Assembly (NCBI GenBank): GCA_947176505.1 | Contig: CAMWQW010000011.1 | Location: 62,001-126,000 of the forward strand | DNA length: 64,000 bases | Reading direction: 5' to 3' | Origin: an uncultured Lachnospiraceae bacterium | GTDB lineage: Bacteria; Bacillota; Clostridia; Lachnospirales; Lachnospiraceae | Shown here: piece after piece, positions 1 through 64,000 of the stretch | Layout of the letters: every line of letters starts with the position of its first letter | Position numbering within the stretch: position 1 is the first letter of the stretch | Made by a program: the position numbers and the translations under genes | Notes under the pieces: model-generated | What the model was told of the DNA's origin: nothing | Seen by the model: only the letters and a program-made list of their open reading frames with translations | Database searches by the model: none

Positions 1-103
1 TTTATTTCGATATTTGACACATCTCATTCACAATTGCAATGTATAGTATTAATTGTAGTTGGGGAATACATAGTAATGATGATTCTAATCTACACTTTAT
101 AGG

Positions 104-176
104 AGCCGCCGGCGCTGCTTCGGTGCTGACCGGCTTCGACTAAACATAACAGCGATGTCCCTTAGGACTCACTGTT
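104..176. other. GC-rich hairpin-forming stretch upstream of the first gene
   Basis: A short GC-rich block in otherwise AT-rich DNA. One possible stem pairs GCCGG near 108-112 with CCGGC near 130-134. A second pairs AACAG at 148-152 and GTCC at 157-160 with GGAC at 165-168 and CTGTT at 172-176, closing on a 4-nt loop. No open frame, ribosome site or tRNA-like T-arm was seen. It could be the edge of a structured RNA or a remnant. No family is recognised. Confidence 0.3.
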
Positions 177-217
177 GACATATATTGAGTTTACACATTT
201 CTATCCTTCTCACACAC

Positions 218-247
218 AAAAACGGCACTCATATGAGCGCCGTTTTT
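218..247 (-). terminator. Rho-independent terminator after spmB
   Basis: Near-perfect hairpin with AAAAACGGC and GCCGTTTTT arms around CTCATATGAG. It lies 11 bases beyond the spmB stop codon. Both arms carry A/T tracts, so it may act in both directions. Confidence 0.85.
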
Positions 248-257
248 GCATTTACCT

Positions 258-788
258 CTACACGAGAATACCCGCCAGAACAATACTCGCCGCTACTCCC
301 GCCAATGTGGCAAGCAAAGCTCCCGCAAGCGTATATCTGGTTTTTGTCACCTTAGCAGCCAGAAAGTAAACTGACATCGTATAAAAAATCGTCTCCGTGC
401 AGCTCATCATAATAGATGTGGTCGTGCCAATCAGCGAATCCGGTCCGTGGTTCTTAAAGATATCCAGCACTAATCCCGTGGCTGCGGAAGAAGAAAACAT
501 TTTAATAAGAATTAACGGTACAAGCTCCGATGAAAACCCCATTTTAGATGTAATACCTGCAAAAAGACCTCCGAAAAAATCCAAAAATCCCGAAGCGCGT
601 AGCACGCCCACCGCCACCATCAACCCGATCAGTGTAGGCATGATGCGGATTACCGTATAGAATCCGTCTTTTGCCCCTTTGATAAAATCCTCATACACGT
701 TGCTTCTCGCGGCTACACCATATGCCACGATATAGAAGATAATAACCGGAATGATAATGTTGGAAATATTGGACAGAACAGCAACCAT
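258..788 (-). CDS. spmB: Spore maturation protein B (SpmB), nucleoside-recognition/Gate domain
   Basis: Small 176-residue integral membrane protein of the SpmB family, needed with SpmA for spore core dehydration and heat resistance in Bacillus. About five hydrophobic segments are visible. Typical motifs are the N-terminal NIIIPVIIFYIVAYG stretch and the central GVLRASGFLDFF followed by SSSAATGL, as in SpmB. Full family length. The ATG follows a GAGGAATCACCC ribosome site. In most spore formers spmB directly follows spmA. Here the neighbour is a flavoprotein gene and spmA lies about 44 kb away at 44535, on the same strand and in the expected relative order. A strong terminator follows the stop. 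Identification is confident; function is inferred from the family. Confidence 0.9.
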   Translation of the reverse strand: MVAVLSNISNIIIPVIIFYIVAYGVAARSNVYEDFIKGAKDGFYTVIRIMPTLIGLMVAVGVLRASGFLDFFGGLFAGITSKMGFSSELVPLILIKMFSSSAATGLVLDIFKNHGPDSLIGTTTSIMMSCTETIFYTMSVYFLAAKVTKTRYTLAGALLATLAGVAASIVLAGILV

Positions 789-896
789 GGGTGATTCCTC
801 ACATAAAAAGACTGCACAGAATATTAATATAATCTATGCAGTCCTACTATATCATATGTATGATTCTTGTCTTATGTGCCTGTTATCCCTTGCCCG

Positions 897-2276
897 TCAT
901 TCTGTCTCTGTTTCCGCTATGATATTCCTTGCCACATATACGCCGCTTGCCGACGCATGCGAAAGAGAATGGGTCACACCGCTGCCGTCTCCGATAATAT
1001 ATAGTCCCTTATATTTCGTCTCAAGATGTTCATCAATCTCCACTTCCATATTGTAGAACTTCACTTCCACACCATACAGAAGCGTATCGTCATTGGCTGT
1101 ACCCGGCGCAATCTTGTCAAGCGCATAAATCATCTCCATAATGCCGTCCAAAATACGCTTCGGCAATACAAGACTTAAATCTCCCGGCGTCGCTGACAAA
1201 GTAGGTTCCACCAGCCCCTCTTCAATACGTTTCGCGTTGCTCCGTCTTCCTCTTACCAGATCTCCAAAACGCTGTACGATCACCCCACCGCCCAACATAT
1301 TGGACAGTCTGGCGATGCTCTCACCGTAACCGTTGCTGTCCTTGAACGGCTCGGAGAAGTGTTTTGCCACGAGCAGCGCAAAATTTGTGTTGTTCGTCTG
1401 TTTATCTGCTCCCTCGTAACTGTGTCCGTTTACTGTCACAATACCGTTGGTATTCTCATTCACTACAATACCATGAGGATTCATACAGAAGGTTCTTACT
1501 TTATCCTCAAATTTCTCTGTGCGGTAAACAATCTTACTCTCATACAATTCGTCTGTAAGATGAGAGAAAATTACCGCCGGAAGTTCCACTCTGACGCCGA
1601 TATCCACACGATTGGACTTCGTTTCAATATTCAGGTCCCCGCATACCTTTTCCATCCATTTACTACCGCTTCGTCCGACAGATATAACACATTTGTCACA
1701 TTCGTAGGAAGCCTCTTCGCAGACTACCCGATAGCCGGTGTTTATATTCTCCACCGATTGTACCGGTGTATCGAAATAAAAGTCCGCTTTGTCTTTTAAC
1801 GCTTCATAGAGATTCTTTAACACAACATAATTGATGTCCGTTCCCAAATGACGCACAGAAGCATCAAGCAGATTCAGTTTGTTTTGCAGACACAATTTCT
1901 TAAAATGACTTCCGGCTGTGGTGTACAGCTTCGTACCTTCCCCGCCGTATTTCATATTGATTGCATCCACATATTTCATTAGGTCAATGGCTTGTTTCTT
2001 ACCCACATGTTCATACAGCGTGCCGCCGAAATCGTTTGTGATATTGTATTTCCCGTCCGAAAAAGCGCCCGCACCGCCGAATCCGCTCATAATAGAACAG
2101 CTCTTGCAACGCACACAACTCTTAATTTTATCGCCGTCAATCGGACAATGCCTGTCTTCCAATGCATGCCCCGCTTCAAACACGGCAATCTTTAAATTCT
2201 TTTCCTGCTGCACCAGTTCATACGCAGTAAAGATACCACCCGGTCCTGCGCCAACGATGATTACGTCATATTTCAT
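897..2276 (-). CDS. NAD(P)/FAD-dependent oxidoreductase, COG2509-like
   Basis: 459-residue flavoprotein. The N-terminus KYDVIIVGAGPGG is a Rossmann dinucleotide-binding motif, with the acidic residue of the second strand at VFEAG. A Cys cluster (CVRCKSC, about residues 54-60) followed by MSGFGGAGAFSDGK is typical of uncharacterised FAD-dependent dehydrogenases of the COG2509 type. The C-terminal GLYIIGDGSGVTHSLSHA closes the FAD site. The start at 2276 is chosen because GGAGG sits 7 bases upstream; an in-frame extension to 2327 has no such support. It is followed closely by spmB and preceded by an mscS gene. The substrate is unknown. The Cys cluster suggests redox or metal chemistry, but that is inference. 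Confidence 0.82.
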   Translation of the reverse strand: MKYDVIIVGAGPGGIFTAYELVQQEKNLKIAVFEAGHALEDRHCPIDGDKIKSCVRCKSCSIMSGFGGAGAFSDGKYNITNDFGGTLYEHVGKKQAIDLMKYVDAINMKYGGEGTKLYTTAGSHFKKLCLQNKLNLLDASVRHLGTDINYVVLKNLYEALKDKADFYFDTPVQSVENINTGYRVVCEEASYECDKCVISVGRSGSKWMEKVCGDLNIETKSNRVDIGVRVELPAVIFSHLTDELYESKIVYRTEKFEDKVRTFCMNPHGIVVNENTNGIVTVNGHSYEGADKQTNNTNFALLVAKHFSEPFKDSNGYGESIARLSNMLGGGVIVQRFGDLVRGRRSNAKRIEEGLVEPTLSATPGDLSLVLPKRILDGIMEMIYALDKIAPGTANDDTLLYGVEVKFYNMEVEIDEHLETKYKGLYIIGDGSGVTHSLSHASASGVYVARNIIAETETE

Positions 2277-2334
2277 AGAAATTCCTCCCGTTCTGACATT
2301 GCTTGTCTGCTGCATCCCACTGCTCATTCTCTTA

Positions 2335-3138
2335 TCACTGCCTTCCGGCGTTACATTCTTGAATCGGGTTATGTACGGTTACTGTCTGATACGGTATCTC
2401 AATGCCGTTGTTCTGAAATTCTCTGATCAAAGCGATTCGGATATCACTGCATGCCTTGAAACTGTCATTCAGATTCTCCGTCCATATTGTCGTCTTCAAA
2501 ATAACACCGTTCTGCGTATATCCGCTGGCAGTGACAGCGTTTTCATCTGTATTCAATGTCAGTTCATGGTCTACACACACTTTTCGCATAATGCGTATCG
2601 CTGCCTCGATATCTGCATCGTAAGCGATCTCTATTTCCACGAAATTCCCGACATTGGCTGTATAGTTCGTATTGATGATTACGGAGGAATCCATCACCGA
2701 GTTCGGAACGATGCAGCTTTCTCCGTTAAACTGATTGATCACTGTATGGCGGATCATGACATCTTTCACGATTCCTTCCGCAATAACGGTTCCTCCCTGA
2801 ATCACTCTAATCTTCTCATCCACGTTATAGGGTTTCGACATTGATATGGAAAGACCGCTGATGACATTGCCCAATGCCTGCTGTGCCGCAAAGGTAGCAA
2901 TCGCAATAATCAAGGAACCGCTCTGCAACATAACTTTACTGATATCCTTGGTTAATTCAAACTGCTGTGCAAGGCTGTATATAATGATAACATCGATAAT
3001 AACATTTACGACACCTTTGGAAAAACGCAGATGAATCGCTTTGGTTTTTCTTGCCAGAAATCTGAAAATCAGGTTCACAACATAGTTCAGGACAAGTGCG
3101 ACAAGAACAAACGTACATATTTTCACAATAGAATCCAT
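2335..3138 (-). CDS. MscS-family small-conductance mechanosensitive channel
   Basis: 267 residues, close to the 286 of E. coli MscS. An N-terminal hydrophobic helix is followed by two more, then the pore-lining segment with Gly/Ala-rich spacing (SGSLIIAIATFAAQQALGN), the canonical TM3 region. Next come the beta domain, with the pattern YNVDEKIRV...GIVKDVMIRHTVI and the NSVMDSSVI loop, and a C-terminal alpha/beta domain. Its role is release of osmolytes on hypo-osmotic shock at the cytoplasmic membrane. The ATG has a GGAG ribosome site 8 bases upstream. It ends about 60 bases before the flavoprotein start, so co-transcription is possible, though no functional link is evident. Confidence 0.9.
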   Translation of the reverse strand: MDSIVKICTFVLVALVLNYVVNLIFRFLARKTKAIHLRFSKGVVNVIIDVIIIYSLAQQFELTKDISKVMLQSGSLIIAIATFAAQQALGNVISGLSISMSKPYNVDEKIRVIQGGTVIAEGIVKDVMIRHTVINQFNGESCIVPNSVMDSSVIINTNYTANVGNFVEIEIAYDADIEAAIRIMRKVCVDHELTLNTDENAVTASGYTQNGVILKTTIWTENLNDSFKACSDIRIALIREFQNNGIEIPYQTVTVHNPIQECNAGRQ

Positions 3139-3186
3139 AGGATTTTCTCCTGCTTTCTTATATGAACCAGTCGTCTTATAATAGAT

Positions 3187-4125
3187 TTAAAAATAGTACT
3201 TCTTTAGCGCTTCATATTGCTCCGGCGTAATTGTCAGAATCGTCCCATGTTTGTACTTATACGGAAAGGAGAACTGCTCATCCGCCCGCACAAACCGTCC
3301 GCTCTCCAAAGAGTCCGCAATAAAAGGTACGTATCCCTGCCCTTCTCCCGGCACTCCGTAATAATCAAGGAAAAGGCACCATCTTCCGTCCTCCAAGCGC
3401 ACCGCTGTGGGAGCTTCATAGACACCTTCTTCAAGCCCAGCCATACTCTCATCAAAAGTTTCTACATACTCATACGGTCCTTCCAACTGCTTCGCCCGAA
3501 GAAGAACATTCCGGCTGTCCGCCGCATCTCTTTTTACAAACATATAGTAGAAACCATTTTCTTCATATATTGCCGAGTCAATCACGCTCCCCTGCGGATG
3601 CCGGTAGAGCAGCTTGGGTGCCGTGAAATGCTCAAAGTCCTTGGTCCTGCAACAATAAATCGCTTTTGTTTCATAATCGTCAGCTGCATGTGAGGAAGAC
3701 CAGTGAAGCAGATAGTCCCCTTGCACCTTATCATAGATGATGTCCGGAGCCCACATGCAGCCGAACTTCTCGTCTCCTACCTTCACTAATTTCTGCTCCG
3801 TCCAATGCAGCAAGTCCTCCGATTCCCACAATGAAAAACACTTACTTCCATTTCTGGAAATCTCTTCCCACTTATTATGGTACTGTCCTCTCATCCCATA
3901 TGCCAGTGAAAGGTCTGTTGCGAGGATAACATATTTCCCTGTCGTTTTACAGAATGTAACGGTAAAATCTCTCGCTCCCTTATCCCCGTAATAGCACCAG
4001 AGAACCGGATTGCCGTCATTTATTTTTTCCCAGTGAAAGCCGTCTTTACTTACCCCGAAATATACCTGCTCTCCGTCGGGTGTAGATTTTTCTTTAAAAT
4101 GTACAAATAAATATGCTTGGTCCAT
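3187..4125 (-). CDS. Glycoside hydrolase family 43-like five-bladed beta-propeller protein
   Basis: 312 residues without a signal peptide, so probably cytoplasmic. The sequence reads as successive beta-propeller blades with GH43/GH32 features: VYFGVSKDGFHWEK, an acidic residue in GARDFTV, WAPDI (the usual pKa-modulating Asp region), SVIDSAIYEENGFYYMFVK, and EGVYEAPT, which supplies a candidate acid Glu. Families of this type act on arabinose- or xylose-containing glycans. No transporter or sugar pathway adjoins it here. Start 4125 is preferred over the adjacent ATG at 4128 because GGGAGG then lies 6 bases upstream. The exact substrate cannot be told. Confidence 0.75.
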   Translation of the reverse strand: MDQAYLFVHFKEKSTPDGEQVYFGVSKDGFHWEKINDGNPVLWCYYGDKGARDFTVTFCKTTGKYVILATDLSLAYGMRGQYHNKWEEISRNGSKCFSLWESEDLLHWTEQKLVKVGDEKFGCMWAPDIIYDKVQGDYLLHWSSSHAADDYETKAIYCCRTKDFEHFTAPKLLYRHPQGSVIDSAIYEENGFYYMFVKRDAADSRNVLLRAKQLEGPYEYVETFDESMAGLEEGVYEAPTAVRLEDGRWCLFLDYYGVPGEGQGYVPFIADSLESGRFVRADEQFSFPYKYKHGTILTITPEQYEALKKYYF

Positions 4126-4166
4126 CATATACCTCCCTATTGGTTCTCCATCACAATCCGCTATAA

Positions 4167-5072
4167 CTATTGAATGTTCAGCTTAGCAAACAAATCGCCG
4201 AGGCTGGTTCCGACACTCTGTCCCGAATCGTACTGCTTCACGTCAATACTCTCCATCTCTTCCGCCTGCTGCTCTTCTACTGCCTTCATGCTCAACGAAA
4301 TCTTTCCGTCATTGGTGTTCAGGACTTTAACCTTAACCTTATCGCCTACTTTAAGCACCTCGGATGGTTTCTTAATTCTTCTTTGACAAATCTGTGAAAT
4401 GTGTACCAAACCGCTTAGACCGTCTTTCAAGTCTATGAAAGCGCCATAAGTCTGCAAGCTTTCCACTGTGCCTTCCAAAACCGTTCCGGGCACAATCATT
4501 GCTACCTTGTGGTCGTGTTCCTCCTTCGCCTTTTCCCTTAATATCTCTCTTGCCGAAAGCACCAGCTTTCCCTTCTCCGGGTCAACCGTTATCACCCTTA
4601 CCTCCAACGTTTTTCCCTTGTAATCTTCAAGATTCTCCACATAGGAAACATCAAGATGGGATGCGGGTATAAATCCTCTGATACCTTCCAGATAAGCAAC
4701 CACGCCGGCATTGACAATCTCGTTTACCTTAACGCTTACACTTTTCTTCTCCTCCATATAACTATTAAGTACATCCCAAGCAAGAACAGCGTTTGCTTCT
4801 CTTCTGGAAAGCAGAATATTACCCTGTCCGTCATCTGTCTTTACAACAGACGCCTCAATCACATCGCCCTCATGCACATCTGTCATAAGAGAAAAATTAG
4901 GATCGTCACTCATATCCTCCGCCTTAATAATACCCTGCGTATAATATTTGAGATCCAGCGTTACTTCTTCCTCATTCACATCAATCACGGTGCCCTTAAT
5001 TACGTCGCCTTCATTAATTGTGCGGAAAGATGCTTCCAATTCTTTTTCATAGTCTTTCATTGTTTCTTCCAT
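4167..5072 (-). CDS. S1 RNA-binding domain protein (ribosomal protein S1-like, RpsA-type)
   Basis: 301 residues with at least three S1 (OB-fold) repeats: GDVIKGTVIDVNEEEVTLDL near residues 20-40, VNEIVNAGVVAYLEGIRGFI in the middle, and VLEGTVESLQTYGAFIDL near 190-210, followed by LSGLVHISQI. Several firmicutes encode such shortened S1 homologues, which bind single-stranded RNA and may help load mRNA on ribosomes. The start at 5072 (MEETMKDYEKEL) is chosen for GGAG 9 bases upstream; the longer frame to 5156 reads into non-conserved sequence. Monocistronic, flanked by a dehydrogenase operon and a GH43 gene. Confidence 0.85.
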   Translation of the reverse strand: MEETMKDYEKELEASFRTINEGDVIKGTVIDVNEEEVTLDLKYYTQGIIKAEDMSDDPNFSLMTDVHEGDVIEASVVKTDDGQGNILLSRREANAVLAWDVLNSYMEEKKSVSVKVNEIVNAGVVAYLEGIRGFIPASHLDVSYVENLEDYKGKTLEVRVITVDPEKGKLVLSAREILREKAKEEHDHKVAMIVPGTVLEGTVESLQTYGAFIDLKDGLSGLVHISQICQRRIKKPSEVLKVGDKVKVKVLNTNDGKISLSMKAVEEQQAEEMESIDVKQYDSGQSVGTSLGDLFAKLNIQ

Positions 5073-5171
5073 AGTCGTTATCTCCGTATTCGCTGTTATA
5101 TTATTTTTACATAGTATAACACATTTCCGCATGACAAGCCATATGTGGCTCTGCAAATAACAAACTATGTT

Positions 5172-5196
5172 TAAAGGGCAGTTATCCTGCCCTTTA
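5172..5196 (-). terminator. Terminator-like hairpin after the first iron alcohol dehydrogenase
   Basis: Perfect 10-bp stem (TAAAGGGCAG with CTGCCCTTTA) and a 5-nt loop, about 25 bases beyond the dehydrogenase stop. The T tract on the minus strand is short (TTTAAA), so termination strength is uncertain. Confidence 0.6.
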
Positions 5197-5220
5197 TGTG
5201 ATACTTACTCATCTATCAAC

Positions 5221-6381
5221 TTACCAGCACTCCTCCAGAATCTCAAGAACTTCCTCTCTGGAAAGCTTCTTGCAGCAACCGGCTGTGAGATTACAGGTAT
5301 CGGCGACTTTCTTAAGTACGCTCTTATCCGTAATTCCCATTTCCGTAAAGGAGGAGGGCAGACCGATTTCACGGATAAAGTCTGCAAGCGCATCAATTCC
5401 TGCCACTGCGAGTTCTTCCGGCGTTTTATCCTCAGCCGGAATCTCCCATACCTTCTCCGCCATGCGCGCAAACTGTTTTACGCCGTCTTTATACATATGG
5501 CGGTAAAGAACCGGATGGATAACCGCTAATCCCTGTCCGTGGTTACAGTCCGTATAAGCGCCGAGCTGATGTTCAATCTGATGAGCTTGGAAATCTGTTA
5601 CTTTTCCAATCTTTAAGATACCGTTCTCCGCCATGGCAGATGCCCACATCAGTTCGCTTCTCGCCTCCCAATCGTTCATATCCAACATAAGTACTCGGAT
5701 ATTACGGATTACATTGCGCATAACCGCCTCTGCAATCTCATCTGACAGGGTAATCTCGCGAGGTGAGCCTAAATAAGTTTCCATGCTGTGGCTTAACGTA
5801 TCAAAAGCTCCTGAGACGACCTGTCTCGCCGGAAGAGACATGGTATATGCCGGATCAAGTACTGCAAAACTTGCATATGCTCCTAAAACTCCCGCTTTCT
5901 GGTCGGTGTCTTCATTGGTGATCACCGCACCGTTGTTCATCTCCGCGCCGGTTCCTGATGCGGTAACAATGGCTCCCATCGGAAGATACTCTGCGGGAAA
6001 TACATGATCTTTAAATTCCATCTCCCAGATATCTTTATCCGTCAAGGCTTGCGCTGCTACAATCTTACAGCAATCTATAACCGAACCGCCGCCTACAGCC
6101 AGAATGAAGTCAACCTTCTTTTCTTTGGCGAGGGCTGCGCCCTCCTGCACTTTCTTATAGGTCGGATTAGGCATGATTCCTGCGAAATCAACAATCTCCT
6201 TTCCTGCTTCTTTCAAATATCCGCAGATTTCATCATAAACGCCGCTCTTCTTAACCGAACCGCCGCCATAGGCGAGCATAACTGTTTTTCCTACTTTTTG
6301 CAGTTCATCCGGTAGTGCTTTGGCTGCTGCCTTTTCTCCAAAATATACTTTAGTCGGATACGAATAAATAAAGTCTTTCAT
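5221..6381 (-). CDS. Iron-containing alcohol dehydrogenase (butanol dehydrogenase type)
   Basis: 386 residues, the normal length for group III alcohol dehydrogenases such as BdhA/YqhD. The NAD(P)-binding GGGS motif occurs in AYGGGSVKKSG and again in VGGGSVIDCCK. The metal ligands are in FDTLSHSMETYL, MENGILKIGKVTDFQAHQIEHQLGA (conserved His) and CNHGQGLAVIHP. It reduces aldehydes to alcohols with NAD(P)H in the cytoplasm. It is the last gene of a run with two aldo/keto reductases (15-base gap), and the leading gene carries the 44-bp activator-type element described at 8395. A second paralogue lies at 21243 in another unit with the same element. The physiological aldehyde is unknown. Confidence 0.92.
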   Translation of the reverse strand: MKDFIYSYPTKVYFGEKAAAKALPDELQKVGKTVMLAYGGGSVKKSGVYDEICGYLKEAGKEIVDFAGIMPNPTYKKVQEGAALAKEKKVDFILAVGGGSVIDCCKIVAAQALTDKDIWEMEFKDHVFPAEYLPMGAIVTASGTGAEMNNGAVITNEDTDQKAGVLGAYASFAVLDPAYTMSLPARQVVSGAFDTLSHSMETYLGSPREITLSDEIAEAVMRNVIRNIRVLMLDMNDWEARSELMWASAMAENGILKIGKVTDFQAHQIEHQLGAYTDCNHGQGLAVIHPVLYRHMYKDGVKQFARMAEKVWEIPAEDKTPEELAVAGIDALADFIREIGLPSSFTEMGITDKSVLKKVADTCNLTAGCCKKLSREEVLEILEECW

Positions 6382-6396
6382 TGTACATCTCTCCTC

Positions 6397-7242
6397 TTAT
6401 TTCTGTGTGTCCACCGGCGGAACCATCTCTACATATTTCTGCAGCATTTCCGGCGTACTGGTGTAGTAATGTTTTTCCTTATTCAAAGCAGCAATTTCAT
6501 TCATTTCATCCTCTGTCAAAGTAAAATCAAACAAATCGAGATTTGCTTTGATGTGTTCCGGATTCTTAGAACCGGGGATTACTACATTGCCAGCCTGCAC
6601 ATGCCAGCGCAGAATAATCTGTGCATTGGTCTTACTATATTTTTCTGCCAGCTTTGTAAAAACAGGTTCCTGAATCAATGCCGCGTCACCATGTCCCAGC
6701 GGATACCACGCCTGAATCACAATGTTTTCTTTTGTAAGGAATTCCTTGAGTTCCTTCGCCTGTGCATAAGGATGAACTTCCGTCTGCAGAATCATAGGTT
6801 TCACTTCGCAGATATCCAGTATTTCCTTGATTCCTTCCACAGTAAAATTGGACAGACCAATTGCTTTTACCTTGCCTGCCTTATATGCCTTTTCCATCTG
6901 TCTGTAACCTGCCACATAATTTCCTGCCGGCTGATGAATCAAAAGAAGATCGATGTAGTCTGTGTCCAGTCTTTCTAACGTCTTTTCCACTGCATCCTCC
7001 TGCTCGTAGAAGGAAGGCCATAACTTAGTCTCAAGAAAAATTTCTTCTCTTGGCAGACCGGATTTCTTCATAGCGCGACCTACCGCCTTTTCGTTCACAT
7101 AGGCATTTGCGGTATCAATAAGACGATAACCGCATTCCAAAGCGCTGATACAGGAAGCCTCAGCCTCATCCGGAGAGAGCAGAAAAGTTCCGATTCCCGC
7201 CATAGGCATCTTTACACCATTGTTTAAAGTAATATAATCCAT
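6397..7242 (-). CDS. Aldo/keto reductase (2,5-diketo-gluconate reductase-like, AKR5 type)
   Basis: 281 residues forming a complete (alpha/beta)8 aldo/keto reductase. Seen in order: LNNGVKMPMAGIGTF, the catalytic Asp/Tyr in RLIDTANAYVNE, Lys in LETKLWPS, His in DLLLIHQP, and the cofactor-binding VVIPGSKNPEHIKANLDLFDF near the C-terminus. It reduces small aldehydes and ketones with NADPH in the cytoplasm. Start 7242 (ATG) has GGAG upstream; the in-frame TTG two codons earlier is less likely. It sits between a second aldo/keto reductase and an iron alcohol dehydrogenase with short gaps, consistent with one carbonyl-detoxifying operon. Confidence 0.9.
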   Translation of the reverse strand: MDYITLNNGVKMPMAGIGTFLLSPDEAEASCISALECGYRLIDTANAYVNEKAVGRAMKKSGLPREEIFLETKLWPSFYEQEDAVEKTLERLDTDYIDLLLIHQPAGNYVAGYRQMEKAYKAGKVKAIGLSNFTVEGIKEILDICEVKPMILQTEVHPYAQAKELKEFLTKENIVIQAWYPLGHGDAALIQEPVFTKLAEKYSKTNAQIILRWHVQAGNVVIPGSKNPEHIKANLDLFDFTLTEDEMNEIAALNKEKHYYTSTPEMLQKYVEMVPPVDTQK

Positions 7243-7292
7243 AATCAACTTCTCCTTTTCTCGCTTTTTGTTTTCTTTTACTTTTTATTTCT

Positions 7293-8297
7293 CTATCCTT
7301 TTTCTACGATTTTTGATCCGCCGAACACAGCGGACATTTCCATTGCGTCTAATGCCTCGTCAAGAGCTCTTACCTCAGATTCATCCAATACAATATCTGA
7401 TGCATCCGCATTTTCTTTAAGTCGCTCGCTCTTTCTGGTTCCCGGAATCGGCACTATATATGATTTTTTGCAAAGCATCCAAGCGAGAGATATCTGTGCC
7501 GGAGTTGCATTTTTCTCCTGCGCAGTGTTATGAAGCAGTTCAAGAAGCTTTCGATTTTCTCTTAATCCCTGACTACTGAACTGAGGCATCATACTTCTGT
7601 AATCGGAAACGCCATCAAACACTGTATTTTTATTATATTTGGCTGACAGGAAACCATTTGCCAGCGGAGAAAACGCCACATACCCAATATTTAGTTCCTC
7701 TAGCACAGGGAATAATTCTTCGTACCATCGCGCCATCATAGAATAACGATTCTGTATCGCAGTGACCGGGCACACTGCATGCGCTCTGCGAATTGTATCT
7801 TCTGTCGCCTCCGAAAGTCCCCAGTGTGTAATTTTTCCCTCTTTAATCAACTCCGACATTGTACCTGCCACTTCTTCAATGGGAACCTTTGGGTCAAATC
7901 GATGTTGGTAATACAAATCAATGTGATCCATACCCAGCCGTTGCAAAGATGCCTCCGCCGAAGCGCGAATAACTTCCGGACGCGAATCCGGTACAAGGGG
8001 TTTATTGACTGCAGTGCTTTCCATATCAAAATGAATGCCAAATTTGGTTGCAATCACCACACTATTCCGGCACTCCTTCAATGCTTCACCCACCAGCACC
8101 TCATTCTGATGCGGGTCTTCCGGCATACCATATACTTCCGCAGTATCAAAAAACGTATACCCCATCTCAACCGATTGTCTAATGGTTCGAACTGCTTCTT
8201 CTTTTTCTGTCGGCGCCCCGTAGGCATGGGAAAACCCCATACAACCAAGACCAATCGCAGACACACTTAAATCTTTTCCTATTGTTCTGTGTTTCAT
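7293..8297 (-). CDS. Aldo/keto reductase (YakC/AKR13 type)
   Basis: 334 residues. Motifs: SAIGLGCMGFSHAYG at the N-terminus, the catalytic Asp/Tyr in FFDTAEVYG, Lys in VVIATKFG, His in DLYYQHRFDP, then AFSPLANGFL and the cofactor loop IVPIPGTRKSERLKENADA. This matches the AKR13-like family often annotated as YakC or general stress protein 69. It is the first gene of an operon continuing into another aldo/keto reductase and an iron alcohol dehydrogenase. The start has GGGGAG 4 bases upstream. Its promoter has a weak TTCTTA -35, a TATAAT -10 and the shared 44-bp element, suggesting activation by a regulator, possibly one of the LysR proteins nearby. Confidence 0.9.
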   Translation of the reverse strand: MKHRTIGKDLSVSAIGLGCMGFSHAYGAPTEKEEAVRTIRQSVEMGYTFFDTAEVYGMPEDPHQNEVLVGEALKECRNSVVIATKFGIHFDMESTAVNKPLVPDSRPEVIRASAEASLQRLGMDHIDLYYQHRFDPKVPIEEVAGTMSELIKEGKITHWGLSEATEDTIRRAHAVCPVTAIQNRYSMMARWYEELFPVLEELNIGYVAFSPLANGFLSAKYNKNTVFDGVSDYRSMMPQFSSQGLRENRKLLELLHNTAQEKNATPAQISLAWMLCKKSYIVPIPGTRKSERLKENADASDIVLDESEVRALDEALDAMEMSAVFGGSKIVEKG

Positions 8298-8369
8298 ATT
8301 GCTCCCCTAAATTTTCCGCACTTAATGCCGTTTTATATCAAGATAAATCTCTCTGTTTCTTTATTAAGT

Positions 8370-8438
8370 ATTATAGACATTCTCTGTTCTATTAAGAAGT
8401 CTCGATTGGTTCACCAGTATATACCTTTGGCTTATAAC
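8370..8438 (-). promoter_or_regulatory. Activator-type promoter with the 44-bp shared element (copy A)
   Basis: On the minus strand a TATAAT -10 (8370-8375) lies 17 bp from a weak TTCTTA -35 (8393-8398). Immediately upstream is the 44-bp element 8395-8438. Read on the plus strand it begins AGAAGTCTCG, then has GTTCA, AGT, ACCT and ends TATAAC. It aligns without gaps to copies at 16369 and 23582, both with the same geometry. It drives the aldo/keto reductase gene at 8297. This layout is typical of activator-dependent promoters such as LysR targets. Confidence 0.7.
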
Positions 8439-8451
8439 AATCTTTCTCACG

Positions 8452-10788
8452 CTATTCCCCATCCTCCGCTATCAGCTCCACAATACTCACCCGCGACAGT
8501 CTTGCAGAATAAAACCACGCAGACAGTGCAAACAACACCGGTATGACAACAAGCGGCACAACATTTCCCAACATACTGAAACCTGCCTCAAACTCACCGA
8601 TTCCAAAACTCTTGAACACGGCTCCGATTAACGGGTCTGCCAGAATCCCCGCAGCCACAAACCCTAAGAGAGCGCCGCTAAGTACTACAAGGAGGAAACG
8701 CAGAGCGAAGGATATCCGAAGTTTTCCCGTATGCAGTCCAAGGCTCTTATAGATTGCCATATTGCTTTTTTCTGATTGAAGAAGTTTCCCAGCAACCAGC
8801 GCTACCGTGATCAAAATAATCATTGCAGTCACAACATACAATCCAATAATCAGCATATGCATGACCAATACGATACCGCTCAGTCCTGACCAACTATTCG
8901 TATGAACGTCTATTCCTCGATAATGTTCCTCTAAGTAATCGTACACATAATCCCGCGCGCTTCCGTCTTCTAGGATGTAATGTCTGCACCAGATATACCC
9001 CGTAATATCATCGATTCTGGCATATCCGCCGATACTCATGCCGATATTGGTTCCCATGCCGTTAGCGCACTGATAGATGCCAGACACTTCATATTCGCCC
9101 ATTCTCCCATTCGCCGACACCCTGACTATGTCTCCGATTTCCAGATTCATTTCCCGGGCAACGGTATCCGTTATGAGAATACTGTTATCGTCACACACAT
9201 TTCCGCTTAACATATGGAACCATTTTGTATCATCCAGTACGTTTGCCGTATATTCCTGTCCGTTTACCGTCACACTTTGCATGGCAAGCTCATACTGTTC
9301 CACCACCGGCGAATACCAGTTGATGCCCCGCTCAATCTCGTCCATGGGTACTGTCTGGTTCAGCGGCTGTACACCCAGATCATGCTCCGCCACACTAAAA
9401 GAATTCATAAGCCCTTCCCCGTTTGGTCCGAGCCACGCCCCCATATGACCGATCACAGAAAGAAAAACGGTAAGAATCATCGCGATCAGACACAGCGAAA
9501 TATATTTGCTCCGGTCTGCCAGAACTTCTCTGACAGCAATATGCGCCAGTAAATTACGCCTGGAAAAGGGAGACTGTACTTTCGCAGCGCTTTTCGACTC
9601 CCTCAGCGTCTGCATTGGCGCAATATGAAGAATCTTGCCGGTCTGCGTGAAAACAGCCGCCGCCAAAACCAGCATACCTATCACAAATACGCCAGCCAAA
9701 AGACCAAACGGCGTCCTGACCTCCACAAGCATTCCGGTGGAAGTTACCATTCCCCGTGCAATGCTCCCTGTTGCCGCATTGCAAAAAACAGTGCCCAAAA
9801 TCACGCCCAGAAAACCGCCTCCTCCATAAAGCGTCACATAGATACTGCGCAGAATGCTTCCCGTAAGTCCCATGGTACGAAGAATCGCCATATCGCCCTT
9901 TTCCTGCTCGATCACCAGCGTCAGACTGTGCTTAATCATGATCAGGCAGATGACAAAAAGCACCACCGAAAAAATCATCAGGAAACCCGATACGATATTT
10001 TGCAGTAAAAGCATATAACTTAAAATAGAATCTTTTCTGTAGGTAAAATCCATGTACCTTGCAAGTTCCGTATGCTCCTGTAGTTCTTCATAAAACTCTG
10101 TATCGGATAAACTGCTTGACGGGTCTTTAAAAATATGAAGCATCGCTCCGCTTCGCCCAAGCACATCTATCGCCGCCGAGTCCGCCATGATTTGAAGCAT
10201 TTCCTCATAATCCGCATTGTTTACAAGAAAGCTTTTCATATCAATCATGGAACTTCCCATAAATGCATCTTCAAAATATCCGGCTACCGTAAACGCCTTT
10301 CTCCCGTTTGTACGGGACAGATTAAACCGAATCGTATCGCCAATCCGCACATCAAACATGCTTTCCATCGCAGGAGATATATAAATACTCCCCACAGGAA
10401 TTTCCGACAGATTCACATCCTCTCCGTTCCGGTCTATAAAATGATAAGGCGTCGTACCGTCATACGAAATCAACTGACCCTCATTATCGGAATAGTTCCC
10501 GTTTACTTCATATCCAGCGTAAATGATTTCCTGCAGGACGGCGCTTTCCACATCTTCTATCTGCTCGATTTCCGCCAACAGTCTTTCCGGCTGTCCGCTC
10601 ACCCATACCGTAAAGTCGCCGAATCCAAGCCGGTCCATCTTATCTTCCACGGTCGTCGTTCCGCTTGTATACAATGTGATGGCAGAAAACAGGCACAGCG
10701 AAGCAATCATGATCATAAGAAATAAAGCGCAGACAGAAAACCTTTGCCGTTTCCATGCCGCCCCAAGCAGCATCTTATATTTTCCCAT
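8452..10788 (-). CDS. ABC transporter permease with two FtsX domains (MacB/BceB-like)
   Basis: 778-residue membrane protein. A first transmembrane helix (about residues 15-40) is followed by a large extracytoplasmic region, then an FtsX block of three helices (FLMIFSVVLFVICLIMIKHSLTL and following). A second extracytoplasmic region and a second FtsX block complete the protein, which ends FALSAWFYSARLSRVSIVELI. This four-plus-four organisation is that of large MacB-type exporters that move peptides, lipoproteins or antibiotics, or extract them from the membrane. Start 10788 lies one base after the stop of the ATPase gene; longer in-frame starts would overlap it. Substrate unknown. Confidence 0.88.
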   Translation of the reverse strand: MGKYKMLLGAAWKRQRFSVCALFLMIMIASLCLFSAITLYTSGTTTVEDKMDRLGFGDFTVWVSGQPERLLAEIEQIEDVESAVLQEIIYAGYEVNGNYSDNEGQLISYDGTTPYHFIDRNGEDVNLSEIPVGSIYISPAMESMFDVRIGDTIRFNLSRTNGRKAFTVAGYFEDAFMGSSMIDMKSFLVNNADYEEMLQIMADSAAIDVLGRSGAMLHIFKDPSSSLSDTEFYEELQEHTELARYMDFTYRKDSILSYMLLLQNIVSGFLMIFSVVLFVICLIMIKHSLTLVIEQEKGDMAILRTMGLTGSILRSIYVTLYGGGGFLGVILGTVFCNAATGSIARGMVTSTGMLVEVRTPFGLLAGVFVIGMLVLAAAVFTQTGKILHIAPMQTLRESKSAAKVQSPFSRRNLLAHIAVREVLADRSKYISLCLIAMILTVFLSVIGHMGAWLGPNGEGLMNSFSVAEHDLGVQPLNQTVPMDEIERGINWYSPVVEQYELAMQSVTVNGQEYTANVLDDTKWFHMLSGNVCDDNSILITDTVAREMNLEIGDIVRVSANGRMGEYEVSGIYQCANGMGTNIGMSIGGYARIDDITGYIWCRHYILEDGSARDYVYDYLEEHYRGIDVHTNSWSGLSGIVLVMHMLIIGLYVVTAMIILITVALVAGKLLQSEKSNMAIYKSLGLHTGKLRISFALRFLLVVLSGALLGFVAAGILADPLIGAVFKSFGIGEFEAGFSMLGNVVPLVVIPVLFALSAWFYSARLSRVSIVELIAEDGE

Positions 10789-10789
10789 A

Positions 10790-11551
10790 TTACCAACCCA
10801 GCCCTTCCAGCCACTCAGCCAGTTTCTTTTCCCGTGTGTCTCTGTCTTTACCGTATTCTGACAAAGCAAGCTCTGATATCACCCTGCCGTCCTCAATATA
10901 AAGAATCCGGTTTCCCCGCAGTGCGGCTTCCTTATCATGTGTCACAAGAAGAATCGTCTGTCCTTCTTCGTGAAGCTTTGTAAACAGATTCAATACTTCC
11001 TTTGTATTAGCTTTGTTCAATGCTCCGGTCGGCTCATCCGCAAACAAGATTGCCGGGTTTCCCATAACGGCTCTTGCTACCGCCGCCCTCTGTGCCTCTC
11101 CTCCGGACACCTGCGAGGGTAATCTGTCCACCGCATTCTGTAGATTCATCTGCACTGCCAATTGTCTTGCCCGTTCTCTTACGTCGTTTTCGCTAAACCC
11201 GCTGCCAATCAGCCCTGCCATTACGATATTCTCATAGAGAGTCAGATTGCTGACCAGATGCGTCTTTTGGAATACGAAACCAAATTTGTCAGCCCGAAGC
11301 TTTGTCAGCTCCTTTTCCGACGCTCCTGTAACTGTCTGATCACCGCAGTAAATGGTTCCTCCCGCAGCCTGCTCCATTCCGCTGAGACAGTATAATAAGG
11401 TAGATTTACCGGAACCGGAAGTCCCCATAATCACGGTAAAATCTCCGTCATAAATATCAAGATCGATTTCGTTTAAAACCTTTGTCTCTCCAAAGGTCTG
11501 CACAATACTTTTCCCGGAAATAACAGGGGTTTTTACCTTTTTATCCTTCAT
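10790..11551 (-). CDS. ABC transporter ATP-binding protein (LolD/MacB type)
   Basis: 253 residues. Walker A GTSGSGKST, Q-loop FVFQKTHLV, signature VSGGEAQRAAVARAV, Walker B ILFADEPTGAL and the switch His in LLVTHDKEAA are all present. It powers the adjacent FtsX-type permease. The ATG at 11551 overlaps the stop codon of the LysE gene by four bases (ATGA) and has GGAG upstream, so translation is coupled. Longer starts lie inside lysE and lack support. The exporter pair appears to belong to a run that also includes lysE, a DUF3737 gene and a CapK-like gene. Confidence 0.92.
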   Translation of the reverse strand: MKDKKVKTPVISGKSIVQTFGETKVLNEIDLDIYDGDFTVIMGTSGSGKSTLLYCLSGMEQAAGGTIYCGDQTVTGASEKELTKLRADKFGFVFQKTHLVSNLTLYENIVMAGLIGSGFSENDVRERARQLAVQMNLQNAVDRLPSQVSGGEAQRAAVARAVMGNPAILFADEPTGALNKANTKEVLNLFTKLHEEGQTILLVTHDKEAALRGNRILYIEDGRVISELALSEYGKDRDTREKKLAEWLEGLGW

Positions 11552-12165
11552 GCCCACGCACTCCTTATTATCATAACGATTCCGAACAACAACATAAAAC
11601 TGCCTAGAATTCTGTTCAGCCATTTGTAAATCTGATCTGTGATCCGCTCCCGGAACAAGGAGACACCGCCGCTCAATACAATCCACCATCCAAGCGTCCC
11701 TGCAAGAATACCCAGAACCAACCCGGTGCCTTCTGCCGCGCTTACGTTTCCGTTTATCTCAAATGCCGCAAATGCAACCATAAAGGACAGAATCGTCGCC
11801 GGATTCATGACCGCTGTCCCAAAGGAGCTCAGGAAACAAAAGACCAAGTTTCCTTTCGTTTCCTGTACCTTGGATGCCCTTTCCTTTTTGCGCAAAATAG
11901 AAATACCCAACAGGACAATGAAGGCGCCGCCCACAGCCTGAAATGCCTTCTGATACTCTGTCAAAAAATCGGAGACGATGGCAATCCCGAATATTCCCAC
12001 CGCCGAGTAGAGCAAATCTGCCGCCGAGGAACCCGCCCCCGTAAGAAGACCCGCCGTAAAGCCCCGTTCCAATGTCCGCTGAATGGTCAGCGCACCGATT
12101 GCACCCGCCGGAACACCAAATATCAGTCCTATTAAAATTCCTCTAACAACATAATCCCATATCAT
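11548..12165 (-). CDS. LysE-family translocator
   Basis: 205 residues and about six transmembrane helices, the standard LysE/RhtB size. The N-terminal GVPAGAIGALTIQRTLERG matches the conserved PGP-like first loop, and MNPATILSFMVAFAAFE is the typical second motif. The family exports amino acids or other small solutes through the cytoplasmic membrane. The start overlaps the 3' end of the DUF3737 gene by 23 bases, and the stop overlaps the ATPase start. That suggests tight coupling in one operon, but gives no direct clue to the exported compound. Confidence 0.87.
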   Translation of the reverse strand: MIWDYVVRGILIGLIFGVPAGAIGALTIQRTLERGFTAGLLTGAGSSAADLLYSAVGIFGIAIVSDFLTEYQKAFQAVGGAFIVLLGISILRKKERASKVQETKGNLVFCFLSSFGTAVMNPATILSFMVAFAAFEINGNVSAAEGTGLVLGILAGTLGWWIVLSGGVSLFRERITDQIYKWLNRILGSFMLLFGIVMIIRSAWA

Positions 12166-13030
12166 TTACCGACACCTTAGACTTGTTACGGATTACAACT
12201 TTTCCGTTGCACTCCATGACAGGATCATCCCACACCAATTCGCCTACACTGTCCACAACAATCACTCCGGATTTCGGATTTTTAATTGAAATCACATCCC
12301 CGTGGATATCAGCTTCCACATCGGAATATTCAAAGGATAAATCCGTCTCCTCCATCGTGCAGTTAACCAGCTTTAGGTCTTTACAGTAACACAGAGGCTG
12401 TGTACCGATTATTTTGCAGTTGACTAAAGTCAATCCTTCCGAAAACCAGCCGAGATACTCGCCCTTTATGACCGAGTCCCTTACAGTCACATTTTTGCTG
12501 TGCCAGAAAGCATCTTTTGTATCAAACTCACAATCCGCAATCTCAAGATTCTCCATATACTGGAAAGAGTACTTTCCTTTCAACTTCACATTCTTCAGAC
12601 TCACGTCCTTACTGTCAAAGAAAAGATACTCCGAAGTGATTTCCGTGTCCTCTAAACGGATGCCCTGCGATTTCCAGCCAAATTCGGGTGAATTAACCCT
12701 GCAGCCTTTCAAAGATATATTTTTGCATTCCCTCACGGCTTTGATTCCGCCTAAAATACTGTCTGTAATCTCCCCGTCTTCCGCGTACCATATGGCGGCA
12801 CGGGTCAGTTCATCCATGGTTCCATTCTGCATCGTAAACTTCTTTACATGCCACAGAGGATATCGAAGCGAAAAGCTACAGTTAAGTACGTTCACATCTC
12901 TGGCTTCCTTTAATACGGACTCTCCGTCTGCCGGTCCTGCAAAAACACAGTCCGTCACGTCTGCACCCGTCAGGTTATACAATGCCCTTTCTTCATCAAA
13001 TTGTTTTGCACTTATTCTCTCTCTCATCAT
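12143..13030 (-). CDS. DUF3737-family right-handed beta-helix protein
   Basis: 295 residues made of short repeating strands typical of a right-handed beta-helix. Repeated patterns are of the kind DVNVLNCSF, NISLKGCRV, DVSLKNVKL, NLEIADCEF, NVTVRDSVI, LTLVNCKI and LKLVNCTM. No signal peptide. I recognise this as the DUF3737 family, common in gut Firmicutes, whose function is unknown. Start 13030 is supported by AAGGTGG 6 bases upstream; a TTG start at 13051 would lie at the end of the preceding gene. It sits between a CapK-like enzyme and LysE with short or overlapping junctions, so they probably act together. Confidence 0.8.
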   Translation of the reverse strand: MMRERISAKQFDEERALYNLTGADVTDCVFAGPADGESVLKEARDVNVLNCSFSLRYPLWHVKKFTMQNGTMDELTRAAIWYAEDGEITDSILGGIKAVRECKNISLKGCRVNSPEFGWKSQGIRLEDTEITSEYLFFDSKDVSLKNVKLKGKYSFQYMENLEIADCEFDTKDAFWHSKNVTVRDSVIKGEYLGWFSEGLTLVNCKIIGTQPLCYCKDLKLVNCTMEETDLSFEYSDVEADIHGDVISIKNPKSGVIVVDSVGELVWDDPVMECNGKVVIRNKSKVSVNDMGLCC

Positions 13031-13047
13031 GTTTAACCACCTTTCTT

Positions 13048-14454
13048 TCAAACTGCTTTACATTTCACTGTTTCAAAATTCACTGTTTCCATATCAAAAA
13101 CATGATTCATCTGTTTTATAATCAACGGTTTTTTACCGGTATCGGTATTTACTTCAACCGACTCCACAAAGCAGATTTCATAATAGATATTGTCCAATGC
13201 TTTGTCCGATAACAATGGTTCTATAATGCTCTCGATTCCTTGTATGATTGCTTCTTTGAAAGCATCTTCTGAAATCTCCGCCCTGATCTGAAATGATTTT
13301 TCCGAAGTCTGCACAAACTGGTAATCCTTCAGACCATCCACACAGATTCCCTCCACGGACAGCGGATGAATAAACTCCTTTGTTCCATCGGTTTTCTGAA
13401 ACCACATTTCATCTTCGTTCCTACATAAAAGCACTTCCGCCCTTGAAAACCCATAAGGATCATTTGAAAACCTTTCCTTCGGTTTCAGGGTATCCGTCAA
13501 GTGATACCGTATCAGGGGTTGTGTGAAATTGTAAAGGCAGGTGAGGTACATTTCCCCGTCCTCAACCTCTATGACATTCAGATCATCAAACAGAACCATA
13601 CCATCCCCGGCATTTTCTTCCAACCCAAGGGCAAGGGACTCACTGGAACCGTAAAAATTAATGACCGGACACTGGAACGTATCCTCCAAAAACTCCCTCA
13701 GTCCCGCCGAAAGCGGCTCTCCGCAGGAGATAACCCTCTTGACATGATTCGGAACACGTCCTAATCTCACCTGCTCCGCCATCAGTTTGATTGCAGAGGG
13801 ATATCCGATTACAATATTTGGATCAAACTTTGTCACTTTCTGATTCCCCTTTTCAATCGGCTCATTGATATCCAGATATTCCTGCTTGGCACGCAGCCCC
13901 GTGATTCCGTCCCCTACCGCCATGGCTCCCGCGTAGCGTCCGTCTGTGGCTGCAATATATAATATTCTCGGCTTTCCGGCTAAGAGCTTTAAAATATCAA
14001 TCATGCTCATTCCCCACAGCGCCCCTCTGATAATACCGAGAAGCATCTGTCCCCACGCTTTATCATCGTAGACAAAGTATCTGGGAATGCCCGTGCTGCC
14101 CGATGAATGGATGATATGATATCTGCCGAGATAATTTTCTGATTTTGAGGCAGGACTCTCGTCAAACTTTCTCAATTCCTCCTGCTTTACGTTATGATCT
14201 GTCACCAGCTCATCATAATTTTGCATTAGTAATTCCTTATCAATGACCGGAAACTGCTTTAGTGGTATCATATCAATATCTTCTTCCGAGATGCCCGCCT
14301 GTGTAAATGTTCTGCGGTAGTATGCGGAATTCTGATAAGCATAGTGCAACAATTTTCTCAATTTTTTCTCTTGGAGTTCTTTCATCTGCTCCTCATTCTT
14401 AGCGGTGTTCTTCTTAAGCTGATACAAATCCCATAGCAAATGTATATATCCCAT
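13048..14454 (-). CDS. CapK/phenylacetate-CoA ligase-like adenylate-forming enzyme
   Basis: 468 residues of the PaaK/CapK branch of AMP-forming synthetases. The phosphate-binding loop is HSSGSTGIPRYF near residue 115. Further motifs are VISCGEPLSAGLREFLE, NFYGSSESLALG (adenine-binding) and YLTCLYNFTQPLIRYHLTD. Such enzymes activate carboxylic acids, and CapK-like forms occur near polysaccharide or lipid modification genes. The ATG has GAGGTGAAAT upstream. It is the first gene of the run CapK-DUF3737-LysE-ABC exporter. The acyl substrate is unknown. Joint synthesis and export of a modified metabolite is a possible but untested reading. Confidence 0.8.
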   Translation of the reverse strand: MGYIHLLWDLYQLKKNTAKNEEQMKELQEKKLRKLLHYAYQNSAYYRRTFTQAGISEEDIDMIPLKQFPVIDKELLMQNYDELVTDHNVKQEELRKFDESPASKSENYLGRYHIIHSSGSTGIPRYFVYDDKAWGQMLLGIIRGALWGMSMIDILKLLAGKPRILYIAATDGRYAGAMAVGDGITGLRAKQEYLDINEPIEKGNQKVTKFDPNIVIGYPSAIKLMAEQVRLGRVPNHVKRVISCGEPLSAGLREFLEDTFQCPVINFYGSSESLALGLEENAGDGMVLFDDLNVIEVEDGEMYLTCLYNFTQPLIRYHLTDTLKPKERFSNDPYGFSRAEVLLCRNEDEMWFQKTDGTKEFIHPLSVEGICVDGLKDYQFVQTSEKSFQIRAEISEDAFKEAIIQGIESIIEPLLSDKALDNIYYEICFVESVEVNTDTGKKPLIIKQMNHVFDMETVNFETVKCKAV

Positions 14455-14522
14455 ATTTCACCTCTTAATACCGTTTTGCTGACACCTTATCCATAAGTTA
14501 CATGCGCATCGTCTTTTGCGAG

Positions 14523-15641
14523 TTAATGCTCGAAAAGATTGAAGGCATAACTTTTACTGTAGTTTTCTCTGTGATAATACTCCGCGGTCAGTGCGGACTG
14601 GTCAAATACCACACTCCACTCCGTCGATTCAAATTCTCCGAAATTCCCTTTGCTGACACTGGATAACGCGTCCCGCACCTGTCCGCTGTCCATAACCGGT
14701 TTTTCTGCCAATGTCTGTTCCAATATTTCAAATCTTGTATGGGACTGGCTGGTTCCGATTCCGTTCTTCTCGCCCTCTGACAGATAGAAATTGGTGAGAA
14801 TCGGCGTCTCGATTACGCTCATCTCGTTATCGATATATTCGACGGCTACGCTTCTACCTGTGCTGTCTGCAATGGCAAGATGTACCATATAGCCCATGGA
14901 TGCGTGAAAATCATACTGCTCTAACAACTCCAGCGCTTCCTCCACATCTGACGCCTGATTCAGCAGCATCCGTATTGCCGTCGTTGTGGTGATATCCGGT
15001 TTCTCCGTATTCTGGGAAATGGTATCTCCATCCTGAATCATATTCACCGATATGCAAAGCCCTTTTTCGTTCATTCCGTCTAAAGGTGCGTAAAGCGCGG
15101 CAACCTTCAGTATTTCATCCTTTAAGAAGTGGGAAGCAAAACCTGTCCCCTGACGGATAAAATCCACGTTCACAGTCGAAAACGAAGCATAACCGTTTTC
15201 CGGATAAGAAAGCACTACCAGCGCATCACACTTGTTCCAGTCAAAATTTCTCCCGAAGTAATAGCCTCCCTCGGTACTTTCCACCGATATCGTGCTGCAT
15301 CCAAACGCATCACCCTCAAAAGTAAGACCTTCTGCGCTTCCAAGCACCGTGCCTGTCAGAAACTTCAGCACTTCCCGGTCTGACTCTGCGCCTCCTTGAT
15401 TCAAGAAGGCTTCAAAGCCGTCATTTCCTTCAAAACGAACTACGGAAAACCCGGATTCCAATTCCGCAACCGTGGTGCCGACCTCAATATATTCCGTCGG
15501 CTCTTCTTCCGTCCTGCTCTGCGTTTCCTGTGTTTTGTCATCTTCTGCTGCATTCTGCCGCTCCCCGGATGCGGAACGACTTCCGCATCCGTTCAACAGT
15601 ACGGCAGCTATTATAACTCCAATCCACAATTTTGCTTTCAT
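14523..15641 (-). CDS. Secreted lipoprotein of the linear amide C-N hydrolase / C45 type
   Basis: 372 residues with a lipoprotein signal (LNGCGS lipobox, Cys about residue 19) and a Ser/Glu/Thr-rich linker. The mature part resembles choloylglycine-hydrolase/C45 Ntn-hydrolases. Supporting patterns are DAFGCSTISVES with a candidate nucleophilic Cys, GGYYFGRNFDWNKCDALVV, GMNEKGLCISVNM, YDFHASMGYMVHLAIAD and the closing WSVVFDQSALTAEYYHREN. Related enzymes cleave amide bonds in bile salts, penicillins or acyl-peptides. In this gene the Ntn Cys is internal, so processing would be required or it may act differently. It follows the cyclophilin-like lipoprotein gene by 15 bases, probably in the same unit. 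Confidence 0.75.
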   Translation of the reverse strand: MKAKLWIGVIIAAVLLNGCGSRSASGERQNAAEDDKTQETQSRTEEEPTEYIEVGTTVAELESGFSVVRFEGNDGFEAFLNQGGAESDREVLKFLTGTVLGSAEGLTFEGDAFGCSTISVESTEGGYYFGRNFDWNKCDALVVLSYPENGYASFSTVNVDFIRQGTGFASHFLKDEILKVAALYAPLDGMNEKGLCISVNMIQDGDTISQNTEKPDITTTTAIRMLLNQASDVEEALELLEQYDFHASMGYMVHLAIADSTGRSVAVEYIDNEMSVIETPILTNFYLSEGEKNGIGTSQSHTRFEILEQTLAEKPVMDSGQVRDALSSVSKGNFGEFESTEWSVVFDQSALTAEYYHRENYSKSYAFNLFEH

Positions 15642-15656
15642 CCTATTGCTTCCTCA

Positions 15657-16292
15657 TTATTCTGTCACACGTACAGGTATTACGAGACAGTTCCAGTCTC
15701 TTAACGGCTCATTGTCTCTTACCGCGTCCACAAGTCCTTCCGTAGTTGTGAGTGTACCAATCTTAGTATAATCACCCTCAATCTGCGCATCCTGATAGAA
15801 TAAAATTACTCTGTTCGGATAGGAATAATAAAGCTCTCCTGCTTTTTCCTCCGTGTAGTGCTGTGCTTCATCCGGAATCTCATATCTGCTCGGAATGTCA
15901 TAAAACTGCAGGACGTCTTCATTCTCGTAATTTTTGTAGGTGTAAATCGGCAGGTTATACTCTCCACGCGCCGCATAATCTACAAGTGTTGCCGCCGTAT
16001 CATTGTCCTCAAGTTCTACTGTATAGATTGGACCATCATAACCAAACTGCATTGTCATACCCAGCATATCGCTCTGGGAACTTTCTGCGGATGCAGAATC
16101 TGTCTCTGAACCTGTCTCGTCAGCGCTTTTTGCCGTTTCATCTGTCTGTGCAGATGATTCCGAAGCATCCTCCCCCTCGATTACCTCTCTTGGCGGTTCA
16201 GCAGGTGCTGCTGCTTCCTGTCCGCATCCTGTTAATAAACCGGTCGTTAATAATCCGCATGTTACAAGTGTCACAATCATTTTTCTTTTCAT
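15657..16292 (-). CDS. Cyclophilin-like fold lipoprotein (paralogue 1)
   Basis: 211 residues. A lipoprotein signal (LLTGCGQ) is followed by a low-complexity Ala/Glu/Ser/Asp linker and then a C-terminal domain of about 125 residues of the bacterial cyclophilin-like family. Landmarks are EDNDTAATLVDYA, LPIYTYKNYENEDVLQFYDIPSRYEIP, GELYYSYPNRVILFYQDA and the closing IGTLTTTEGLVDAV. The substrate is unknown. The start at 16292 has GGAGG 8 bases upstream. It has a close paralogue at 17800, with the MATE gene between them. Its promoter contains copy B of the 44-bp element, which overlaps the MATE stop codon. Confidence 0.82.
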   Translation of the reverse strand: MKRKMIVTLVTCGLLTTGLLTGCGQEAAAPAEPPREVIEGEDASESSAQTDETAKSADETGSETDSASAESSQSDMLGMTMQFGYDGPIYTVELEDNDTAATLVDYAARGEYNLPIYTYKNYENEDVLQFYDIPSRYEIPDEAQHYTEEKAGELYYSYPNRVILFYQDAQIEGDYTKIGTLTTTEGLVDAVRDNEPLRDWNCLVIPVRVTE

Positions 16293-16343
16293 AATGTTTA
16301 CCTCCATCGTCTATTTCTTTGTGGGTTATGTTTTGATGATTGT

Positions 16344-16412
16344 ATTGTAACAAGGACCTTTTTACTTCAGAAGTCTCGTTTCGTTCACGAGTTTTAACCT
16401 AAAGGTATATAC
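16344..16412 (-). promoter_or_regulatory. Activator-type promoter with the 44-bp shared element (copy B)
   Basis: On the minus strand TACAAT (16344-16349) and a weak TTCTGA -35 (16367-16372) are 17 bp apart, with the 44-bp element at 16369-16412. The palindrome TAACCTTTAGGTTA is complete in this copy. The element includes the last codons and stop of the MATE gene, so the DNA is both coding and regulatory. It serves the cyclophilin-like lipoprotein gene starting at 16292. Confidence 0.7.
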
Positions 16413-17797
16413 TGATTTATCTTTTTATTCTTTTGATACAATGCTTTCCCCGATTCTTTTTTCCAAAGAATCATTCCAAGCGGAATCACAACTGCCTCTG
16501 CCAGCACAAACGCCATCCAAATCAATGACACGTTCCTGAATTCGGATAATATCGCAATAAATACAATCGGTAACACCACTTGTCTGCTCAATGTGAGCAT
16601 CATACTTTGCACTCCCATACCCAACCCTTGGAATGCCGCAGAATAAGTAAGACAAACATTGGACAAAAGATAACTTACCGCCATGATTCTGACTGCTACG
16701 ACACCGATTGCAAGCATTTCTTCCGAAGCATCGAATAAAAGCAGCACCTGCTCAGGTACAATCTCCATAACCAGAAAGAAAATACTGTAAAAAGCAACAG
16801 AGTACAGCATTGCCCATCGGCAGCTCTGATAGACTCTTTTCGGTTTCTTTGCTCCGTAATTGTACGCGACAAGCGGTATCAGACCACATCCCATACCATT
16901 TACTCCCACTGTTACAAGTCCTTGGATCTTTACACATGCTCCATAAACGGCAACGGCGGTAGGGGTAATAACCATCAGAACAGAATTTACATAGATTGCC
17001 AATACAGAAGAAATTGCCTGTACCAATGTACTCGGTATTCCTACTTTTAAAATGGCTGCAATACAGCTTTTGTCCGCCTTTGCCGTAAAGTGAATCGGAA
17101 TTTCCCGGTTCCATCGGCAGTTGATGAAATATCCGGCAAAGCATCCTGTCCATTGTCCAATGACCGTAGCCAGCGCTGCACCCGCCGTCCCCATTGCCGG
17201 GAGTCCAAAATATCCGAAAATAAGAATCGGATCTAAAATCAGATTGGTAACAGATGCGGCAGATAACGTATACAAAAATAAAGAAGATTTACCGCTTGCC
17301 ATTACAAAACGGTCAAATACCCATTGTCCCATCATGCCCAAAGAACCAAGCATACAAATACGCAGATAAGGAATCCCGTAATTTATAATGGTTTCACTTC
17401 CGCCGGACTGCCATCTGAAATATACTCTCAAAGTCAATATCTCAAGAATAACGACCAACACCCATGCCAGAAATGCTAACACCAGTGCAGCCGATGCTGT
17501 CTTTTGTACTTTTTCCGTGTCCTGCTCGCCTAGCGCCTTGGAAATCACGGCATTTAACCCTACTGCAATTCCAAGACCCATAGCCGACATAAGTATCTGT
17601 ACAGGAGCTGCCAATGACAGAGCAGTTAAAGCATCCTCTGAAATTCTTGACACAAACACACTGTCTACAAAATTATAAAGAGAATTAATCAGCAGAGAAA
17701 TCATCAAAGGAATACCTGTTTTTAAAACCAAGCCTGATACCTTTGCCGTTCCCATATTGTTTTCCGCCCGCTCTCGTTCAATTTCTTTATTAACCAT
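16394..17797 (-). CDS. MATE-family multidrug/solute efflux transporter
   Basis: 467 residues with 12 predicted transmembrane helices in two similar halves. Characteristic stretches are KTGIPLMISLLINSLYNFVDSVFVSR (helix 1), the MATE motif around ALTALSLAAPVQILM, a conserved second-half entry KVGIPSTLVQAISS, and VAYNYGAKKPKRV between halves. The family exports drugs or metabolites against Na+ or H+ gradients. It starts 2 bases after the cyclophilin paralogue 2 gene ends, so it is translated from the same transcript. The last six residues are encoded inside the regulatory element for the next gene, which may constrain them. Confidence 0.92.
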   Translation of the reverse strand: MVNKEIERERAENNMGTAKVSGLVLKTGIPLMISLLINSLYNFVDSVFVSRISEDALTALSLAAPVQILMSAMGLGIAVGLNAVISKALGEQDTEKVQKTASAALVLAFLAWVLVVILEILTLRVYFRWQSGGSETIINYGIPYLRICMLGSLGMMGQWVFDRFVMASGKSSLFLYTLSAASVTNLILDPILIFGYFGLPAMGTAGAALATVIGQWTGCFAGYFINCRWNREIPIHFTAKADKSCIAAILKVGIPSTLVQAISSVLAIYVNSVLMVITPTAVAVYGACVKIQGLVTVGVNGMGCGLIPLVAYNYGAKKPKRVYQSCRWAMLYSVAFYSIFFLVMEIVPEQVLLLFDASEEMLAIGVVAVRIMAVSYLLSNVCLTYSAAFQGLGMGVQSMMLTLSRQVVLPIVFIAILSEFRNVSLIWMAFVLAEAVVIPLGMILWKKESGKALYQKNKKINQYIPLG

Positions 17798-17799
17798 CT

Positions 17800-18426
17800 T
17801 TACTCACCACCGCTAATAGAATCACCATTAGATATTAAAACAATTTTGTTTCCCCAGCCTTCCAATACCGGATTATCCTGAACCGCCTGCAAGAACTCAT
17901 CCGTATAATCAAAATATCCCACCGGCGTGTACTCTGCGCTCACCTCGGCATCCTGATAGAACAGAATAATCCGATTCGGTTCCGAATAGTAAACGGTACC
18001 TGCTTTTTCCTCCGTAACCTGCTCCGAAAAAGACGGAATCTCATAGCGGCTTGGAATATCGTAATACTGCATCACTTCCCAGTTATCATAGTCATCGTAA
18101 TGATAAATCGGGAGCCTCCAGTCACCGGTTCCTACATGCCCTGCAATGGCATATGCTGTATCATTGTCATAAAGATGCATGATAAAAGGTTCTCCCTCGT
18201 CACCAAAACAAACCACCAGTTCTGTTGCCACCTGCGATAAATCAGATTCCGCCTCATCTCCCGGAGTTTTATCTACCAAATCATCTTCTGTCTGCGTGGC
18301 AGAAAAGTTATCGCTTTCCAACACACTTTCTGGCGGATCAGAAAAATCATTAGAATTTCCGCATCCGGACAACATCATTCCCAATGCAGAAATCATACAC
18401 AATGTCACAAGAATTTTTTTAATCAT
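17800..18426 (-). CDS. Cyclophilin-like fold lipoprotein (paralogue 2)
   Basis: 208 residues. Lipobox MLSGCGN, an acidic linker, then a cyclophilin-like domain closely similar to the protein at 15657: LYDNDTAYAIAGHV, LPIYHYDDYDNWEVMQYYDIPSRYEIP, GTVYYSEPNRIILFYQDAEV and YTPVGYFDYTDEFLQAV. It is probably membrane-anchored on the outer face. It starts a unit with the MATE transporter and is divergent from a LysR gene, which may regulate it. AAGGAG precedes the ATG. The ligand is unknown; an accessory role to export is inference from position only. Confidence 0.82.
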   Translation of the reverse strand: MIKKILVTLCMISALGMMLSGCGNSNDFSDPPESVLESDNFSATQTEDDLVDKTPGDEAESDLSQVATELVVCFGDEGEPFIMHLYDNDTAYAIAGHVGTGDWRLPIYHYDDYDNWEVMQYYDIPSRYEIPSFSEQVTEEKAGTVYYSEPNRIILFYQDAEVSAEYTPVGYFDYTDEFLQAVQDNPVLEGWGNKIVLISNGDSISGGE

Positions 18427-18628
18427 TACGCATCTCTCCTTATCTTTTTCTTGAAAAATTGTTCTTTGCTTATTTGTCTTCCATTATATAAATCCTTTCA
18501 TTTAATAGCAAATACTTATACATTATTCATTTCTATAGTTGAAACCTATGCATTTATATGCTATATTGTGTGTAACAAAACTCGGAATATATCTGGCAAT
18601 TTCCTATACTAAAAAAGGTGACGAACAT

Positions 18629-19549
18629 ATGGAACTACGTGTACTTCAATATTTTCTTGCCGTAGCAAGAGAGCAAAGCATTATAAGAGCAGCAGAATCG
18701 CTGCACCTGTCCCAACCCACTCTTTCCACCCAGATAAAGGCTATGGAAGAAGAATTGGGGAAACAACTTTTAATTCGCGGAACAAAGGGCTCCAGAAAAG
18801 TCACCCTCACAGAAGAAGGAATCATCCTAAGAAAAAGAGCTGAGGAAATTTTGAATCTGGTACAGAAAACCGAACGGGAAATTTCTCTTTCCGATCAGGT
18901 CATTGTCGGTGATGTTTATATCGGAACGGGTGAGACCGATGCCGTCCGCTTTATTGCAAAAGCTGCAAAAGAGCTTTACAGCACCTGCCCCGGCATCCAC
19001 TACCATATCGCCAGCGGAAATTCTGAATTTGTACTGGAACAGTTAGATAAAGGGCTGATTGATTTTGGAATTGTATTTGGCTCTATAGATCATGCAAAAT
19101 ATAATTCAATACCTTTGCCCTATAAAGATATCTGGGGTGTGCTGATGCGGACGGATTCACCACTGGCTGCGAATGAAACAATTTCTCCGGAAGATTTATG
19201 GGATAAACCGCTGATTATATCAAGGCAGGATGATACCCGCGGGACGCTGCCTGTATGGATAAAAAGAGAAATATCCGAATTGGAAATTGTTGCAACTTAT
19301 AATCTGCTCTTTAATGCTTCATTGATGGTCGAAGAAGGTTTGGGATACGCAATCGGATTTGATAAAATAATCAACACTTCCGGTAATAGCAATCTGTGTT
19401 TCCGCCCTCTCTCTCCTAAAAGAGAGGACGGCATGAGTATTATCTGGAAAAAATATCAGATATTATCTAAGGCTTCAGAAAAGTTTCTGCAAAAAATAAA
19501 AGAGCTGCCAGAAATTCAAAAATCTTCTGCAAGAAAGGTTATTTTATGA
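18629..19549 (+). CDS. LysR-family transcriptional regulator
   Basis: 306 residues. The N-terminal winged helix reads MELRVLQYFLAVAREQSIIRAAESLHLSQPTLSTQIKAMEEELG split over residues 1-45, a canonical LysR HTH, followed by a two-lobed effector-binding domain to the C-terminus. Start 18629 is supported by AAAGGTG 8 bases upstream; the longer frame to 18539 adds non-conserved sequence. Divergent from the cyclophilin-MATE unit across about 200 bases, and convergent with the esterase gene. It may control the divergent unit, the three promoters with the 44-bp element, or both. The effector is unknown. Confidence 0.92.
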   Translation: MELRVLQYFLAVAREQSIIRAAESLHLSQPTLSTQIKAMEEELGKQLLIRGTKGSRKVTLTEEGIILRKRAEEILNLVQKTEREISLSDQVIVGDVYIGTGETDAVRFIAKAAKELYSTCPGIHYHIASGNSEFVLEQLDKGLIDFGIVFGSIDHAKYNSIPLPYKDIWGVLMRTDSPLAANETISPEDLWDKPLIISRQDDTRGTLPVWIKREISELEIVATYNLLFNASLMVEEGLGYAIGFDKIINTSGNSNLCFRPLSPKREDGMSIIWKKYQILSKASEKFLQKIKELPEIQKSSARKVIL

Positions 19550-19584
19550 CGAATATTCAGCAAAATTTGCAACTTAATCGCTCC

Positions 19585-20712
19585 TTATAAAATTTCGCCC
19601 TTCCACAGCCAGACCAATCCATTATAAATATACTGCATAGCTGACTCTCCATTGTGTTCATTCCCTTCCTGAACCCGGTACGCCAGATTGCCGTCCCTCT
19701 CATTGTCCGCCTCGGTGAAAATACCTCCCGGCGCCTTTAGCATCGCCTGAATCTGACGCGAAAATGCAGAATAATCAAAGTCTCTTGTACCGGACATAGC
19801 ATAGACAAAGAAGTCTTCCGGACCATATCCGGCATTGGTCACAATACTCTCCATATACTGTCCGTCCGACGTCAAATCTCCGCTGGACGGTAAAAAGTAA
19901 CGAAAATACGGCAGACAATATTCAAAAGTATGCCAAGTGGTAACAGAACCCATGGAAAACCCGCAAAATGCGCGATGATCACGGGAACACTCCAATTCCT
20001 CAACCGAAGTTCCTTCTGCATAAGTACTGTATTTTCCCTCCACTGCCGGAATCAGATCGTTTAACAACTCATTATGATAATTGTCCGTCAGCCTGAGCGC
20101 AAGACCATAATCGTCGCTGTCGTCAGGATTCTCATTGTTGTAAGTCGGACAGACGATTATTATCGGTTCCATTTTGCCATCCTGTACGGCATGGTCAACC
20201 ACACTCTTAAATACATTCGGGCTTTCCGGCGTACCCAGATATGTTGTCTCATTCGCCCACCCACCATGCATCAGATAAAAAACATTGTACTGTTTGTCTT
20301 CGGAATAACCGTATGGCAGATATACATAGGCAGTTTTTATAAGCTGTTTGGTACGCTCCTCATAACTGAAAGACTCATAGGTCGTGTATTCCAACCGCTC
20401 TAGTCTTCCCTGCTCCGATGCCGGAGAATAATAATCATCCGGAATCTGAAGTGGTGTATCGGGAATGCGGGCAATATTTTCTTCTGGGTCCATATCAATA
20501 GCACCTCCATATTCTGGTGAAGTCGTTTTTTCATTTGAGATTGTCTCACTTGAAATCGTTTCATTTGAGACTGCTTCACTTCCGACTGGGGCGCCTGAGT
20601 CCGCTACACTTACATCAGAAGCTCCATCGTTCTCTGGCACTGTCCTCTGCTGCGCGCACGCAGTACACATCATCAAAGACATCGTCAAAACCAGTAAGTT
20701 TAATCTCTTCAT
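19585..20712 (-). CDS. Secreted putative esterase (CE1/feruloyl-esterase-like) lipoprotein
   Basis: 375 residues. Lipobox CTACAQ near residue 20, then a repetitive Ser/Glu/Thr linker with SETISSETISNE-type repeats, then an esterase D/PF00756-like domain. Seen: VYLPYGYSEDKQYNVFYLMHGG (oxyanion side, split), CGFSMGS with the GxSxG nucleophile, and a C-terminal GNEHNGES giving the likely catalytic His. Relatives release ferulate or acetate from plant cell-wall xylan. The start at 20712 has GGAGG 7 bases upstream; a longer frame reading into the upstream fragment is spurious. The neighbours are remnants of an esterase and a flavodoxin. Confidence 0.82.
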   Translation of the reverse strand: MKRLNLLVLTMSLMMCTACAQQRTVPENDGASDVSVADSGAPVGSEAVSNETISSETISNEKTTSPEYGGAIDMDPEENIARIPDTPLQIPDDYYSPASEQGRLERLEYTTYESFSYEERTKQLIKTAYVYLPYGYSEDKQYNVFYLMHGGWANETTYLGTPESPNVFKSVVDHAVQDGKMEPIIIVCPTYNNENPDDSDDYGLALRLTDNYHNELLNDLIPAVEGKYSTYAEGTSVEELECSRDHRAFCGFSMGSVTTWHTFEYCLPYFRYFLPSSGDLTSDGQYMESIVTNAGYGPEDFFVYAMSGTRDFDYSAFSRQIQAMLKAPGGIFTEADNERDGNLAYRVQEGNEHNGESAMQYIYNGLVWLWKGEIL

Positions 20713-20741
20713 ACTTACACCTCCATATCTTCCCTCTGCTC

Positions 20742-20963
20742 TTAATTGTTTGCAAACACGTTTTCCAGCCACTCCGCATATGCCGGAATCCACCCTTCCG
20801 CATAGCCGTAACCGTACAATCTTCCTTCCAGCACATCTACTTCCACCGGAACCCCTGCTTCCTGTAAAGCTTCTATACAAGCCTCAAATTCTCTCACAAA
20901 GGGGTCTCTCGTCCCATAGCAAAAATAGGTTGGCGGCAAATCAGACACTGCGGCGTATAATCC
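20742..20963 (-). pseudogene. C-terminal remnant of an alpha/beta-hydrolase (acetylesterase-like)
   Basis: About 73 codons, open from a stop codon, encoding LYAAVSDLPPTYFCYGTRDP and then FVREFEACIEALQEAGVPVEV up to the end. This matches the last quarter of BD-FAE-type esterases, including the segment that normally carries the catalytic Asp. The nucleophile Ser and everything before it are absent, and the usual HGF motif reads LYGYGYAEGW. It is in the same frame as the flavodoxin fragment upstream, separated from it by TGA and TAA. It looks like the right-hand side of a deletion that removed the 3' part of a flavodoxin gene and the 5' part of this esterase gene. Confidence 0.8.
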
Positions 20964-20966
20964 TTA

Positions 20967-21191
20967 TCAAGGACCGTCCCGCACTACAACACTTGCACTG
21001 GAAACAGCATCCAAACCGGAAGTATCCACATCTGTAGGCTGGGAAAAATATGCAATCAGAACACGGGAATTCCGCGCCGGTTCGCTTTCTGTTATGCCGC
21101 TTACTATAGGAGGTACATTAGCTGCCTTACCACAGGCACTAAGTGCTACAATCTGGATGATAGATATAAATAGAATGATTCTTTTCTTCAT
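20967..21191 (-). pseudogene. N-terminal remnant of a flavodoxin-family lipoprotein
   Basis: 74 codons with a good ribosome site (AAAGGAG) encoding a lipoprotein signal (LSACGK) and the start of a flavodoxin domain: RVLIAYFSQPTDVDTSGLDA followed by VSSASVVVRDG. The SQP loop is the usual FMN phosphate site in this family. The sequence stops at TGA where about 110-140 further residues would be expected. The first part of an unrelated esterase tail follows directly in frame. Translation may still occur, but the FMN domain cannot fold as in intact relatives. The intact ancestor probably belonged to the adjoining alcohol dehydrogenase and esterase unit. Confidence 0.8.
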
Positions 21192-21242
21192 TCCGGCTTC
21201 TCCTTTTTACAACTTTTCCTCAATTAATCCAATTGACACTTT

Positions 21243-22412
21243 TCAGAGACACTCCTTAAAAATCTCAAGTATTTCTTCATGACTCATTTCTTTATAACTG
21301 CCCGATGAAATGACGCAGGAATCAGCAATCTCTTTCAAATCTGTCTGTTCGTCCACACCCAGTTCCTTAAGAGTCACCGGCAGCCCTATTTCCAAAATGA
21401 AGTTCTCCAGCATCTCTATCCCTGCAAGTGCAATTTCTTGATCGCTTTTCCCGTCTGTATCCACACCCCAGACATTAACTGCAAATCGCCTGAACTTATT
21501 CAGTCCATCCATATAAATATGCCGGTAATATACCGGATGAAGTACCGCAAGACCCGCTCCGTGATTGCAGTCCGTATACGCGCCAAGCTGATGTTCCATC
21601 TGATGACATTGGAAATCCGTACATTTCCCTAATTTGATAATTCTGTTTTCCGCCATCACAGCATCCCACATCAAATTACTTCTTGCATTGTAATCCTGCG
21701 GGTCGGCAATTGCTACCCACAAGTTGCGAATCACATTTTTCATCAGCGCCTCGGCAATATCGTCCGATACATTATCCTCATCGGGCTCACTGAAATAAAT
21801 CTCCATGATATAAGAAAGCGTATCAAAACCACCGGACACCATCTGAAATTTCGGAACGCTGTAAGTGTATGTCGGATCAAGCAACGCAAACTTCGGATTG
21901 CATTTCGGATAGTCCCTTCCTGTTTTCACTTTTGACTCTTCATTCGTGATTACGGCGCCGCCATTACATTCACTGCCCGTACCTGCCGCTGTAACAACCA
22001 CTCCCACCGGTAAAGGTTCAAAGTCCATGATGCCGGGACGCAGCCAGAAATCCGTCCATGCATCCCCGTCGTACCGTGCCGCAACTGAGACTGCCTTACA
22101 GCAATCCATCACGGAACCGCCGCCTATACCGAGAATCAGCCCCACATTATTTTCCTTCGCCAGCTTTGCTCCTTCCAGTACTTTTGCATAAGTGGGATTC
22201 GGCATGATATCTGCAAGCTCGATGATTCTTTTTCCCGCCTGTGCAAGAATATCTGTCACCTCATCGTAGACTCCGTTTTCCTTAACAGAGCCGCCACCAT
22301 AGGCAAGCATAACCGTATCTGTGTAATGCTTGGTCAGACAGCGCAGATATTCTTTCACGCAGCCTGCCCCAAAAAAGACTTTCGTTGCATTTTCAAAAAT
22401 AAAATTGTTCAT
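21243..22412 (-). CDS. Iron-containing alcohol dehydrogenase (paralogue 2)
   Basis: 389 residues, homologous along its length to the dehydrogenase at 5221. Motifs are AYGGGSVKENG, ADIMPNPTYAKV, GIGGGSVMDCCK, AAGTGSECNGGAVI, GGFDTLSYIMEIYF and the metal-ligand segment CTDFQCHQMEHQLGA with CNHGAGLAVLHP. One difference is Tyr in FDTLSYIME where the other copy has His (FDTLSHSME), so one common ligand position differs. It follows the alpha/beta-hydrolase gene by 4 bases and so shares its promoter with copy C of the 44-bp element. It probably reduces an aldehyde using NAD(P)H. Confidence 0.9.
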   Translation of the reverse strand: MNNFIFENATKVFFGAGCVKEYLRCLTKHYTDTVMLAYGGGSVKENGVYDEVTDILAQAGKRIIELADIMPNPTYAKVLEGAKLAKENNVGLILGIGGGSVMDCCKAVSVAARYDGDAWTDFWLRPGIMDFEPLPVGVVVTAAGTGSECNGGAVITNEESKVKTGRDYPKCNPKFALLDPTYTYSVPKFQMVSGGFDTLSYIMEIYFSEPDEDNVSDDIAEALMKNVIRNLWVAIADPQDYNARSNLMWDAVMAENRIIKLGKCTDFQCHQMEHQLGAYTDCNHGAGLAVLHPVYYRHIYMDGLNKFRRFAVNVWGVDTDGKSDQEIALAGIEMLENFILEIGLPVTLKELGVDEQTDLKEIADSCVISSGSYKEMSHEEILEIFKECL

Positions 22413-22416
22413 CCCC

Positions 22417-23457
22417 TCATACCCCTTTATCTTGTTTTTCCCAAAATGCTACCGCATCATCAAGCCATCCTTCCGCCACAGTACCCGTTCCGATTCCAAA
22501 GCCGTGCCCAAGACCCGGATATTTATGAAACTCCGTGTCAATTCCAAACTTGCTCATAGCATCCAAACGATTCTGCATTGTTCTCCAATTTGCAATTCCA
22601 TCATTTTCACCCACACATACATAAGTCGGCGGGTCATTCTCTGTATAATCACTTAAGCCGGTGTACTGCATAATTACCGCACCAGCTTGAGGAAGAATCT
22701 CCTCTCCGAAAGCTCCCGTTCCATAGGAACCAAGCCATGCCGCCATTCGCGCACCTGCAGAGCCTCCCCATAAAGAATAGCATTCCGTATCTACCTCAAG
22801 CTCTTCTGCGTGTGCAAAAATGAAGCTGATTGCCCGTGCCAAGTCCTCACATGCCGTCTGTGCCCCGGGACGATAGATTAGAGCAAAGGCATTATACCCT
22901 CTCTTTGATAATTCCAAGGCATGAGGAAAACTGTCCTGCATAGCGCCTACATAGGCGAATCCGCCGCCCGCGTTACATACTGCGAACTTTTCTCCCGGAT
23001 TGCCTTTGAAGAAAAATAATCCTGTATCTTCCTTTTCCGGATCCGATTGCTTTTCCTCATCCGTATAAATATCATAAAAAATAACGTCTCCCGCTTCGGC
23101 GTGATCCCTCATATAATTCGTAATTTCCACTGTTTTATCGGGAAAAATATTGTTGTACCATGTCAGCCTGAGCTCCCCTAATGTTTCACCACCATAGAAA
23201 CCACTGTCCACCGGAAAAATCAATCTGCCATAATCCCCAAAGACCGGATCATCTATTACATCTGATATTTTGGTGTCCACCGTATATGTCTCACTTGTCT
23301 TTGTCTGCACGGAACTTTCCTCTCCAATCTCTACCTGCTCGGAACTATCTTCCGCCGTTTCATCCGGCGCCGCAGCAACTCCCTCTGTCACGCTGCCACA
23401 TCCTGTTAATCCAAGCAGCAAGCATATACTCACCGCACAAAAAATATTTCTGCTCAT
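22417..23457 (-). CDS. Alpha/beta-hydrolase lipoprotein (BD-FAE/acetylesterase-like)
   Basis: 346 residues. Lipobox LTGCGS (Cys about 20), then an acidic linker, then an alpha/beta hydrolase: AVCNAGGGFAYVGAM (oxyanion loop in place of HGGG), SLWGGSAGARMAAWLGSYG with the GxSxG nucleophile, DPPTYVCVGENDGI (Asp strand) and GLGHGFGIG (catalytic His). This resembles secreted acetyl-xylan-type esterases. First gene of a unit with the iron alcohol dehydrogenase and the flavodoxin fragment. Its promoter at 23557 carries the shared element. The esterase fragment at 20742 is a diverged relative. Confidence 0.85.
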   Translation of the reverse strand: MSRNIFCAVSICLLLGLTGCGSVTEGVAAAPDETAEDSSEQVEIGEESSVQTKTSETYTVDTKISDVIDDPVFGDYGRLIFPVDSGFYGGETLGELRLTWYNNIFPDKTVEITNYMRDHAEAGDVIFYDIYTDEEKQSDPEKEDTGLFFFKGNPGEKFAVCNAGGGFAYVGAMQDSFPHALELSKRGYNAFALIYRPGAQTACEDLARAISFIFAHAEELEVDTECYSLWGGSAGARMAAWLGSYGTGAFGEEILPQAGAVIMQYTGLSDYTENDPPTYVCVGENDGIANWRTMQNRLDAMSKFGIDTEFHKYPGLGHGFGIGTGTVAEGWLDDAVAFWEKQDKGV

Positions 23458-23556
23458 TCTTATCCCTTACCTTTCCGACTGCAGCTACTGTCCGTCCTAA
23501 TGAAAGAATACTCTCCGTATTTTCTTTAAATGGTCTACGCTATTATGATTTCCTAT

Positions 23557-23625
23557 ATAATAAACAAAACGAGACCTCAAAAGAAGTCTCGTTTTGTTCA
23601 TCAGTTTACACCTAAAGGTTATAAC
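23557..23625 (-). promoter_or_regulatory. Activator-type promoter with the 44-bp shared element (copy C)
   Basis: On the minus strand TATTAT (23557-23562) and TTCTTT (23580-23585) are 17 bp apart, with the element at 23582-23625. It directs transcription toward the alpha/beta-hydrolase gene at 23457. In this copy part of the element also forms one arm of the terminator of the LysR gene just upstream. Confidence 0.68.
23566..23595 (-). terminator. Rho-independent terminator of the second LysR gene
   Basis: Perfect 10-bp stem, AAAACGAGAC with GTCTCGTTTT, loop of 10, followed on the minus strand by GTTTATTAT. It is 33 bases past the LysR stop and overlaps the -35 region of the next promoter. 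Confidence 0.75.
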
Positions 23626-23627
23626 TA

Positions 23628-24521
23628 TTATTCGGATATCGCCGCCTGCGCTGCCGCAAGAAAACGGCTGACTGTCTCCGATGGTTCCGGAGCATGAAGC
23701 AACCCGTAAGGAATGCTATGTTCCCACTCCACAGGAATCACTTTTAAAAGAGGATGTACATTCGCCCATCCCGAAATTGCCAACAACACATCGTTGCCGT
23801 TTTCACAACGGTTAAATACATTTATACTATAAAATTCAAAATCTACAATATGTATCTTCCTATGGTTTTGCCAGATATCATCCCGAAGCTGGTCCACATA
23901 GTGACTCCAATCCCGGCGCATCAACATCAGATTTTCCCCATACAAATCCTGCACTTTCAATCTATCCTTAGCAGCAAGTCTATGGTGAACGGAAACGGCA
24001 CAGCAGAACGGTTCTCTCGATAATTCCAATCCTGCGCAACTGCGTAAATCCAACATGGTATCGTCAAAAATGCCTCCCACCACATCAATGTTTTTCCCCA
24101 GATTTCCCAAAATCTCTCTGGCGTTTTCCGGTGTATTCTCAAAAGGAACCAGTTGGAATTTGATATCCGGACAGTATACCTGAATCTTCGACCATAACTG
24201 CATCAAAAGCTGTGCCGGTGTCATGGGCGATGTACCAATTCGGATAATATTTGTGTCCTCCTGCATGGCGTTCTTCGCCCGGATTACGGAGTCTCTGCAA
24301 TACTGGATAATATACTTAGTGTCCTGATATAAAGATTTACCCGCCTTGGTCAAGTTCAACCCTCTGTGCGTTCTCTCAAACAGTTTCACTCCCAACGATT
24401 CTTCTAACAAGTTAATCTGCTTGATTACCGCTGTGGGTGTAATATATGCTTCCTCAGCCGCCTTGTTAAAACTGCCTGCATCTGCTACATGAATGAATGT
24501 TTCCAGTTGGGGATTATACAT
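23628..24521 (-). CDS. LysR-family transcriptional regulator
   Basis: 297 residues. The N-terminal HTH begins MYNPQLETFIHVADAGSF and continues NKAAEEAYITPTAVIKQINL, with FERTHRGLNLTKAG marking the wing, then a type 2 periplasmic-binding fold effector domain. The start has GGAG 7 bases upstream at 24521. It is directly upstream of the esterase-alcohol dehydrogenase unit and of copy C of the 44-bp element, on the same strand. That makes it a candidate regulator of that element, together with the LysR at 18629. The effector is unknown. Confidence 0.92.
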   Translation of the reverse strand: MYNPQLETFIHVADAGSFNKAAEEAYITPTAVIKQINLLEESLGVKLFERTHRGLNLTKAGKSLYQDTKYIIQYCRDSVIRAKNAMQEDTNIIRIGTSPMTPAQLLMQLWSKIQVYCPDIKFQLVPFENTPENAREILGNLGKNIDVVGGIFDDTMLDLRSCAGLELSREPFCCAVSVHHRLAAKDRLKVQDLYGENLMLMRRDWSHYVDQLRDDIWQNHRKIHIVDFEFYSINVFNRCENGNDVLLAISGWANVHPLLKVIPVEWEHSIPYGLLHAPEPSETVSRFLAAAQAAISE

Positions 24522-24728
24522 TGTGGTCTCCTTCTTAATTTTTTCATAGTATAGCACATTTCTTTATGGCAAACTATATGTGGATTTCCTGTTTCGGCTC
24601 TAAGCTCTATACTTACCAATATTTCTTTTTATATCTCTTACAGTATGCCGGGAAACTGATGATAACCGTATTCGGTAGAATCCACATGAAATCTGTCATC
24701 AATAATATACTCAACTTTCTTTTCTACC

Positions 24729-24995
24729 CTATGTTATCTCTAAATCAGCAAAACTCTTTTTAATACCGCGCCACGATATCACTCTCCTGAAATCCTTCTC
24801 AACTATATACTTCTTTATTCTGGTTATAGCGCGAAATAAATAGCGTATATATTCATCGTTCGGGGAAAGTTTTCTAATCTCCGGTTCGCCTGTGGATAGG
24901 CTGACAGACACTATACCATATTCTTCTTTTCCTTCTGGAGAATAATTATATATTACTTCATTCAATGTATTACTAATTAATTCCAAACGCAGCAT
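24729..24995 (-). CDS. Small conserved-looking hypothetical protein
   Basis: 88 residues, with no domain I can name. The sequence (LELISNTLNEVIYNYSPEGK and then EEYGIVSVSLSTGEPEI) resembles small proteins often found on mobile elements of gut clostridia, but this is from memory. AGGTGA lies 5 bases before the ATG. The ATG immediately follows the TAA of an upstream 20-codon frame (24996-25058, MMYRVAHELANRKYLKELGD). That arrangement suggests translational coupling and the tail of a larger lost gene. It lies between LysR and the distal end of the CRISPR array. Confidence 0.5.
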   Translation of the reverse strand: MLRLELISNTLNEVIYNYSPEGKEEYGIVSVSLSTGEPEIRKLSPNDEYIRYLFRAITRIKKYIVEKDFRRVISWRGIKKSFADLEIT

Positions 24996-25058
24996 TTAGT
25001 CACCTAGCTCTTTCAAATATTTTCTGTTCGCAAGTTCATGAGCGACTCTATACATCAT

Positions 25059-25253
25059 ATATTTTTTATTAAGTTCACTTCAAGATTCCCATGTCTATTC
25101 ATCGCTATATTGTGTGTCTTAATATTCTTTCCTTTCAGAATCCTCCTAAACGATTTCGCCATATCATAACCAGTTCAATAACTCTCTTCCACCCTTTTCT
25201 CAATAGATAAATTGCGGCATTACTTTCAAATCAAGACGTTTCCTGTTATTTAT
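25059..25253. other. Non-coding stretch beyond the distal end of the CRISPR array
   Basis: About 195 AT-rich bases between the last, degenerate CRISPR repeat and the small ORFs at 24729-25058. I see no convincing frame, hairpin with T-tract or promoter here. It would receive any read-through transcript of the array. Confidence 0.5.
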
Positions 25254-28011
25254 ATTGAATCGTCGCTCCCGCAGCAAGGGGAGCGACCTAATATTTCCAC
25301 GCATACCAGTTACAGTGCCGTCATTTCAATCCACGCTCCCGCGAGGGGAGCGACTTAAACCCGCTATGGTCCACTATCGTTTCCCCAAATTTCAATCCAC
25401 GCTCCCGCGAGGGGAGCGACTAAAATCAGCAACTGCACTGGATACATCTTCGATATTTCAATCCACGCTCCCGCGAGGGGAGCGACCTTTGACGAGCGTC
25501 AGTTTTGTGCATGATATGCGCATTTCAATCCACGCTCCCGCGAGGGGAGCGACCACAGCAGGCGCAGCGATCACAAAAAGCGCAGTCATTTCAATCCACG
25601 CTCCCGCGAGGGGAGCGACTATATGCAGAGGGTGTAAGAATTGCTTTAGGGCAATTTCAATCCACGCTCCCGCGAGGGGAGCGACTGCCGGAAAGGAGAT
25701 GTATTATGTTGTCAACCAAAATTTCAATCCACGCTCCCGCGAGGGGAGCGACGTAAATTGGCTTTCTGATGATCAGGATAGGGGCGATTTCAATCCACGC
25801 TCCCGCGAGGGGAGCGACCAATAGACCAGACAGCATAACGCGGAGAGCCGTAAATTTCAATCCACGCTCCCGCGAGGGGAGCGACTGCCATGGCATCAGT
25901 CCTCTTTTTCCGGACGTCCGATTTCAATCCACGCTCCCGCGAGGGGAGCGACGCCTTTATCTGTTTTTCACGACTATCCAACTCAATTTCAATCCACGCT
26001 CCCGCGAGGGGAGCGACTGAGGTATCGTGCCGCCTCTTTCTTTGGACGCATATTTCAATCCACGCTCCCGCGAGGGGAGCGACTGGCATCATGCACAAAA
26101 TAAAAGAAAAGAGGAAAGATTTCAATCCACGCTCCCGCGAGGGGAGCGACGAAGTGTACGTATTGTGATACAAGATATGGCTGTATTTCAATCCACGCTC
26201 CCGCGAGGGGAGCGACAATATCACGTTGCCGGCTTTGCATGCTTCGTTACCATTTCAATCCACGCTCCCGCGAGGGGAGCGACACAAGCAGGATATTTGT
26301 ATAATATTCAAGAGTTGATTTCAATCCACGCTCCCGCGAGGGGAGCGACATTGTCAAAACCTGAGCGACAAGAGGATATTCAAATTTCAATCCACGCTCC
26401 CGCGAGGGGAGCGACTGACAAAGATAGCTGGTATGGTGTTACAAAGTTGATTTCAATCCACGCTCCCGCGAGGGGAGCGACGTCAATACAATCAACAATA
26501 AGTGGTTGTGGGAATGATTTCAATCCACGCTCCCGCGAGGGGAGCGACACAGGTCGTCTTTGCATAACCAAAAGTCTCTTCGATTTCAATCCACGCTCCC
26601 GCGAGGGGAGCGACGACTTTCAAGAAGTCTTCTTCATCCACTACATGATTTCAATCCACGCTCCCGCGAGGGGAGCGACGTTTCTTTCCATACTTTCTTT
26701 CTTGTTCCTCGTGATTTCAATCCACGCTCCCGCGAGGGGAGCGACTGCAAATAAAGCAGAGAATATCGTGTGCATGGTGATTTCAATCCACGCTCCCGCG
26801 AGGGGAGCGACTCAAATTCGCATAATTGCCAATATTGATGAACTGATTTCAATCCACGCTCCCGCGAGGGGAGCGACCCTGACAGGCACCAAAAACGTGA
26901 ACGAAGCAAAGATTTCAATCCACGCTCCCGCGAGGGGAGCGACAAGGTCAAAAGAGCAATCGGTTAAAATAAAAAGATTTCAATCCACGCTCCCGCGAGG
27001 GGAGCGACTTAAGAAGCCGTATGGTTAAGAGGAGGTAACGGATTTCAATCCACGCTCCCGCGAGGGGAGCGACTCAAATTGTACAATCCGTGAATATCAT
27101 CTATGTGATTTCAATCCACGCTCCCGCGAGGGGAGCGACGAAGTGATGGAACAACATTGTACGTGTTGCAAGATTTCAATCCACGCTCCCGCGAGGGGAG
27201 CGACTCTTACTACCCAGCTTCCGTTCCAGCATGTTCAGCATTTCAATCCACGCTCCCGCGAGGGGAGCGACAGGATATGCGATATTCAGGACTCTAGGGA
27301 TTTTATTTCAATCCACGCTCCCGCGAGGGGAGCGACAGACCTGAGTGAATGTATCTCGTTACGTCTCACACAATTTCAATCCACGCTCCCGCGAGGGGAG
27401 CGACGGATGCGTGTGGGATGATAAGGAGTGAAGAGTGATGATTTCAATCCACGCTCCCGCGAGGGGAGCGACGATTATCCTAAACAGCAGACACAACCGC
27501 AGGTTGATTTCAATCCACGCTCCCGCGAGGGGAGCGACGCAGATACCTCATGGGCGGTAGATCTTGCCATATGATTTCAATCCACGCTCCCGCGAGGGGA
27601 GCGACTGTGTTATAATGTTTTCACCACAAAAACCAAAACAATTTCAATCCACGCTCCCGCGAGGGGAGCGACACGTTCGGAAAAGAGAGGGAAAAGGTAA
27701 AGATATATTTCAATCCACGCTCCCGCGAGGGGAGCGACGACGGTCAAGGTCGCCCATCAGCAGGTAAACTATTATATTTCAATCCACGCTCCCGCGAGGG
27801 GAGCGACGGGACATACAAAAGTATGTCTCTTTTTTGTACATATATTTCAATCCACGCTCCCGCGAGGGGAGCGACATTGCTGCCACGCTCATATGATGCA
27901 TTCGGATGACAATTTCAATCCACGCTCCCGCGAGGGGAGCGACGATGTTATGACAGTCTATAACTATTGTCGGAACGAAATTTCAATCCACGCTCCCGCG
28001 AGGGGAGCGAC
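25254..28011 (-). CRISPR. Type I-C CRISPR array, 42 repeats and 41 spacers
   Basis: Repeats of 32 bp recur every 65-69 bp, first intact copy 25323-25354 and last 27980-28011. In the transcribed (minus) sense they begin GTCGCTCCCC, fold through CGCTCCC/GGGAGCG and end GTGGATTGAAAT, the type I-C signature. Spacers are 33-37 bp. The repeats read as identical except the distal one (25254-25287), which keeps the stem but has extra loop bases and a lost handle. The leader is therefore at the 28012 end beside cas2, and the newest spacers lie near 27980. Long open frames through the array are artefacts of the repeat. Confidence 0.98.
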
Positions 28012-28176
28012 AGCAAAAATCACCTATTTTTCTCAAAATAAGGATTTTTATTTAGGCAATACCAATAAAGCATAGCACTGCCCATTATAGTTCAATATAG
28101 ATTTTACTATATTACATCAGCTTTATTTGGTGCGAACCTCCCTAATATCTTATGTGAGCTTACTATTCGCACCAAC
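28012..28176 (-). promoter_or_regulatory. CRISPR leader with inverted repeat and probable pre-crRNA promoter
   Basis: 165 AT-rich bases between the cas2 stop and the first repeat. A perfect 10-bp inverted repeat, TTGGTGCGAA (28166-28175 on the minus strand) and TTCGCACCAA (28127-28136), has 29 bases between its arms; one arm begins one base after the cas2 stop. A TATAAT-type -10 is at 28084-28089 (minus) without a good -35. The sequence next to the first repeat is A/T-rich, as expected for the site recognised during spacer integration. Confidence 0.8.
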
Positions 28177-28467
28177 TCATATCATTAGAATTCCCTCGGC
28201 TTCATAAGCCGTTTTAGTGCCAAAATGTTCTACTTTTGTCTGATAATTATTTCCCAGATAATAAAAGCGCAGACTATCTTCTTTTTCGTTGATTAAAGAA
28301 ACCAACCGGTCCTTCAACTGTAATAACTGTGATGCATCCAAAATACACTCAAATACCGAATTTTGAACCCGCTGTCCGTAGTTGACGCACTCTTTTGCAA
28401 CTTTACGAAGGCGGCTCTTTCCTGCTGCATTCTGAGTAGAAACATCATATGTAATTAACACCAACAT
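28177..28467 (-). CDS. cas2: CRISPR-associated endonuclease Cas2
   Basis: 96 residues, the usual type I-C size. The ferredoxin-like fold begins MLVLITYDVST with the conserved metal Asp at residue 8, followed by RLRKVAKECVNYGQRVQNSVFE, a standard Cas2 signature, and a C-terminal strand ending near EGILMI. Cas2 forms the core of the Cas1-Cas2 integrase that inserts new spacers at the leader end. The ATG has AGGTGG upstream and lies 8 bases after cas1. It is the last cas gene, and its stop touches the leader inverted repeat. Confidence 0.97.
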   Translation of the reverse strand: MLVLITYDVSTQNAAGKSRLRKVAKECVNYGQRVQNSVFECILDASQLLQLKDRLVSLINEKEDSLRFYYLGNNYQTKVEHFGTKTAYEAEGILMI

Positions 28468-28475
28468 TCAACCAC

Positions 28476-29507
28476 CTACTTCCATAAAAATGGCGGGTAC
28501 TCATCCACATCACCCCGAATCGTTCTGGCTAATAAAAGAGCCTGTATATAAGGAACCAATCCCCATTCAATCTTTTCCTTTAAATACGGGTGCGTTAATG
28601 TTTCTCTTTTATGATTCTGCCATGCACCAAAAAATACTTTTCTACCATCATCATTTAAGAGAACTGCTCCATCCTTTTGCTTTTCAAAATGTGTCGCTTG
28701 AATTACTTTTGTATTTACCAATGTCAAAACAAACCGGTCTGCCAAAATCGGTCTTAACTCCTCCATCAAATCAAGTGCAAGAGAAGTTCGCCCCGGTCTG
28801 TCTCCATGCATAAATCCCACATATGGGTCCAAGCCCACGCTTGATAATGCATTAGCACAGTCACCGGCAAGGATTGTATATGCAAAGGATAATATTGCAT
28901 TAATATTATCAAGCGGTGGTCGGCGATTCCTTGTCGTGAACATAAAGTCTTCCTTCTGATTTAATATCATCTCATTAAATACGGAAAAATATTGTTCCGC
29001 TGCTTTCCCCTCAATTCCTCGCAATACATCTAACTCGGAAACAGCATCTATTTTAGGAAGTGTATCATATAAGCTATTAGATACAACTTTAAGCTTTTCC
29101 GCATCTACACGGTAAGCGTGATCCCGCAAAGTGCGTTCTATACTCCATCGACTATTGAAAACCTTTCCGATAATCATATTTTTTGCATAGCCAGTACTCC
29201 TCATATCGTCATCGGATATCCGATACTGCTCTTTCCTAAGTAACACGTTTCCATATTCTTTCCCAACCGCTCTGGCTAAAAATGCTCCTCTCGGAGAGAA
29301 AAAGCTCATTCCAATCTTTCGCTCCGCGCAAGCACCCATCAAAGCAGGACTCGCCCCTTTGTATGTGAAGCATATAATATTCTCCAGTGTATGAAGCGGA
29401 AATCTACCCAGCATTTTCTCGCCATCCTGTATCACGATATTTTCACCATCAAGCGTTAAATAACAGTTTTCTGTCATAACATACAAAGTATTTAATAATT
29501 TACGCAC
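28476..29507 (-). CDS. cas1: CRISPR-associated endonuclease/integrase Cas1 (type I-C)
   Basis: 343 residues. The N-terminal beta domain (TLYVMTENCYLTLDGENIVI) is followed by an alpha-helical catalytic domain. Metal-binding residues are in GIEGKAAEQYF (Glu, near residue 165), GFMHGDRPGRTSLALDLME (His near 231) and the following Asp/Glu. Typical I-C features include RRPPLDNINAILSFAYTIL. It catalyses spacer integration with Cas2 and, in this subtype, Cas4. GGAG is present upstream of the ATG. Intact and in the standard order. Confidence 0.97.
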   Translation of the reverse strand: MRKLLNTLYVMTENCYLTLDGENIVIQDGEKMLGRFPLHTLENIICFTYKGASPALMGACAERKIGMSFFSPRGAFLARAVGKEYGNVLLRKEQYRISDDDMRSTGYAKNMIIGKVFNSRWSIERTLRDHAYRVDAEKLKVVSNSLYDTLPKIDAVSELDVLRGIEGKAAEQYFSVFNEMILNQKEDFMFTTRNRRPPLDNINAILSFAYTILAGDCANALSSVGLDPYVGFMHGDRPGRTSLALDLMEELRPILADRFVLTLVNTKVIQATHFEKQKDGAVLLNDDGRKVFFGAWQNHKRETLTHPYLKEKIEWGLVPYIQALLLARTIRGDVDEYPPFLWK

Positions 29508-29545
29508 ATCAACACTCCTACCGCAACTTACAAATAAAATCGCCT

Positions 29546-30217
29546 CTACTGAACTTCATCATTTTCCTTAATGCCTTGTTCAATATATTCTCTGACTTTC
29601 ATTACCTTTTGCAATTTGGGAACGCACAAATTTTCCAATGAACAGGCTTTACATTTCTTAACTGGTTTTACATTCGGCGTATATCCTCTTTGAAACAAAT
29701 CGTGCATTTCCTTCGCTGCCTTTTTTACTTCTTCTCTCAAAGCGCCTGTAAATTCCACATGGCTACGCCGTCTGTTTTCACCATAATACAAATATCCATC
29801 CGATATGTCCGTCTGGAACATTTCTTCAAGGCAAATTGCCTGTGCACATAGCTGCAGCTCATCCGCATTGTATTCTTTAGGCGTTCCATGTTTATATTCA
29901 ATTGGTACCGGACTCCATTTTCCTTCATAACCAAATAAGTCGATACCCTTTTCATTTTGATGGAATTCCACAACATCACATTGCCCGCTGAGCCCAAGTT
30001 CTCGAGAAGAAATCCTCATTCCTCTAACAATCAACAAATCCCCTCTTTTTTCAAATGAATCTGCATCGTGCGCTTTCTTGTGCATCAGCTCACCCGCGGT
30101 TGTTCTGTAATTCTCCGCCCACTGCTGCTCGATATGTATCATTGCCCACTGTTTTCTGCAAAACGCAAAGTGTTGAATCCCGGAAAGCATCAGATAATCT
30201 TCTTCGACATACATCAT
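29546..30217 (-). CDS. cas4: CRISPR-associated exonuclease Cas4 (type I-C)
   Basis: 223 residues. A RecB-like nuclease core with SGIQHFAFCRKQWAMIH, GQCDVVEFH, the metal/Lys motif VPIEYKHGTPKE and the helical ELQLCAQAICLEEMF. The Fe-S cluster is supplied by the Cys in FCRKQW and by CKACSLENLC near the C-terminus. In I-C systems Cas4 trims prespacers and selects those with the correct PAM (TTC) and orientation. Start 30217 overlaps the cas7 stop by one base (TGATG), so translation is coupled. Intact. Confidence 0.95.
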   Translation of the reverse strand: MMYVEEDYLMLSGIQHFAFCRKQWAMIHIEQQWAENYRTTAGELMHKKAHDADSFEKRGDLLIVRGMRISSRELGLSGQCDVVEFHQNEKGIDLFGYEGKWSPVPIEYKHGTPKEYNADELQLCAQAICLEEMFQTDISDGYLYYGENRRRSHVEFTGALREEVKKAAKEMHDLFQRGYTPNVKPVKKCKACSLENLCVPKLQKVMKVREYIEQGIKENDEVQ

Positions 30218-31068
30218 CAAATACCTTCTATTTCTTCAAGCGCCAAATTCGGTAAGGAATCAACCGTTATATCGTAATCTGCAAACTCTTTCGGATTATC
30301 CGTTTTCGCCGTGACTTTTATAAGTCTATGAACCTTTGCGGAAGAATATTGTCCCATAGGACAATTATGCTTCCACCAGTATACTTTACAGACTTCCATG
30401 CTTCCATCCGGTCTCGCAGAGGAGCTGTCGTTGACAAATAATGTGCGCAAAGCCTCTTTAATTTTTGCCGCATCTTCATCGTCAAATCCTGTCTTTTCTG
30501 CAAGCTGGTGGTTGATACTGCCCTTTACGACATATAGTGCTGAATCTATCTTATGCTTCATTCCCATTGTATCGGACGATTTCTTTCCTCCCTTTTCCGG
30601 CTCACTGTTAACGCTTTTAGTAATCTGCATGCTGTCAATAGCAACCGGCAGTACACTGAACGCTGAATGAATAGAAACCGGTCCCCGCACGCCTACGGAC
30701 ACACTGTCATCTTTGAACGCAAATACCTGCCCAAAGCTGCGTACATCAATCCATGTTTCACACGCTGCTTTGGCATAAGCCTCCTTATCTTTCTCCTTCA
30801 ATGCCTTCTGCATGTCTGCATTACTCTTCGCTCTCTCTGCGAGGCTTTTGCAGCCATCATCAGCTCTCTCGTCGCTCTGCACGAAAATATTCTCACCCAT
30901 ATCCTGTAACCTATTTCTAATCTTACGTTTAATGCATACATCTGAAATCTCGCCAAATCCGTCGTATGTCTCTCTTGGTCTGTTTCCATTGAGCGGGTCC
31001 CCGTTAGGATTCGCATTTCTAACCATTACCAGAACTTCAAAATCGATTTTGTTTGTAAATTCACTCAT
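30217..31068 (-). CDS. cas7: Cascade backbone subunit Cas7 (Csd2), type I-C
   Basis: 283 residues of the Csd2 branch of Cas7. The opening KIDFEVLVMVRNANPNGDPL and NRPRETYDGFGEISDVCIKR are diagnostic, and SVGVRGPVSIHSAF and MGMKHKIDSALYVVKGSIN lie in the middle. Several copies coat the crRNA spacer, kinking every sixth base, and form the filament of the effector. AGGTGAGG upstream of the ATG. It lies between cas8c (53-base gap) and cas4 (1-base overlap). Confidence 0.97.
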   Translation of the reverse strand: MSEFTNKIDFEVLVMVRNANPNGDPLNGNRPRETYDGFGEISDVCIKRKIRNRLQDMGENIFVQSDERADDGCKSLAERAKSNADMQKALKEKDKEAYAKAACETWIDVRSFGQVFAFKDDSVSVGVRGPVSIHSAFSVLPVAIDSMQITKSVNSEPEKGGKKSSDTMGMKHKIDSALYVVKGSINHQLAEKTGFDDEDAAKIKEALRTLFVNDSSSARPDGSMEVCKVYWWKHNCPMGQYSSAKVHRLIKVTAKTDNPKEFADYDITVDSLPNLALEEIEGI

Positions 31069-31121
31069 GTTGATACCTCACCTTTCTCTTTGCATATTCA
31101 TCTGTAAGCAAATTTTATTGT

Positions 31122-31514
31122 CTACTGTTCCTTTTTCTGAAACGCCTTCTTCATGTATTCCATCTGTTGGTAATATGCCGGTAAATACATCTCTGTCAGC
31201 GCCTTATTGTTGAATTTGTTTTCATCCAAATGTGACATAATTTCACCAGCCCATTCCTCAAACTTCATCAGTTCATAATCTTTTAATTTTCTTTCGTAGG
31301 CAACCAGATTTTCCTTGATTGTCTTTAACGTTCTTGCCGGTCTGCTGCTATAGGCATTCCAGTAACGCTTTGCATTCGTTGTACGGCGTTCCTTTACTTT
31401 GCCGTTCTCATCATATTCAAACATCGCCCGCTGTTCCATGTAATCATATACCGCCAGCAGTCGTCCGAATAAAACATTGCGGTCCTCTACATTATCGTTC
31501 ATAAAATTGTCCAT
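31122..31514 (-). CDS. cas11c: Cas11c small subunit from an internal start within cas8c
   Basis: Within cas8c an exceptionally strong ribosome site, AAGGAGGT, is followed after 6 bases by ATG at 31514, in the cas8c frame. It gives 130 residues beginning [16 protein letters not shown] and rich in helices ([36 protein letters not shown]). Type I-C systems are known to make Cas11 by internal translation of cas8c. It lines the belly of Cascade. The sequence shows the signal directly; actual production is inferred from the family. Confidence 0.85.
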   Translation of the reverse strand: MDNFMNDNVEDRNVLFGRLLAVYDYMEQRAMFEYDENGKVKERRTTNAKRYWNAYSSRPARTLKTIKENLVAYERKLKDYELMKFEEWAGEIMSHLDENKFNNKALTEMYLPAYYQQMEYMKKAFQKKEQ

Positions 31515-33044
31515 TGTTTTACCTCCTTGCTCATATTGAAACCGTATCATTGCGCAGACCACACACAGCACATCGTTATACCAGACAAAATCGTTCATTG
31601 TCTGCGGCATGGATGCCCGCACCGCGGCAGCCTTAATCAAATCGAGTGGAATCTCACATCCCTCACGAGTAATACAAGGGAGCAGTCTCTTTATGGTGGC
31701 TCTAATCAGTTTTCCGTCCGCCTCCAGCCATTCCGACCTCTGTACTCCAAACGCCGCAAGTGCCATATCTCTGGGCGATGGTGTGCACTCGCAGGTGACT
31801 CTTTTTCTGCTCTCTTCCGCTGTTCCCACCTTGACAGTACGACGCCATTTGCAGTGCTGCTGCCAGTTCAACACCGCATCCATATACTGTTTTCCGCCCA
31901 TCTCATCATAATAGACCACAGAAAGCCGTCCTGTCGTTGCCGCATCCAACGCAATAACTGCCACACGGTCATCTACTTTAATTTTTCCGGCATACCCATT
32001 TACTGCGTGATTAAATTGTTCTGCAAAGTACTTGCCCGTATCCCGCTTTGCTGCATTCGACGTTTCATATGTATCAAAGTCGTCAAAGTCAAAGTCAAAA
32101 TCTTCAATACCCTGATATGCATTGATAGAATCCTTCATCATATCCGGCACCTGCATATCCCTATTTACCATAAAGCAGACGATTGCCGACTCGTCACGCG
32201 TATATCCCTGCTTCTGAATCAGCCAGCGCAGTGCATTATGTGCTTTCTGAGAAGTATCATATCCGATGGAAACTGCCTGTTCTTTCGTCGTAAACCTTCC
32301 CCGGTAAGTGAAGCCGGATTCATCATTTCCGGAAATCAGTTTTGCTTTGTCGGCGCTGTTTCTTATTTTAGAGGGATGCTTATCGGAACAGATTTCCGTT
32401 TTTCCGGAAATATAGCATAGTTTCTTTTCCCTTGGCTTGTGTTGATAATAATCACAATATTTTTTATATAATTCCTGATTCTTCCAAACCTCCTGCGGCA
32501 GCCGACTCCCGGAAACCTTAAACCGCACGTTTGCCCCGGTCTGTCCTAGCCCCTGTATTTTACTCTGATCCGTCAGCTTTCCATCACCATTCAACTTCAA
32601 CACCTGACTTACTACCAAATCATGTATCAAAGATTTTTTCATAAGATATTGGTATACTGCCTGCACCATCAGATGGGTATCAGCTGATTCCGCCCATTCC
32701 TGCAGTTGTTCTATATATGCTTTAAAATATTCCTCTTTATCATCTCCGGTATACGTTGTGTAGTCCCCTGCTATGTAGCAAAGCTTGTCGCAAAGCGGAT
32801 GCGGCGTAATACCGTTAGCCTTAGCTGCCGAGTCCTCCGTAACCGGAATGATTGTAACAACATCCCTGCCTTTCTCAAGCTTTTTCGCATTTATAAAATT
32901 ACCGTCCTGATCAATCGTCACCTCTATCTGAGCGTTAAAGGTCGAATGAGAAATCGGCAGTAACACCGGCTGTCCGTTCTTATCAACTCCCGCCAAGTCA
33001 GCATAGACATCATATGTTTCAGCCAAAGTCTTTAACAGTGCCAA
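31122..33044 (-). CDS. cas8c: Cascade large subunit Cas8c (Csd1), type I-C
   Basis: 640 residues with the Csd1 pattern: [11 protein letters not shown] at the start, [19 protein letters not shown] near residue 30, [30 protein letters not shown] in the middle (split here by description), and a helical C-terminal quarter. Cas8c recognises the PAM and recruits Cas3. The proposed start is a TTG at 33042-33044, 8 bases after GGAGG, overlapping the cas5c stop by 26 bases. An upstream in-frame start would overlap more and lacks a ribosome site. The C-terminal 130 codons appear to be translated separately as Cas11c. Confidence 0.93.
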
Positions 33045-33765
33045 ATAAATCACCTCCCTCAAATTCCTGCAGCCCTATGAAATTCTTTTCAGGAATAAAT
33101 TGTTTCTGTTTTGCGTCCCGCAAAATATGCCTAATCTCGCATTCCTCCGGTCTCGGATAATGTATGATTCCGTCTTTCATCTGTGCGTTCCAGAGCCGTA
33201 CCGTCATTTTACCCTTTTCCTCTTCTCTGGCAGCTTCATCAGGATAGGTGATGCCGTGTACCATAACGCCAAATGATAAATCTGTCCCGTCATAGCTCCC
33301 TTTTCCATCTCCGAAAGAACACGGCTCCACATATCCCTGACACTCTCGTGCCCCTAAGAAAATATCTCTCCTCCCTCCCCGCTCGACCATTCTCCTTGCA
33401 ATATCATAATGTTTGTTTTCATTGCGGTCATGCGCCAAATCGCTCCGGTTTTCATTCCACTCAAAATGCGCTCTTATCTGATACTCCACATTACGTAGAT
33501 ACGTGTAATAGGACAAATCATTCCCCCCGCCATACTTGATTGGTCTGATTCCCTTCGACTCTGTCTGAATCATGTTCATGATACGGCACTCGTCAATAAT
33601 CCATGTGATGGTCGGCTTCCAGTATATAGATTCCGTTATCCCCTTAAGCGCCTGATAAGTTGGTATCTGATAGCTGCATTTCTCACCGCCTGTTTTGGAC
33701 AGTGGATCCGTAAATAATGCATATCTCCCAAACACACTGTATTCAATGATATTAGGCTTGTCCAT
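33019..33765 (-). CDS. cas5c: Cas5c (Cas5d) crRNA-processing endonuclease and Cascade subunit
   Basis: 248 residues. The opening [36 protein letters not shown] region (quoted in part: [11 protein letters not shown]) and [16 protein letters not shown] are typical of Cas5d. A Tyr/Lys/His-containing core follows with [17 protein letters not shown] sequence at [14 protein letters not shown]. In type I-C this subunit replaces Cas6: it cuts pre-crRNA at the base of the repeat stem, leaving an 11-nt 5' handle, and stays bound to it. Good ribosome site. Its 3' end overlaps cas8c by 26 bases. Confidence 0.95.
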
Positions 33766-33797
33766 GTCTCATCCTTCCTTTCTTGGTGTATTATGTA

Positions 33798-36257
33798 TTA
33801 AAAAATGAGCGTCTCCCATTCCGGTGTAATCCCATACTCCATATTGTAAGCACCGGGCGCTGCCACCATATAGAGTTGCGGTAGTTTATCGCTTATAGGT
33901 TGTATCAGACCGTCATATTTTTTTAGCTGTTCTCCCCTGATGTTTACCGTATATCTCTGTGCCTGCCGTATCTGTACTTTTATTTCCGCCATGTCAGATG
34001 CCATCTGAATCTTCTCTATAATCTCTGCACCTTTCTTATACGGCACAATGACTCCAAACGAACAATCATCTATAACCCGGTACGCCTGCCCTGCTGTCTT
34101 ATACGCTTGATTCATTTGATTCCTCTTTTCCTCCGGATAAAATCCACACGATAAGAGTTCCATAATATTTGTATCCAACTTTTCAAGTGGGAAATTCATT
34201 TTATCGGATGCATAATAGTACATATTTTCATAATACTTGTCCATCCATTTGGGCATCAGTATGCTGTCCCTCTTTTCTCCTTGATGATCACGGTTGCTCT
34301 GGTCATATTGGAGAAGCACATTCTCCGTTACCCGTATATTCTGCTGGAGTTCTTCCATATTTCCTGTATTTTCATCTTCAAGCGCTACCAAATGGACATT
34401 TCCACAGTCAAGCTCCCCGTTTCTGTTACATCGTCCGGCAGTCTGCGCCAGACTGTCCAAGCCTGTCATAGAGCGATACACACACTCAAATGAAATATCT
34501 ACCCCAGCTTCAATTAAATTGGTACTGACCACGACAATTGTTTCCCGTTTCTTTTCAAGAACCTCCTTGATTGCTTTAATCTTATCGCTTCTATGCTCGG
34601 CACATAGATTAGTCGTAAGATATTGCACATGGATATTGCAATTAGTCAATATATCATACAATCTTCTGACTGCAGATTTTGTATTGAGCACTACAAGGAT
34701 TGATTTATATTCCGCCGATTGTTCTGCAATTTCATTTCCAAGACTCTCAAAAGTATATTTTTTATCCCTCTTAGGTGTATAAATTTTAACCCTGTCAAAC
34801 TTACGAAACCAACTGTCTGCATTCTCTATCATATACTTTGGCTCACTGTAACAGATCGGACACTTTGCTTCCGCCAGCGTTGGCTGTGTTGCGGTACACA
34901 GAATAATGTCCGTATTGCATACTGCATTCAGAAAATTAATCATGTAATTAAAAGTATGCACACACTTCATTGGCATTGACTGCACTTCGTCAATGATCAC
35001 TACTGAATTAACAAGTCTGTGCATCCGCCGCACTGACTCGCTTTTATCCGAAAACAGTGTATTCATGAATTGAACAAATGTTGTACAGATAAAAGGCTCT
35101 TCCCAATTGATATCAAATTTGGATACCGAATCAATGCGATAGTCTTCACTCCCGGTTTCACTCCCGGTTTCCTCATTTCTAATAACCGATGAGTGATGTT
35201 CCAATATCCAGCTATCGTTCCCGATTGCATCACGAAATACCTGCGCATTTTGTTCCGTAATGCTGATATAAGGCGAAACATAGATAATGCGCTCTGTCTC
35301 CGGATGTATCCTGCAGTATTCCAACGCATACGCCAGACTGCTGAGCGTCTTTCCGCCACCGGTAGGAATAGGCAGACAATATATTCCTGCAGGATGCTTC
35401 GCAAATTGCCTGCATTCATCTTGCAATGAATTTCTCGCTTCGAAAATTTCTGTTTCCTTATCAGTTAACTGAGACGTATTTATGGCACACTGCTTTTTTT
35501 GCATATATGCTTCAAAATTTTCCTGCGCTTGCCGAAAGATTTCTTGCACATTTAATTCCGACTGCTTTGACAATGTATCCACACTATCCATAAAATCAGA
35601 AGTTGCTTCCCAATCCGCATCAATTAGCATAGATAATATCAGACGCTGTAAGGCAGAACAAAGAAAAAGTCTGCATTCTGACAGCTTTCCCCTCACATCC
35701 CGCTGATTGTTAGACACCAGCATAGGCTGCAATCTTGTAAAAAGGTCTTTTATCTTATTCCAAATCAAATGAAATTCATTGGTTGAATTGACAAAAATTT
35801 TATCCAATTTATATCTATCCAGATAATCCCTTTCGGCGTTTCTGCATGCTTCATCATAATCATCAACCTCATTTATCTTTATAGAAAATATGTCTTTAAG
35901 CTCTATATCAACACAGTCAAACAAACCATGGTGCGCCGCCACAGCGTAAGAAATCATCTCCACCATAATTTTTGTAATCCCATCATTTTCATGATACCGG
36001 TCATAAATATACTTCGCGCCTGTCGATGCATGTGCAATCGTGCCTCTTAATTTATGCCTTTCATTTTCGTCAGCATATAAATAGTCAGCAAATATTTGCT
36101 TATTCTTGCCCAAATCGTGGATGATGCCGCATAAGGACATAATTTGTGCCATTCCGCACCGCACACCCTTTTTCTGACACAGAAAGGTTGTTTTCTCGGT
36201 GTGTTCTGCTACTGATTCTTCTCTGTTAAAGCCATCGTCTGAAATGTGTGCAACCAC
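33798..36257 (-). CDS. cas3: CRISPR-associated nuclease-helicase Cas3 (type I-C)
   Basis: 819 residues. N-terminal HD nuclease with His19, His47-Asp48 in GIIHDLGKN, and further His in TIAHAS and VAAHHGLFD. Then an SF2 helicase: Walker A PTGGGKTLSS (about residue 300), DEVQS (about 418), motif III CTATQPT, and motif VI QTAGRCNRNG. It degrades DNA once Cascade is bound. The start is a GTG at 36257 with GGGGAG 5 bases upstream. It is the first gene of the cas operon; the promoter lies about 100 bases upstream, leaving a 5' leader of roughly 95 nt that contains the candidate guide target. Confidence 0.96.
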   Translation of the reverse strand: MVAHISDDGFNREESVAEHTEKTTFLCQKKGVRCGMAQIMSLCGIIHDLGKNKQIFADYLYADENERHKLRGTIAHASTGAKYIYDRYHENDGITKIMVEMISYAVAAHHGLFDCVDIELKDIFSIKINEVDDYDEACRNAERDYLDRYKLDKIFVNSTNEFHLIWNKIKDLFTRLQPMLVSNNQRDVRGKLSECRLFLCSALQRLILSMLIDADWEATSDFMDSVDTLSKQSELNVQEIFRQAQENFEAYMQKKQCAINTSQLTDKETEIFEARNSLQDECRQFAKHPAGIYCLPIPTGGGKTLSSLAYALEYCRIHPETERIIYVSPYISITEQNAQVFRDAIGNDSWILEHHSSVIRNEETGSETGSEDYRIDSVSKFDINWEEPFICTTFVQFMNTLFSDKSESVRRMHRLVNSVVIIDEVQSMPMKCVHTFNYMINFLNAVCNTDIILCTATQPTLAEAKCPICYSEPKYMIENADSWFRKFDRVKIYTPKRDKKYTFESLGNEIAEQSAEYKSILVVLNTKSAVRRLYDILTNCNIHVQYLTTNLCAEHRSDKIKAIKEVLEKKRETIVVVSTNLIEAGVDISFECVYRSMTGLDSLAQTAGRCNRNGELDCGNVHLVALEDENTGNMEELQQNIRVTENVLLQYDQSNRDHQGEKRDSILMPKWMDKYYENMYYYASDKMNFPLEKLDTNIMELLSCGFYPEEKRNQMNQAYKTAGQAYRVIDDCSFGVIVPYKKGAEIIEKIQMASDMAEIKVQIRQAQRYTVNIRGEQLKKYDGLIQPISDKLPQLYMVAAPGAYNMEYGITPEWETLIF

Positions 36258-36319
36258 CTATGCTCCCCTTTTCTCTCACAGTATCTATATATTATTGCGT
36301 ATGTATTTATAAAATTATT

Positions 36320-36345
36320 TTCAATAAAAATGTAGTTATTAATTG
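36320..36345 (+). promoter_or_regulatory. Candidate guide-RNA target site in the cas transcript leader
   Basis: TTC at 36320-36322, the known type I-C PAM, is followed on the plus strand by a sequence that matches the guide of the crRNA-like element at 36472 at positions 1, 3-5, 7-11 and 13-18, with mismatches only at 2, 6 and 12 in the first 18. It lies about 8-30 bases downstream of the predicted cas transcription start, where bound Cascade would block transcription. Confidence 0.65.
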
Positions 36346-36358
36346 TACTATATATATA

Positions 36359-36387
36359 AGAATACTGGCACAATAAAAACTTGTCAA
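36359..36387 (-). promoter_or_regulatory. Predicted promoter of the cas operon
   Basis: On the minus strand TTGACA (36382-36387) and TATTCT (36359-36364) are separated by exactly 17 bp. The predicted start is near 36352, about 95 bases before the cas3 GTG. No other promoter of this quality is seen between cas3 and the hemerythrin gene on this strand. Confidence 0.75.
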
Positions 36388-36405
36388 GAAGAAATTTAAT
36401 ATTAC

Positions 36406-36434
36406 TTGATAAATATTTCTTCATCGCATAAAAT
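36406..36434 (+). promoter_or_regulatory. Predicted promoter of the crRNA-like RNA
   Basis: TTGATA (36406-36411), 17 bp, TAAAAT (36429-36434) on the plus strand, divergent from the cas promoter. Its predicted start, about 7 bases downstream, falls on the G at 36441, the first base of the repeat-like element. Confidence 0.7.
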
Positions 36435-36440
36435 ATTTAT

Positions 36441-36521
36441 GTCACTTAATAAATAAAGTGTGGATTGAAAAATTAATAATGTTGTTATTTTTGTGGCACG
36501 GCGGCAGTTTTCTCTGCCGCC
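36441..36521 (+). ncRNA. Candidate crRNA-like regulatory RNA (CreR-type) upstream of cas3
   Basis: 36441-36471 aligns with the array repeat. It begins GTCACT (repeat GTCGCT), forms a CACTT/AAGTG stem, and ends GTGTGGATTGAAAA (repeat GCGTGGATTGAAAT). The G-C pair in the repeat stem is replaced by an A-T pair on both sides, a compensatory change. Cleavage by Cas5c at the stem base would leave an 11-nt handle of normal length. A 21-28 base guide follows from 36472, then a strong hairpin GGCGGCAG/CTGCCGCC (36500-36521) in place of a second repeat. The guide matches a TTC-flanked site in the cas leader. CreR-type RNAs that autoregulate cas operons are known in some other CRISPR types. This assignment is inference from sequence. 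Confidence 0.68.
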
Positions 36522-36608
36522 ATCATTAATCATCTCGCACAAATTGACACCTTCCTCCATTTATCGACATACATTATAATAAAACCTTTCCGAAATCAGA
36601 GAGCAAAT

Positions 36609-37490
36609 ATGTCTAAAGAAGCTGAATGGAACAATCGGTTTAACATCGGAGTTGATTCCATCGACAATGCACACCGGAAACTTTTTTCAATTGTACGCAA
36701 ATTAATCCATCTAAGTGAAGATGAAAATAACGGTCAGTGGGCATGTGCCGAAGGTATCAAATACTTTAAGAGTTATGCCATAGAACATTTTACCGATGAA
36801 GAAAAATATATGCAGTCAATTGGCTATAAAGGATATGAAATACACAAACGGCTGCATGACGACATGCGTTATAAAACACTTCCTGCACTCGAAAACGACC
36901 TTACCAAATCAAACTATTCACAAGAATCCATCCACCACTTTCTTGGTATTTGTCTTGGATGGCTTACCGCACACATTATGGTTGAAGACCGTGCCATTAC
37001 GGGGAAAAGTACAAATAAATGGAAAAAGGATAATGTCGGGGAAGACCTTAATGCCTTAGAAGATGCATTAACCGTCACCATACAAGAAATTTTCAGATTA
37101 CAAACAGATATCGTCAGCGAGCATTACAGCGGAGATGACTTCGGCGATAGTATGATCATCCGACTGACATATCATTCAAATGACGGTGTCAAGACACATA
37201 TTTTCATGGTTCTCGAAGAAAGTCTTGTGTTGAAAACCGTAAGCTCTATGCTGAATATGCCCTTAACAAAAATGGATAAGCTAGTCATGAATGCCGGCAA
37301 GGAGCTTTCACTGCGAATCGCGGAGCAAGTTGGCATGCATTGTCAACCGGCATTACAGTACCAGCTTGATAGCAGCCATTTTATGACTTCGGAACAGTTT
37401 AGGAAGGCATTTTATATGGAGCCTTTTGATTACAGCATATTATTTAACACCGGGTGCGGATACTTTGCATTTTGCATTAAAATGGAATGA
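36609..37490 (+). CDS. Bacteriohemerythrin-domain protein with a CheX-like C-terminal domain
   Basis: 293 residues. The N-terminal 130 form a hemerythrin four-helix bundle with the iron ligands in NAHRKLF, IEHFTDEEKYM, YEIHKRLHDDM and LTAHIMVEDRAI, the usual H..HxxxE..HxxxH..HxxxxD order. After a linker, about 140 residues resemble the CheX/CheC fold (SMIIRLTYHSNDGVKTHIFM, MDKLVMNAGKELSLRIAEQVG). A fused oxygen- or metal-sensing module with a chemotaxis-phosphatase-like domain is plausible, but the second assignment is by pattern only. Monocistronic, with a hairpin after the stop. Confidence 0.8.
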   Translation: MSKEAEWNNRFNIGVDSIDNAHRKLFSIVRKLIHLSEDENNGQWACAEGIKYFKSYAIEHFTDEEKYMQSIGYKGYEIHKRLHDDMRYKTLPALENDLTKSNYSQESIHHFLGICLGWLTAHIMVEDRAITGKSTNKWKKDNVGEDLNALEDALTVTIQEIFRLQTDIVSEHYSGDDFGDSMIIRLTYHSNDGVKTHIFMVLEESLVLKTVSSMLNMPLTKMDKLVMNAGKELSLRIAEQVGMHCQPALQYQLDSSHFMTSEQFRKAFYMEPFDYSILFNTGCGYFAFCIKME

Positions 37491-37498
37491 ATATGAAG

Positions 37499-37521
37499 GC
37501 GGAGAGCTTCACACTCTCCGC
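37499..37521 (+). terminator. Terminator-like hairpin after the hemerythrin gene
   Basis: GCGGAGAG/CTCTCCGC stem of 8 bp with a 7-nt loop, 8 bases after the stop. The T tract is poor (TTACTG). The loop and stem are nearly identical to the hairpin at 44524. Confidence 0.5.
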
Positions 37522-37632
37522 TTACTGAAGCTGCGCTATTCCTATCCTTTCAGCATTTTAACGTCAATTTCACTTCTTCACATTTTACTGCTGATTTTTC
37601 ACAATCAAGTCTGAACTTCTCAATTGAATCGG

Positions 37633-37661
37633 TTGATAAACCATCTTAAGCCCGGTATAAT
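37633..37661 (+). promoter_or_regulatory. Sigma-A-type promoter of the LytTR/GHKL two-component operon
   Basis: TTGATA (37633-37638), 17 bp, TATAAT (37656-37661). The leader of about 77 nt contains a small TTGTGC/GCACAA hairpin (37702-37721) before the ribosome site. Confidence 0.78.
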
Positions 37662-37744
37662 TTTTAATGACATATTAATTTGTCTGTCTTGGCGAAGGAT
37701 GTTGTGCGAATTTTAGCACAAAAATCTTTGGAATGGAGATGCAT

Positions 37745-38479
37745 ATGAGAATAGCTCTTTGTGATGACAGCATTAAAGATCTTCTTAATATAGAGAAATT
37801 ATTGATGAAATACAAATCCTTGCATTTGAATAGAGATTTTGAATTGGAAAAGTATTCTGATTCATCCAGACTATCCCGCAAGATATCAGATGGAAAGCTG
37901 GCAGATATTTATATCTTGGACATGCTGATGCCAAGATGGTCCGGAATTGATCTTGGCAATCAAATCAGAATGTCCGGATGTGAAAGTGTAATCATCTATA
38001 TTACCTCATCGGACGATTATGCGCTGGATGCCTATGGTGTACATGCAATCAGATACCTTTTAAAACCGATTGATGAGAAAAAGCTTTTTGAAGCACTGGA
38101 TTATGCCTTGTCTTATACGAAAGTAAAAACAGAACCGGTGTGTCTGATCAAAACAAAGGACGGATTGTTTCAGCAGCCATATTCCGGAATAGAATATATT
38201 GAAAATGTTAGCAGAAAATTGGAAGTACATTTATCCGACGGAGAAGTATTAAAAAGTCTTTTTATTAGAAAATCGTTTGAAGAGGAAATTCAAGAAATTG
38301 CGGATAAGAATAATTTCCAGCAAATTCACAAGTCCTTTCTTGTTAATTTGGATTATGTGAAACAACTTACTCCGGATAGCGTCATAATGAAATCCGGCAT
38401 AGAGTTGCCTGTCAGTAAGGGAAAAGCAGCAAAGGTCAAGCGTGAATATCTTCTTTATGTTTCCGAGAAATATAGGTAG
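37745..38479 (+). CDS. LytTR-family response regulator (AgrA/ComE-like)
   Basis: 244 residues. Receiver domain with the acidic pair in IALCDDSIKD, the phosphoacceptor Asp in DIYILDMLMPRWSG, Thr/Ser in IIYITSSDDYAL and Lys in IRYLLKPIDE. The C-terminal LytTR DNA-binding domain runs from about 140 (YIENVSRKLEVHLSDGE and FQQIHKSFLVNLDYVKQL). It acts on promoters with paired LytTR repeats. Start 37745 has GGAG 6 bases upstream. It is co-transcribed with the histidine kinase gene 9 bases downstream. No peptide-pheromone gene (agrB/agrD-like) is visible nearby. Confidence 0.92.
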   Translation: MRIALCDDSIKDLLNIEKLLMKYKSLHLNRDFELEKYSDSSRLSRKISDGKLADIYILDMLMPRWSGIDLGNQIRMSGCESVIIYITSSDDYALDAYGVHAIRYLLKPIDEKKLFEALDYALSYTKVKTEPVCLIKTKDGLFQQPYSGIEYIENVSRKLEVHLSDGEVLKSLFIRKSFEEEIQEIADKNNFQQIHKSFLVNLDYVKQLTPDSVIMKSGIELPVSKGKAAKVKREYLLYVSEKYR

Positions 38480-38488
38480 GTGGACAAC

Positions 38489-39781
38489 ATGGTTTATTTT
38501 AAGGACATATCATATATGCTCAGCCATGTATTTTTTATGGTATTTATCTATTTGTTTTTAATACCCCGGTATTCCAAGAAAAAGACGATTATTATTTGTT
38601 TTGTTTCCTGCTCTGTGATGAACTTGTTAGATTACTTTAAGCTGAACCTATTTCCAAACAGCAACGCGTTTTATTTCTTCACAACTATAGCACAGATTGC
38701 CGTGGCACAATTCACTGGAGTTTTCATTTCTGTAAAAAGGGACAGCCGGGTATTGTTTATCAGCTTGAGTGCCTCCAATTATGTAATTGTCGGAAGCATA
38801 ACCGCCTCTATCCTATACATATATACAGGCAATGTCTGTCTGTCATTGACGGGAAATCTCTTAACGCATCTTACTATTTTACTGATGCTTTACTGCAAAA
38901 TCGGGAATATATTTCATAAATTCTGTGAACGTGATATCAGAAAAAGCTGGTGGGAATTATGTCTCATTCCCGTATTCTTTTTCTGTAGTTTTTCCTGCCT
39001 CGCATTTTTTCCTTATACGCTTTATGAATATCCCGAAAATATCCTTGTCAGCATATTTTTAATGGTTACGATGCTCGTATCTTATGTGGTAGTGCTGCGC
39101 TATTTGCACAGTGAAACGAAACACGTAGAACAATACTGGAAAAACGTGATGTTTGAATCCTATATTAAGGGACTAGAAAGCCAGAATTATTTAGTAAAGC
39201 AGTCCGAGCAAAATCTTAAGATATTGCGGCATGATATGAGGCATTATTCCGTAATGATAGACTCCCTTTTAGATCAGGAAGAATATGACGAAATCAGGAG
39301 TATAACCGGACACATTAATGAAGTGGTTGACGAAAACAAAGTTAACCGGTATTGTGAAAATCTGGTTGTCAATACGATTCTTCTGAAAATGACGGAGCAG
39401 GCGCAAGCTCTTCATATCAATCTAAATCTGGATGTTCTGATTTCAGATTGTATTACAGTTAACGAATATGAATTTGCCATGGTTCTGGCGAATCTATTAG
39501 AAAATGCAGTGTACAGTGTCAAGAATCTTGAACCCTCAAAGAAATGCATAGATGCGAAAATACATTGTACAAAAGAATATCTACTGATTGATATGGAAAA
39601 CGAATGCGAAAAAGAAATTGATTTTGATCCTATAACCGGACTGCCCAAAAGCAAAAGAGGCAATAGCCACGGTCTGGGAATGCAGAGCGTACAGGCTTTC
39701 TTAGACAAATTGGGCGGAAATATCGACTGTTACTGCGAAAACAATCGGTTTAAGATTATTCTGTTTGCAAAGTTTATGTGA
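38489..39781 (+). CDS. GHKL-domain sensor histidine kinase (AgrC-like)
   Basis: 430 residues. About six transmembrane helices fill the first 210 residues, then a coiled linker, a phosphoacceptor segment ILRHDMRHYSVMIDSLL with the conserved His, and a GHKL ATPase domain with the N-box in ANLLENAVYSV and the G-box in SHGLGMQSVQ. This is the AgrC/VirS arrangement sensing extracellular peptides. AGGTGG lies 5 bases before the ATG at 38489; the GTG at 38480 is an alternative. It pairs with the LytTR regulator just upstream. The signal is unknown because no cognate propeptide was found. Confidence 0.92.
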   Translation: MVYFKDISYMLSHVFFMVFIYLFLIPRYSKKKTIIICFVSCSVMNLLDYFKLNLFPNSNAFYFFTTIAQIAVAQFTGVFISVKRDSRVLFISLSASNYVIVGSITASILYIYTGNVCLSLTGNLLTHLTILLMLYCKIGNIFHKFCERDIRKSWWELCLIPVFFFCSFSCLAFFPYTLYEYPENILVSIFLMVTMLVSYVVVLRYLHSETKHVEQYWKNVMFESYIKGLESQNYLVKQSEQNLKILRHDMRHYSVMIDSLLDQEEYDEIRSITGHINEVVDENKVNRYCENLVVNTILLKMTEQAQALHINLNLDVLISDCITVNEYEFAMVLANLLENAVYSVKNLEPSKKCIDAKIHCTKEYLLIDMENECEKEIDFDPITGLPKSKRGNSHGLGMQSVQAFLDKLGGNIDCYCENNRFKIILFAKFM

Positions 39782-39923
39782 CTCCTTTCAGCCGTCGGCA
39801 TTGCCCGCCCGATAATCTGCTTCCTCTGTCACCCACCACAATACTTACTTTGTAAAAATCTTTACCGAAGATTGCAGTATATCTCCCAGTGAATATCGGA
39901 AGAAGTATCGAGGATAAACCTTC

Positions 39924-40820
39924 TTATCTTACAATACGTTTCACCTCCGGAAGATACATTCTTCCGAACATATTCAGATGGTTTAAGAGATGATAAAGAT
40001 TATATACGTCACGGCGGCGTTCATATCCCGGCTGTAAAGGCATCGCCTCCTTATAGGCATCATAAAAGGCTGGCGGAAATCCCCCGAAAAGCTCTGTCAT
40101 CGCAATATCTGCTTCGGCATGTCCCACATAAACTGCCGGATCAATCAACCATGCACCGCCATCGTTCCCCGTGATAACATTTCCTGACCACAAATCGCCA
40201 TGCAACAGTGCCGGATATTCTGGTTCCACAAGAATTTCATCAATATGATCAAGGAACCTGCCTATCCTTCTCCAATCCTCTCTGTCAAAATATTGAGCGG
40301 CATCTTTAAACTGCGGCTCAAGTCGACACTCCCGGAAAAAACTAATCCAACTGTCATGTCCCGTATTGACCTGTCTGCGTCTACCGATATAGTTATCGCA
40401 GTCAAAACCATATTTTCCGGTTGTAGCCAATCCGGTTGTTGACGCTCGGTGCATTTCGGATAACTGTCTGGCAAAGTCCTCCCAATAATTTCTGTTGCGG
40501 TTTTTACCGGAGATAAACTCTAGCAGTAAAAATGAATATCCGGCTCTTTCCCCATCAGTTCCAACACCAAGAATCTGCGGTGTACAAATAGCTTTTGTCT
40601 GAGCAATAGCAGTCAGCCCAACAGCCTCCGCAGTAAAAAAGGAAAGGTTATCCTTTGCATTGGATTTCATGAAAATACACTTGCCGCCTGTCAGCATCAA
40701 GCCATACGCTTCATTAATATCACCGCCGGATATCCGGCTGGTTTCTTCAATCCTTGTCTCTTCTCCGAAAAGTGCGCATATGGCACTCTCCAGTGAAGTA
40801 AACTGTTGCGGTGTAATCAT
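39924..40820 (-). CDS. Fructosamine/ketosamine kinase-family protein
   Basis: 298 residues with the aminoglycoside-phosphotransferase-like kinase fold. Seen: ISGGDINEAYGLMLTGG (nucleotide loop), CIFMKSNAKD (Lys), LEFISGKN (hinge), the catalytic loop ALLHGDLWSGNVI and the metal Asp in AWLIDPAVYVGHAEADIAM. It matches FN3K-like proteins that phosphorylate ketosamine adducts on proteins and thereby promote deglycation. Start 40820 has GGAG 6 bases upstream; the GTG at 40838 is less likely. Solitary gene, convergent with the two-component operon. Confidence 0.88.
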   Translation of the reverse strand: MITPQQFTSLESAICALFGEETRIEETSRISGGDINEAYGLMLTGGKCIFMKSNAKDNLSFFTAEAVGLTAIAQTKAICTPQILGVGTDGERAGYSFLLLEFISGKNRNRNYWEDFARQLSEMHRASTTGLATTGKYGFDCDNYIGRRRQVNTGHDSWISFFRECRLEPQFKDAAQYFDREDWRRIGRFLDHIDEILVEPEYPALLHGDLWSGNVITGNDGGAWLIDPAVYVGHAEADIAMTELFGGFPPAFYDAYKEAMPLQPGYERRRDVYNLYHLLNHLNMFGRMYLPEVKRIVR

Positions 40821-41197
40821 ATCTTTCTCCCTCACCAATTGCTCCCATCGTCTTAAGTCCCCTATATCAAGAAGTTCATGCTATAATTTTTAATTGGGGA
40901 AAATATAATTTCGTTTCTTTAAGTATAACCTTATACCACCCAAATTACAAATGAAGTGTCTGTCTTTGCAATAACTGTCACGGCTTCTGAATCTGAAAGG
41001 TATTCTCAAGTAACAGCCTATTCGGACGGAAAGCCCGCAAAGAAAATGCCACTATGGAAGACACTGCCGAAAAAGTGCCTCGGGCACTACGGTAAAATAA
41101 AATTATACAGTAAAAAGGCATATTTTATGATAAAATAATTTTCTAGTTACAATATCACTATGCAAGTTGTCCTGTCATAGGGAAAGAAGAAACTATT
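40821..41197. other. Intergenic region upstream of the SNF2 helicase gene
   Basis: 377 bases without a convincing gene. A 60-codon plus-strand frame at 40956 has no good ribosome site and no recognisable motif. A small hairpin AGTGCC/GGCACT lies at 41074-41088, flanked by CCG/CGG. The last 60 bases are AT-rich and probably contain the helicase promoter, but no clean -35/-10 pair was identified. Confidence 0.4.
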
Positions 41198-44100
41198 ATG
41201 CTAAATAAACAGATTATTAACGAAATCACCGGCGCCACCATCTATACTAGAGGATTTGAACTGTTTCGGCAAAATAAAGTGTTGACTTTTCAGTCCAAAG
41301 AGCAGGACGAAGAAATTATCATGAAAGCCGTCGTGCAGGGCAGCGGAAAGAAAAAATACAAAGTAGAGCTTGTCTACAATACATTTTATGAAGAACTGTC
41401 CGAATGCTTCTGCGACTGTCCCGCTTTTTACAACTATGACGGTATCTGCAAGCATTGTGCCGCCGTACTCCTAGAGTGCGAAAACCGTCTTGACGTACAG
41501 CAATCGATTTTTGACTATATAGAGGAACCGGGATCTGTCGGTCAAAAACGTAGACTCTCCGGCTATATCGCTCCGAAAGACGGGCGTTTTCTCCCCAAGT
41601 CCCGCTCCAAAGAAACAACTCCGGTCATCAAAGATTTGCTTAGACGCCAGAGAGTGAAATCCACCCTCCCCTTAATGCAGGACACGCCCTATGAAAAGAT
41701 ATCTCTGGAACCCCATTTCAAATGCAGTGAGAATAGCGCTGCGGTAGAATTTAAAATCGGAATGGACACCCGATATGTCCTCAAGAATGTGTTCGAGTTC
41801 GCTGAAAATATAGAATCGTGCGCCGAATATTCCTATGGAAAAAAACTAAAATTTGTTCATACCATAAGCGCCTTTGAACCGCTGTCTCAAAAAATCGTAA
41901 AATTCATTCTTGACTGGATCTGGGAAAACGGCAGCCGCTATATTGAGTACGATTATTACTCCTACACGCCGACATTGCCGAAGCTGCGCCAGCTCCCCCT
42001 TAACGGAACAGACTTGGAGGAACTTTTATCTATTTTAAAGGACAGCCCTGTACTAATTGATGTGAATGGTTTAGGAGAAAATATCTGGTATCAGACAGAC
42101 CGCCGGTTAATCCGTCGAATGCGGATTACAGGCAAAAGAGAAGGCATTGAAGTAAAATCCGAATCCTTAACAGCATTTTTCTCTACCCATTTCGTCTTTA
42201 CCCTTCAGGACGGACTCATCTATCGGGAAAGCAGAGAAACACTTTCACCAATACAGGATTTTTTATCCTGCCTGCCCGAACTTCCGGGAACGACATTTTA
42301 TGTTGATAGAAGCGACATTCCCATGTTCTGTCGGGAATTGCTTCCTCTTTTAGAGAAGCATTATGAATGTGAACGTGTAAATTTCAGTGAAGCAGATTAC
42401 GGTGTGGAACCCGTCTCCTTTGAAATCTATCTGGACGCACCGCAAAAAGATTTCATTACCTGCAAGGTCTATGCCATCTACGGAGAAAGAAAGTTCGAAG
42501 TCTATAAAAAAGACGAAGAACGCACAGGGCGGGATGCCGTCAAAGAAATTCAGGTAGGAAACACAGTTGCTTCTTACTGCAATGCCTATGACGAAAAAGA
42601 ATACGCAATGGTCATTGCCGGGGATGAAGATAAAATCTATGACCTGCTCACGGCAGGTATTCCGCGCCTACAGGCGCTGGGAGACGTGTACGTCTCCGAT
42701 GCCCTAAAGAAAATCCGTGTAGTATACAGCGGCAAAGTAGAAGTGGGCGTATCCTTATCTGAAGATCTGCTGGAACTGACCATGCATACCACTGAATTGT
42801 CCAAAGAGGAATTAATCGAAATACTATCTAAATATGATAAAAAGAAAAAATACTTCCGCCTAAAGAGCGGCAGCTTTATCCAGACAGAAGACGAAGGAAT
42901 CCAGACACTTCTGAACCTCAGAAACAATCTGAACCTGACAGACATACAGTTACGCCAAGAAACTGTCACACTGCCCAAATACAGAGCTCTTTATCTGGAT
43001 AACGAACTTCAAGAAGCGCAAGATGTATCGACCCTCCGCAATGAAGCCTTTCAGGAACTGGTCCGGAATATGAAGACCGCTGATGAGAATGATTTTGAGG
43101 CGCCGGCAAGTCTGGAATCTACTTTGCGCCCTTATCAGATTGCCGGCTTTACATGGCTTAAGACACTGTACCATAACGGTTTCGGAGGCATACTGGCTGA
43201 TGATATGGGACTGGGCAAGACACTACAAACCATTGCTTTTTTACTGTCAGAATATCTGGAAGCAAAATTCACAGATAATCGGCGCGTATTGATTGTCACC
43301 CCTGCATCCTTGGTTTTTAACTGGAAAAACGAGTTTTCCCTCTTCGCTCCCAGTCTTCCCGTCAAAATGGTGACAGGCAGCGCCGATGAACGACGGGAAT
43401 TCATACGCGGTGCACAGAGCAGAGATATTTTGGTCACTTCCTACGAATTGCTAAAAAGAGATCTGGATGCTTATGAGGGCATTCCCTTTTTCTGTCAGAT
43501 CATAGACGAGGCACAGTATATTAAGAACCATAATACGCAGGCAGCAAAAGCAGTCAAAGCAATAGAATCAAAATGCCGCTTTGCCCTCACCGGCACACCG
43601 ATTGAAAACAGGCTGAGCGAGCTTTGGAGTATTTTCGACTACCTCATGCCGGGACTCCTGTACAGATACCAGCGTTTCCGTACAGAAATCGAAATACCTG
43701 TGGTGCAGAATCAAGATGAAGCTGCCATGAACAAACTTCAGAAAATGGTCAGACCGTTTATCCTGCGTAGATTGAAAAAAGACGTTCTTACCGATCTGCC
43801 GGATAAGCTGGAAAAATGCATGTACGCCAATATGGAGGGCGAACAACAGAAGCTCTACTATGCTCACGTCCAGAGAATCCGCATGATGTTGGACAAACAG
43901 TCAGATGAGGAATTTAAGACGGCTAAGATACAGATTCTTTCCGAGCTCACCAAGTTAAGACAGTTATGCTGCGATCCTGCGCTCATTTATGAGAAATATG
44001 ACAGCCCCAGCGCCAAATCCGCCATGTGCATAGACCTAATCAAAAACGCGGTGTCGGGCGGTCACAAGGTACTTCTATTCTCACAGTTTACCTCTATGCT

Positions 44101-44521
44101 GGAAAATTTACAGGTAAAGCTGAGAGAAGAGGGGATATCCTATTACGTGCTTACAGGTGCTACGCCCAAAGAACAGCGTCTGAATCTGGTGGAGAGCTTT
44201 AATCGAGATGAAACCAATGTGTTCTGTATCTCTCTGAAAGCAGGCGGAACCGGACTCAATCTGACTTCTGCAGATATCGTCATCCACTTTGATCCATGGT
44301 GGAATCTGGCAGTACAGAATCAGGCCACCGACAGAGCGCACCGGATTGGTCAGACAAATGTTGTGAATGTCTATAAGCTGATTATGAAGGATACGATAGA
44401 AGAAAATATCATGAAGCTACAGGAACGTAAAAAAGAACTGGCAGAGCAGGTGCTCTCCGGTGAGGATCTGGGAACCGGAATCTTAACGAAGGAGGAATTG
44501 CTGGAATTATTGGCGGAGTGA
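41198..44521 (+). CDS. SWIM-domain SNF2-family helicase/ATPase
   Basis: 1107 residues. An N-terminal SWIM zinc finger (CFCDCPAFYNYDGICKHC) is near residues 69-86. A long middle region typical of bacterial SNF2-associated domains follows, then the SNF2 core from about 640: Walker A ADDMGLGKT (about 666), DEAQYIKN (about 770), LTGTPIENRLSELWS, and motif VI QATDRAHRIGQ (about 1040). This is the bacterial RapA/HepA-unlike SNF2 class found across Firmicutes. It probably translocates on double-stranded DNA; its cellular role is unknown. It stands alone on the plus strand and converges on spmA with a shared terminator. Confidence 0.92.
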   Translation: MLNKQIINEITGATIYTRGFELFRQNKVLTFQSKEQDEEIIMKAVVQGSGKKKYKVELVYNTFYEELSECFCDCPAFYNYDGICKHCAAVLLECENRLDVQQSIFDYIEEPGSVGQKRRLSGYIAPKDGRFLPKSRSKETTPVIKDLLRRQRVKSTLPLMQDTPYEKISLEPHFKCSENSAAVEFKIGMDTRYVLKNVFEFAENIESCAEYSYGKKLKFVHTISAFEPLSQKIVKFILDWIWENGSRYIEYDYYSYTPTLPKLRQLPLNGTDLEELLSILKDSPVLIDVNGLGENIWYQTDRRLIRRMRITGKREGIEVKSESLTAFFSTHFVFTLQDGLIYRESRETLSPIQDFLSCLPELPGTTFYVDRSDIPMFCRELLPLLEKHYECERVNFSEADYGVEPVSFEIYLDAPQKDFITCKVYAIYGERKFEVYKKDEERTGRDAVKEIQVGNTVASYCNAYDEKEYAMVIAGDEDKIYDLLTAGIPRLQALGDVYVSDALKKIRVVYSGKVEVGVSLSEDLLELTMHTTELSKEELIEILSKYDKKKKYFRLKSGSFIQTEDEGIQTLLNLRNNLNLTDIQLRQETVTLPKYRALYLDNELQEAQDVSTLRNEAFQELVRNMKTADENDFEAPASLESTLRPYQIAGFTWLKTLYHNGFGGILADDMGLGKTLQTIAFLLSEYLEAKFTDNRRVLIVTPASLVFNWKNEFSLFAPSLPVKMVTGSADERREFIRGAQSRDILVTSYELLKRDLDAYEGIPFFCQIIDEAQYIKNHNTQAAKAVKAIESKCRFALTGTPIENRLSELWSIFDYLMPGLLYRYQRFRTEIEIPVVQNQDEAAMNKLQKMVRPFILRRLKKDVLTDLPDKLEKCMYANMEGEQQKLYYAHVQRIRMMLDKQSDEEFKTAKIQILSELTKLRQLCCDPALIYEKYDSPSAKSAMCIDLIKNAVSGGHKVLLFSQFTSMLENLQVKLREEGISYYVLTGATPKEQRLNLVESFNRDETNVFCISLKAGGTGLNLTSADIVIHFDPWWNLAVQNQATDRAHRIGQTNVVNVYKLIMKDTIEENIMKLQERKKELAEQVLSGEDLGTGILTKEELLELLAE

Positions 44522-44523
44522 AA

Positions 44524-44547
44524 ACGGAGAGTTCTCACACTCTCCGT
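44524..44547. terminator. Bidirectional terminator between the SNF2 gene and spmA
   Basis: Stem ACGGAGAGT/ACTCTCCGT with a 6-nt loop, with AAAA before and TTTT after, so it works on both strands. The spmA stop codon lies in the loop, and its last codons form one arm of the stem. Confidence 0.85.
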
Positions 44548-45221
44548 TTTCTATCCCGCACCTTACAATACACCACCGCCACTGCCGTACTCACCGCCGT
44601 CGCCACAATTGCCGGAGCAATAATCCCCGCCGGATTCACGCTGCCATACTGCTGCCTGTAAGCAATCATATTGACAGGAATCAACTGCAACGACGAAATA
44701 TTAAGTATCAGGAACGTACACATCTCGTTGCTGGCAACTCGCTCCCGTGTGTGTTTTCCCACTTCAGATACTTTATCAAGATGTCCCGTCCCCTTATTCC
44801 ATCCTTTCGCACTCTTACCATCCGCCGAAATATACGCCGGATTTCCCCTTTCGCGCTCCAACTGCGCCAACGCCTCCATCGCCTTAAGCCCCGCCGGCGT
44901 GCACGCCCAGCCAAGCCCCAGCACATTAGCAATCAGATTCGTAGAAATATACTCCCTTGCGGGATGTCCTTTGGGAATCCGCGGAAAAAGGAAACTGATA
45001 AAAGGCTGTATCCCTCTGGTCAGCTTGGCAATCAAGCCGGACTTTTGTGCGATCTCCATAAGCCCAACCCACAGTGCCATCACGCCAATCATCGTAATGC
45101 ATAAAGACACTGCATCTCCGGCGGAATCCAGCGCTGCATTCGTAATATCTTCCATCCTGCCGGTAATTGCCCCATATATAATCCCAATCAATATCATAAA
45201 TGCCCAAATATAATTTAACAT
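44535..45221 (-). CDS. spmA: Spore maturation protein A (SpmA)
   Basis: 228 residues with about five hydrophobic segments. SpmA-family hallmarks are MLNYIWAFMILIGIIYGA at the start, AVSLCITMIGVMALWVGLMEIAQKSG, STNLIANVLGLGWACTPAGLKAM, NEMCTFLILNISSLQLIPVN and the C-terminal GSVNPAGIIAPAIVAT. It acts with SpmB in the developing spore to complete core dehydration. No clear ribosome site precedes the ATG, unlike nearly every other gene here. It lies alone between a helicase gene and a sugar-transport operon instead of next to spmB, which is at the other end of the window. Confidence 0.92.
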   Translation of the reverse strand: MLNYIWAFMILIGIIYGAITGRMEDITNAALDSAGDAVSLCITMIGVMALWVGLMEIAQKSGLIAKLTRGIQPFISFLFPRIPKGHPAREYISTNLIANVLGLGWACTPAGLKAMEALAQLERERGNPAYISADGKSAKGWNKGTGHLDKVSEVGKHTRERVASNEMCTFLILNISSLQLIPVNMIAYRQQYGSVNPAGIIAPAIVATAVSTAVAVVYCKVRDRKRRV

Positions 45222-45230
45222 AACAACACA

Positions 45231-45274
45231 AAAAGCCGCTGCTTCATATATGTAATATATTTTTACAACGGCTC
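45231..45274 (-). terminator. Terminator of the maltodextrin operon
   Basis: On the minus strand AGCCGTTG pairs with CAGCGGCT across a loop that itself contains an ATATAT palindrome, followed by TTTTTGTG. It lies about 90 bases after the malG stop and just before the spmA start. Confidence 0.65.
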
Positions 45275-45362
45275 CTATCCTTGCTAATTCTTGTTATTAA
45301 CATATGTTGTTATCTCTGTGCTTATTCTGGCAATTTGCGCAATCTTATTTTATTGTTTCCGC

Positions 45363-46196
45363 CTACCCTTTCACTGCACCGAAAGTCATCCCGTTGACGA
45401 AGAATTTCATCAGACAGAAGTATAGAATAACGATTGGCACCGCAATGAACACCGATCCGGCTGCAAAACGGGAAAATTCCGTTTCTCCAAGATTCATCAA
45501 GCCCACCGCTACCGTATAGAGATCCTTTTCTTTCAGCAGCAGCTTCGGCAGGATAAAATCACTCCACGGAAAAACAAAGCTGGTCAATGCCGTATACACA
45601 ATAATTGGTAGCGACAACGGCAGATTGATCTTATAAAACACTTGAAGATTCGTTGCCCCGTCAATCCTCGCCGCCTCATCTATGGAGATTGGTATCGTAT
45701 CAAAGAAACCTTTCTGTGTCAGATACCCCATCGGTGCGTTAGCGCTATAGATTAGAATCAATCCCCACATTTTATTGATCAATCCAAATTGTGTCATAAT
45801 AATATAGACCGCAATCATCCCCATAAAAGAAGGAAACATACCCAGCACCAATGTCGTCTTCATGATCATCTTCCTGCCGCTAAACTGAAATCTGGACATT
45901 GTATATGCCGTCAGGATGACCAGAAAGCTCCCAAGCAGGCAGCTCATCACGGCAATAAAAAGTGTGTTGCGAAACCACTGCGGATAGTTGTACATTTCCG
46001 TATCCGTAAACAGATTGCGAAAGGTATCCAGACTGTACTCCTGCGGAAAAAATCCCTTAAAGGAATAGATGGATCCTGACTTGCTGAAGGACGCAAGGAT
46101 CAGCCACAGGCACGGAAACAGAAATATAAAGCAGACCGCAATCAAAATCAGATGTGTCAGCGCAGTGTCAATCATGCGCGCAGTTTTTCTTTTCAT
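45363..46196 (-). CDS. malG: Maltose/maltodextrin-type ABC transporter permease (MalG-like)
   Basis: 277 residues with six transmembrane helices. The cytoplasmic EAA loop ISIDEAARIDGATNLQVFYKINLPLSLP is complete (motif EAARIDGA), and the C-terminus WSDFILPKLLL...FFVNGMTFGAVKG is typical of MalG. It forms the membrane channel with MalF for sugar import. The ATG overlaps the malF stop by four bases, so the two are made in equal amounts. It is the last gene of the operon. Sugar specificity is inferred from the neighbouring GH13 enzyme. Confidence 0.9.
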   Translation of the reverse strand: MKRKTARMIDTALTHLILIAVCFIFLFPCLWLILASFSKSGSIYSFKGFFPQEYSLDTFRNLFTDTEMYNYPQWFRNTLFIAVMSCLLGSFLVILTAYTMSRFQFSGRKMIMKTTLVLGMFPSFMGMIAVYIIMTQFGLINKMWGLILIYSANAPMGYLTQKGFFDTIPISIDEAARIDGATNLQVFYKINLPLSLPIIVYTALTSFVFPWSDFILPKLLLKEKDLYTVAVGLMNLGETEFSRFAAGSVFIAVPIVILYFCLMKFFVNGMTFGAVKG

Positions 46197-47530
46197 CGGA
46201 AAGTGTCCTCCTCTCTGTAGGATGTGCTGTTCGTATAAATCAGCAGGGAAATCAGTGACGTAATGATGAAAATGACCAGACTGATTGTTGCGCCTACATT
46301 ATAGTAATTATTATTGATTGACAGGTTATACAGCCAGTTGATCAGAAGGTCGGTATCACTGGCGAGGAAATAACCGTCTATATACAGCCCGCCCCTCAGG
46401 AAGAAAAAGATACCGAAATTGTTAAAGTTCCCGATAAACTGCGAAATCAGAACCGGTGTCGTAGAAAACAACACAAAAGGCAGCGTAATGTGACGGAACT
46501 GTTGGAACGCGCTGGCGCCGTCAATTTTTGCCGACTCCATCTGGCTGGCATCCCTATTAGAGAGAATGCCGGTAGCCAACAGCATAATGGAAGGTACGCT
46601 GATCCATGCATTGATTGTAAATCCGATGATTCTTGCCATCCACTTTGCATCAATATCCAGAAATCCCACTGCACGGTGCCCCATACCTGTAATAATCTGA
46701 TTCACCGGTCCGCCATAAGAGAACATGAACTTAAAGCCGAGCAGCGTGATAAATCCCGGCACCGCATATGCGAGCATAGGAAATGCCCTCCAGAACGCCT
46801 TACCCTTAACGCAGTCTTTATTCAGAAGGAGCGCCAATCCAAGCCCCGCAAAATAATTGACTGCCGTGGAGATTAACGCCCACATCAGGTTCCACCCCAG
46901 AATTCTGATGAAAGTCGGCGCGAATTGCGACAACGTCGCCACCTGCACGAAATTATCTATCCCCACCCAGTCTACCAGCTTGGGCGGAACCGTACTGCCT
47001 CCGTAATTGGTAAACGCAATCAGAATCATAAAGACAATGGGCAAAATATTGAAAACGCATACCCCAAGAATCGGTAGAAGCAAAACCGTCTTATAAAATT
47101 TGCGGTCCAGAAACTGTTTAAGCTCCTCCCGGAATCCCATTGGTCTGCCGCCTCTTTCGCAGAGCTTCTGCGTCTCATAAGCATCCTTAATATTGGACAG
47201 ATAGCAGTACACCAAGAAAAGTACCGCGATGGCAGACAGGATTCCCATCAGCAGCATGACTACGGAATTATCCCCTTCGATGCCAAGCCATGTATCCGCC
47301 TCCTGCGTTCCCAGCGTAAACAACCCCGCCAAATCCTTGAAGCCACGGTGTACAAAGTAGATAACCGCCATCACCAACACGGCAAAATAGCACAATCCCT
47401 TGCCAATCTGACCGTACAGCATCTGCCCCAGCCCCATTACGCACATACTCAGCTTTACATTTCTGCCCGCCCTTTTTAGCACATCATGCACTGTATTTTT
47501 TCTATTGCCTCTTTTCATACCATTCCTCAT
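46193..47530 (-). CDS. malF: Maltose/maltodextrin-type ABC transporter permease (MalF-like)
   Basis: 445 residues. Two extra N-terminal helices (about residues 30-60 and 85-110) precede the six-helix permease core, as in clostridial MalF proteins. The EAA-type loop is MESAKIDGASAFQQFRHITLP. It forms a heterodimer with the MalG-like permease. An alternative start four codons downstream (47518) has GAGG 6 bases upstream; the choice is open. No ATP-binding subunit is encoded in the operon, so a shared MsmX-type ATPase elsewhere is expected. Confidence 0.88.
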   Translation of the reverse strand: MRNGMKRGNRKNTVHDVLKRAGRNVKLSMCVMGLGQMLYGQIGKGLCYFAVLVMAVIYFVHRGFKDLAGLFTLGTQEADTWLGIEGDNSVVMLLMGILSAIAVLFLVYCYLSNIKDAYETQKLCERGGRPMGFREELKQFLDRKFYKTVLLLPILGVCVFNILPIVFMILIAFTNYGGSTVPPKLVDWVGIDNFVQVATLSQFAPTFIRILGWNLMWALISTAVNYFAGLGLALLLNKDCVKGKAFWRAFPMLAYAVPGFITLLGFKFMFSYGGPVNQIITGMGHRAVGFLDIDAKWMARIIGFTINAWISVPSIMLLATGILSNRDASQMESAKIDGASAFQQFRHITLPFVLFSTTPVLISQFIGNFNNFGIFFFLRGGLYIDGYFLASDTDLLINWLYNLSINNNYYNVGATISLVIFIITSLISLLIYTNSTSYREEDTFR

Positions 47531-47598
47531 TTCTTACCCACGTCCTCCGTGGCAAATATCACATCTTCAGATCCATCCTTGTCAGACTACCGACCACA

Positions 47599-49095
47599 CT
47601 ACTGCCCACCCGCAAGCGTGTGGATTGCATCATAGATTTGTTGATCCACCGACTCCAGCCCTTCCTTGATCAAATCAATCGACGTATATTTTTTATCCGT
47701 TGTGCGGAAAGCATCCTTTGCCAAATCCTGAAAAAAGGTCTGCGCCGGTGTCCATACCTGCTCAATCTCTCTGATAGATGGCATAATCACAATATCTCCT
47801 TGATCCAGATTGCGGTATATAATCTCGGAAATGCCGCCCGCCGCCTGCGCCGCATCGCTGCGCGCCGGCACAATACCTAAGTACTCGTGTCTTTTCATGA
47901 CCATCTCATAGTCCGTGGCAAATTCCACAAAAGCAAGACATGCATTGGGCGCCTTCGTATAAGCGCTGATTGCATAACCGTTGACACCGCCCATCGTCTT
48001 TAAAGGAATCAATTCCGGATTCTCCTCTGTCAGATCACCGCTGGCGGGTAATTTAGGCACCTGCGTGACAACCAGATTCTCTTCCGCTTTCTTCTCAGCC
48101 TCTTCCGCGCTTAAGCCTTCTTTCTCATACACATTGGTCAGTTCCCTCAAAAACAATGATGTGACATCCGGCGTTGTCATAGTGGCAAAATAAGTGCCAT
48201 CTGCCAGCTTACTGTAAGCGCTCACCGTAACGGAATCGTCGATACAGTCCTCATTCATCAATTCTGCCTGCTGTAGGATTACATTGGCGCCTACAGCCGC
48301 ATCCCCTGCCGCAAATCCGATATCCGTCGCATCCGTATTATTATCTCCAAATACATACCCGCCATAGGAGAAGAGGAATCCGGATGAAAAGTAGACATCA
48401 TACAGGGAACGCATATAACCGAATTTACCCTCGCCCCGGTCAACAATCTCCTTGGAATACCGATACATATCATTCCAGCTCTCCGCCATGTCCGGAATCT
48501 GGTTGCCATTCTTGTCCCACTCAGTCTCCCAATTATCAGGAAGCATATCTTTCCTGTAGAAAAGCATGGATGACTGGATATTGACAGGCACTCCCATAAT
48601 ATATTCCGTACCGTCCACGTCCGCTCTGTAGGCATCCCATGCCGCCTGCGGAATCATATCATAGCACGACATGCTTTGTGCCGGAATCGGATAAATGTGT
48701 TTCCCCTCCACATATTTCATCAAGACATCATTTGCCTGATAGAGCACATCCGGACCATACCCATAAGGACCATCGTCCGCCAGATTGCTATACTGATCCA
48801 TATTAGCATCCACAGCCACAATTCCGTACTCTGCATACTTCTCATTAAATGCGTCAATCAGCTCTTGAAAATATCCCTCGGAGATTGCCGTATCGTTCTC
48901 CAGAACACGGATGGTCACGCCTCTCTCCAGTTCTCCGCTGTAGATTCCTTTCAGTTCTGCCGCATCCGCACCTATTTCTTTTGCGTCGCCGTCCACCGTT
49001 TCCGGGGCGCTCTGCTCCGTCCCCGTCCCGCCGCATCCGGACATCATTCCGACGATCAATATTCCCGCCAGTATCATACTTCCGATCTTTTTCAT
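47599..49095 (-). CDS. malE: Extracellular sugar-binding lipoprotein (MalE-like)
   Basis: 498 residues. Lipobox MMSGCGG (Cys about 21) and a binding-protein family 1 fold follow: VTIRVLENDTAISEGYFQEL, NEKYAEYGIVAVDANMDQ, the hinge region VLYQANDVLMKYVE, VPVNIQSSMLFYRKDML and KTMGGVNGYAISAYTKAP. It captures malto-oligosaccharides outside the cell for MalFG. Start 49095 overlaps the stop of the upstream GH13 gene (ATGA), and the frame upstream of it has only a GTG. It is somewhat longer than E. coli MalE (about 370 mature residues), as usual in clostridia. Confidence 0.9.
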   Translation of the reverse strand: MKKIGSMILAGILIVGMMSGCGGTGTEQSAPETVDGDAKEIGADAAELKGIYSGELERGVTIRVLENDTAISEGYFQELIDAFNEKYAEYGIVAVDANMDQYSNLADDGPYGYGPDVLYQANDVLMKYVEGKHIYPIPAQSMSCYDMIPQAAWDAYRADVDGTEYIMGVPVNIQSSMLFYRKDMLPDNWETEWDKNGNQIPDMAESWNDMYRYSKEIVDRGEGKFGYMRSLYDVYFSSGFLFSYGGYVFGDNNTDATDIGFAAGDAAVGANVILQQAELMNEDCIDDSVTVSAYSKLADGTYFATMTTPDVTSLFLRELTNVYEKEGLSAEEAEKKAEENLVVTQVPKLPASGDLTEENPELIPLKTMGGVNGYAISAYTKAPNACLAFVEFATDYEMVMKRHEYLGIVPARSDAAQAAGGISEIIYRNLDQGDIVIMPSIREIEQVWTPAQTFFQDLAKDAFRTTDKKYTSIDLIKEGLESVDQQIYDAIHTLAGGQ

Positions 49096-50840
49096 AATAC
49101 GCACCCGCCTTTCTTTCTCTTGATAATCGCAAACCCGTCTTTTTTCATGCTTCCGGAGATCTTACCTTGTCTCGCTTCCCCTCTCATCTGCAAAAGATTT
49201 GCCACCAATATCTCGCCCGTCAGATTCAGCTCCTCTGCTTCATTTGACTCATTTGCCACAAGCAGTAATTCTTCCTCGCCCAGCCATCTGCTTAAGTAAA
49301 ACAGCTTTCCGCGGGAAGTAATTCGAATCTCGCCCCGCTGCACAGTCTTCTGTCTGCGAAGCACCAGCAGCCGCTTAATCTGTCTCATGAAATCCTCATC
49401 CCGGTTTTCCCAGTTCCAGTCAAAGCAGCGCCTGTTATCCGGATCATATCCGCCTTCCAGTGGTATTTCCGTCCCGTAATAAATGCAGGGTGCACCCGTG
49501 AACATACACATCACCGCCATCGCCGAAAGCACCTTGTCCTTATTACAGTTCACACTGGTATAAAAGCGGTCCGTATCGTGGGAATCTAACAGGTTCATCA
49601 TCATGGCATTGACCTGTCCTGTATTGCGCATCAGCAGCTCATTAAGCTTCCACGCAAACTCCTGCGCTCCGAAATCTTCAAAAGCATAATAGTCTAAGCA
49701 TGCTTTGGTAAATGCATAGTTCATAATGCTGTCATACTGATCCCCCCGCAGAAAACTATTGGCATCATGCCAGTTCTCTCCGATGATTACACAGTCTTTC
49801 TTAGTCTCTTTGACTCGTTTTCTGAAGGTTCTCCAGAAGTCGTGGGAAATCTCGTCAGAAACATCCAGCCTCCATCCGTCTATATCATATTTCCTGATCC
49901 ATGAAATCGCAATATCCAGCAAAAAATCCTGTACTTCTTTATTGGACGTGTTAAATTTGGGCATGTATGCGCAAAACGAGAAGACCTCATAATTCAAATG
50001 ATCTCGATCCGGTTTATCACCGTCTATGATAAACCAATCAAAATACGGCGATTCCTTTCCACGTCTGATTACATCCTGAAACTGCGGCAAAAACTCACTG
50101 CAATGATTAAACACCGCATCCAGAACAACCCGCATACCCTGTCTGTGCGCTTCCTCCACCAATCTTCCGAAATCCTCATTGGTGCCAAAATGCTCGTCTA
50201 CCGTATAATAATCGGAGATATCATACTTGTGATTCGAAACGGCACGGAAGATTGGCGTAAGATACAGGGCATTCGCCCCAAGCTCCTTAATGTAATCCAG
50301 CCGCATGGTAATCCCCGGAAGATCGCCTCCCGCAAAGCTTTTGGGTGTCGGTCTGCCGCCCCACTCCATATTGATGTAGCTCTTGTCTTTCTCCTTCTTT
50401 CCGATACAGAACCGATCCACGAAGATTTCATAGAACACAGCCTCCCGCAGCCAGTCCACTTCCTCATGAATATCCGCCTTATTGATATAGGGCAGCTGGA
50501 AAAAATTAAAGTACCCGAGCGTAAAATCATAAGTCTCACTTAACCCGTCCTCTGAAAAATAATATCCTTTTCCGTTTTCCCATATACGGAACACATAAGC
50601 TAACCGCACATCCGAGAGTAAAAGCTGCGTCTCGTAATAAGCAAAAAGCTTATCCTCATAACATCGCTCCATACACACACTTTGCTGCTTCTCATGAATC
50701 TCGTATTTACATTCATAGATCACTTCCACCTTCTCAATGATATCCCTTCTGTCCAGCCTGAGTCTGATTGCCAGACTGTGCTCGCCCCGCGGGAAACAAT
50801 ATTTAGAATCGGGCACATGCATTATTCCCTGTTCATTCAT
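49092..50840 (-). CDS. GH13 family alpha-glucan hydrolase (neopullulanase/cyclomaltodextrinase-like)
   Basis: 582 residues without a signal peptide, so cytoplasmic. An N-terminal beta domain resembling CBM34 is followed by a GH13 barrel with region I DAVFNHC, region II GWRLDVSDE (nucleophile Asp about 324), region III IIGENWHD (acid Glu about 354) and region IV LLDSHDTDR (Asp about 421). It has the GH13_20-like AVFYEIFVDRF start of the barrel. It hydrolyses imported maltodextrins or cyclodextrins. It heads the operon before malE-malF-malG. Start 50840 is preferred for ribosome-site spacing; an ATG at 50852 is the alternative. Divergent from lacI. Confidence 0.9.
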   Translation of the reverse strand: MNEQGIMHVPDSKYCFPRGEHSLAIRLRLDRRDIIEKVEVIYECKYEIHEKQQSVCMERCYEDKLFAYYETQLLLSDVRLAYVFRIWENGKGYYFSEDGLSETYDFTLGYFNFFQLPYINKADIHEEVDWLREAVFYEIFVDRFCIGKKEKDKSYINMEWGGRPTPKSFAGGDLPGITMRLDYIKELGANALYLTPIFRAVSNHKYDISDYYTVDEHFGTNEDFGRLVEEAHRQGMRVVLDAVFNHCSEFLPQFQDVIRRGKESPYFDWFIIDGDKPDRDHLNYEVFSFCAYMPKFNTSNKEVQDFLLDIAISWIRKYDIDGWRLDVSDEISHDFWRTFRKRVKETKKDCVIIGENWHDANSFLRGDQYDSIMNYAFTKACLDYYAFEDFGAQEFAWKLNELLMRNTGQVNAMMMNLLDSHDTDRFYTSVNCNKDKVLSAMAVMCMFTGAPCIYYGTEIPLEGGYDPDNRRCFDWNWENRDEDFMRQIKRLLVLRRQKTVQRGEIRITSRGKLFYLSRWLGEEELLLVANESNEAEELNLTGEILVANLLQMRGEARQGKISGSMKKDGFAIIKRKKGGCVL

Positions 50841-50881
50841 GTTAACTTCCATCCTCTTTTATGATTAATCTAAGTATTACA

Positions 50882-50910
50882 TTGACAAAAAATGACACTG
50901 AGTATATAAA
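50882..50910 (+). promoter_or_regulatory. Promoter of the LacI regulator gene (predicted leaderless)
   Basis: TTGACA (50882-50887), 17 bp, TATAAA (50905-50910). The predicted start, about 7 bases on, coincides with the ATG at 50917, and no ribosome site precedes the ATG. Confidence 0.75.
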
Positions 50911-50916
50911 TAAGCT

Positions 50917-51705
50917 ATGAGCAAAAAATATACCATCCGCGACATCGCCAGACAAGCCGGCGTGTCCGTAGCTACCGTATCCTATGTAATTAATAACCGT
51001 GATGATCAGAGAATCAGCGAGGAAACAAAGAAGAAAGTGCGTCAGATCATAAATCTTTATGATTATAAACCCAACTCTTCTGCGAAGTCACTGGCAACTA
51101 ATAAGACCTATACCGCCGCGCTTTACCTTTCTCATGAAGACTCTCTGTATAAACGTTCCGAGCAGCTCCATGTGGCGGAAACGCTTTCTGCTGTCCTGAA
51201 ACGGCACGGCTATCACCTGCTCTTGCAGGATGAGACTGACATAAGCCAAATCGATTACACCGATGCGATCCTCTGCTATGACACCACCACCGATTTCTTC
51301 TGTGAGCTCGGTGACAAGAATCTGATTCCACTGATTGCAATAGATATTCTGATTGATGCTCCTTTGCCGATTTTCTTTCAAATATGTACGGATTACCGGA
51401 AACAGAAAGAACAGGCAGACGCGCATTTCGGTGCGGACAACTATGTCTACTGTTGCCTTACGCCCAACAATGCAGAAGTGCGGACTCTGATCCGCAATAC
51501 CTTTCAAACCGTATCCTTCATCGACCGGAATCAGGATATTCCTTCCGGAAATATTGTGTACAGTCAGTCTTCCATGCGAACCCTGCTCCCCTCCGGCTCC
51601 CTGTATCTGCCGTGCGATACGCATTCCAAAATGGAGCAAGTCTTCGTCTGTATGGAGCTTGCCATGAACCGTGTCCCCGACTGCGCACATCTGTGCTTCG
51701 TATAA
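50917..51705 (+). CDS. LacI/GalR-family regulator, short form (MalR-like)
   Basis: 262 residues. The N-terminal HTH YTIRDIARQAGVSVATVSYV with NNRDDQRISEETKKKV and the hinge PNSSAKSLATNKT are canonical. The effector domain is only about 200 residues, so the protein is some 60-80 residues shorter than typical LacI proteins, and the second subdomain is reduced. It is divergent from the GH13-malEFG operon and convergent with the starch-binding-like lipoprotein gene, so it likely controls maltodextrin use. Its mRNA appears leaderless. Candidate operators TGCTTAAC-NN-GTTAAGCA occur near the lipoprotein promoter, not in its own short promoter. Confidence 0.85.
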   Translation: MSKKYTIRDIARQAGVSVATVSYVINNRDDQRISEETKKKVRQIINLYDYKPNSSAKSLATNKTYTAALYLSHEDSLYKRSEQLHVAETLSAVLKRHGYHLLLQDETDISQIDYTDAILCYDTTTDFFCELGDKNLIPLIAIDILIDAPLPIFFQICTDYRKQKEQADAHFGADNYVYCCLTPNNAEVRTLIRNTFQTVSFIDRNQDIPSGNIVYSQSSMRTLLPSGSLYLPCDTHSKMEQVFVCMELAMNRVPDCAHLCFV

Positions 51706-51709
51706 CACC

Positions 51710-51751
51710 GCGGTAAGTGTGTTCTTCGTGTCCGGAACACACTTAAACCGC
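51710..51751. terminator. Long hairpin between the convergent lacI and lipoprotein genes
   Basis: GCGGT plus AAGTGTGTTC pair with GAACACACTT plus ACCGC (one extra A on the right arm), enclosing a 10-nt loop. No T tract follows on either strand. It is probably a transcription end or mRNA-stabilising stem for both genes. Confidence 0.55.
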
Positions 51752-51785
51752 TCATATCCTTAAGCCCCTACAGAAATATCATACC

Positions 51786-52958
51786 TTATTCCGTAAAATC
51801 TACCGTCAGTTCCTGTGTCGCCGGATTATAGTTAAATGTATAGGTTCCGGCTTCCTTTGCAATCATGTTATAATTCTCCGCACCGTCTACGTATGACAGA
51901 GATGTCTCGTCGCTGATGTTGCTGTAACGCACATATTCGTTGCCGACATTAGAATTACCATCCACGGTGATCAGTGAGGTCAGCAGAAATTCATCCCCTT
52001 CCTCCAAATCAATTGTCAATGTATGTACTCCGTCCTTCTCCACAAATCCGTACTGCGCATCGTATTTATCTTCCCATCCCGTAACGATTGCACCCTTAAT
52101 AAAGTAAGCCACCTCGCCATCCGACATTTCCGCAGACATTTCTCCGTTATAGGTCCACTCGATGGTGTCATATGGATTAGAGTTATAATTCTCCTTCGTA
52201 GCCTCAGTATAATAACTATTCTTCGTGTCATACACATCCGCACCGGGATATGTCTTTAGCGTAAAAGTATAATTACCCTGTTTCACGCATTTAATATTGG
52301 ATTTCTGAGAGCTTTCAGACAGTCCTCCGGCTACTGCGAAATATTCCGTCCCATCTATATCTGTATTCGCCATATAACCACCGCCCCGCTGGTTGTTCCA
52401 TGAAGTGTCAATTGCAAACTGAAATTCATCACCCTCGCACAAATCTACCGTAATCGTATAGGTATTCTCGCCTTCCACCTTTGTCATATAATGTTCATCG
52501 TTAATCGTCTTACCCCAGTTGGAGACCGCAAGTAATGGGCTCGTACCACTACCCAGAATCGCGAACGTTCTCGTATCCTCTATATTCTCCATAAATCCGG
52601 CAAATACATCCGTATCCTGCGTAATCGCCTGCGCAAAATCAAATTCATGCGCCAACGTCGGTGTCGCAAACCATCCCATAAAAATCTGGTTTTCTTTCTC
52701 CGGCGTGTACTCCGTAACCGTATCTCCGCTCTTTACTTCTTCCTCAGACAATACAGTCGTACCGTCCGTATCATAAAAAGTTACCTTATAGACCTGTTCT
52801 TCCATCGACTCCGCCTCGCTCACCGGCTCCTGCACATCCGTCTGCACTTCAGAAGCGGTATTCGCGGAATCTGTTCCCGCCGCCGTATTCTGACAGCCGG
52901 ACAAAATTACTGTTCCTAATAGTGTGGCTGCAATCGCTAACCCAATTCTTCTCTTCAT
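51786..52958 (-). CDS. Lipoprotein with InlB-type repeat and two beta-domains, possibly starch-binding
   Basis: 390 residues. Lipobox ILSGCQN (Cys about 22), an acidic linker, then an InlB/Listeria-Bacteroides-type repeat (VTFYDTDGTTVLSEEEVKSG and IFMGWFATPT). Two related beta-sandwich-like modules follow, matched by TYTITVDLCEGDEFQFAI with VHTLTIDLEEGDEFLLTS and by GNYTFTLKTYPG with GTYTFNYNPAT. I infer a surface glycan-binding role, by analogy with SusE/SusF or CBM-like starch binders, because it lies beside the maltodextrin genes. Start 52958 has GGAGGG upstream. The promoter and palindromic operators are at 52995-53148. Confidence 0.72.
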   Translation of the reverse strand: MKRRIGLAIAATLLGTVILSGCQNTAAGTDSANTASEVQTDVQEPVSEAESMEEQVYKVTFYDTDGTTVLSEEEVKSGDTVTEYTPEKENQIFMGWFATPTLAHEFDFAQAITQDTDVFAGFMENIEDTRTFAILGSGTSPLLAVSNWGKTINDEHYMTKVEGENTYTITVDLCEGDEFQFAIDTSWNNQRGGGYMANTDIDGTEYFAVAGGLSESSQKSNIKCVKQGNYTFTLKTYPGADVYDTKNSYYTEATKENYNSNPYDTIEWTYNGEMSAEMSDGEVAYFIKGAIVTGWEDKYDAQYGFVEKDGVHTLTIDLEEGDEFLLTSLITVDGNSNVGNEYVRYSNISDETSLSYVDGAENYNMIAKEAGTYTFNYNPATQELTVDFTE

Positions 52959-52994
52959 AATTTTCCCTCCATTTCTAATCATACAACTTCTCTT

Positions 52995-53012
52995 GCTTAA
53001 CCAGTTAAGCAC
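52995..53012. promoter_or_regulatory. LacI-type palindromic operator O1
   Basis: TGCTTAAC-CA-GTTAAGCA, a perfect 8-bp inverted repeat around a 2-base centre. It lies in the leader of the lipoprotein gene, about 37 bases upstream of its ATG, and is flanked by the same TTCTCT and TTGTAA-type sequences as O2. Confidence 0.75.
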
Positions 53013-53100
53013 TTTGTAAAAAAATCCGCTTCGCTCAATTGCGTGTTTTATCTCGCAAACCTAAATGAGCGGAGCGCCACTTATATCCCGTTTCTTCTCT

Positions 53101-53118
53101 TGCTTAACTGGTTAAGCA
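53101..53118. promoter_or_regulatory. LacI-type palindromic operator O2 at the promoter
   Basis: TGCTTAAC-TG-GTTAAGCA, the reverse complement of O1. It lies immediately downstream of the -10 box of the lipoprotein promoter, covering the predicted start, an ideal repressor position. The centre-to-centre distance to O1 is 106 bp, about ten helical turns, which would favour looping by a tetramer or bridged dimers. Confidence 0.78.
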
Positions 53119-53119
53119 C

Positions 53120-53148
53120 ATTGTAATATTTAAGTCCGCCTTTGTCAA
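53120..53148 (-). promoter_or_regulatory. Promoter of the starch-binding-like lipoprotein gene
   Basis: On the minus strand TTGACA (53143-53148), 17 bp, TACAAT (53120-53125). The predicted start near 53113 is inside operator O2. This is among the best promoter matches in the window, consistent with a strong gene held off by a repressor. Confidence 0.82.
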
Positions 53149-53226
53149 TTTCTGTAATAGACAAAAGCAGACTCCTAATTTTGTTGACAATTACCAAAAG
53201 TAATGTGCTGTGCAAATGACCCTATC

Positions 53227-54192
53227 CTACCACTCAATCACCGCCGAAGCCCATGTCAGTCCGCCGCCAAATCCGGACATTGCAACCTTCATTCCCGGTT
53301 TCAACATCCCTTTGCGGTTCATCTCATCCAAAAGAATCGGAACACTGGCTGCGGAAATATTTCCGCAATGGTCCAAGCTGATCGGGAACTTATCCTCAGA
53401 CACCTTCAATCTCTTGGCAACCGACTGCAAGATTCTGATATTTGCTTGATGAAGTGCGAAATAATCGATATCTTCTACCGTCAATCCCGCCGCCTCGATT
53501 GTTCTGTGGAGCGATGCCGGCACCTCGGTCACTGCAAATTTGTATACTTCCTGTCCATCCATATGTACATATTCCAGTTCCTTGGACGTCTCTATCAAGG
53601 GATTGTTATTAGAACGATTGGCACAGGCAAGCACATTTCCTTTAATTCCATCGCTGCCTTGGTCAAAGGCGAGCACACCTTCCCTGTCGTCCTTGCGCAC
53701 CACTGCTGCACCCGCTCCGTCTCCGAAAAGGACACACGTACTCCTGTCGTTCCAATCCATCACTTTGGATAATGTTTCCGCACCAAGAATCAGCGCTGTC
53801 TTATAAGTTCCGGTCTGTAAATATGCGTGTGCAATATTTAAGGCAAACATGAATCCGGAACATGCGGCATTGATATCAAATGCGACAGCATTTACCGCCC
53901 CAATCGCCGCCTGCACTTCACACGCACAAGCCGGAGTTACATGGTCGGCGGACAATGTCCCTACAATAATTAAATCAATCTCTTCCGCAGTTACGCCCGC
54001 ATCTTCCATCGCGCGCTTTGCTGCTTCCGTAGACATCCCTGCCGTTGTCTCTTCCTTTACCAAATGCCGTTCTCTAATGCCCGTACGGCTGCTAATCCAC
54101 TCGTCGGAAGTATCCATAATTTTAGATAAATCGTCATTTGTCACAACTGTCTTAGGCAGACAGCTTCCCGTTCCTATGATTCTTGTTCCCAT
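53227..54192 (-). CDS. fabH: Beta-ketoacyl-ACP synthase III (FabH)
   Basis: 321 residues of the thiolase fold. The active-site Cys is in INAACSGFMFALNIAHAYL, the His in FALHQANIRI, and the Asn region in DHCGNISAASVPILL. The C-terminal AMSGFGGGLTWAS is the usual glycine loop. FabH joins acetyl-CoA (or branched acyl-CoA) to malonyl-ACP to start fatty acid synthesis. Start 54192 has TGAGG upstream; the GTG at 54204 is the alternative. It lies at the end of the fab cluster, about 78 bases after the flavin oxidoreductase gene, rather than first as in many clostridia. Confidence 0.95.
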   Translation of the reverse strand: MGTRIIGTGSCLPKTVVTNDDLSKIMDTSDEWISSRTGIRERHLVKEETTAGMSTEAAKRAMEDAGVTAEEIDLIIVGTLSADHVTPACACEVQAAIGAVNAVAFDINAACSGFMFALNIAHAYLQTGTYKTALILGAETLSKVMDWNDRSTCVLFGDGAGAAVVRKDDREGVLAFDQGSDGIKGNVLACANRSNNNPLIETSKELEYVHMDGQEVYKFAVTEVPASLHRTIEAAGLTVEDIDYFALHQANIRILQSVAKRLKVSEDKFPISLDHCGNISAASVPILLDEMNRKGMLKPGMKVAMSGFGGGLTWASAVIEW

Positions 54193-54269
54193 CTTTTTCC
54201 TCACCCTGAAAATATAGAATCTGATATGGCTCTTCTATACCATAATATAAGTCTTAGCTTCGACCGTCG

Positions 54270-55328
54270 CTACGGACGAAATTCATCCATAATATCTTTT
54301 ACATGTTCCAGCTTCGTTGCCCGATATGCATTTGCTCCGCAGAATAAAAGCGCATCATCAATCTTGCCTTTCACTGCATTAACCAGTGCCTCTGTGATAC
54401 AGTATGGTGTCTTGACTGGGTCACAGGTGCTGACGCAGAGGTGACACTTGCCATGCGGAATCTGCTCTTCTTTTGCCCTTTTCATAAAAGGATTCAAAAT
54501 AGCCCTTCCGGGCATTCCCACCGGACTCTGCACAATAACAATATCCTCTTTCGTAGCATCAATATATGCCTGTTTATAGGAGTCATCCGCATCACACTCA
54601 TAAGTCGTCACGAAGCGGGTCGCAACTTGTACTCCCGAAGCTCCCATTTCCATATAATGCTCCATATCTTCACGAGTGTACACACCGCCAGCCATAATGA
54701 CCGGAATCTCTGTCTCATGCTCTGATGCCGTTTCATTCACTTTATCTATAATCGCTTTGACTTCATCGTCATAATGCAGCCCATCGACATCCTCAAGCTG
54801 CTCTTTATGAAATCCGAGATGTCCTCCCGCCAACGGTCCTTCAATGACTATTGCGTCCGGCAGTCTACTGTACTTTTTCCACCAATAGCGCATAATGACT
54901 TGCACAGATTTAACACTGGACACGATAGGCGCCAATTTTGTCTTTGCCGTACCGACTAGCTTTGGCAAATCCATCGGTAATCCGGCGCCCGATATAATCA
55001 AATCAATACCTGCCTCTACAGCCGACTTGACATATTCCTCATATTTTCTCGTGGCAACCATAATATTAACGCCTAAGATACCATCTTTTGCAATCCGGCG
55101 CGCCTTTTGAATTTCCGTCTTAATAGCACGCAGATTTGCCCCAATCGGATTGCTATCGAAATCCGGTTCTCTGTAGCCAATCTGTGCCGTGGAAATCACA
55201 CCGATTCCGCCTTCGGCTGCCACTGCGCCTGCCAAAGAAGACAAACTGATACCTACACCCATACCGCCTTGAATGAGCGGCACCTTTGCTGCCAAATCCC
55301 CTATTACGAGAGGTTTAACTTTTACCAT
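54270..55328 (-). CDS. NPD/nitronate monooxygenase-family flavoprotein with a Cys cluster
   Basis: 352 residues, FMN-binding TIM barrel of the 2-nitropropane dioxygenase/FabK superfamily: PLIQGGMGVGISLSSLAGAV, the phosphate loop IVIEGPLAGGHLGFH and MAGGVYTREDMEHYMEMGA. It differs from FabK at 59019 in length and in a C-terminal segment CHLCVSTCDPVKTPYC, with four Cys in a C-x2-C-x3-C-x7-C pattern suitable for a metal or Fe-S site. It lies between fabZ and fabH in the fatty-acid cluster. It may be an alternative enoyl reductase or a nitronate-type oxidase; the choice cannot be made from sequence. Confidence 0.85.
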   Translation of the reverse strand: MVKVKPLVIGDLAAKVPLIQGGMGVGISLSSLAGAVAAEGGIGVISTAQIGYREPDFDSNPIGANLRAIKTEIQKARRIAKDGILGVNIMVATRKYEEYVKSAVEAGIDLIISGAGLPMDLPKLVGTAKTKLAPIVSSVKSVQVIMRYWWKKYSRLPDAIVIEGPLAGGHLGFHKEQLEDVDGLHYDDEVKAIIDKVNETASEHETEIPVIMAGGVYTREDMEHYMEMGASGVQVATRFVTTYECDADDSYKQAYIDATKEDIVIVQSPVGMPGRAILNPFMKRAKEEQIPHGKCHLCVSTCDPVKTPYCITEALVNAVKGKIDDALLFCGANAYRATKLEHVKDIMDEFRP

Positions 55329-55393
55329 CTATTTTCTCCCTTTACACTTCAGCCACCGCCAAGCTTTTGCTCCTCCGCAGCCTTTTACACCTG

Positions 55394-55828
<435 letters not shown>

Positions 55829-55906
55829 ATCAGTATCTCCTTCTTGTTCATTTTTCACCCTATGTCCGGCAATGCAGACCTCGTGACTGTCTTCCTAATC
55901 AGCTTC

Positions 55907-57142
55907 TTACTCGTGATACTTCTTCACCAGAAGACTTGCATTGTGTCCACCGAAACCGAGGGAATTAGACAACGCATACTCGAAGTCTTCTTCATACGCC
56001 TCTTTACAGTAATTTAGGTCGCACTCTTCGTCCGGAACCTGATATCCTACCGTCCGGTGAATATATCCTTCTTCCAGCTCCTTGACACAAGCCACAAACT
56101 CAACTGCCCCGGCTGCGCCCAGAAGATGTCCTACCATAGATTTGGTAGAATTAATCTTGATATCTTTCGCATGTTCTCCAAACAGGAGCTTGATTGCCCT
56201 TGTCTCGAAAAGGTCATTGTGGTGCGTCGCCGTTCCATGAGCGTTAATATATGTGATATCTTCTTTGCTGATTCCTGCATCTGCAATCGCATACTCCATC
56301 GCTTTTGCCGCTCCTGCTCCGTCTTCCGCCGGAGAGGTAATATGATACGCATCAGAGCTGCATCCATATCCGGCAACTTCTGCATATATCTTAGCGCCCC
56401 TCGCTTTTGCATGCTCCAATTCTTCCAATACCACGACAGCTGCGCCTTCGCCCATAACGAAACCGCTTCTTTCCTTATCAAAAGGGATGGAGCATCTCGT
56501 CGGATCTTCGCTGGTGGACAACGCTGTCAAAGCTGAAAACCCTCCGATACCGATAGGACAAACGCTACCTTCCGTACCGCCTGCAACCATCACTTCCGCA
56601 TCACCATACTGAATAGCCCGAAAGGCTTCTCCTATGGAATTGGTTCCGGTCGCACAAGCCGTTACCACATTGATACTTTTACCTTTCAGTCCGAACTGAA
56701 TGGATACATTACCTGCTGCCATATTAGAAATTGTCAACGGAACAAATAACGGCTCTACTCTGGAGGGTCCCTTTTCCAATAATCTGCTGTGAGAACGCTC
56801 CATTGCCTGCAAAGAACCTGTTCCGGAACCTACTGCAACACCCACGCGGTAGGGGTCTTCCTTCTCCATATCAAGTCCGGCATCCGCAATCGCTTCCTTC
56901 GTCGCTGCCACTGCATACTGAGAGAACAGCTCCATTCTTTTTGCTGCCTTGAAATCCATATAGTTCTTACCGTCAAAACCCTTAACTTCCGCCGCAAGCT
57001 TACATTTGAAGTCTGTCGTATCAAATCTGGTAATCTTGTCGAAGCCAATCTTACCTTCTTTAATTCCTTCCCAAAACTCGTCTACACTCAATCCGATGGG
57101 CGTAATCGCTCCCATTCCTGTCACTACAACTCTTCTGCTCAT
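55907..57142 (-). CDS. fabF: Beta-ketoacyl-ACP synthase II (FabF)
   Basis: 411 residues, full length. Active-site Cys in VTACATGTNSIGEAF, the two His in INAHGTATHHNDLFE and KSMVGHLLGAAGAVE, and the C-terminal SNSLGFGGHNASLLV. It elongates acyl-ACP with malonyl-ACP in the cytoplasm. Excellent ribosome site (GGAGG). It lies between fabG and fabZ with gaps of 43 and 78 bases, in one transcription unit that probably starts at fabD. Confidence 0.96.
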   Translation of the reverse strand: MSRRVVVTGMGAITPIGLSVDEFWEGIKEGKIGFDKITRFDTTDFKCKLAAEVKGFDGKNYMDFKAAKRMELFSQYAVAATKEAIADAGLDMEKEDPYRVGVAVGSGTGSLQAMERSHSRLLEKGPSRVEPLFVPLTISNMAAGNVSIQFGLKGKSINVVTACATGTNSIGEAFRAIQYGDAEVMVAGGTEGSVCPIGIGGFSALTALSTSEDPTRCSIPFDKERSGFVMGEGAAVVVLEELEHAKARGAKIYAEVAGYGCSSDAYHITSPAEDGAGAAKAMEYAIADAGISKEDITYINAHGTATHHNDLFETRAIKLLFGEHAKDIKINSTKSMVGHLLGAAGAVEFVACVKELEEGYIHRTVGYQVPDEECDLNYCKEAYEEDFEYALSNSLGFGGHNASLLVKKYHE

Positions 57143-57185
57143 AACCTGCCTCCGTTTATTTATTCATCTTTAAGCCATGTCATTC

Positions 57186-57926
57186 TCACATCGCCATTCC
57201 GCCGTCCACCGAGATAACCTGTCCCGTAATATAAGACGCCTTATCACTTGCAAGAAATGCCACCGTCTCCGCAATATCTTCGGGCGTGCCTACGCGCTTT
57301 AACGGAATTTGTGCCAGTGTTGCTTCCTTCGCACTGTCTGTCATTGCCTGTGTCATATCCGTATCTATAAAACCGGGCGCCACAGCATTGACCGTAATAT
57401 TTCTGCTTGCCAGCTCCCTTGCCATCGACTTCGTCAAACCAATCACTCCCGCTTTGGACGCCGCATAATTCGCCTGTCCTGCATTGCCAAGTACGCCGGT
57501 AACAGATGATAGATTAATAATTCTTCCCACTTTTTGTTTGATAAAAGGACGATACATATGCTTCATCGTATTAAAAGTACCTTTTAGATTCGTATCAATG
57601 ACCGCGTCAAAGTCTTCCTCCGTCATCTTGATCACCAGATTATCCTTGGTAATACCTGCATTATTCACTAAAATGTCAATATGCCCGAATTCAGTCAACA
57701 TATCCGTAATCATCTTGCCGCACGCTTCATAATCCGCCACACTGCACTGGACTGCCACTGCTTTTCGACCCATCTCTTCAATCTTTGCAACTACTTCTTC
57801 CGCTTTTTCTTTGGAACCGTTGTAATTTACAATTACGTCTGCCCCATATTCGGCTAATGTCAGCGCAATCTGTCGTCCGATTCCCCGTCCGGCGCCGGTC
57901 ACTAACGCCACTTTTCCTGTTAACAT
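57186..57926 (-). CDS. fabG: 3-oxoacyl-ACP reductase (FabG)
   Basis: 246 residues, classical short-chain dehydrogenase. NADPH loop [20 protein letters not shown] in [13 protein letters not shown], catalytic Ser in [15 protein letters not shown], and YxxxK in [12 protein letters not shown], ending in [19 protein letters not shown]. It reduces 3-ketoacyl-ACP. AGGAGG lies just upstream of the ATG. Between fabD and fabF. Confidence 0.96.
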
Positions 57927-57993
57927 AGTCTCCTCCTATTTATGCTTACCATTTTATGGATAAATGTGTTTCAACAACAATCAATTCACAATA

Positions 57994-58911
57994 TTACATC
58001 AGCTCACTAAGTTTATCCAAATCTTCCACTTTCTCTACATTATAAACTTTCATATCCTTGTTAATCTTGCGCATAAATCCGGATAATGTCTTACCGGGTC
58101 CAATCTCCACAAAAGTATCTACACCATCGGCAATCATGCGCTCAATTGTCTGCTGCCATTTCACGGATGAGGACACCTGTTTCTCCAAAAGAAACTTCAC
58201 CTCAGATTTATCCTTTACATAGTCCGCCGTGACATTTGCAATGTAAGGAATCTGAATATCACAAATTTCCACATTTTCAAGCTCTTTTGCCAGTTTCTCT
58301 CCTGCTCCCACGAGTAATGAAGAATGAAAAGGTCCGCTCACTTTAAGCGGCACACATCTCTTAGCACCCGCTGCCGTCAGTTTCTCCACTGCTGCCTGCG
58401 CCGCACCTTCCTCGCCGGTAATTACAATCTGTCCGGGACAATTATAGTTGGCAATCGACACACAGCCTTCCGTTTCCTCGCATATTTTCTCAATTACTGC
58501 CGTATCCAATCCGAGCACAGCCACCATAGCGCCGCCGTTCGGAACTGCCTCCTGCATATAAATACCTCGTTTTCGCACAATCTTAAACACATCCTCTGCA
58601 CTCATTACACCGCTTGCTGCCAGTGCACCGTACTCTCCCAGACTTAAACCCGCCGTAACATCCGGTTTTAATCCCTTCTCTTCTATTGCTTTTAGCATTG
58701 CCACCTCGGCTGCCAACATGGCAATCTGCGTATACTCCGTAATATTAATCTGTTCATTTTCCTCAAAGCAAAGTGCCGGTACATCTAATCCGCTCGCCTT
58801 ACTTGCAAGTTCAAACATCTCCTTGCTTACCGGAATCTGATCGTAAAAATCTTTACCCATGCCTACATACTGCGCTCCCTGTCCCGGGAACATAAATGCT
58901 ATTTTACCCAT
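57994..58911 (-). CDS. fabD: Malonyl-CoA:ACP transacylase (FabD)
   Basis: 305 residues. IAFMFPGQGAQYVGMG at the start, nucleophile Ser in TAGLSLGEYGALAA, Arg in FKIVRKRGIYMQEA, and His in GPFHSSLLVGAG. It transfers malonyl from CoA to ACP. It is the first gene after a terminator and a FabT-like palindrome that separate it from fabK, so it may be transcribed from its own regulated start. AAGGTG ribosome site. Confidence 0.96.
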   Translation of the reverse strand: MGKIAFMFPGQGAQYVGMGKDFYDQIPVSKEMFELASKASGLDVPALCFEENEQINITEYTQIAMLAAEVAMLKAIEEKGLKPDVTAGLSLGEYGALAASGVMSAEDVFKIVRKRGIYMQEAVPNGGAMVAVLGLDTAVIEKICEETEGCVSIANYNCPGQIVITGEEGAAQAAVEKLTAAGAKRCVPLKVSGPFHSSLLVGAGEKLAKELENVEICDIQIPYIANVTADYVKDKSEVKFLLEKQVSSSVKWQQTIERMIADGVDTFVEIGPGKTLSGFMRKINKDMKVYNVEKVEDLDKLSELM

Positions 58912-58954
58912 TTTTTCACCTTTCTCATCCTTTTTGCTCGTCTGTTGACAATAG

Positions 58955-58967
58955 TTTGAATTTCAAA
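58955..58967. promoter_or_regulatory. FabT-like palindromic operator upstream of fabD
   Basis: TTTGA-ATT-TCAAA within the context ATAG...GTAT that is shared with the site upstream of acpP. It lies about 44 bases before the fabD ATG. On the minus strand an AATACT -10-like sequence adjoins it at the same offset as in the acpP promoter, but no good -35 is present. Confidence 0.7.
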
Positions 58968-58977
58968 GTATTTATCT

Positions 58978-59008
58978 AAAAGAAAAGCGCAAGCCATCGA
59001 GCTTGCGC
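58978..59008 (-). terminator. Rho-independent terminator after fabK
   Basis: On the minus strand GCGCAAGC-TCGATG-GCTTGCGC followed by TTTTCTTTT. It lies about 10 bases beyond the fabK stop and upstream of the operator before fabD, so acpP-fabK can form a separate transcript. Confidence 0.85.
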
Positions 59009-59018
59009 TCTTATTGTC

Positions 59019-59945
59019 CTATTTCTTTGTCAACAAAGCTTCTGCCTGCGTCATGATTTCCTGAATCATCTCCGCACAGGTCTGCTCTTCCTTAATCATA
59101 CCTGCAATCTGTCCAGCCATCAGAGTACCGTTAACAGTATCGCCTTCCACTACTGCCTTGCGCAGCGCACCGAGTGTTAATTGTTCCAACTCTTCAAAAG
59201 GCGCTCCGGCTTTCTCCAGCTTCAAATATTCTCTTGTCATATTATTGCGAATCTGTCGAACCGGATGACCATGAGTCATGCCCGTCACTTCCGAATCAAT
59301 ATCCTTTGCTGCCAGAATCTTTTTCTTGTAATTCTCATGGACAATGGACTCTTTCGCAACTACAAATCTTGTTCCCATCTGTACGGCTTCCGCACCCAGC
59401 ATCATTGAAGCTGCAAATCCTCTCCCGTCTCCTATACCGCCTGCCGCAATAACAGGAATCTTCACCGCATCGACCACCTGTGGTACAAGTGTCATCGTAG
59501 TCGCAGAACCGATATGTCCGCCTGACTCCGTTCCCTCGGCAATCACTGCATCTACCCCGGCGCGCTCCATCATCTTGGCAAGTGCAACACTGGCGACAAC
59601 GGGAATAACCTTAATGCCTGCTTCCTTCCATGCTGCCAGATATTTACCCGGATTACCGGCGCCGGTAGTCACTACCTGCACGCCCTCGTCAACAATCACC
59701 TTGGCAATCTCATCCGCCTCCGGATTCATCAGCATAACATTGACGCCAAAAGGCTTATTTGTAATCTCTTTTGTTTTCTGAATCTGTTCTCTGACAAAAG
59801 ACGCCGGCGCCCCGCCTGCCCCGATAATTCCTAATCCGCCTGCCTCAGAGACAGCCGCCGCAAGATGATATTCGGCAACCCATGCCATACCGCCTTGGAT
59901 AATCGGGTACTCAATCCCAAGAAGCTCTGTAATTTTTGTTTTCAT
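59019..59945 (-). CDS. fabK: Enoyl-ACP reductase II (FabK), FMN-dependent
   Basis: 308 residues, near the usual FabK length. PIIQGGMAWVAEYHLAAAVSE (phosphate-binding start, quoted in part: QGGMAW), GGLGIIGAGGAP, the FMN loop GTESGGHIGSATTMTLV and IAAGGIGDGRGFAASMMLGA with MGTRFV. It reduces trans-2-enoyl-ACP with NADH and FMN, replacing FabI in many Firmicutes. It follows acpP by about 60 bases and ends at a terminator. The NPD-family protein at 54270 is a distant relative. Confidence 0.93.
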   Translation of the reverse strand: MKTKITELLGIEYPIIQGGMAWVAEYHLAAAVSEAGGLGIIGAGGAPASFVREQIQKTKEITNKPFGVNVMLMNPEADEIAKVIVDEGVQVVTTGAGNPGKYLAAWKEAGIKVIPVVASVALAKMMERAGVDAVIAEGTESGGHIGSATTMTLVPQVVDAVKIPVIAAGGIGDGRGFAASMMLGAEAVQMGTRFVVAKESIVHENYKKKILAAKDIDSEVTGMTHGHPVRQIRNNMTREYLKLEKAGAPFEELEQLTLGALRKAVVEGDTVNGTLMAGQIAGMIKEEQTCAEMIQEIMTQAEALLTKK

Positions 59946-60004
59946 TCTATACCTCTACCCTAAATGCGCAAGCATCTTATCATCGCTTCAAGTAAGCGTT
60001 TCTC

Positions 60005-60238
60005 TTATGCCTCAACGCCCTTGCTCTTCATATACTCAACAACAGCGCCTACTGTTGTAATCTGCTCTAAATCTTCGGAAGGAATTTCAACGCCGTACTC
60101 TTCCTCAAAAGCCATAACCAGCTCGAATAAGTCTAAGGAGTCTGCACCTAAATCATCCTTGAAGGAGGACTCTTCCGTAATCTCTACTCCGTCTAAGTTT
60201 AACTGCTCCTGAATAATCTCGATAACTCTCTCTAACAT
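60005..60238 (-). CDS. acpP: Acyl carrier protein (AcpP)
   Basis: 77 residues, acidic and helical. The phosphopantetheine attachment Ser is residue 34 in [20 protein letters not shown] (quoted as DSLD for the key motif), and the rest matches AcpP. It carries growing acyl chains for all Fab enzymes. AAGGAG upstream of the ATG. It has a strong promoter overlapped by a FabT-like palindrome, so expression is probably repressed by acyl-ACP status. First gene of the fab cluster. Confidence 0.97.
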
Positions 60239-60276
60239 TTTTTCCGCTCTCCTTTTTTCACCATAAGATAAAATAG

Positions 60277-60317
60277 TTTGACATTCAAAGTATATTATCT
60301 GCCTTTGTATTTGTCAA
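60277..60317 (-). promoter_or_regulatory. acpP promoter with overlapping FabT-like operator
   Basis: On the minus strand TTGACA (60312-60317), 17 bp, TATACT (60289-60294). The palindrome TTTGA-CAT-TCAAA (60277-60289, plus strand) adjoins the -10 and covers the start region. Together with the site at 58955 the shared context is ATAGTTTGA-N-N-TTCAAAGTAT. The spacing pattern TTTGA-N3-TCAAA is that of FabT sites in streptococci and relatives. Confidence 0.8.
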
Positions 60318-60351
60318 TCTTAATTTTACGAGTTTTCTACATTTTGTCAAT

Positions 60352-61194
60352 TCACTTTAACAATAAATATTGATAAATCTCTCTTTTAGGTACTCCACGG
60401 TCTTTTGCAACCTGTTTCATTGCGCTTTTTTCGTCCATCCCTTCCTTCCCATAATATGCCATATGCTCCTCTATGCTCATACTTTTCCATGAATCCTGAC
60501 GCTCCTGTTTCTTCTGTTCCAGACTTTTACCTTCCAGAACAAGAACATACTCTCCACGAGGCTCTTCATTTTCATACAGGTTAAGCGCATCCTCAATCGT
60601 AGTGGGCAGCACCGTCTCAAATTTCTTTGTCAATTCCCTGCACAACGTAAGCCGCCGATTCCCCAATGCTTCACACAATTCCTGCAGTGTCCGCACCAAA
60701 TGATGCGGCGCTTCGTAAAGTATGATTGTCCGCGACTCTTCCCTTAGTTCCTCCAATATCTCCGCTCTCTCTTTTTTGTCTGCCGGAAGAAAAGCCTCGA
60801 AGCAAAATCTTCTCGTGCTAAGTCCGGACAAAGTCAGCGCCGTAATGCACGCAGCCGCTCCCGGAAGAGATGTGACTGCAATCCCTGCCTCCTGGCATTT
60901 TGCGACCAAAATCTCGCCCGGATCAGAAATCGCAGGTGTACCCGCATCCGTAATAAGCGCGATTTCTTTCCCCTGCTGCATCAATCCGACAAGGTAGTCC
61001 GCTTTTTCTATTTTATTATATTCATGGTAGCTGGTCATAGAAGTCTTTATCTCAAAATGATTTAATAATTTAATACTGTTACGTGTATCCTCCGCCGCAA
61101 TCAAATCAACATTGCGAAGCGTCTCTACAACTCGAGGCGTCATATCGCCTAAATTCCCGATAGGGGTTGCACATAAGTATAACATTCCGGGCAT
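60352..61194 (-). CDS. rsmI: 16S rRNA 2'-O-ribose C1402 methyltransferase (RsmI)
   Basis: 280 residues of the tetrapyrrole-methylase fold. LYLCATPIGNLGDMTPR, AAEDTRNSIKLLNHF, the SAM site ITDAGTPAISDPGE, PGAAACITALTLSG and LYEAPHHLVRTL are diagnostic for RsmI/YraL. It methylates the ribose of C1402 in 16S rRNA. Good GAGG ribosome site. It ends a run with the DUF4015 lipoprotein and trmN6; rsmI and trmN6 are commonly neighbours in Firmicutes. Confidence 0.95.
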   Translation of the reverse strand: MPGMLYLCATPIGNLGDMTPRVVETLRNVDLIAAEDTRNSIKLLNHFEIKTSMTSYHEYNKIEKADYLVGLMQQGKEIALITDAGTPAISDPGEILVAKCQEAGIAVTSLPGAAACITALTLSGLSTRRFCFEAFLPADKKERAEILEELREESRTIILYEAPHHLVRTLQELCEALGNRRLTLCRELTKKFETVLPTTIEDALNLYENEEPRGEYVLVLEGKSLEQKKQERQDSWKSMSIEEHMAYYGKEGMDEKSAMKQVAKDRGVPKREIYQYLLLK

Positions 61195-61211
61195 AGTTTT
61201 CCTCGTTTCTT

Positions 61212-62690
61212 TTATTCATTTCCACTGACGGTTTCTACAGGCTGAGGCTCCGTCTCTTTCACCGGCTCCTCTATCTGCCCGTTCTCTCCCGATTCCGTCT
61301 CTTTGTGTCCGCTTTCTCCCGTTTCCTGTATTGGCTGCTTCTCGCCTTCCTGCCGCTCTAAATCCCACTGCTGCCTCTCGGCTTCTGCTTCCGCATCTGT
61401 CAGAAAGCATTCCGGCTGATACTTGACTGCCGCATTCCACAGAATCCACTCGTCATAGCCTGCATCATAGGCTCCCTTAATCTGCGCGCGTATCTGTTCT
61501 CTTCCATAATTGATATGACCGGATACCCAGCTCGCCGTAAACCCCTGCAGCCACGGTCTTACGCGGGCGCAATCATCCTCCGGTACCGCCTGCAGTTCCT
61601 GTGCAGAAGAAGATGCCGCAGCATAAATCGTAGCGTACGGCTCGGCATCAGGTATTGAGATTCCATATGAACCACTGTAATAATGGGAAGGATATACCAT
61701 CGGACAGATATAGTCCAAGTATTCTGCCATCTTTACATAATCCTGCCCCACAATTTCCTGATCCGTCTCGTTGTCTATGACTGTGCCAAATACGTCTGCT
61801 GCCACGTAGACGCCCTGCGGCACCAGCTTCTCATACATATATTTGGTAAATTCCGTAATAATTTCTATCTTGCCGACACTTTCCGACTCTGGTCCGTAAT
61901 CCACCTCCTCCTCCATAATGTCCGTTGAAAAGCGGATATAGTCAAACTGCACCTCGTCAAAACCTGCATCTGCCGCCTGTGACGCTATCTCCGCCAGATA
62001 ATCCCACACCTCCCGTTTATACGGATTGACCCATGCCAGTCCACTCTTGTCACGGAAAATATCCCCATCTTTAGTATGCACAGCCCATTCCGGCTTCTGT
62101 TCTGCCAGATAGGGATCTCTAAACGCAACAATTCTGGCAATCAGATAGATATCTTTCTTCTTACACTCAGAGACCAGTTCTTCGATATCTTTTATGTAAC
62201 TGACTCCTGCATCTATTTCCAGCACCTGCTCAGACTGCATCTTATATGTTACTCTGCCCTCATCATTTTTGATATCAATGACCATGGCATTTAGCTCCGT
62301 CCGATCTATCAGTTCAATGAGTGCATCCATCCTGTCAATTCCCGCCACCGGACCGCTGACATAAATCCCCTTCACTTTTACAGGTTCCCTACGGGTGACT
62401 ATTTCGGCATCCTGTCCCTGTATAGAATCTTCAGAAATACTCTGCATGGCATTATCGGAAACTGTCCGTGCGGCATTTTCCTCATTTCCCTGCACATCTT
62501 CTCCCGGCTCGTCCTGTAAGACATTTTCGCCATCAATTTGCGGGCTGTCTGTGCTTGTCACAGATTCCGCCATGACTTCCTTTGTCCCGCCGCACCCGCA
62601 GCACAAACAGCTTAAAAGCAATGCTGCCAGCAAAAAACATATAAATTTTTTATAAGCACGCTTGTTTATTTCCAGAAACTGTATTTTCAT
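61212..62690 (-). CDS. DUF4015-type putative glycoside hydrolase lipoprotein
   Basis: 492 residues. N-terminal signal with lipobox CCGCGG (near residue 30), an acidic Ser/Glu/Asp-rich linker, then a TIM-barrel-like domain of the DUF4015 family: VKGIYVSGPVAGIDRMDAL, LNAMVIDIKNDEGRVTYKM, LIARIVAFRDPYLAEQKP, FDEVQFDYIRFSTD and VAADVFGTVIDNETDQEIVGQ. The C-terminal 60 residues are Glu/Gln-rich. Probably surface-exposed; the family is predicted to act on cell-wall glycans, but no substrate is established. It is inserted between trmN6 and rsmI without large gaps. Confidence 0.85.
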   Translation of the reverse strand: MKIQFLEINKRAYKKFICFLLAALLLSCLCCGCGGTKEVMAESVTSTDSPQIDGENVLQDEPGEDVQGNEENAARTVSDNAMQSISEDSIQGQDAEIVTRREPVKVKGIYVSGPVAGIDRMDALIELIDRTELNAMVIDIKNDEGRVTYKMQSEQVLEIDAGVSYIKDIEELVSECKKKDIYLIARIVAFRDPYLAEQKPEWAVHTKDGDIFRDKSGLAWVNPYKREVWDYLAEIASQAADAGFDEVQFDYIRFSTDIMEEEVDYGPESESVGKIEIITEFTKYMYEKLVPQGVYVAADVFGTVIDNETDQEIVGQDYVKMAEYLDYICPMVYPSHYYSGSYGISIPDAEPYATIYAAASSSAQELQAVPEDDCARVRPWLQGFTASWVSGHINYGREQIRAQIKGAYDAGYDEWILWNAAVKYQPECFLTDAEAEAERQQWDLERQEGEKQPIQETGESGHKETESGENGQIEEPVKETEPQPVETVSGNE

Positions 62691-62706
62691 TGTTCACTTC
62701 TACCTC

Positions 62707-63456
62707 TTAATATCCGTATATATCATAAATCTCAGGCATATAAACACCCGGCTTACTGTATACGATCAAAGGTTTCTCCACCGTCAACCGAGGTCTTCCG
62801 CCTCTGTTCGCCTCAATCAGTACCATATTAGGTTCTTTGTCGATATACGGATAAACAAGCTGCATTCTTTTCGGCTCCAGTTTATAGTTATGCAGAAGAA
62901 CCATGATCTCAGCCAGCCTGAACGGTCTGTGCACCATGTAGAAATTGCCGCCCGGTCTAAGCAGCCTTGCCGTCTGTGCAATAACATCCTCTAAGGTGCA
63001 TAAAATCTCATGTCGGGCAATTGCTTTCGCGTCATTTGGATTCGTTAAGCCATGCTTATCGGTCATATAGGGCGGATTGCAGGTAATAACATCAAAAGAA
63101 GCAGCGTCAAACAGACTTCCTGCCTCTTTTATATCTCCTGTCACAATATCAATTTTATCTTCCAGTCCATTCAAGCGCACACTTCGCCTTGCCATATCCG
63201 CGCTATCTTCCTGAATCTCCAATCCGGTCAGATGACGCGCCCCCGTCTTAGCTTCCAGAAGAATCGGAATAATCCCTGTTCCGGTTCCCAAGTCTAACAC
63301 GCGCGCGCCTTCTTTCGCTCTGGCAAAACCGGATAAAAGTACTGCATCCATCCCGAAGCAAAATCTCTCCGTATCCTGAATAATATGGTAACCGTTGCGC
63401 TCTAAATCATCAATCCGCTCATTCTCTTTTAAAGGAACATTATTTTCTGATGCCAT
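62707..63456 (-). CDS. trmN6: tRNA1(Val) adenine37-N6 methyltransferase (TrmN6/YfiC family)
   Basis: 249 residues. N-terminal ERIDDLERNGYHIIQDTERFCFG, the SAM motif VLDLGTGTGIIPILLEAKT, and the N6-adenine methyltransferase signature FDVITCNPPYM. The VHRPFRLAEIMVLLHNYKLEPKR segment is typical of YfiC/TrmN6. It modifies A37 in tRNA-Val. Ribosome site AAGGGA. It follows ricT, the usual clostridial arrangement. Confidence 0.9.
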   Translation of the reverse strand: MASENNVPLKENERIDDLERNGYHIIQDTERFCFGMDAVLLSGFARAKEGARVLDLGTGTGIIPILLEAKTGARHLTGLEIQEDSADMARRSVRLNGLEDKIDIVTGDIKEAGSLFDAASFDVITCNPPYMTDKHGLTNPNDAKAIARHEILCTLEDVIAQTARLLRPGGNFYMVHRPFRLAEIMVLLHNYKLEPKRMQLVYPYIDKEPNMVLIEANRGGRPRLTVEKPLIVYSKPGVYMPEIYDIYGY

Positions 63457-63517
63457 AGTTAATCCCTTATGCCGTCCGGCTCCTCTTTGTCCGGGCTCAA
63501 TCCGGACTCAATATACT

Positions 63518-64000
63518 CTAATTATCATCAAGCTTAGACTTATCAGAATCCTGTTTCTCTAATTTCTCCAATTCTTTTAGCTCCGCTTCACTGACATCCA
63601 TCTTACGATTCTTGTTATGCTTTCTTCTAAAACGAAGCTGTTCTACTTTGTACTCTTGAATTTCCTTTTCATCATCTACATCTACAATGACTTTAACAAG
63701 CTGCCGCAACACGTTTACGCTGTGCACTTCGCCTTTCAGTCCGTCCTCCGTAGTCACAAAATCCCCTACGTTCGGCAGCCTTTTGTTCAGCTCCTCATAC
63801 GTCTCTTCTTCATTCTTAAGACAGCACATGAGTCTGCCGCACACACCCGAAATTTTCGTCGGATTTAAAGACAGATTCTGCTCTTTCGCCATCTTGATAG
63901 ATACCGGAGCAAATTCAGACAAATGCGTATGACAGCACAGAGGTCTGCCGCAAATACCGATACCGCCCAGAATCTTCGTCTCATCTCTGACTCCGATTTG
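63518..64000 (-). CDS. ricT: RicT/PSP1-domain protein (YaaT), partial at the window edge
   Basis: 160 C-terminal residues are visible; the frame is open to the last base. At the edge it reads QIGVRDETKILGGIGICGRP then LCCHTH, with four of the Cys that ligate the Fe-S cluster in RicAFT, and GVCGRLMCCLKNEEETYEEL follows. The C-terminal PSP1 part ends in a charged Lys/Glu-rich tail. RicT/YaaT works with RicA and RicF in RNase Y-dependent mRNA processing and in sporulation. The start lies outside the window. Confidence 0.93.
   Translation of the reverse strand, partial: QIGVRDETKILGGIGICGRPLCCHTHLSEFAPVSIKMAKEQNLSLNPTKISGVCGRLMCCLKNEEETYEELNKRLPNVGDFVTTEDGLKGEVHSVNVLRQLVKVIVDVDDEKEIQEYKVEQLRFRRKHNKNRKMDVSEAELKELEKLEKQDSDKSKLDDN

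Follow-up and report, generated by a model that had tools for sequence, protein, structure and literature searches.

The locus described here raises a simple question: what does a single repeat-like unit do by itself beside a cas operon? The unit (36441-36471, plus strand) sits between cas3 and a gene for a hemerythrin-domain protein in a 64,000-nucleotide stretch of DNA from an uncultured Lachnospiraceae bacterium, which was analysed at its full length and is called the window below. On its minus strand, the window carries a type I-C CRISPR-Cas locus with cas3, cas5c, cas8c, cas7, cas4, cas1c and cas2 and an array:

33798-36257, minus strand: cas3, with the gene start at 36257
33019-33765, minus strand: cas5c
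31122-33062, minus strand: cas8c/csd1
30217-31068, minus strand: cas7/csd2
29546-30220, minus strand: cas4
28476-29507, minus strand: cas1c
28177-28467, minus strand: cas2
25323-28011, minus strand: CRISPR array of 41 exact repeats with spacers of 33-37 nt and the sense repeat GTCGCTCCCCTCGCGGGAGCGTGGATTGAAAT

A degenerate array-end repeat, GTCGCTCCCGCAGCAAGGGGAGCGAC, lies past the last full repeat at 25262-25287. At the other side of the locus, the hemerythrin-domain gene (36609-37490) adjoins the predicted RNA gene; a similar neighbour is found beside cas3 in three related loci that have no such RNA (L014, L041 and L042) and in one genome that has it (G009).

The lone unit keeps the order of elements of the array repeat, with a G-C pair of the repeat stem turned into A-T and a C-G pair into T-A. 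Handles of type I-C crRNAs are 11 nt long, and the handle of the unit is identical to the end of the array repeat at 10 of 11 positions. The features of the predicted RNA gene are the following:

36406-36411, plus strand: predicted -35 element of the guide RNA, TTGATA (consensus match only)
36429-36434, plus strand: predicted -10 element of the guide RNA, TAAAAT, 6 nt upstream of the pseudo-repeat (consensus match only)
36441-36460, plus strand: 5' part of the pseudo-repeat, GT followed by the hairpin CACTT/AAGTG
36461-36471, plus strand: the 11-nt handle, TGGATTGAAAA
36472-36499, plus strand: 28 nt leading to the 3' hairpin, the first 18 of which (36472-36489) are the guide ATTAATAATGTTGTTATT that was matched to the target
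36500-36521, plus strand: 3' hairpin, GGCGGCAG/CTGCCGCC, without a T run, called from its fold energy

The predicted promoter (TTGATA-N17-TAAAAT, 36406-36434, plus strand) would place the start of the RNA at about the first base of the pseudo-repeat. The GC-rich 3' hairpin folds with -17.7 kcal/mol, a value that 0 of 200 shuffles equalled, and it follows the guide in place of a second repeat: no handle-like site with at most 2 changes was found on that strand at a distance of 55-90 nt. A rule-based terminator scan returned none after the guide of the window. The pseudo-repeat hairpin of the window is weak by itself (-3.0 kcal/mol, with 25 of 200 shuffles equally good), and it is missing from the minimum-energy structure predicted for the 90-nt RNA. 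An Rfam search gave 6 matches, every one under its gathering score. A second copy of GTGGATTGAAAA in the genome was set aside: it lies at a gene start and not within a pseudo-repeat.

The site matched by the guide and the predicted cas promoter next to it were located as follows:

36320-36322, plus strand: target PAM, TTC, read from the sequence; TTC also flanks most of the best matches in relatives
36323-36340, plus strand: target, AATAAAAATGTAGTTATT, 18 bases, 15 of them matching the guide
36359-36364, minus strand: predicted -10 element of the cas promoter, TATTCT (consensus match only)
36382-36387, minus strand: predicted -35 element of the cas promoter, TTGACA (consensus match only)

The earlier note had claimed that the first 18 bases of the guide agree with those behind TTC at 36320 in 15 positions, with mismatches at positions 2, 6 and 12, and we reproduced this exactly from the sequence. 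It had also cautioned that an AT-rich region may yield such a match by chance. When TTC was required, 15/18 was reached in 3 of 20,000 sequences obtained by dinucleotide-shuffling the 183-bp intergenic region. With the PAM rule dropped, 31 of 3,000 dinucleotide-shuffled intergenic sequences matched as well, so the bare match, taken without the PAM and without relatives, is weak evidence. The target ranks first among the 2,853 TTC sites of the window. In the 4.17-Mb genome, the pattern TTCATTAANAATGTNGTTAT was found at one place with 1 mismatch, which is the window target, and at 11 places with 3; since a reversed control pattern was found at 15 places with at most 3 mismatches in the same genome, only the best genomic match stands out. 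Taken by itself, the window provides good, not overwhelming, evidence for a guide-target pair.

The search for relatives covered 164 stretches in which type I-C cas genes lie: the window, 20 cas3 loci with a Cas3 identity of 65-75%, and stretches with Cas5c hits from the genus (6), the family (80 of 86 places besides the window's own) and the phylum (60 of 114), with three duplicates removed (L017, L046 and L047, equal to L039, L044 and L040). A near copy of L036 (L045) and a local repeat (L083) were left out of the footprint, PAM-free, rule-free and co-variation analyses, and L070, which has a CTC flank and resembles a local inverted repeat, was left out of the guide-cluster count. Three further loci (L075, L090 and L104) match in other scans and fail the isolated-handle filter.

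Handle-bearing units were found upstream of cas3 in 8 of the 20 close loci (L029, L031, L033, L034, L036, L037, L038 and L045), and their guides are mutually unlike. Across all 164 stretches there were 146 isolated handle-like sites, 23 of which have, within 700 bases, a TTC-flanked match at 13 or more of the 15 positions that are not every sixth; for 19 of the 146, the match reaches at least 14. Among 29,200 dinucleotide shuffles, 3 reached 13/15 and 0 reached 14, and when guides were swapped against the regions of other loci 2 of 462 combinations reached 13, both between related guides. Chance handle matches inside genes, which have no target, make up many of the 146 sites, as expected. The 27 credible guides fell into 19 clusters at 12/18 identity, and the phylum-wide set of 60 stretches contributed five of the 27, each from another family.

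Closer to the window, a search with the intergenic DNA matched 6 of 41 genomes; among the non-self matches, the pseudo-repeat was present only in G009 (L002), and L003-L007 showed no handle. G009 belongs to the same genus and carries the unit with an altered guide, on a contig that stops before the promoter. In G085, the promoter has TTC-ATTAGTGATGTAGTTAAT and the contig stops before the expected place of the RNA. Among six congeners with Cas8c, the unit was found only in the window and G009, with G085 stopping short of the RNA place, and G091 has the same gene neighbours with the RNA unit absent. The occurrence of the unit is patchy. A pattern search of 299 family genomes matched two genomes, the second of which (G341) proved to be a CRISPR array. 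A handle-free search for pairs in 95 upstream regions gave 905 pairs, most of those listed being CRISPR array repeats; at least 14 pairs, in 14 loci, had a handle of 8/10 or better.

When the PAM was left free, 28 lone repeat-like sites scored at least 13, of which 27 were credible, and the best matches followed TTC in 22 cases, TTT in 4, TCC in 1 and CTC in 1, in regions where TTC makes up 2.3% of the triplets. A rule-free search, with neither PAM nor sixth-base rule, gave 27 sites with at least 14/17 (TTC 20, TTT 4, and TCC, CTC and ATC 1 each), and positions 6 and 12 accounted for 41 of the 62 mismatches. When 379 random 17-mers took the place of the guides on the same regions, 5 reached 14/17, 0 of them behind TTC. 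TTT serves as a PAM in a type I-C system studied in the excerpted text of PMC10865793. At the four TTT-flanked targets (L058, L063, L065 and L153), mismatches again lie mostly at positions 6, 12 and 18.

Position by position, the 22 TTC pairs matched as follows: 22, 20, 22, 22, 21 and 3 at positions 1-6; 22, 22, 22, 20, 21 and 4 at positions 7-12; 20, 20, 22, 20, 15 and 6 at positions 13-18. It had been proposed that base flipping in Cascade excuses the mismatches at 6 and 12 and that the match fades after position 18. The profile is in line with both, positions 6 and 12 being matched in just 3/22 and 4/22 of the pairs and matching dropping past position 17, to between 2 and 10 of 22 at positions 19-30. 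Positions 6, 12 and 18 match near the expectation between unrelated loci (0.25-0.28). The high match at other positions owes partly to the selection of pairs; a choice made on identity alone returns the same site for all 22 pairs. Selection for mismatch at 6, 12 and 18 was considered and is unsupported, the match being merely slightly below the between-locus expectation. According to the accessible part of PMC5904413, every sixth base is flipped out in type I-E and affinity is maximal with a PAM-proximal match of at most 18 bp. Because free sixth bases and a match of at most 18 bp fit Cascade, the best reading of the guide is one in which it pairs with DNA within Cascade, and the pattern at 6, 12 and 18 together with the fading after 17 would be the footprint expected of that complex.

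Guide and target might still drift independently in relatives, which the earlier note had named as a reason to give the pair up. No such drift was seen: in 8 comparisons between related loci, 2-6 positions each had changed on both sides and were still matched. These positions are 5, 13 and 17 between the window and L029; 16 and 17 between the window and L038; 4, 5, 7, 8 and 10 between the window and L036; 5, 13 and 16 between L029 and L038; 4, 7, 8, 10 and 13 between L029 and L036; 4, 5, 7, 8, 10 and 16 between L036 and L038; 10, 11 and 13 between L033 and L034; and 2, 4 and 14 between L084 and L086. One-sided changes in the 8 comparisons were confined to positions 6, 12, 17 and 18, save position 2 in the window target and position 13 in the L086 target. 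The relatives, and not the window alone, provide the decisive evidence for the pair. As a separate observation, L031 and L037 share one guide, and the target is still matched in L037 with its flank changed from TTC (L031) to TCC (L037), a natural PAM change.

Taken together, we consider it likely, with considerable confidence, that the lone unit and its 18-base guide form a crRNA-like RNA that steers the cell's own Cascade to the predicted cas3 promoter and holds down the cas operon. The shuffles, the 19 guide clusters and the co-variation all speak for the reading that had been offered from the window sequence, Cascade-mediated autorepression of cas by a short imperfect guide. From its predicted promoter, the RNA would begin with the first pseudo-repeat base. 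Cas5c would recognise the hairpin and leave a handle of 11 nt; the 3' end of the RNA would be formed by the GC-rich hairpin behind the guide, in place of the hairpin of a next repeat. The three six-base segments of the guide (positions 1-17), whose match to the target is seen in the sequence, would then pair with it, leaving 6, 12 and 18, which are unconstrained in relatives, and ending where the match stops. Bound Cascade may block RNA polymerase as transcription initiates or immediately afterwards, in an R-loop too short to license Cas3. When Cascade is occupied by ordinary crRNAs or anti-CRISPRs, repression would ease and more Cas protein would be made, by analogy with CreR, a group of crRNA-like RNAs through which Cascade is directed to cas promoters. 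In the excerpted text of PMC10865793, a type I-C Cascade that lacks Cas3 represses a promoter when directed to a TTC site overlapping the -10, and short type I-B guides are described in part of PMC10551041 as repressing rather than cutting. Against this reading count the mismatch at position 2 and the predicted in-transcript target of the window, both discussed below, as well as the weak pseudo-repeat hairpin, promoter predictions no more frequent than in shuffles, the absence of a rule-based terminator and the patchy occurrence.

It is improbable, with a modest chance of being right, that the device is real in relatives and that the window holds a weak or decaying copy of it, its seed mismatched and its target displaced to beyond the transcription start. 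Position 2, in the seed, is indeed mismatched in the window, and the mismatch arose on the target side, because the target and not the guide departs from the sequence of the relatives. The start of the cas transcript was set by convention at ~36352, 7 nt past the -10 element of TTGACA-N17-TATTCT (36387-36359, minus strand). Counted from there, PAM and protospacer lie at about +12 to +33, near the 8-30 bases inside the transcript claimed earlier. In the scan that covered the relatives as well, the target lies at +11 to +32 in the window, versus -8 to +13 in L036 and -4 to +17 in L038 from their predicted starts. Repression by Cascade is weaker when the target lies inside the transcript, according to the accessible part of PMC5904413. 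Against decay, the window is still matched at positions 1, 3-5, 7-11 and 13-17, including 5, 13, 16 and 17, where it differs on both sides from L029 or L038, and L053 too has a mismatch at position 2. The placement itself is to be read with the crudeness of start predictions in relatives: counted from the best-scoring predicted start, the target falls between -20 and +40 in 9 of 23 pairs, and in 14 the prediction lies elsewhere. Predicted promoters are no more common than in shuffles (4 found versus 3.1 expected).

It is very unlikely that the RNA works by conventional antisense pairing with the leader of the cas mRNA. The guide would be complementary to the leftward mRNA in 12 of the 23 pairs, the window among them. 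In the other 11, the guide is on the strand opposite to that of the target, and antisense pairing is impossible there because the guide has the sense of the mRNA of the downstream gene; the TTC or TTT flanks and the free positions 6 and 12 would also be unexpected for an antisense RNA. Chance similarity or a neutral duplicated piece of promoter would draw on the AT-rich region and on the frequency of equal matches in shuffles without the PAM rule, and is scarcely credible against the rarity of such matches with TTC, the 19 guide clusters and the changes on both sides. Equally hard to sustain is a decoy that titrates Cas5c and Cas7 like the phage Racr RNAs and matches the target only secondarily: solitary repeat units behind predicted promoters do exist in the excerpted text of PMC10651486, including an inhibiting type I-C one, and here the unit is the neighbour of cas3 in the cas locus of a bacterium, and its guide has stayed matched to the promoter in relatives.

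The relatives also share features of design. In 12 of 28 stem-bearing units, as in the spacing of the window, hexamers with at least 8/12 matches and a 17-nt spacer lie 6 nt before GTC, a result that is supportive only, as the scan tried 18 spacings. The pseudo-repeat stems vary in sequence yet stay paired, with 2 non-pairs in 92 cells (22 of the 28 stem-bearing units and G009), which holds partly by construction since stems were a selection rule for units. L034 and L110 have strong targets without a simple stem of the shared form. The folds of the relatives' units have a hairpin after the guide, with T runs in several and not in the window. In L031, L033, L068, L102 and L113, the hairpin region from GTC to the handle spans 33-47 nt, longer than that of the repeat, and the handle is retained.

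In the close group, the gene downstream of the target is cas3; in L111, L112, L143 and L152 it is cas5, as judged from the translation of the first gene and confirmed by Pfam for L112. Guides of further loci match TTC sites upstream of other genes: a DUF3990 gene (PF13151) in L084 (1113-1580, minus strand), L086 (5102-5569, plus strand) and L097 (5058-5525, plus strand), and a gene for a Schlafen/AlbA_2 and HTH protein in L102 (4496-5929, plus strand). We take these DUF3990 proteins to be toxin-like, and the guides facing them resemble a CRISPR-guarded addiction or guard module. For the group as a whole, we lean towards the view that a class of guide RNAs with a single repeat and no leader occurs in type I-C systems across Bacillota. 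Built of a promoter, a GTC-hairpin-handle, a short guide and a terminator-like hairpin, these RNAs would make Cascade a programmable repressor, directed at cas3 or cas5 and, in certain lineages, at a DUF3990 protein, which may serve as a guard. The three six-base segments of the R-loop would be kept while every sixth base drifts, so that flipped-base geometry would be written into genome evolution.

If this is true, the common subtype I-C would join those with RNA-guided cas autorepression, in a more compact design with one repeat and no leader. The natural pairs would serve as an evolutionary read-out of the R-loop length that Cascade needs to bind without cutting, because they keep positions 1-5, 7-11 and 13-16 while 6, 12 and 18 drift. 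The RNAs would also strongly predict which type I-C systems answer anti-CRISPRs with more Cas protein.

Among known systems, standalone repeats are reportedly found in mainly type I loci, with spacers that partly match cas promoters (the survey of Shmakov et al. 2023 in NAR), and the window's unit resembles these standalone repeats and mini-arrays of cas loci in its lone repeat and in the partial match of its spacer to a cas promoter. Cas9 is said to repress its own promoter through a long-form tracrRNA (the work of Workman et al. 2021); this likewise is a CRISPR effector acting on its own promoter by a short natural guide, in a Class 2, tracrRNA-derived system unlike the pseudo-repeat of the window. 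With the Racr phage RNA anti-CRISPRs, as presented in part of PMC10651486, the unit shares the single repeat-like element behind a promoter; unlike those phage-borne decoys, or a mobile-element solitary repeat without a target, it belongs to the cas locus of a bacterium, and its guide-target pair is conserved. CreA of the CreTA toxin-antitoxin modules has a degenerate repeat, a short partial guide and Cascade as the repressor in the excerpted text of PMC9458426, all as in the window. In contrast to CreTA and CrePA, the target here lies upstream of cas3 and no toxin was seen in the window, while the guides of some relatives face a non-cas gene.

The closest likeness is to CreR (Liu et al. 2023 in Cell Host Microbe, via the accessible parts of PMC12737573 and PMC13131331): a crRNA-like RNA beside cas genes, a partial PAM-flanked match to a cas promoter and a proposed autorepression by Cascade. 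By the features that define CreRs, the guide of the window lies beside the cas operon and partly matches a PAM-flanked site at the predicted cas promoter, and guide and target co-evolve in the 8 comparisons of related loci. CreRs are autorepressors in types I-B, I-E and V-A in the excerpts of PMC13131331, and part of PMC12737573 describes them as widespread in type I and V-A; unlike the types covered in the former, the locus of the window is I-C. The usual CreR layout is a mini-CRISPR with two repeats, which is not strictly defining, and the window has instead one repeat, a 3' hairpin and a predicted start at the first base of the repeat. A literature search found no description of type I-C cas autorepression by such an RNA; the CreR and standalone-repeat surveys may already list I-C cases, and novelty for type I-C is uncertain. 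Judged from its sequence and neighbourhood, the RNA of the window is most likely a type I-C, single-repeat form of CreR.
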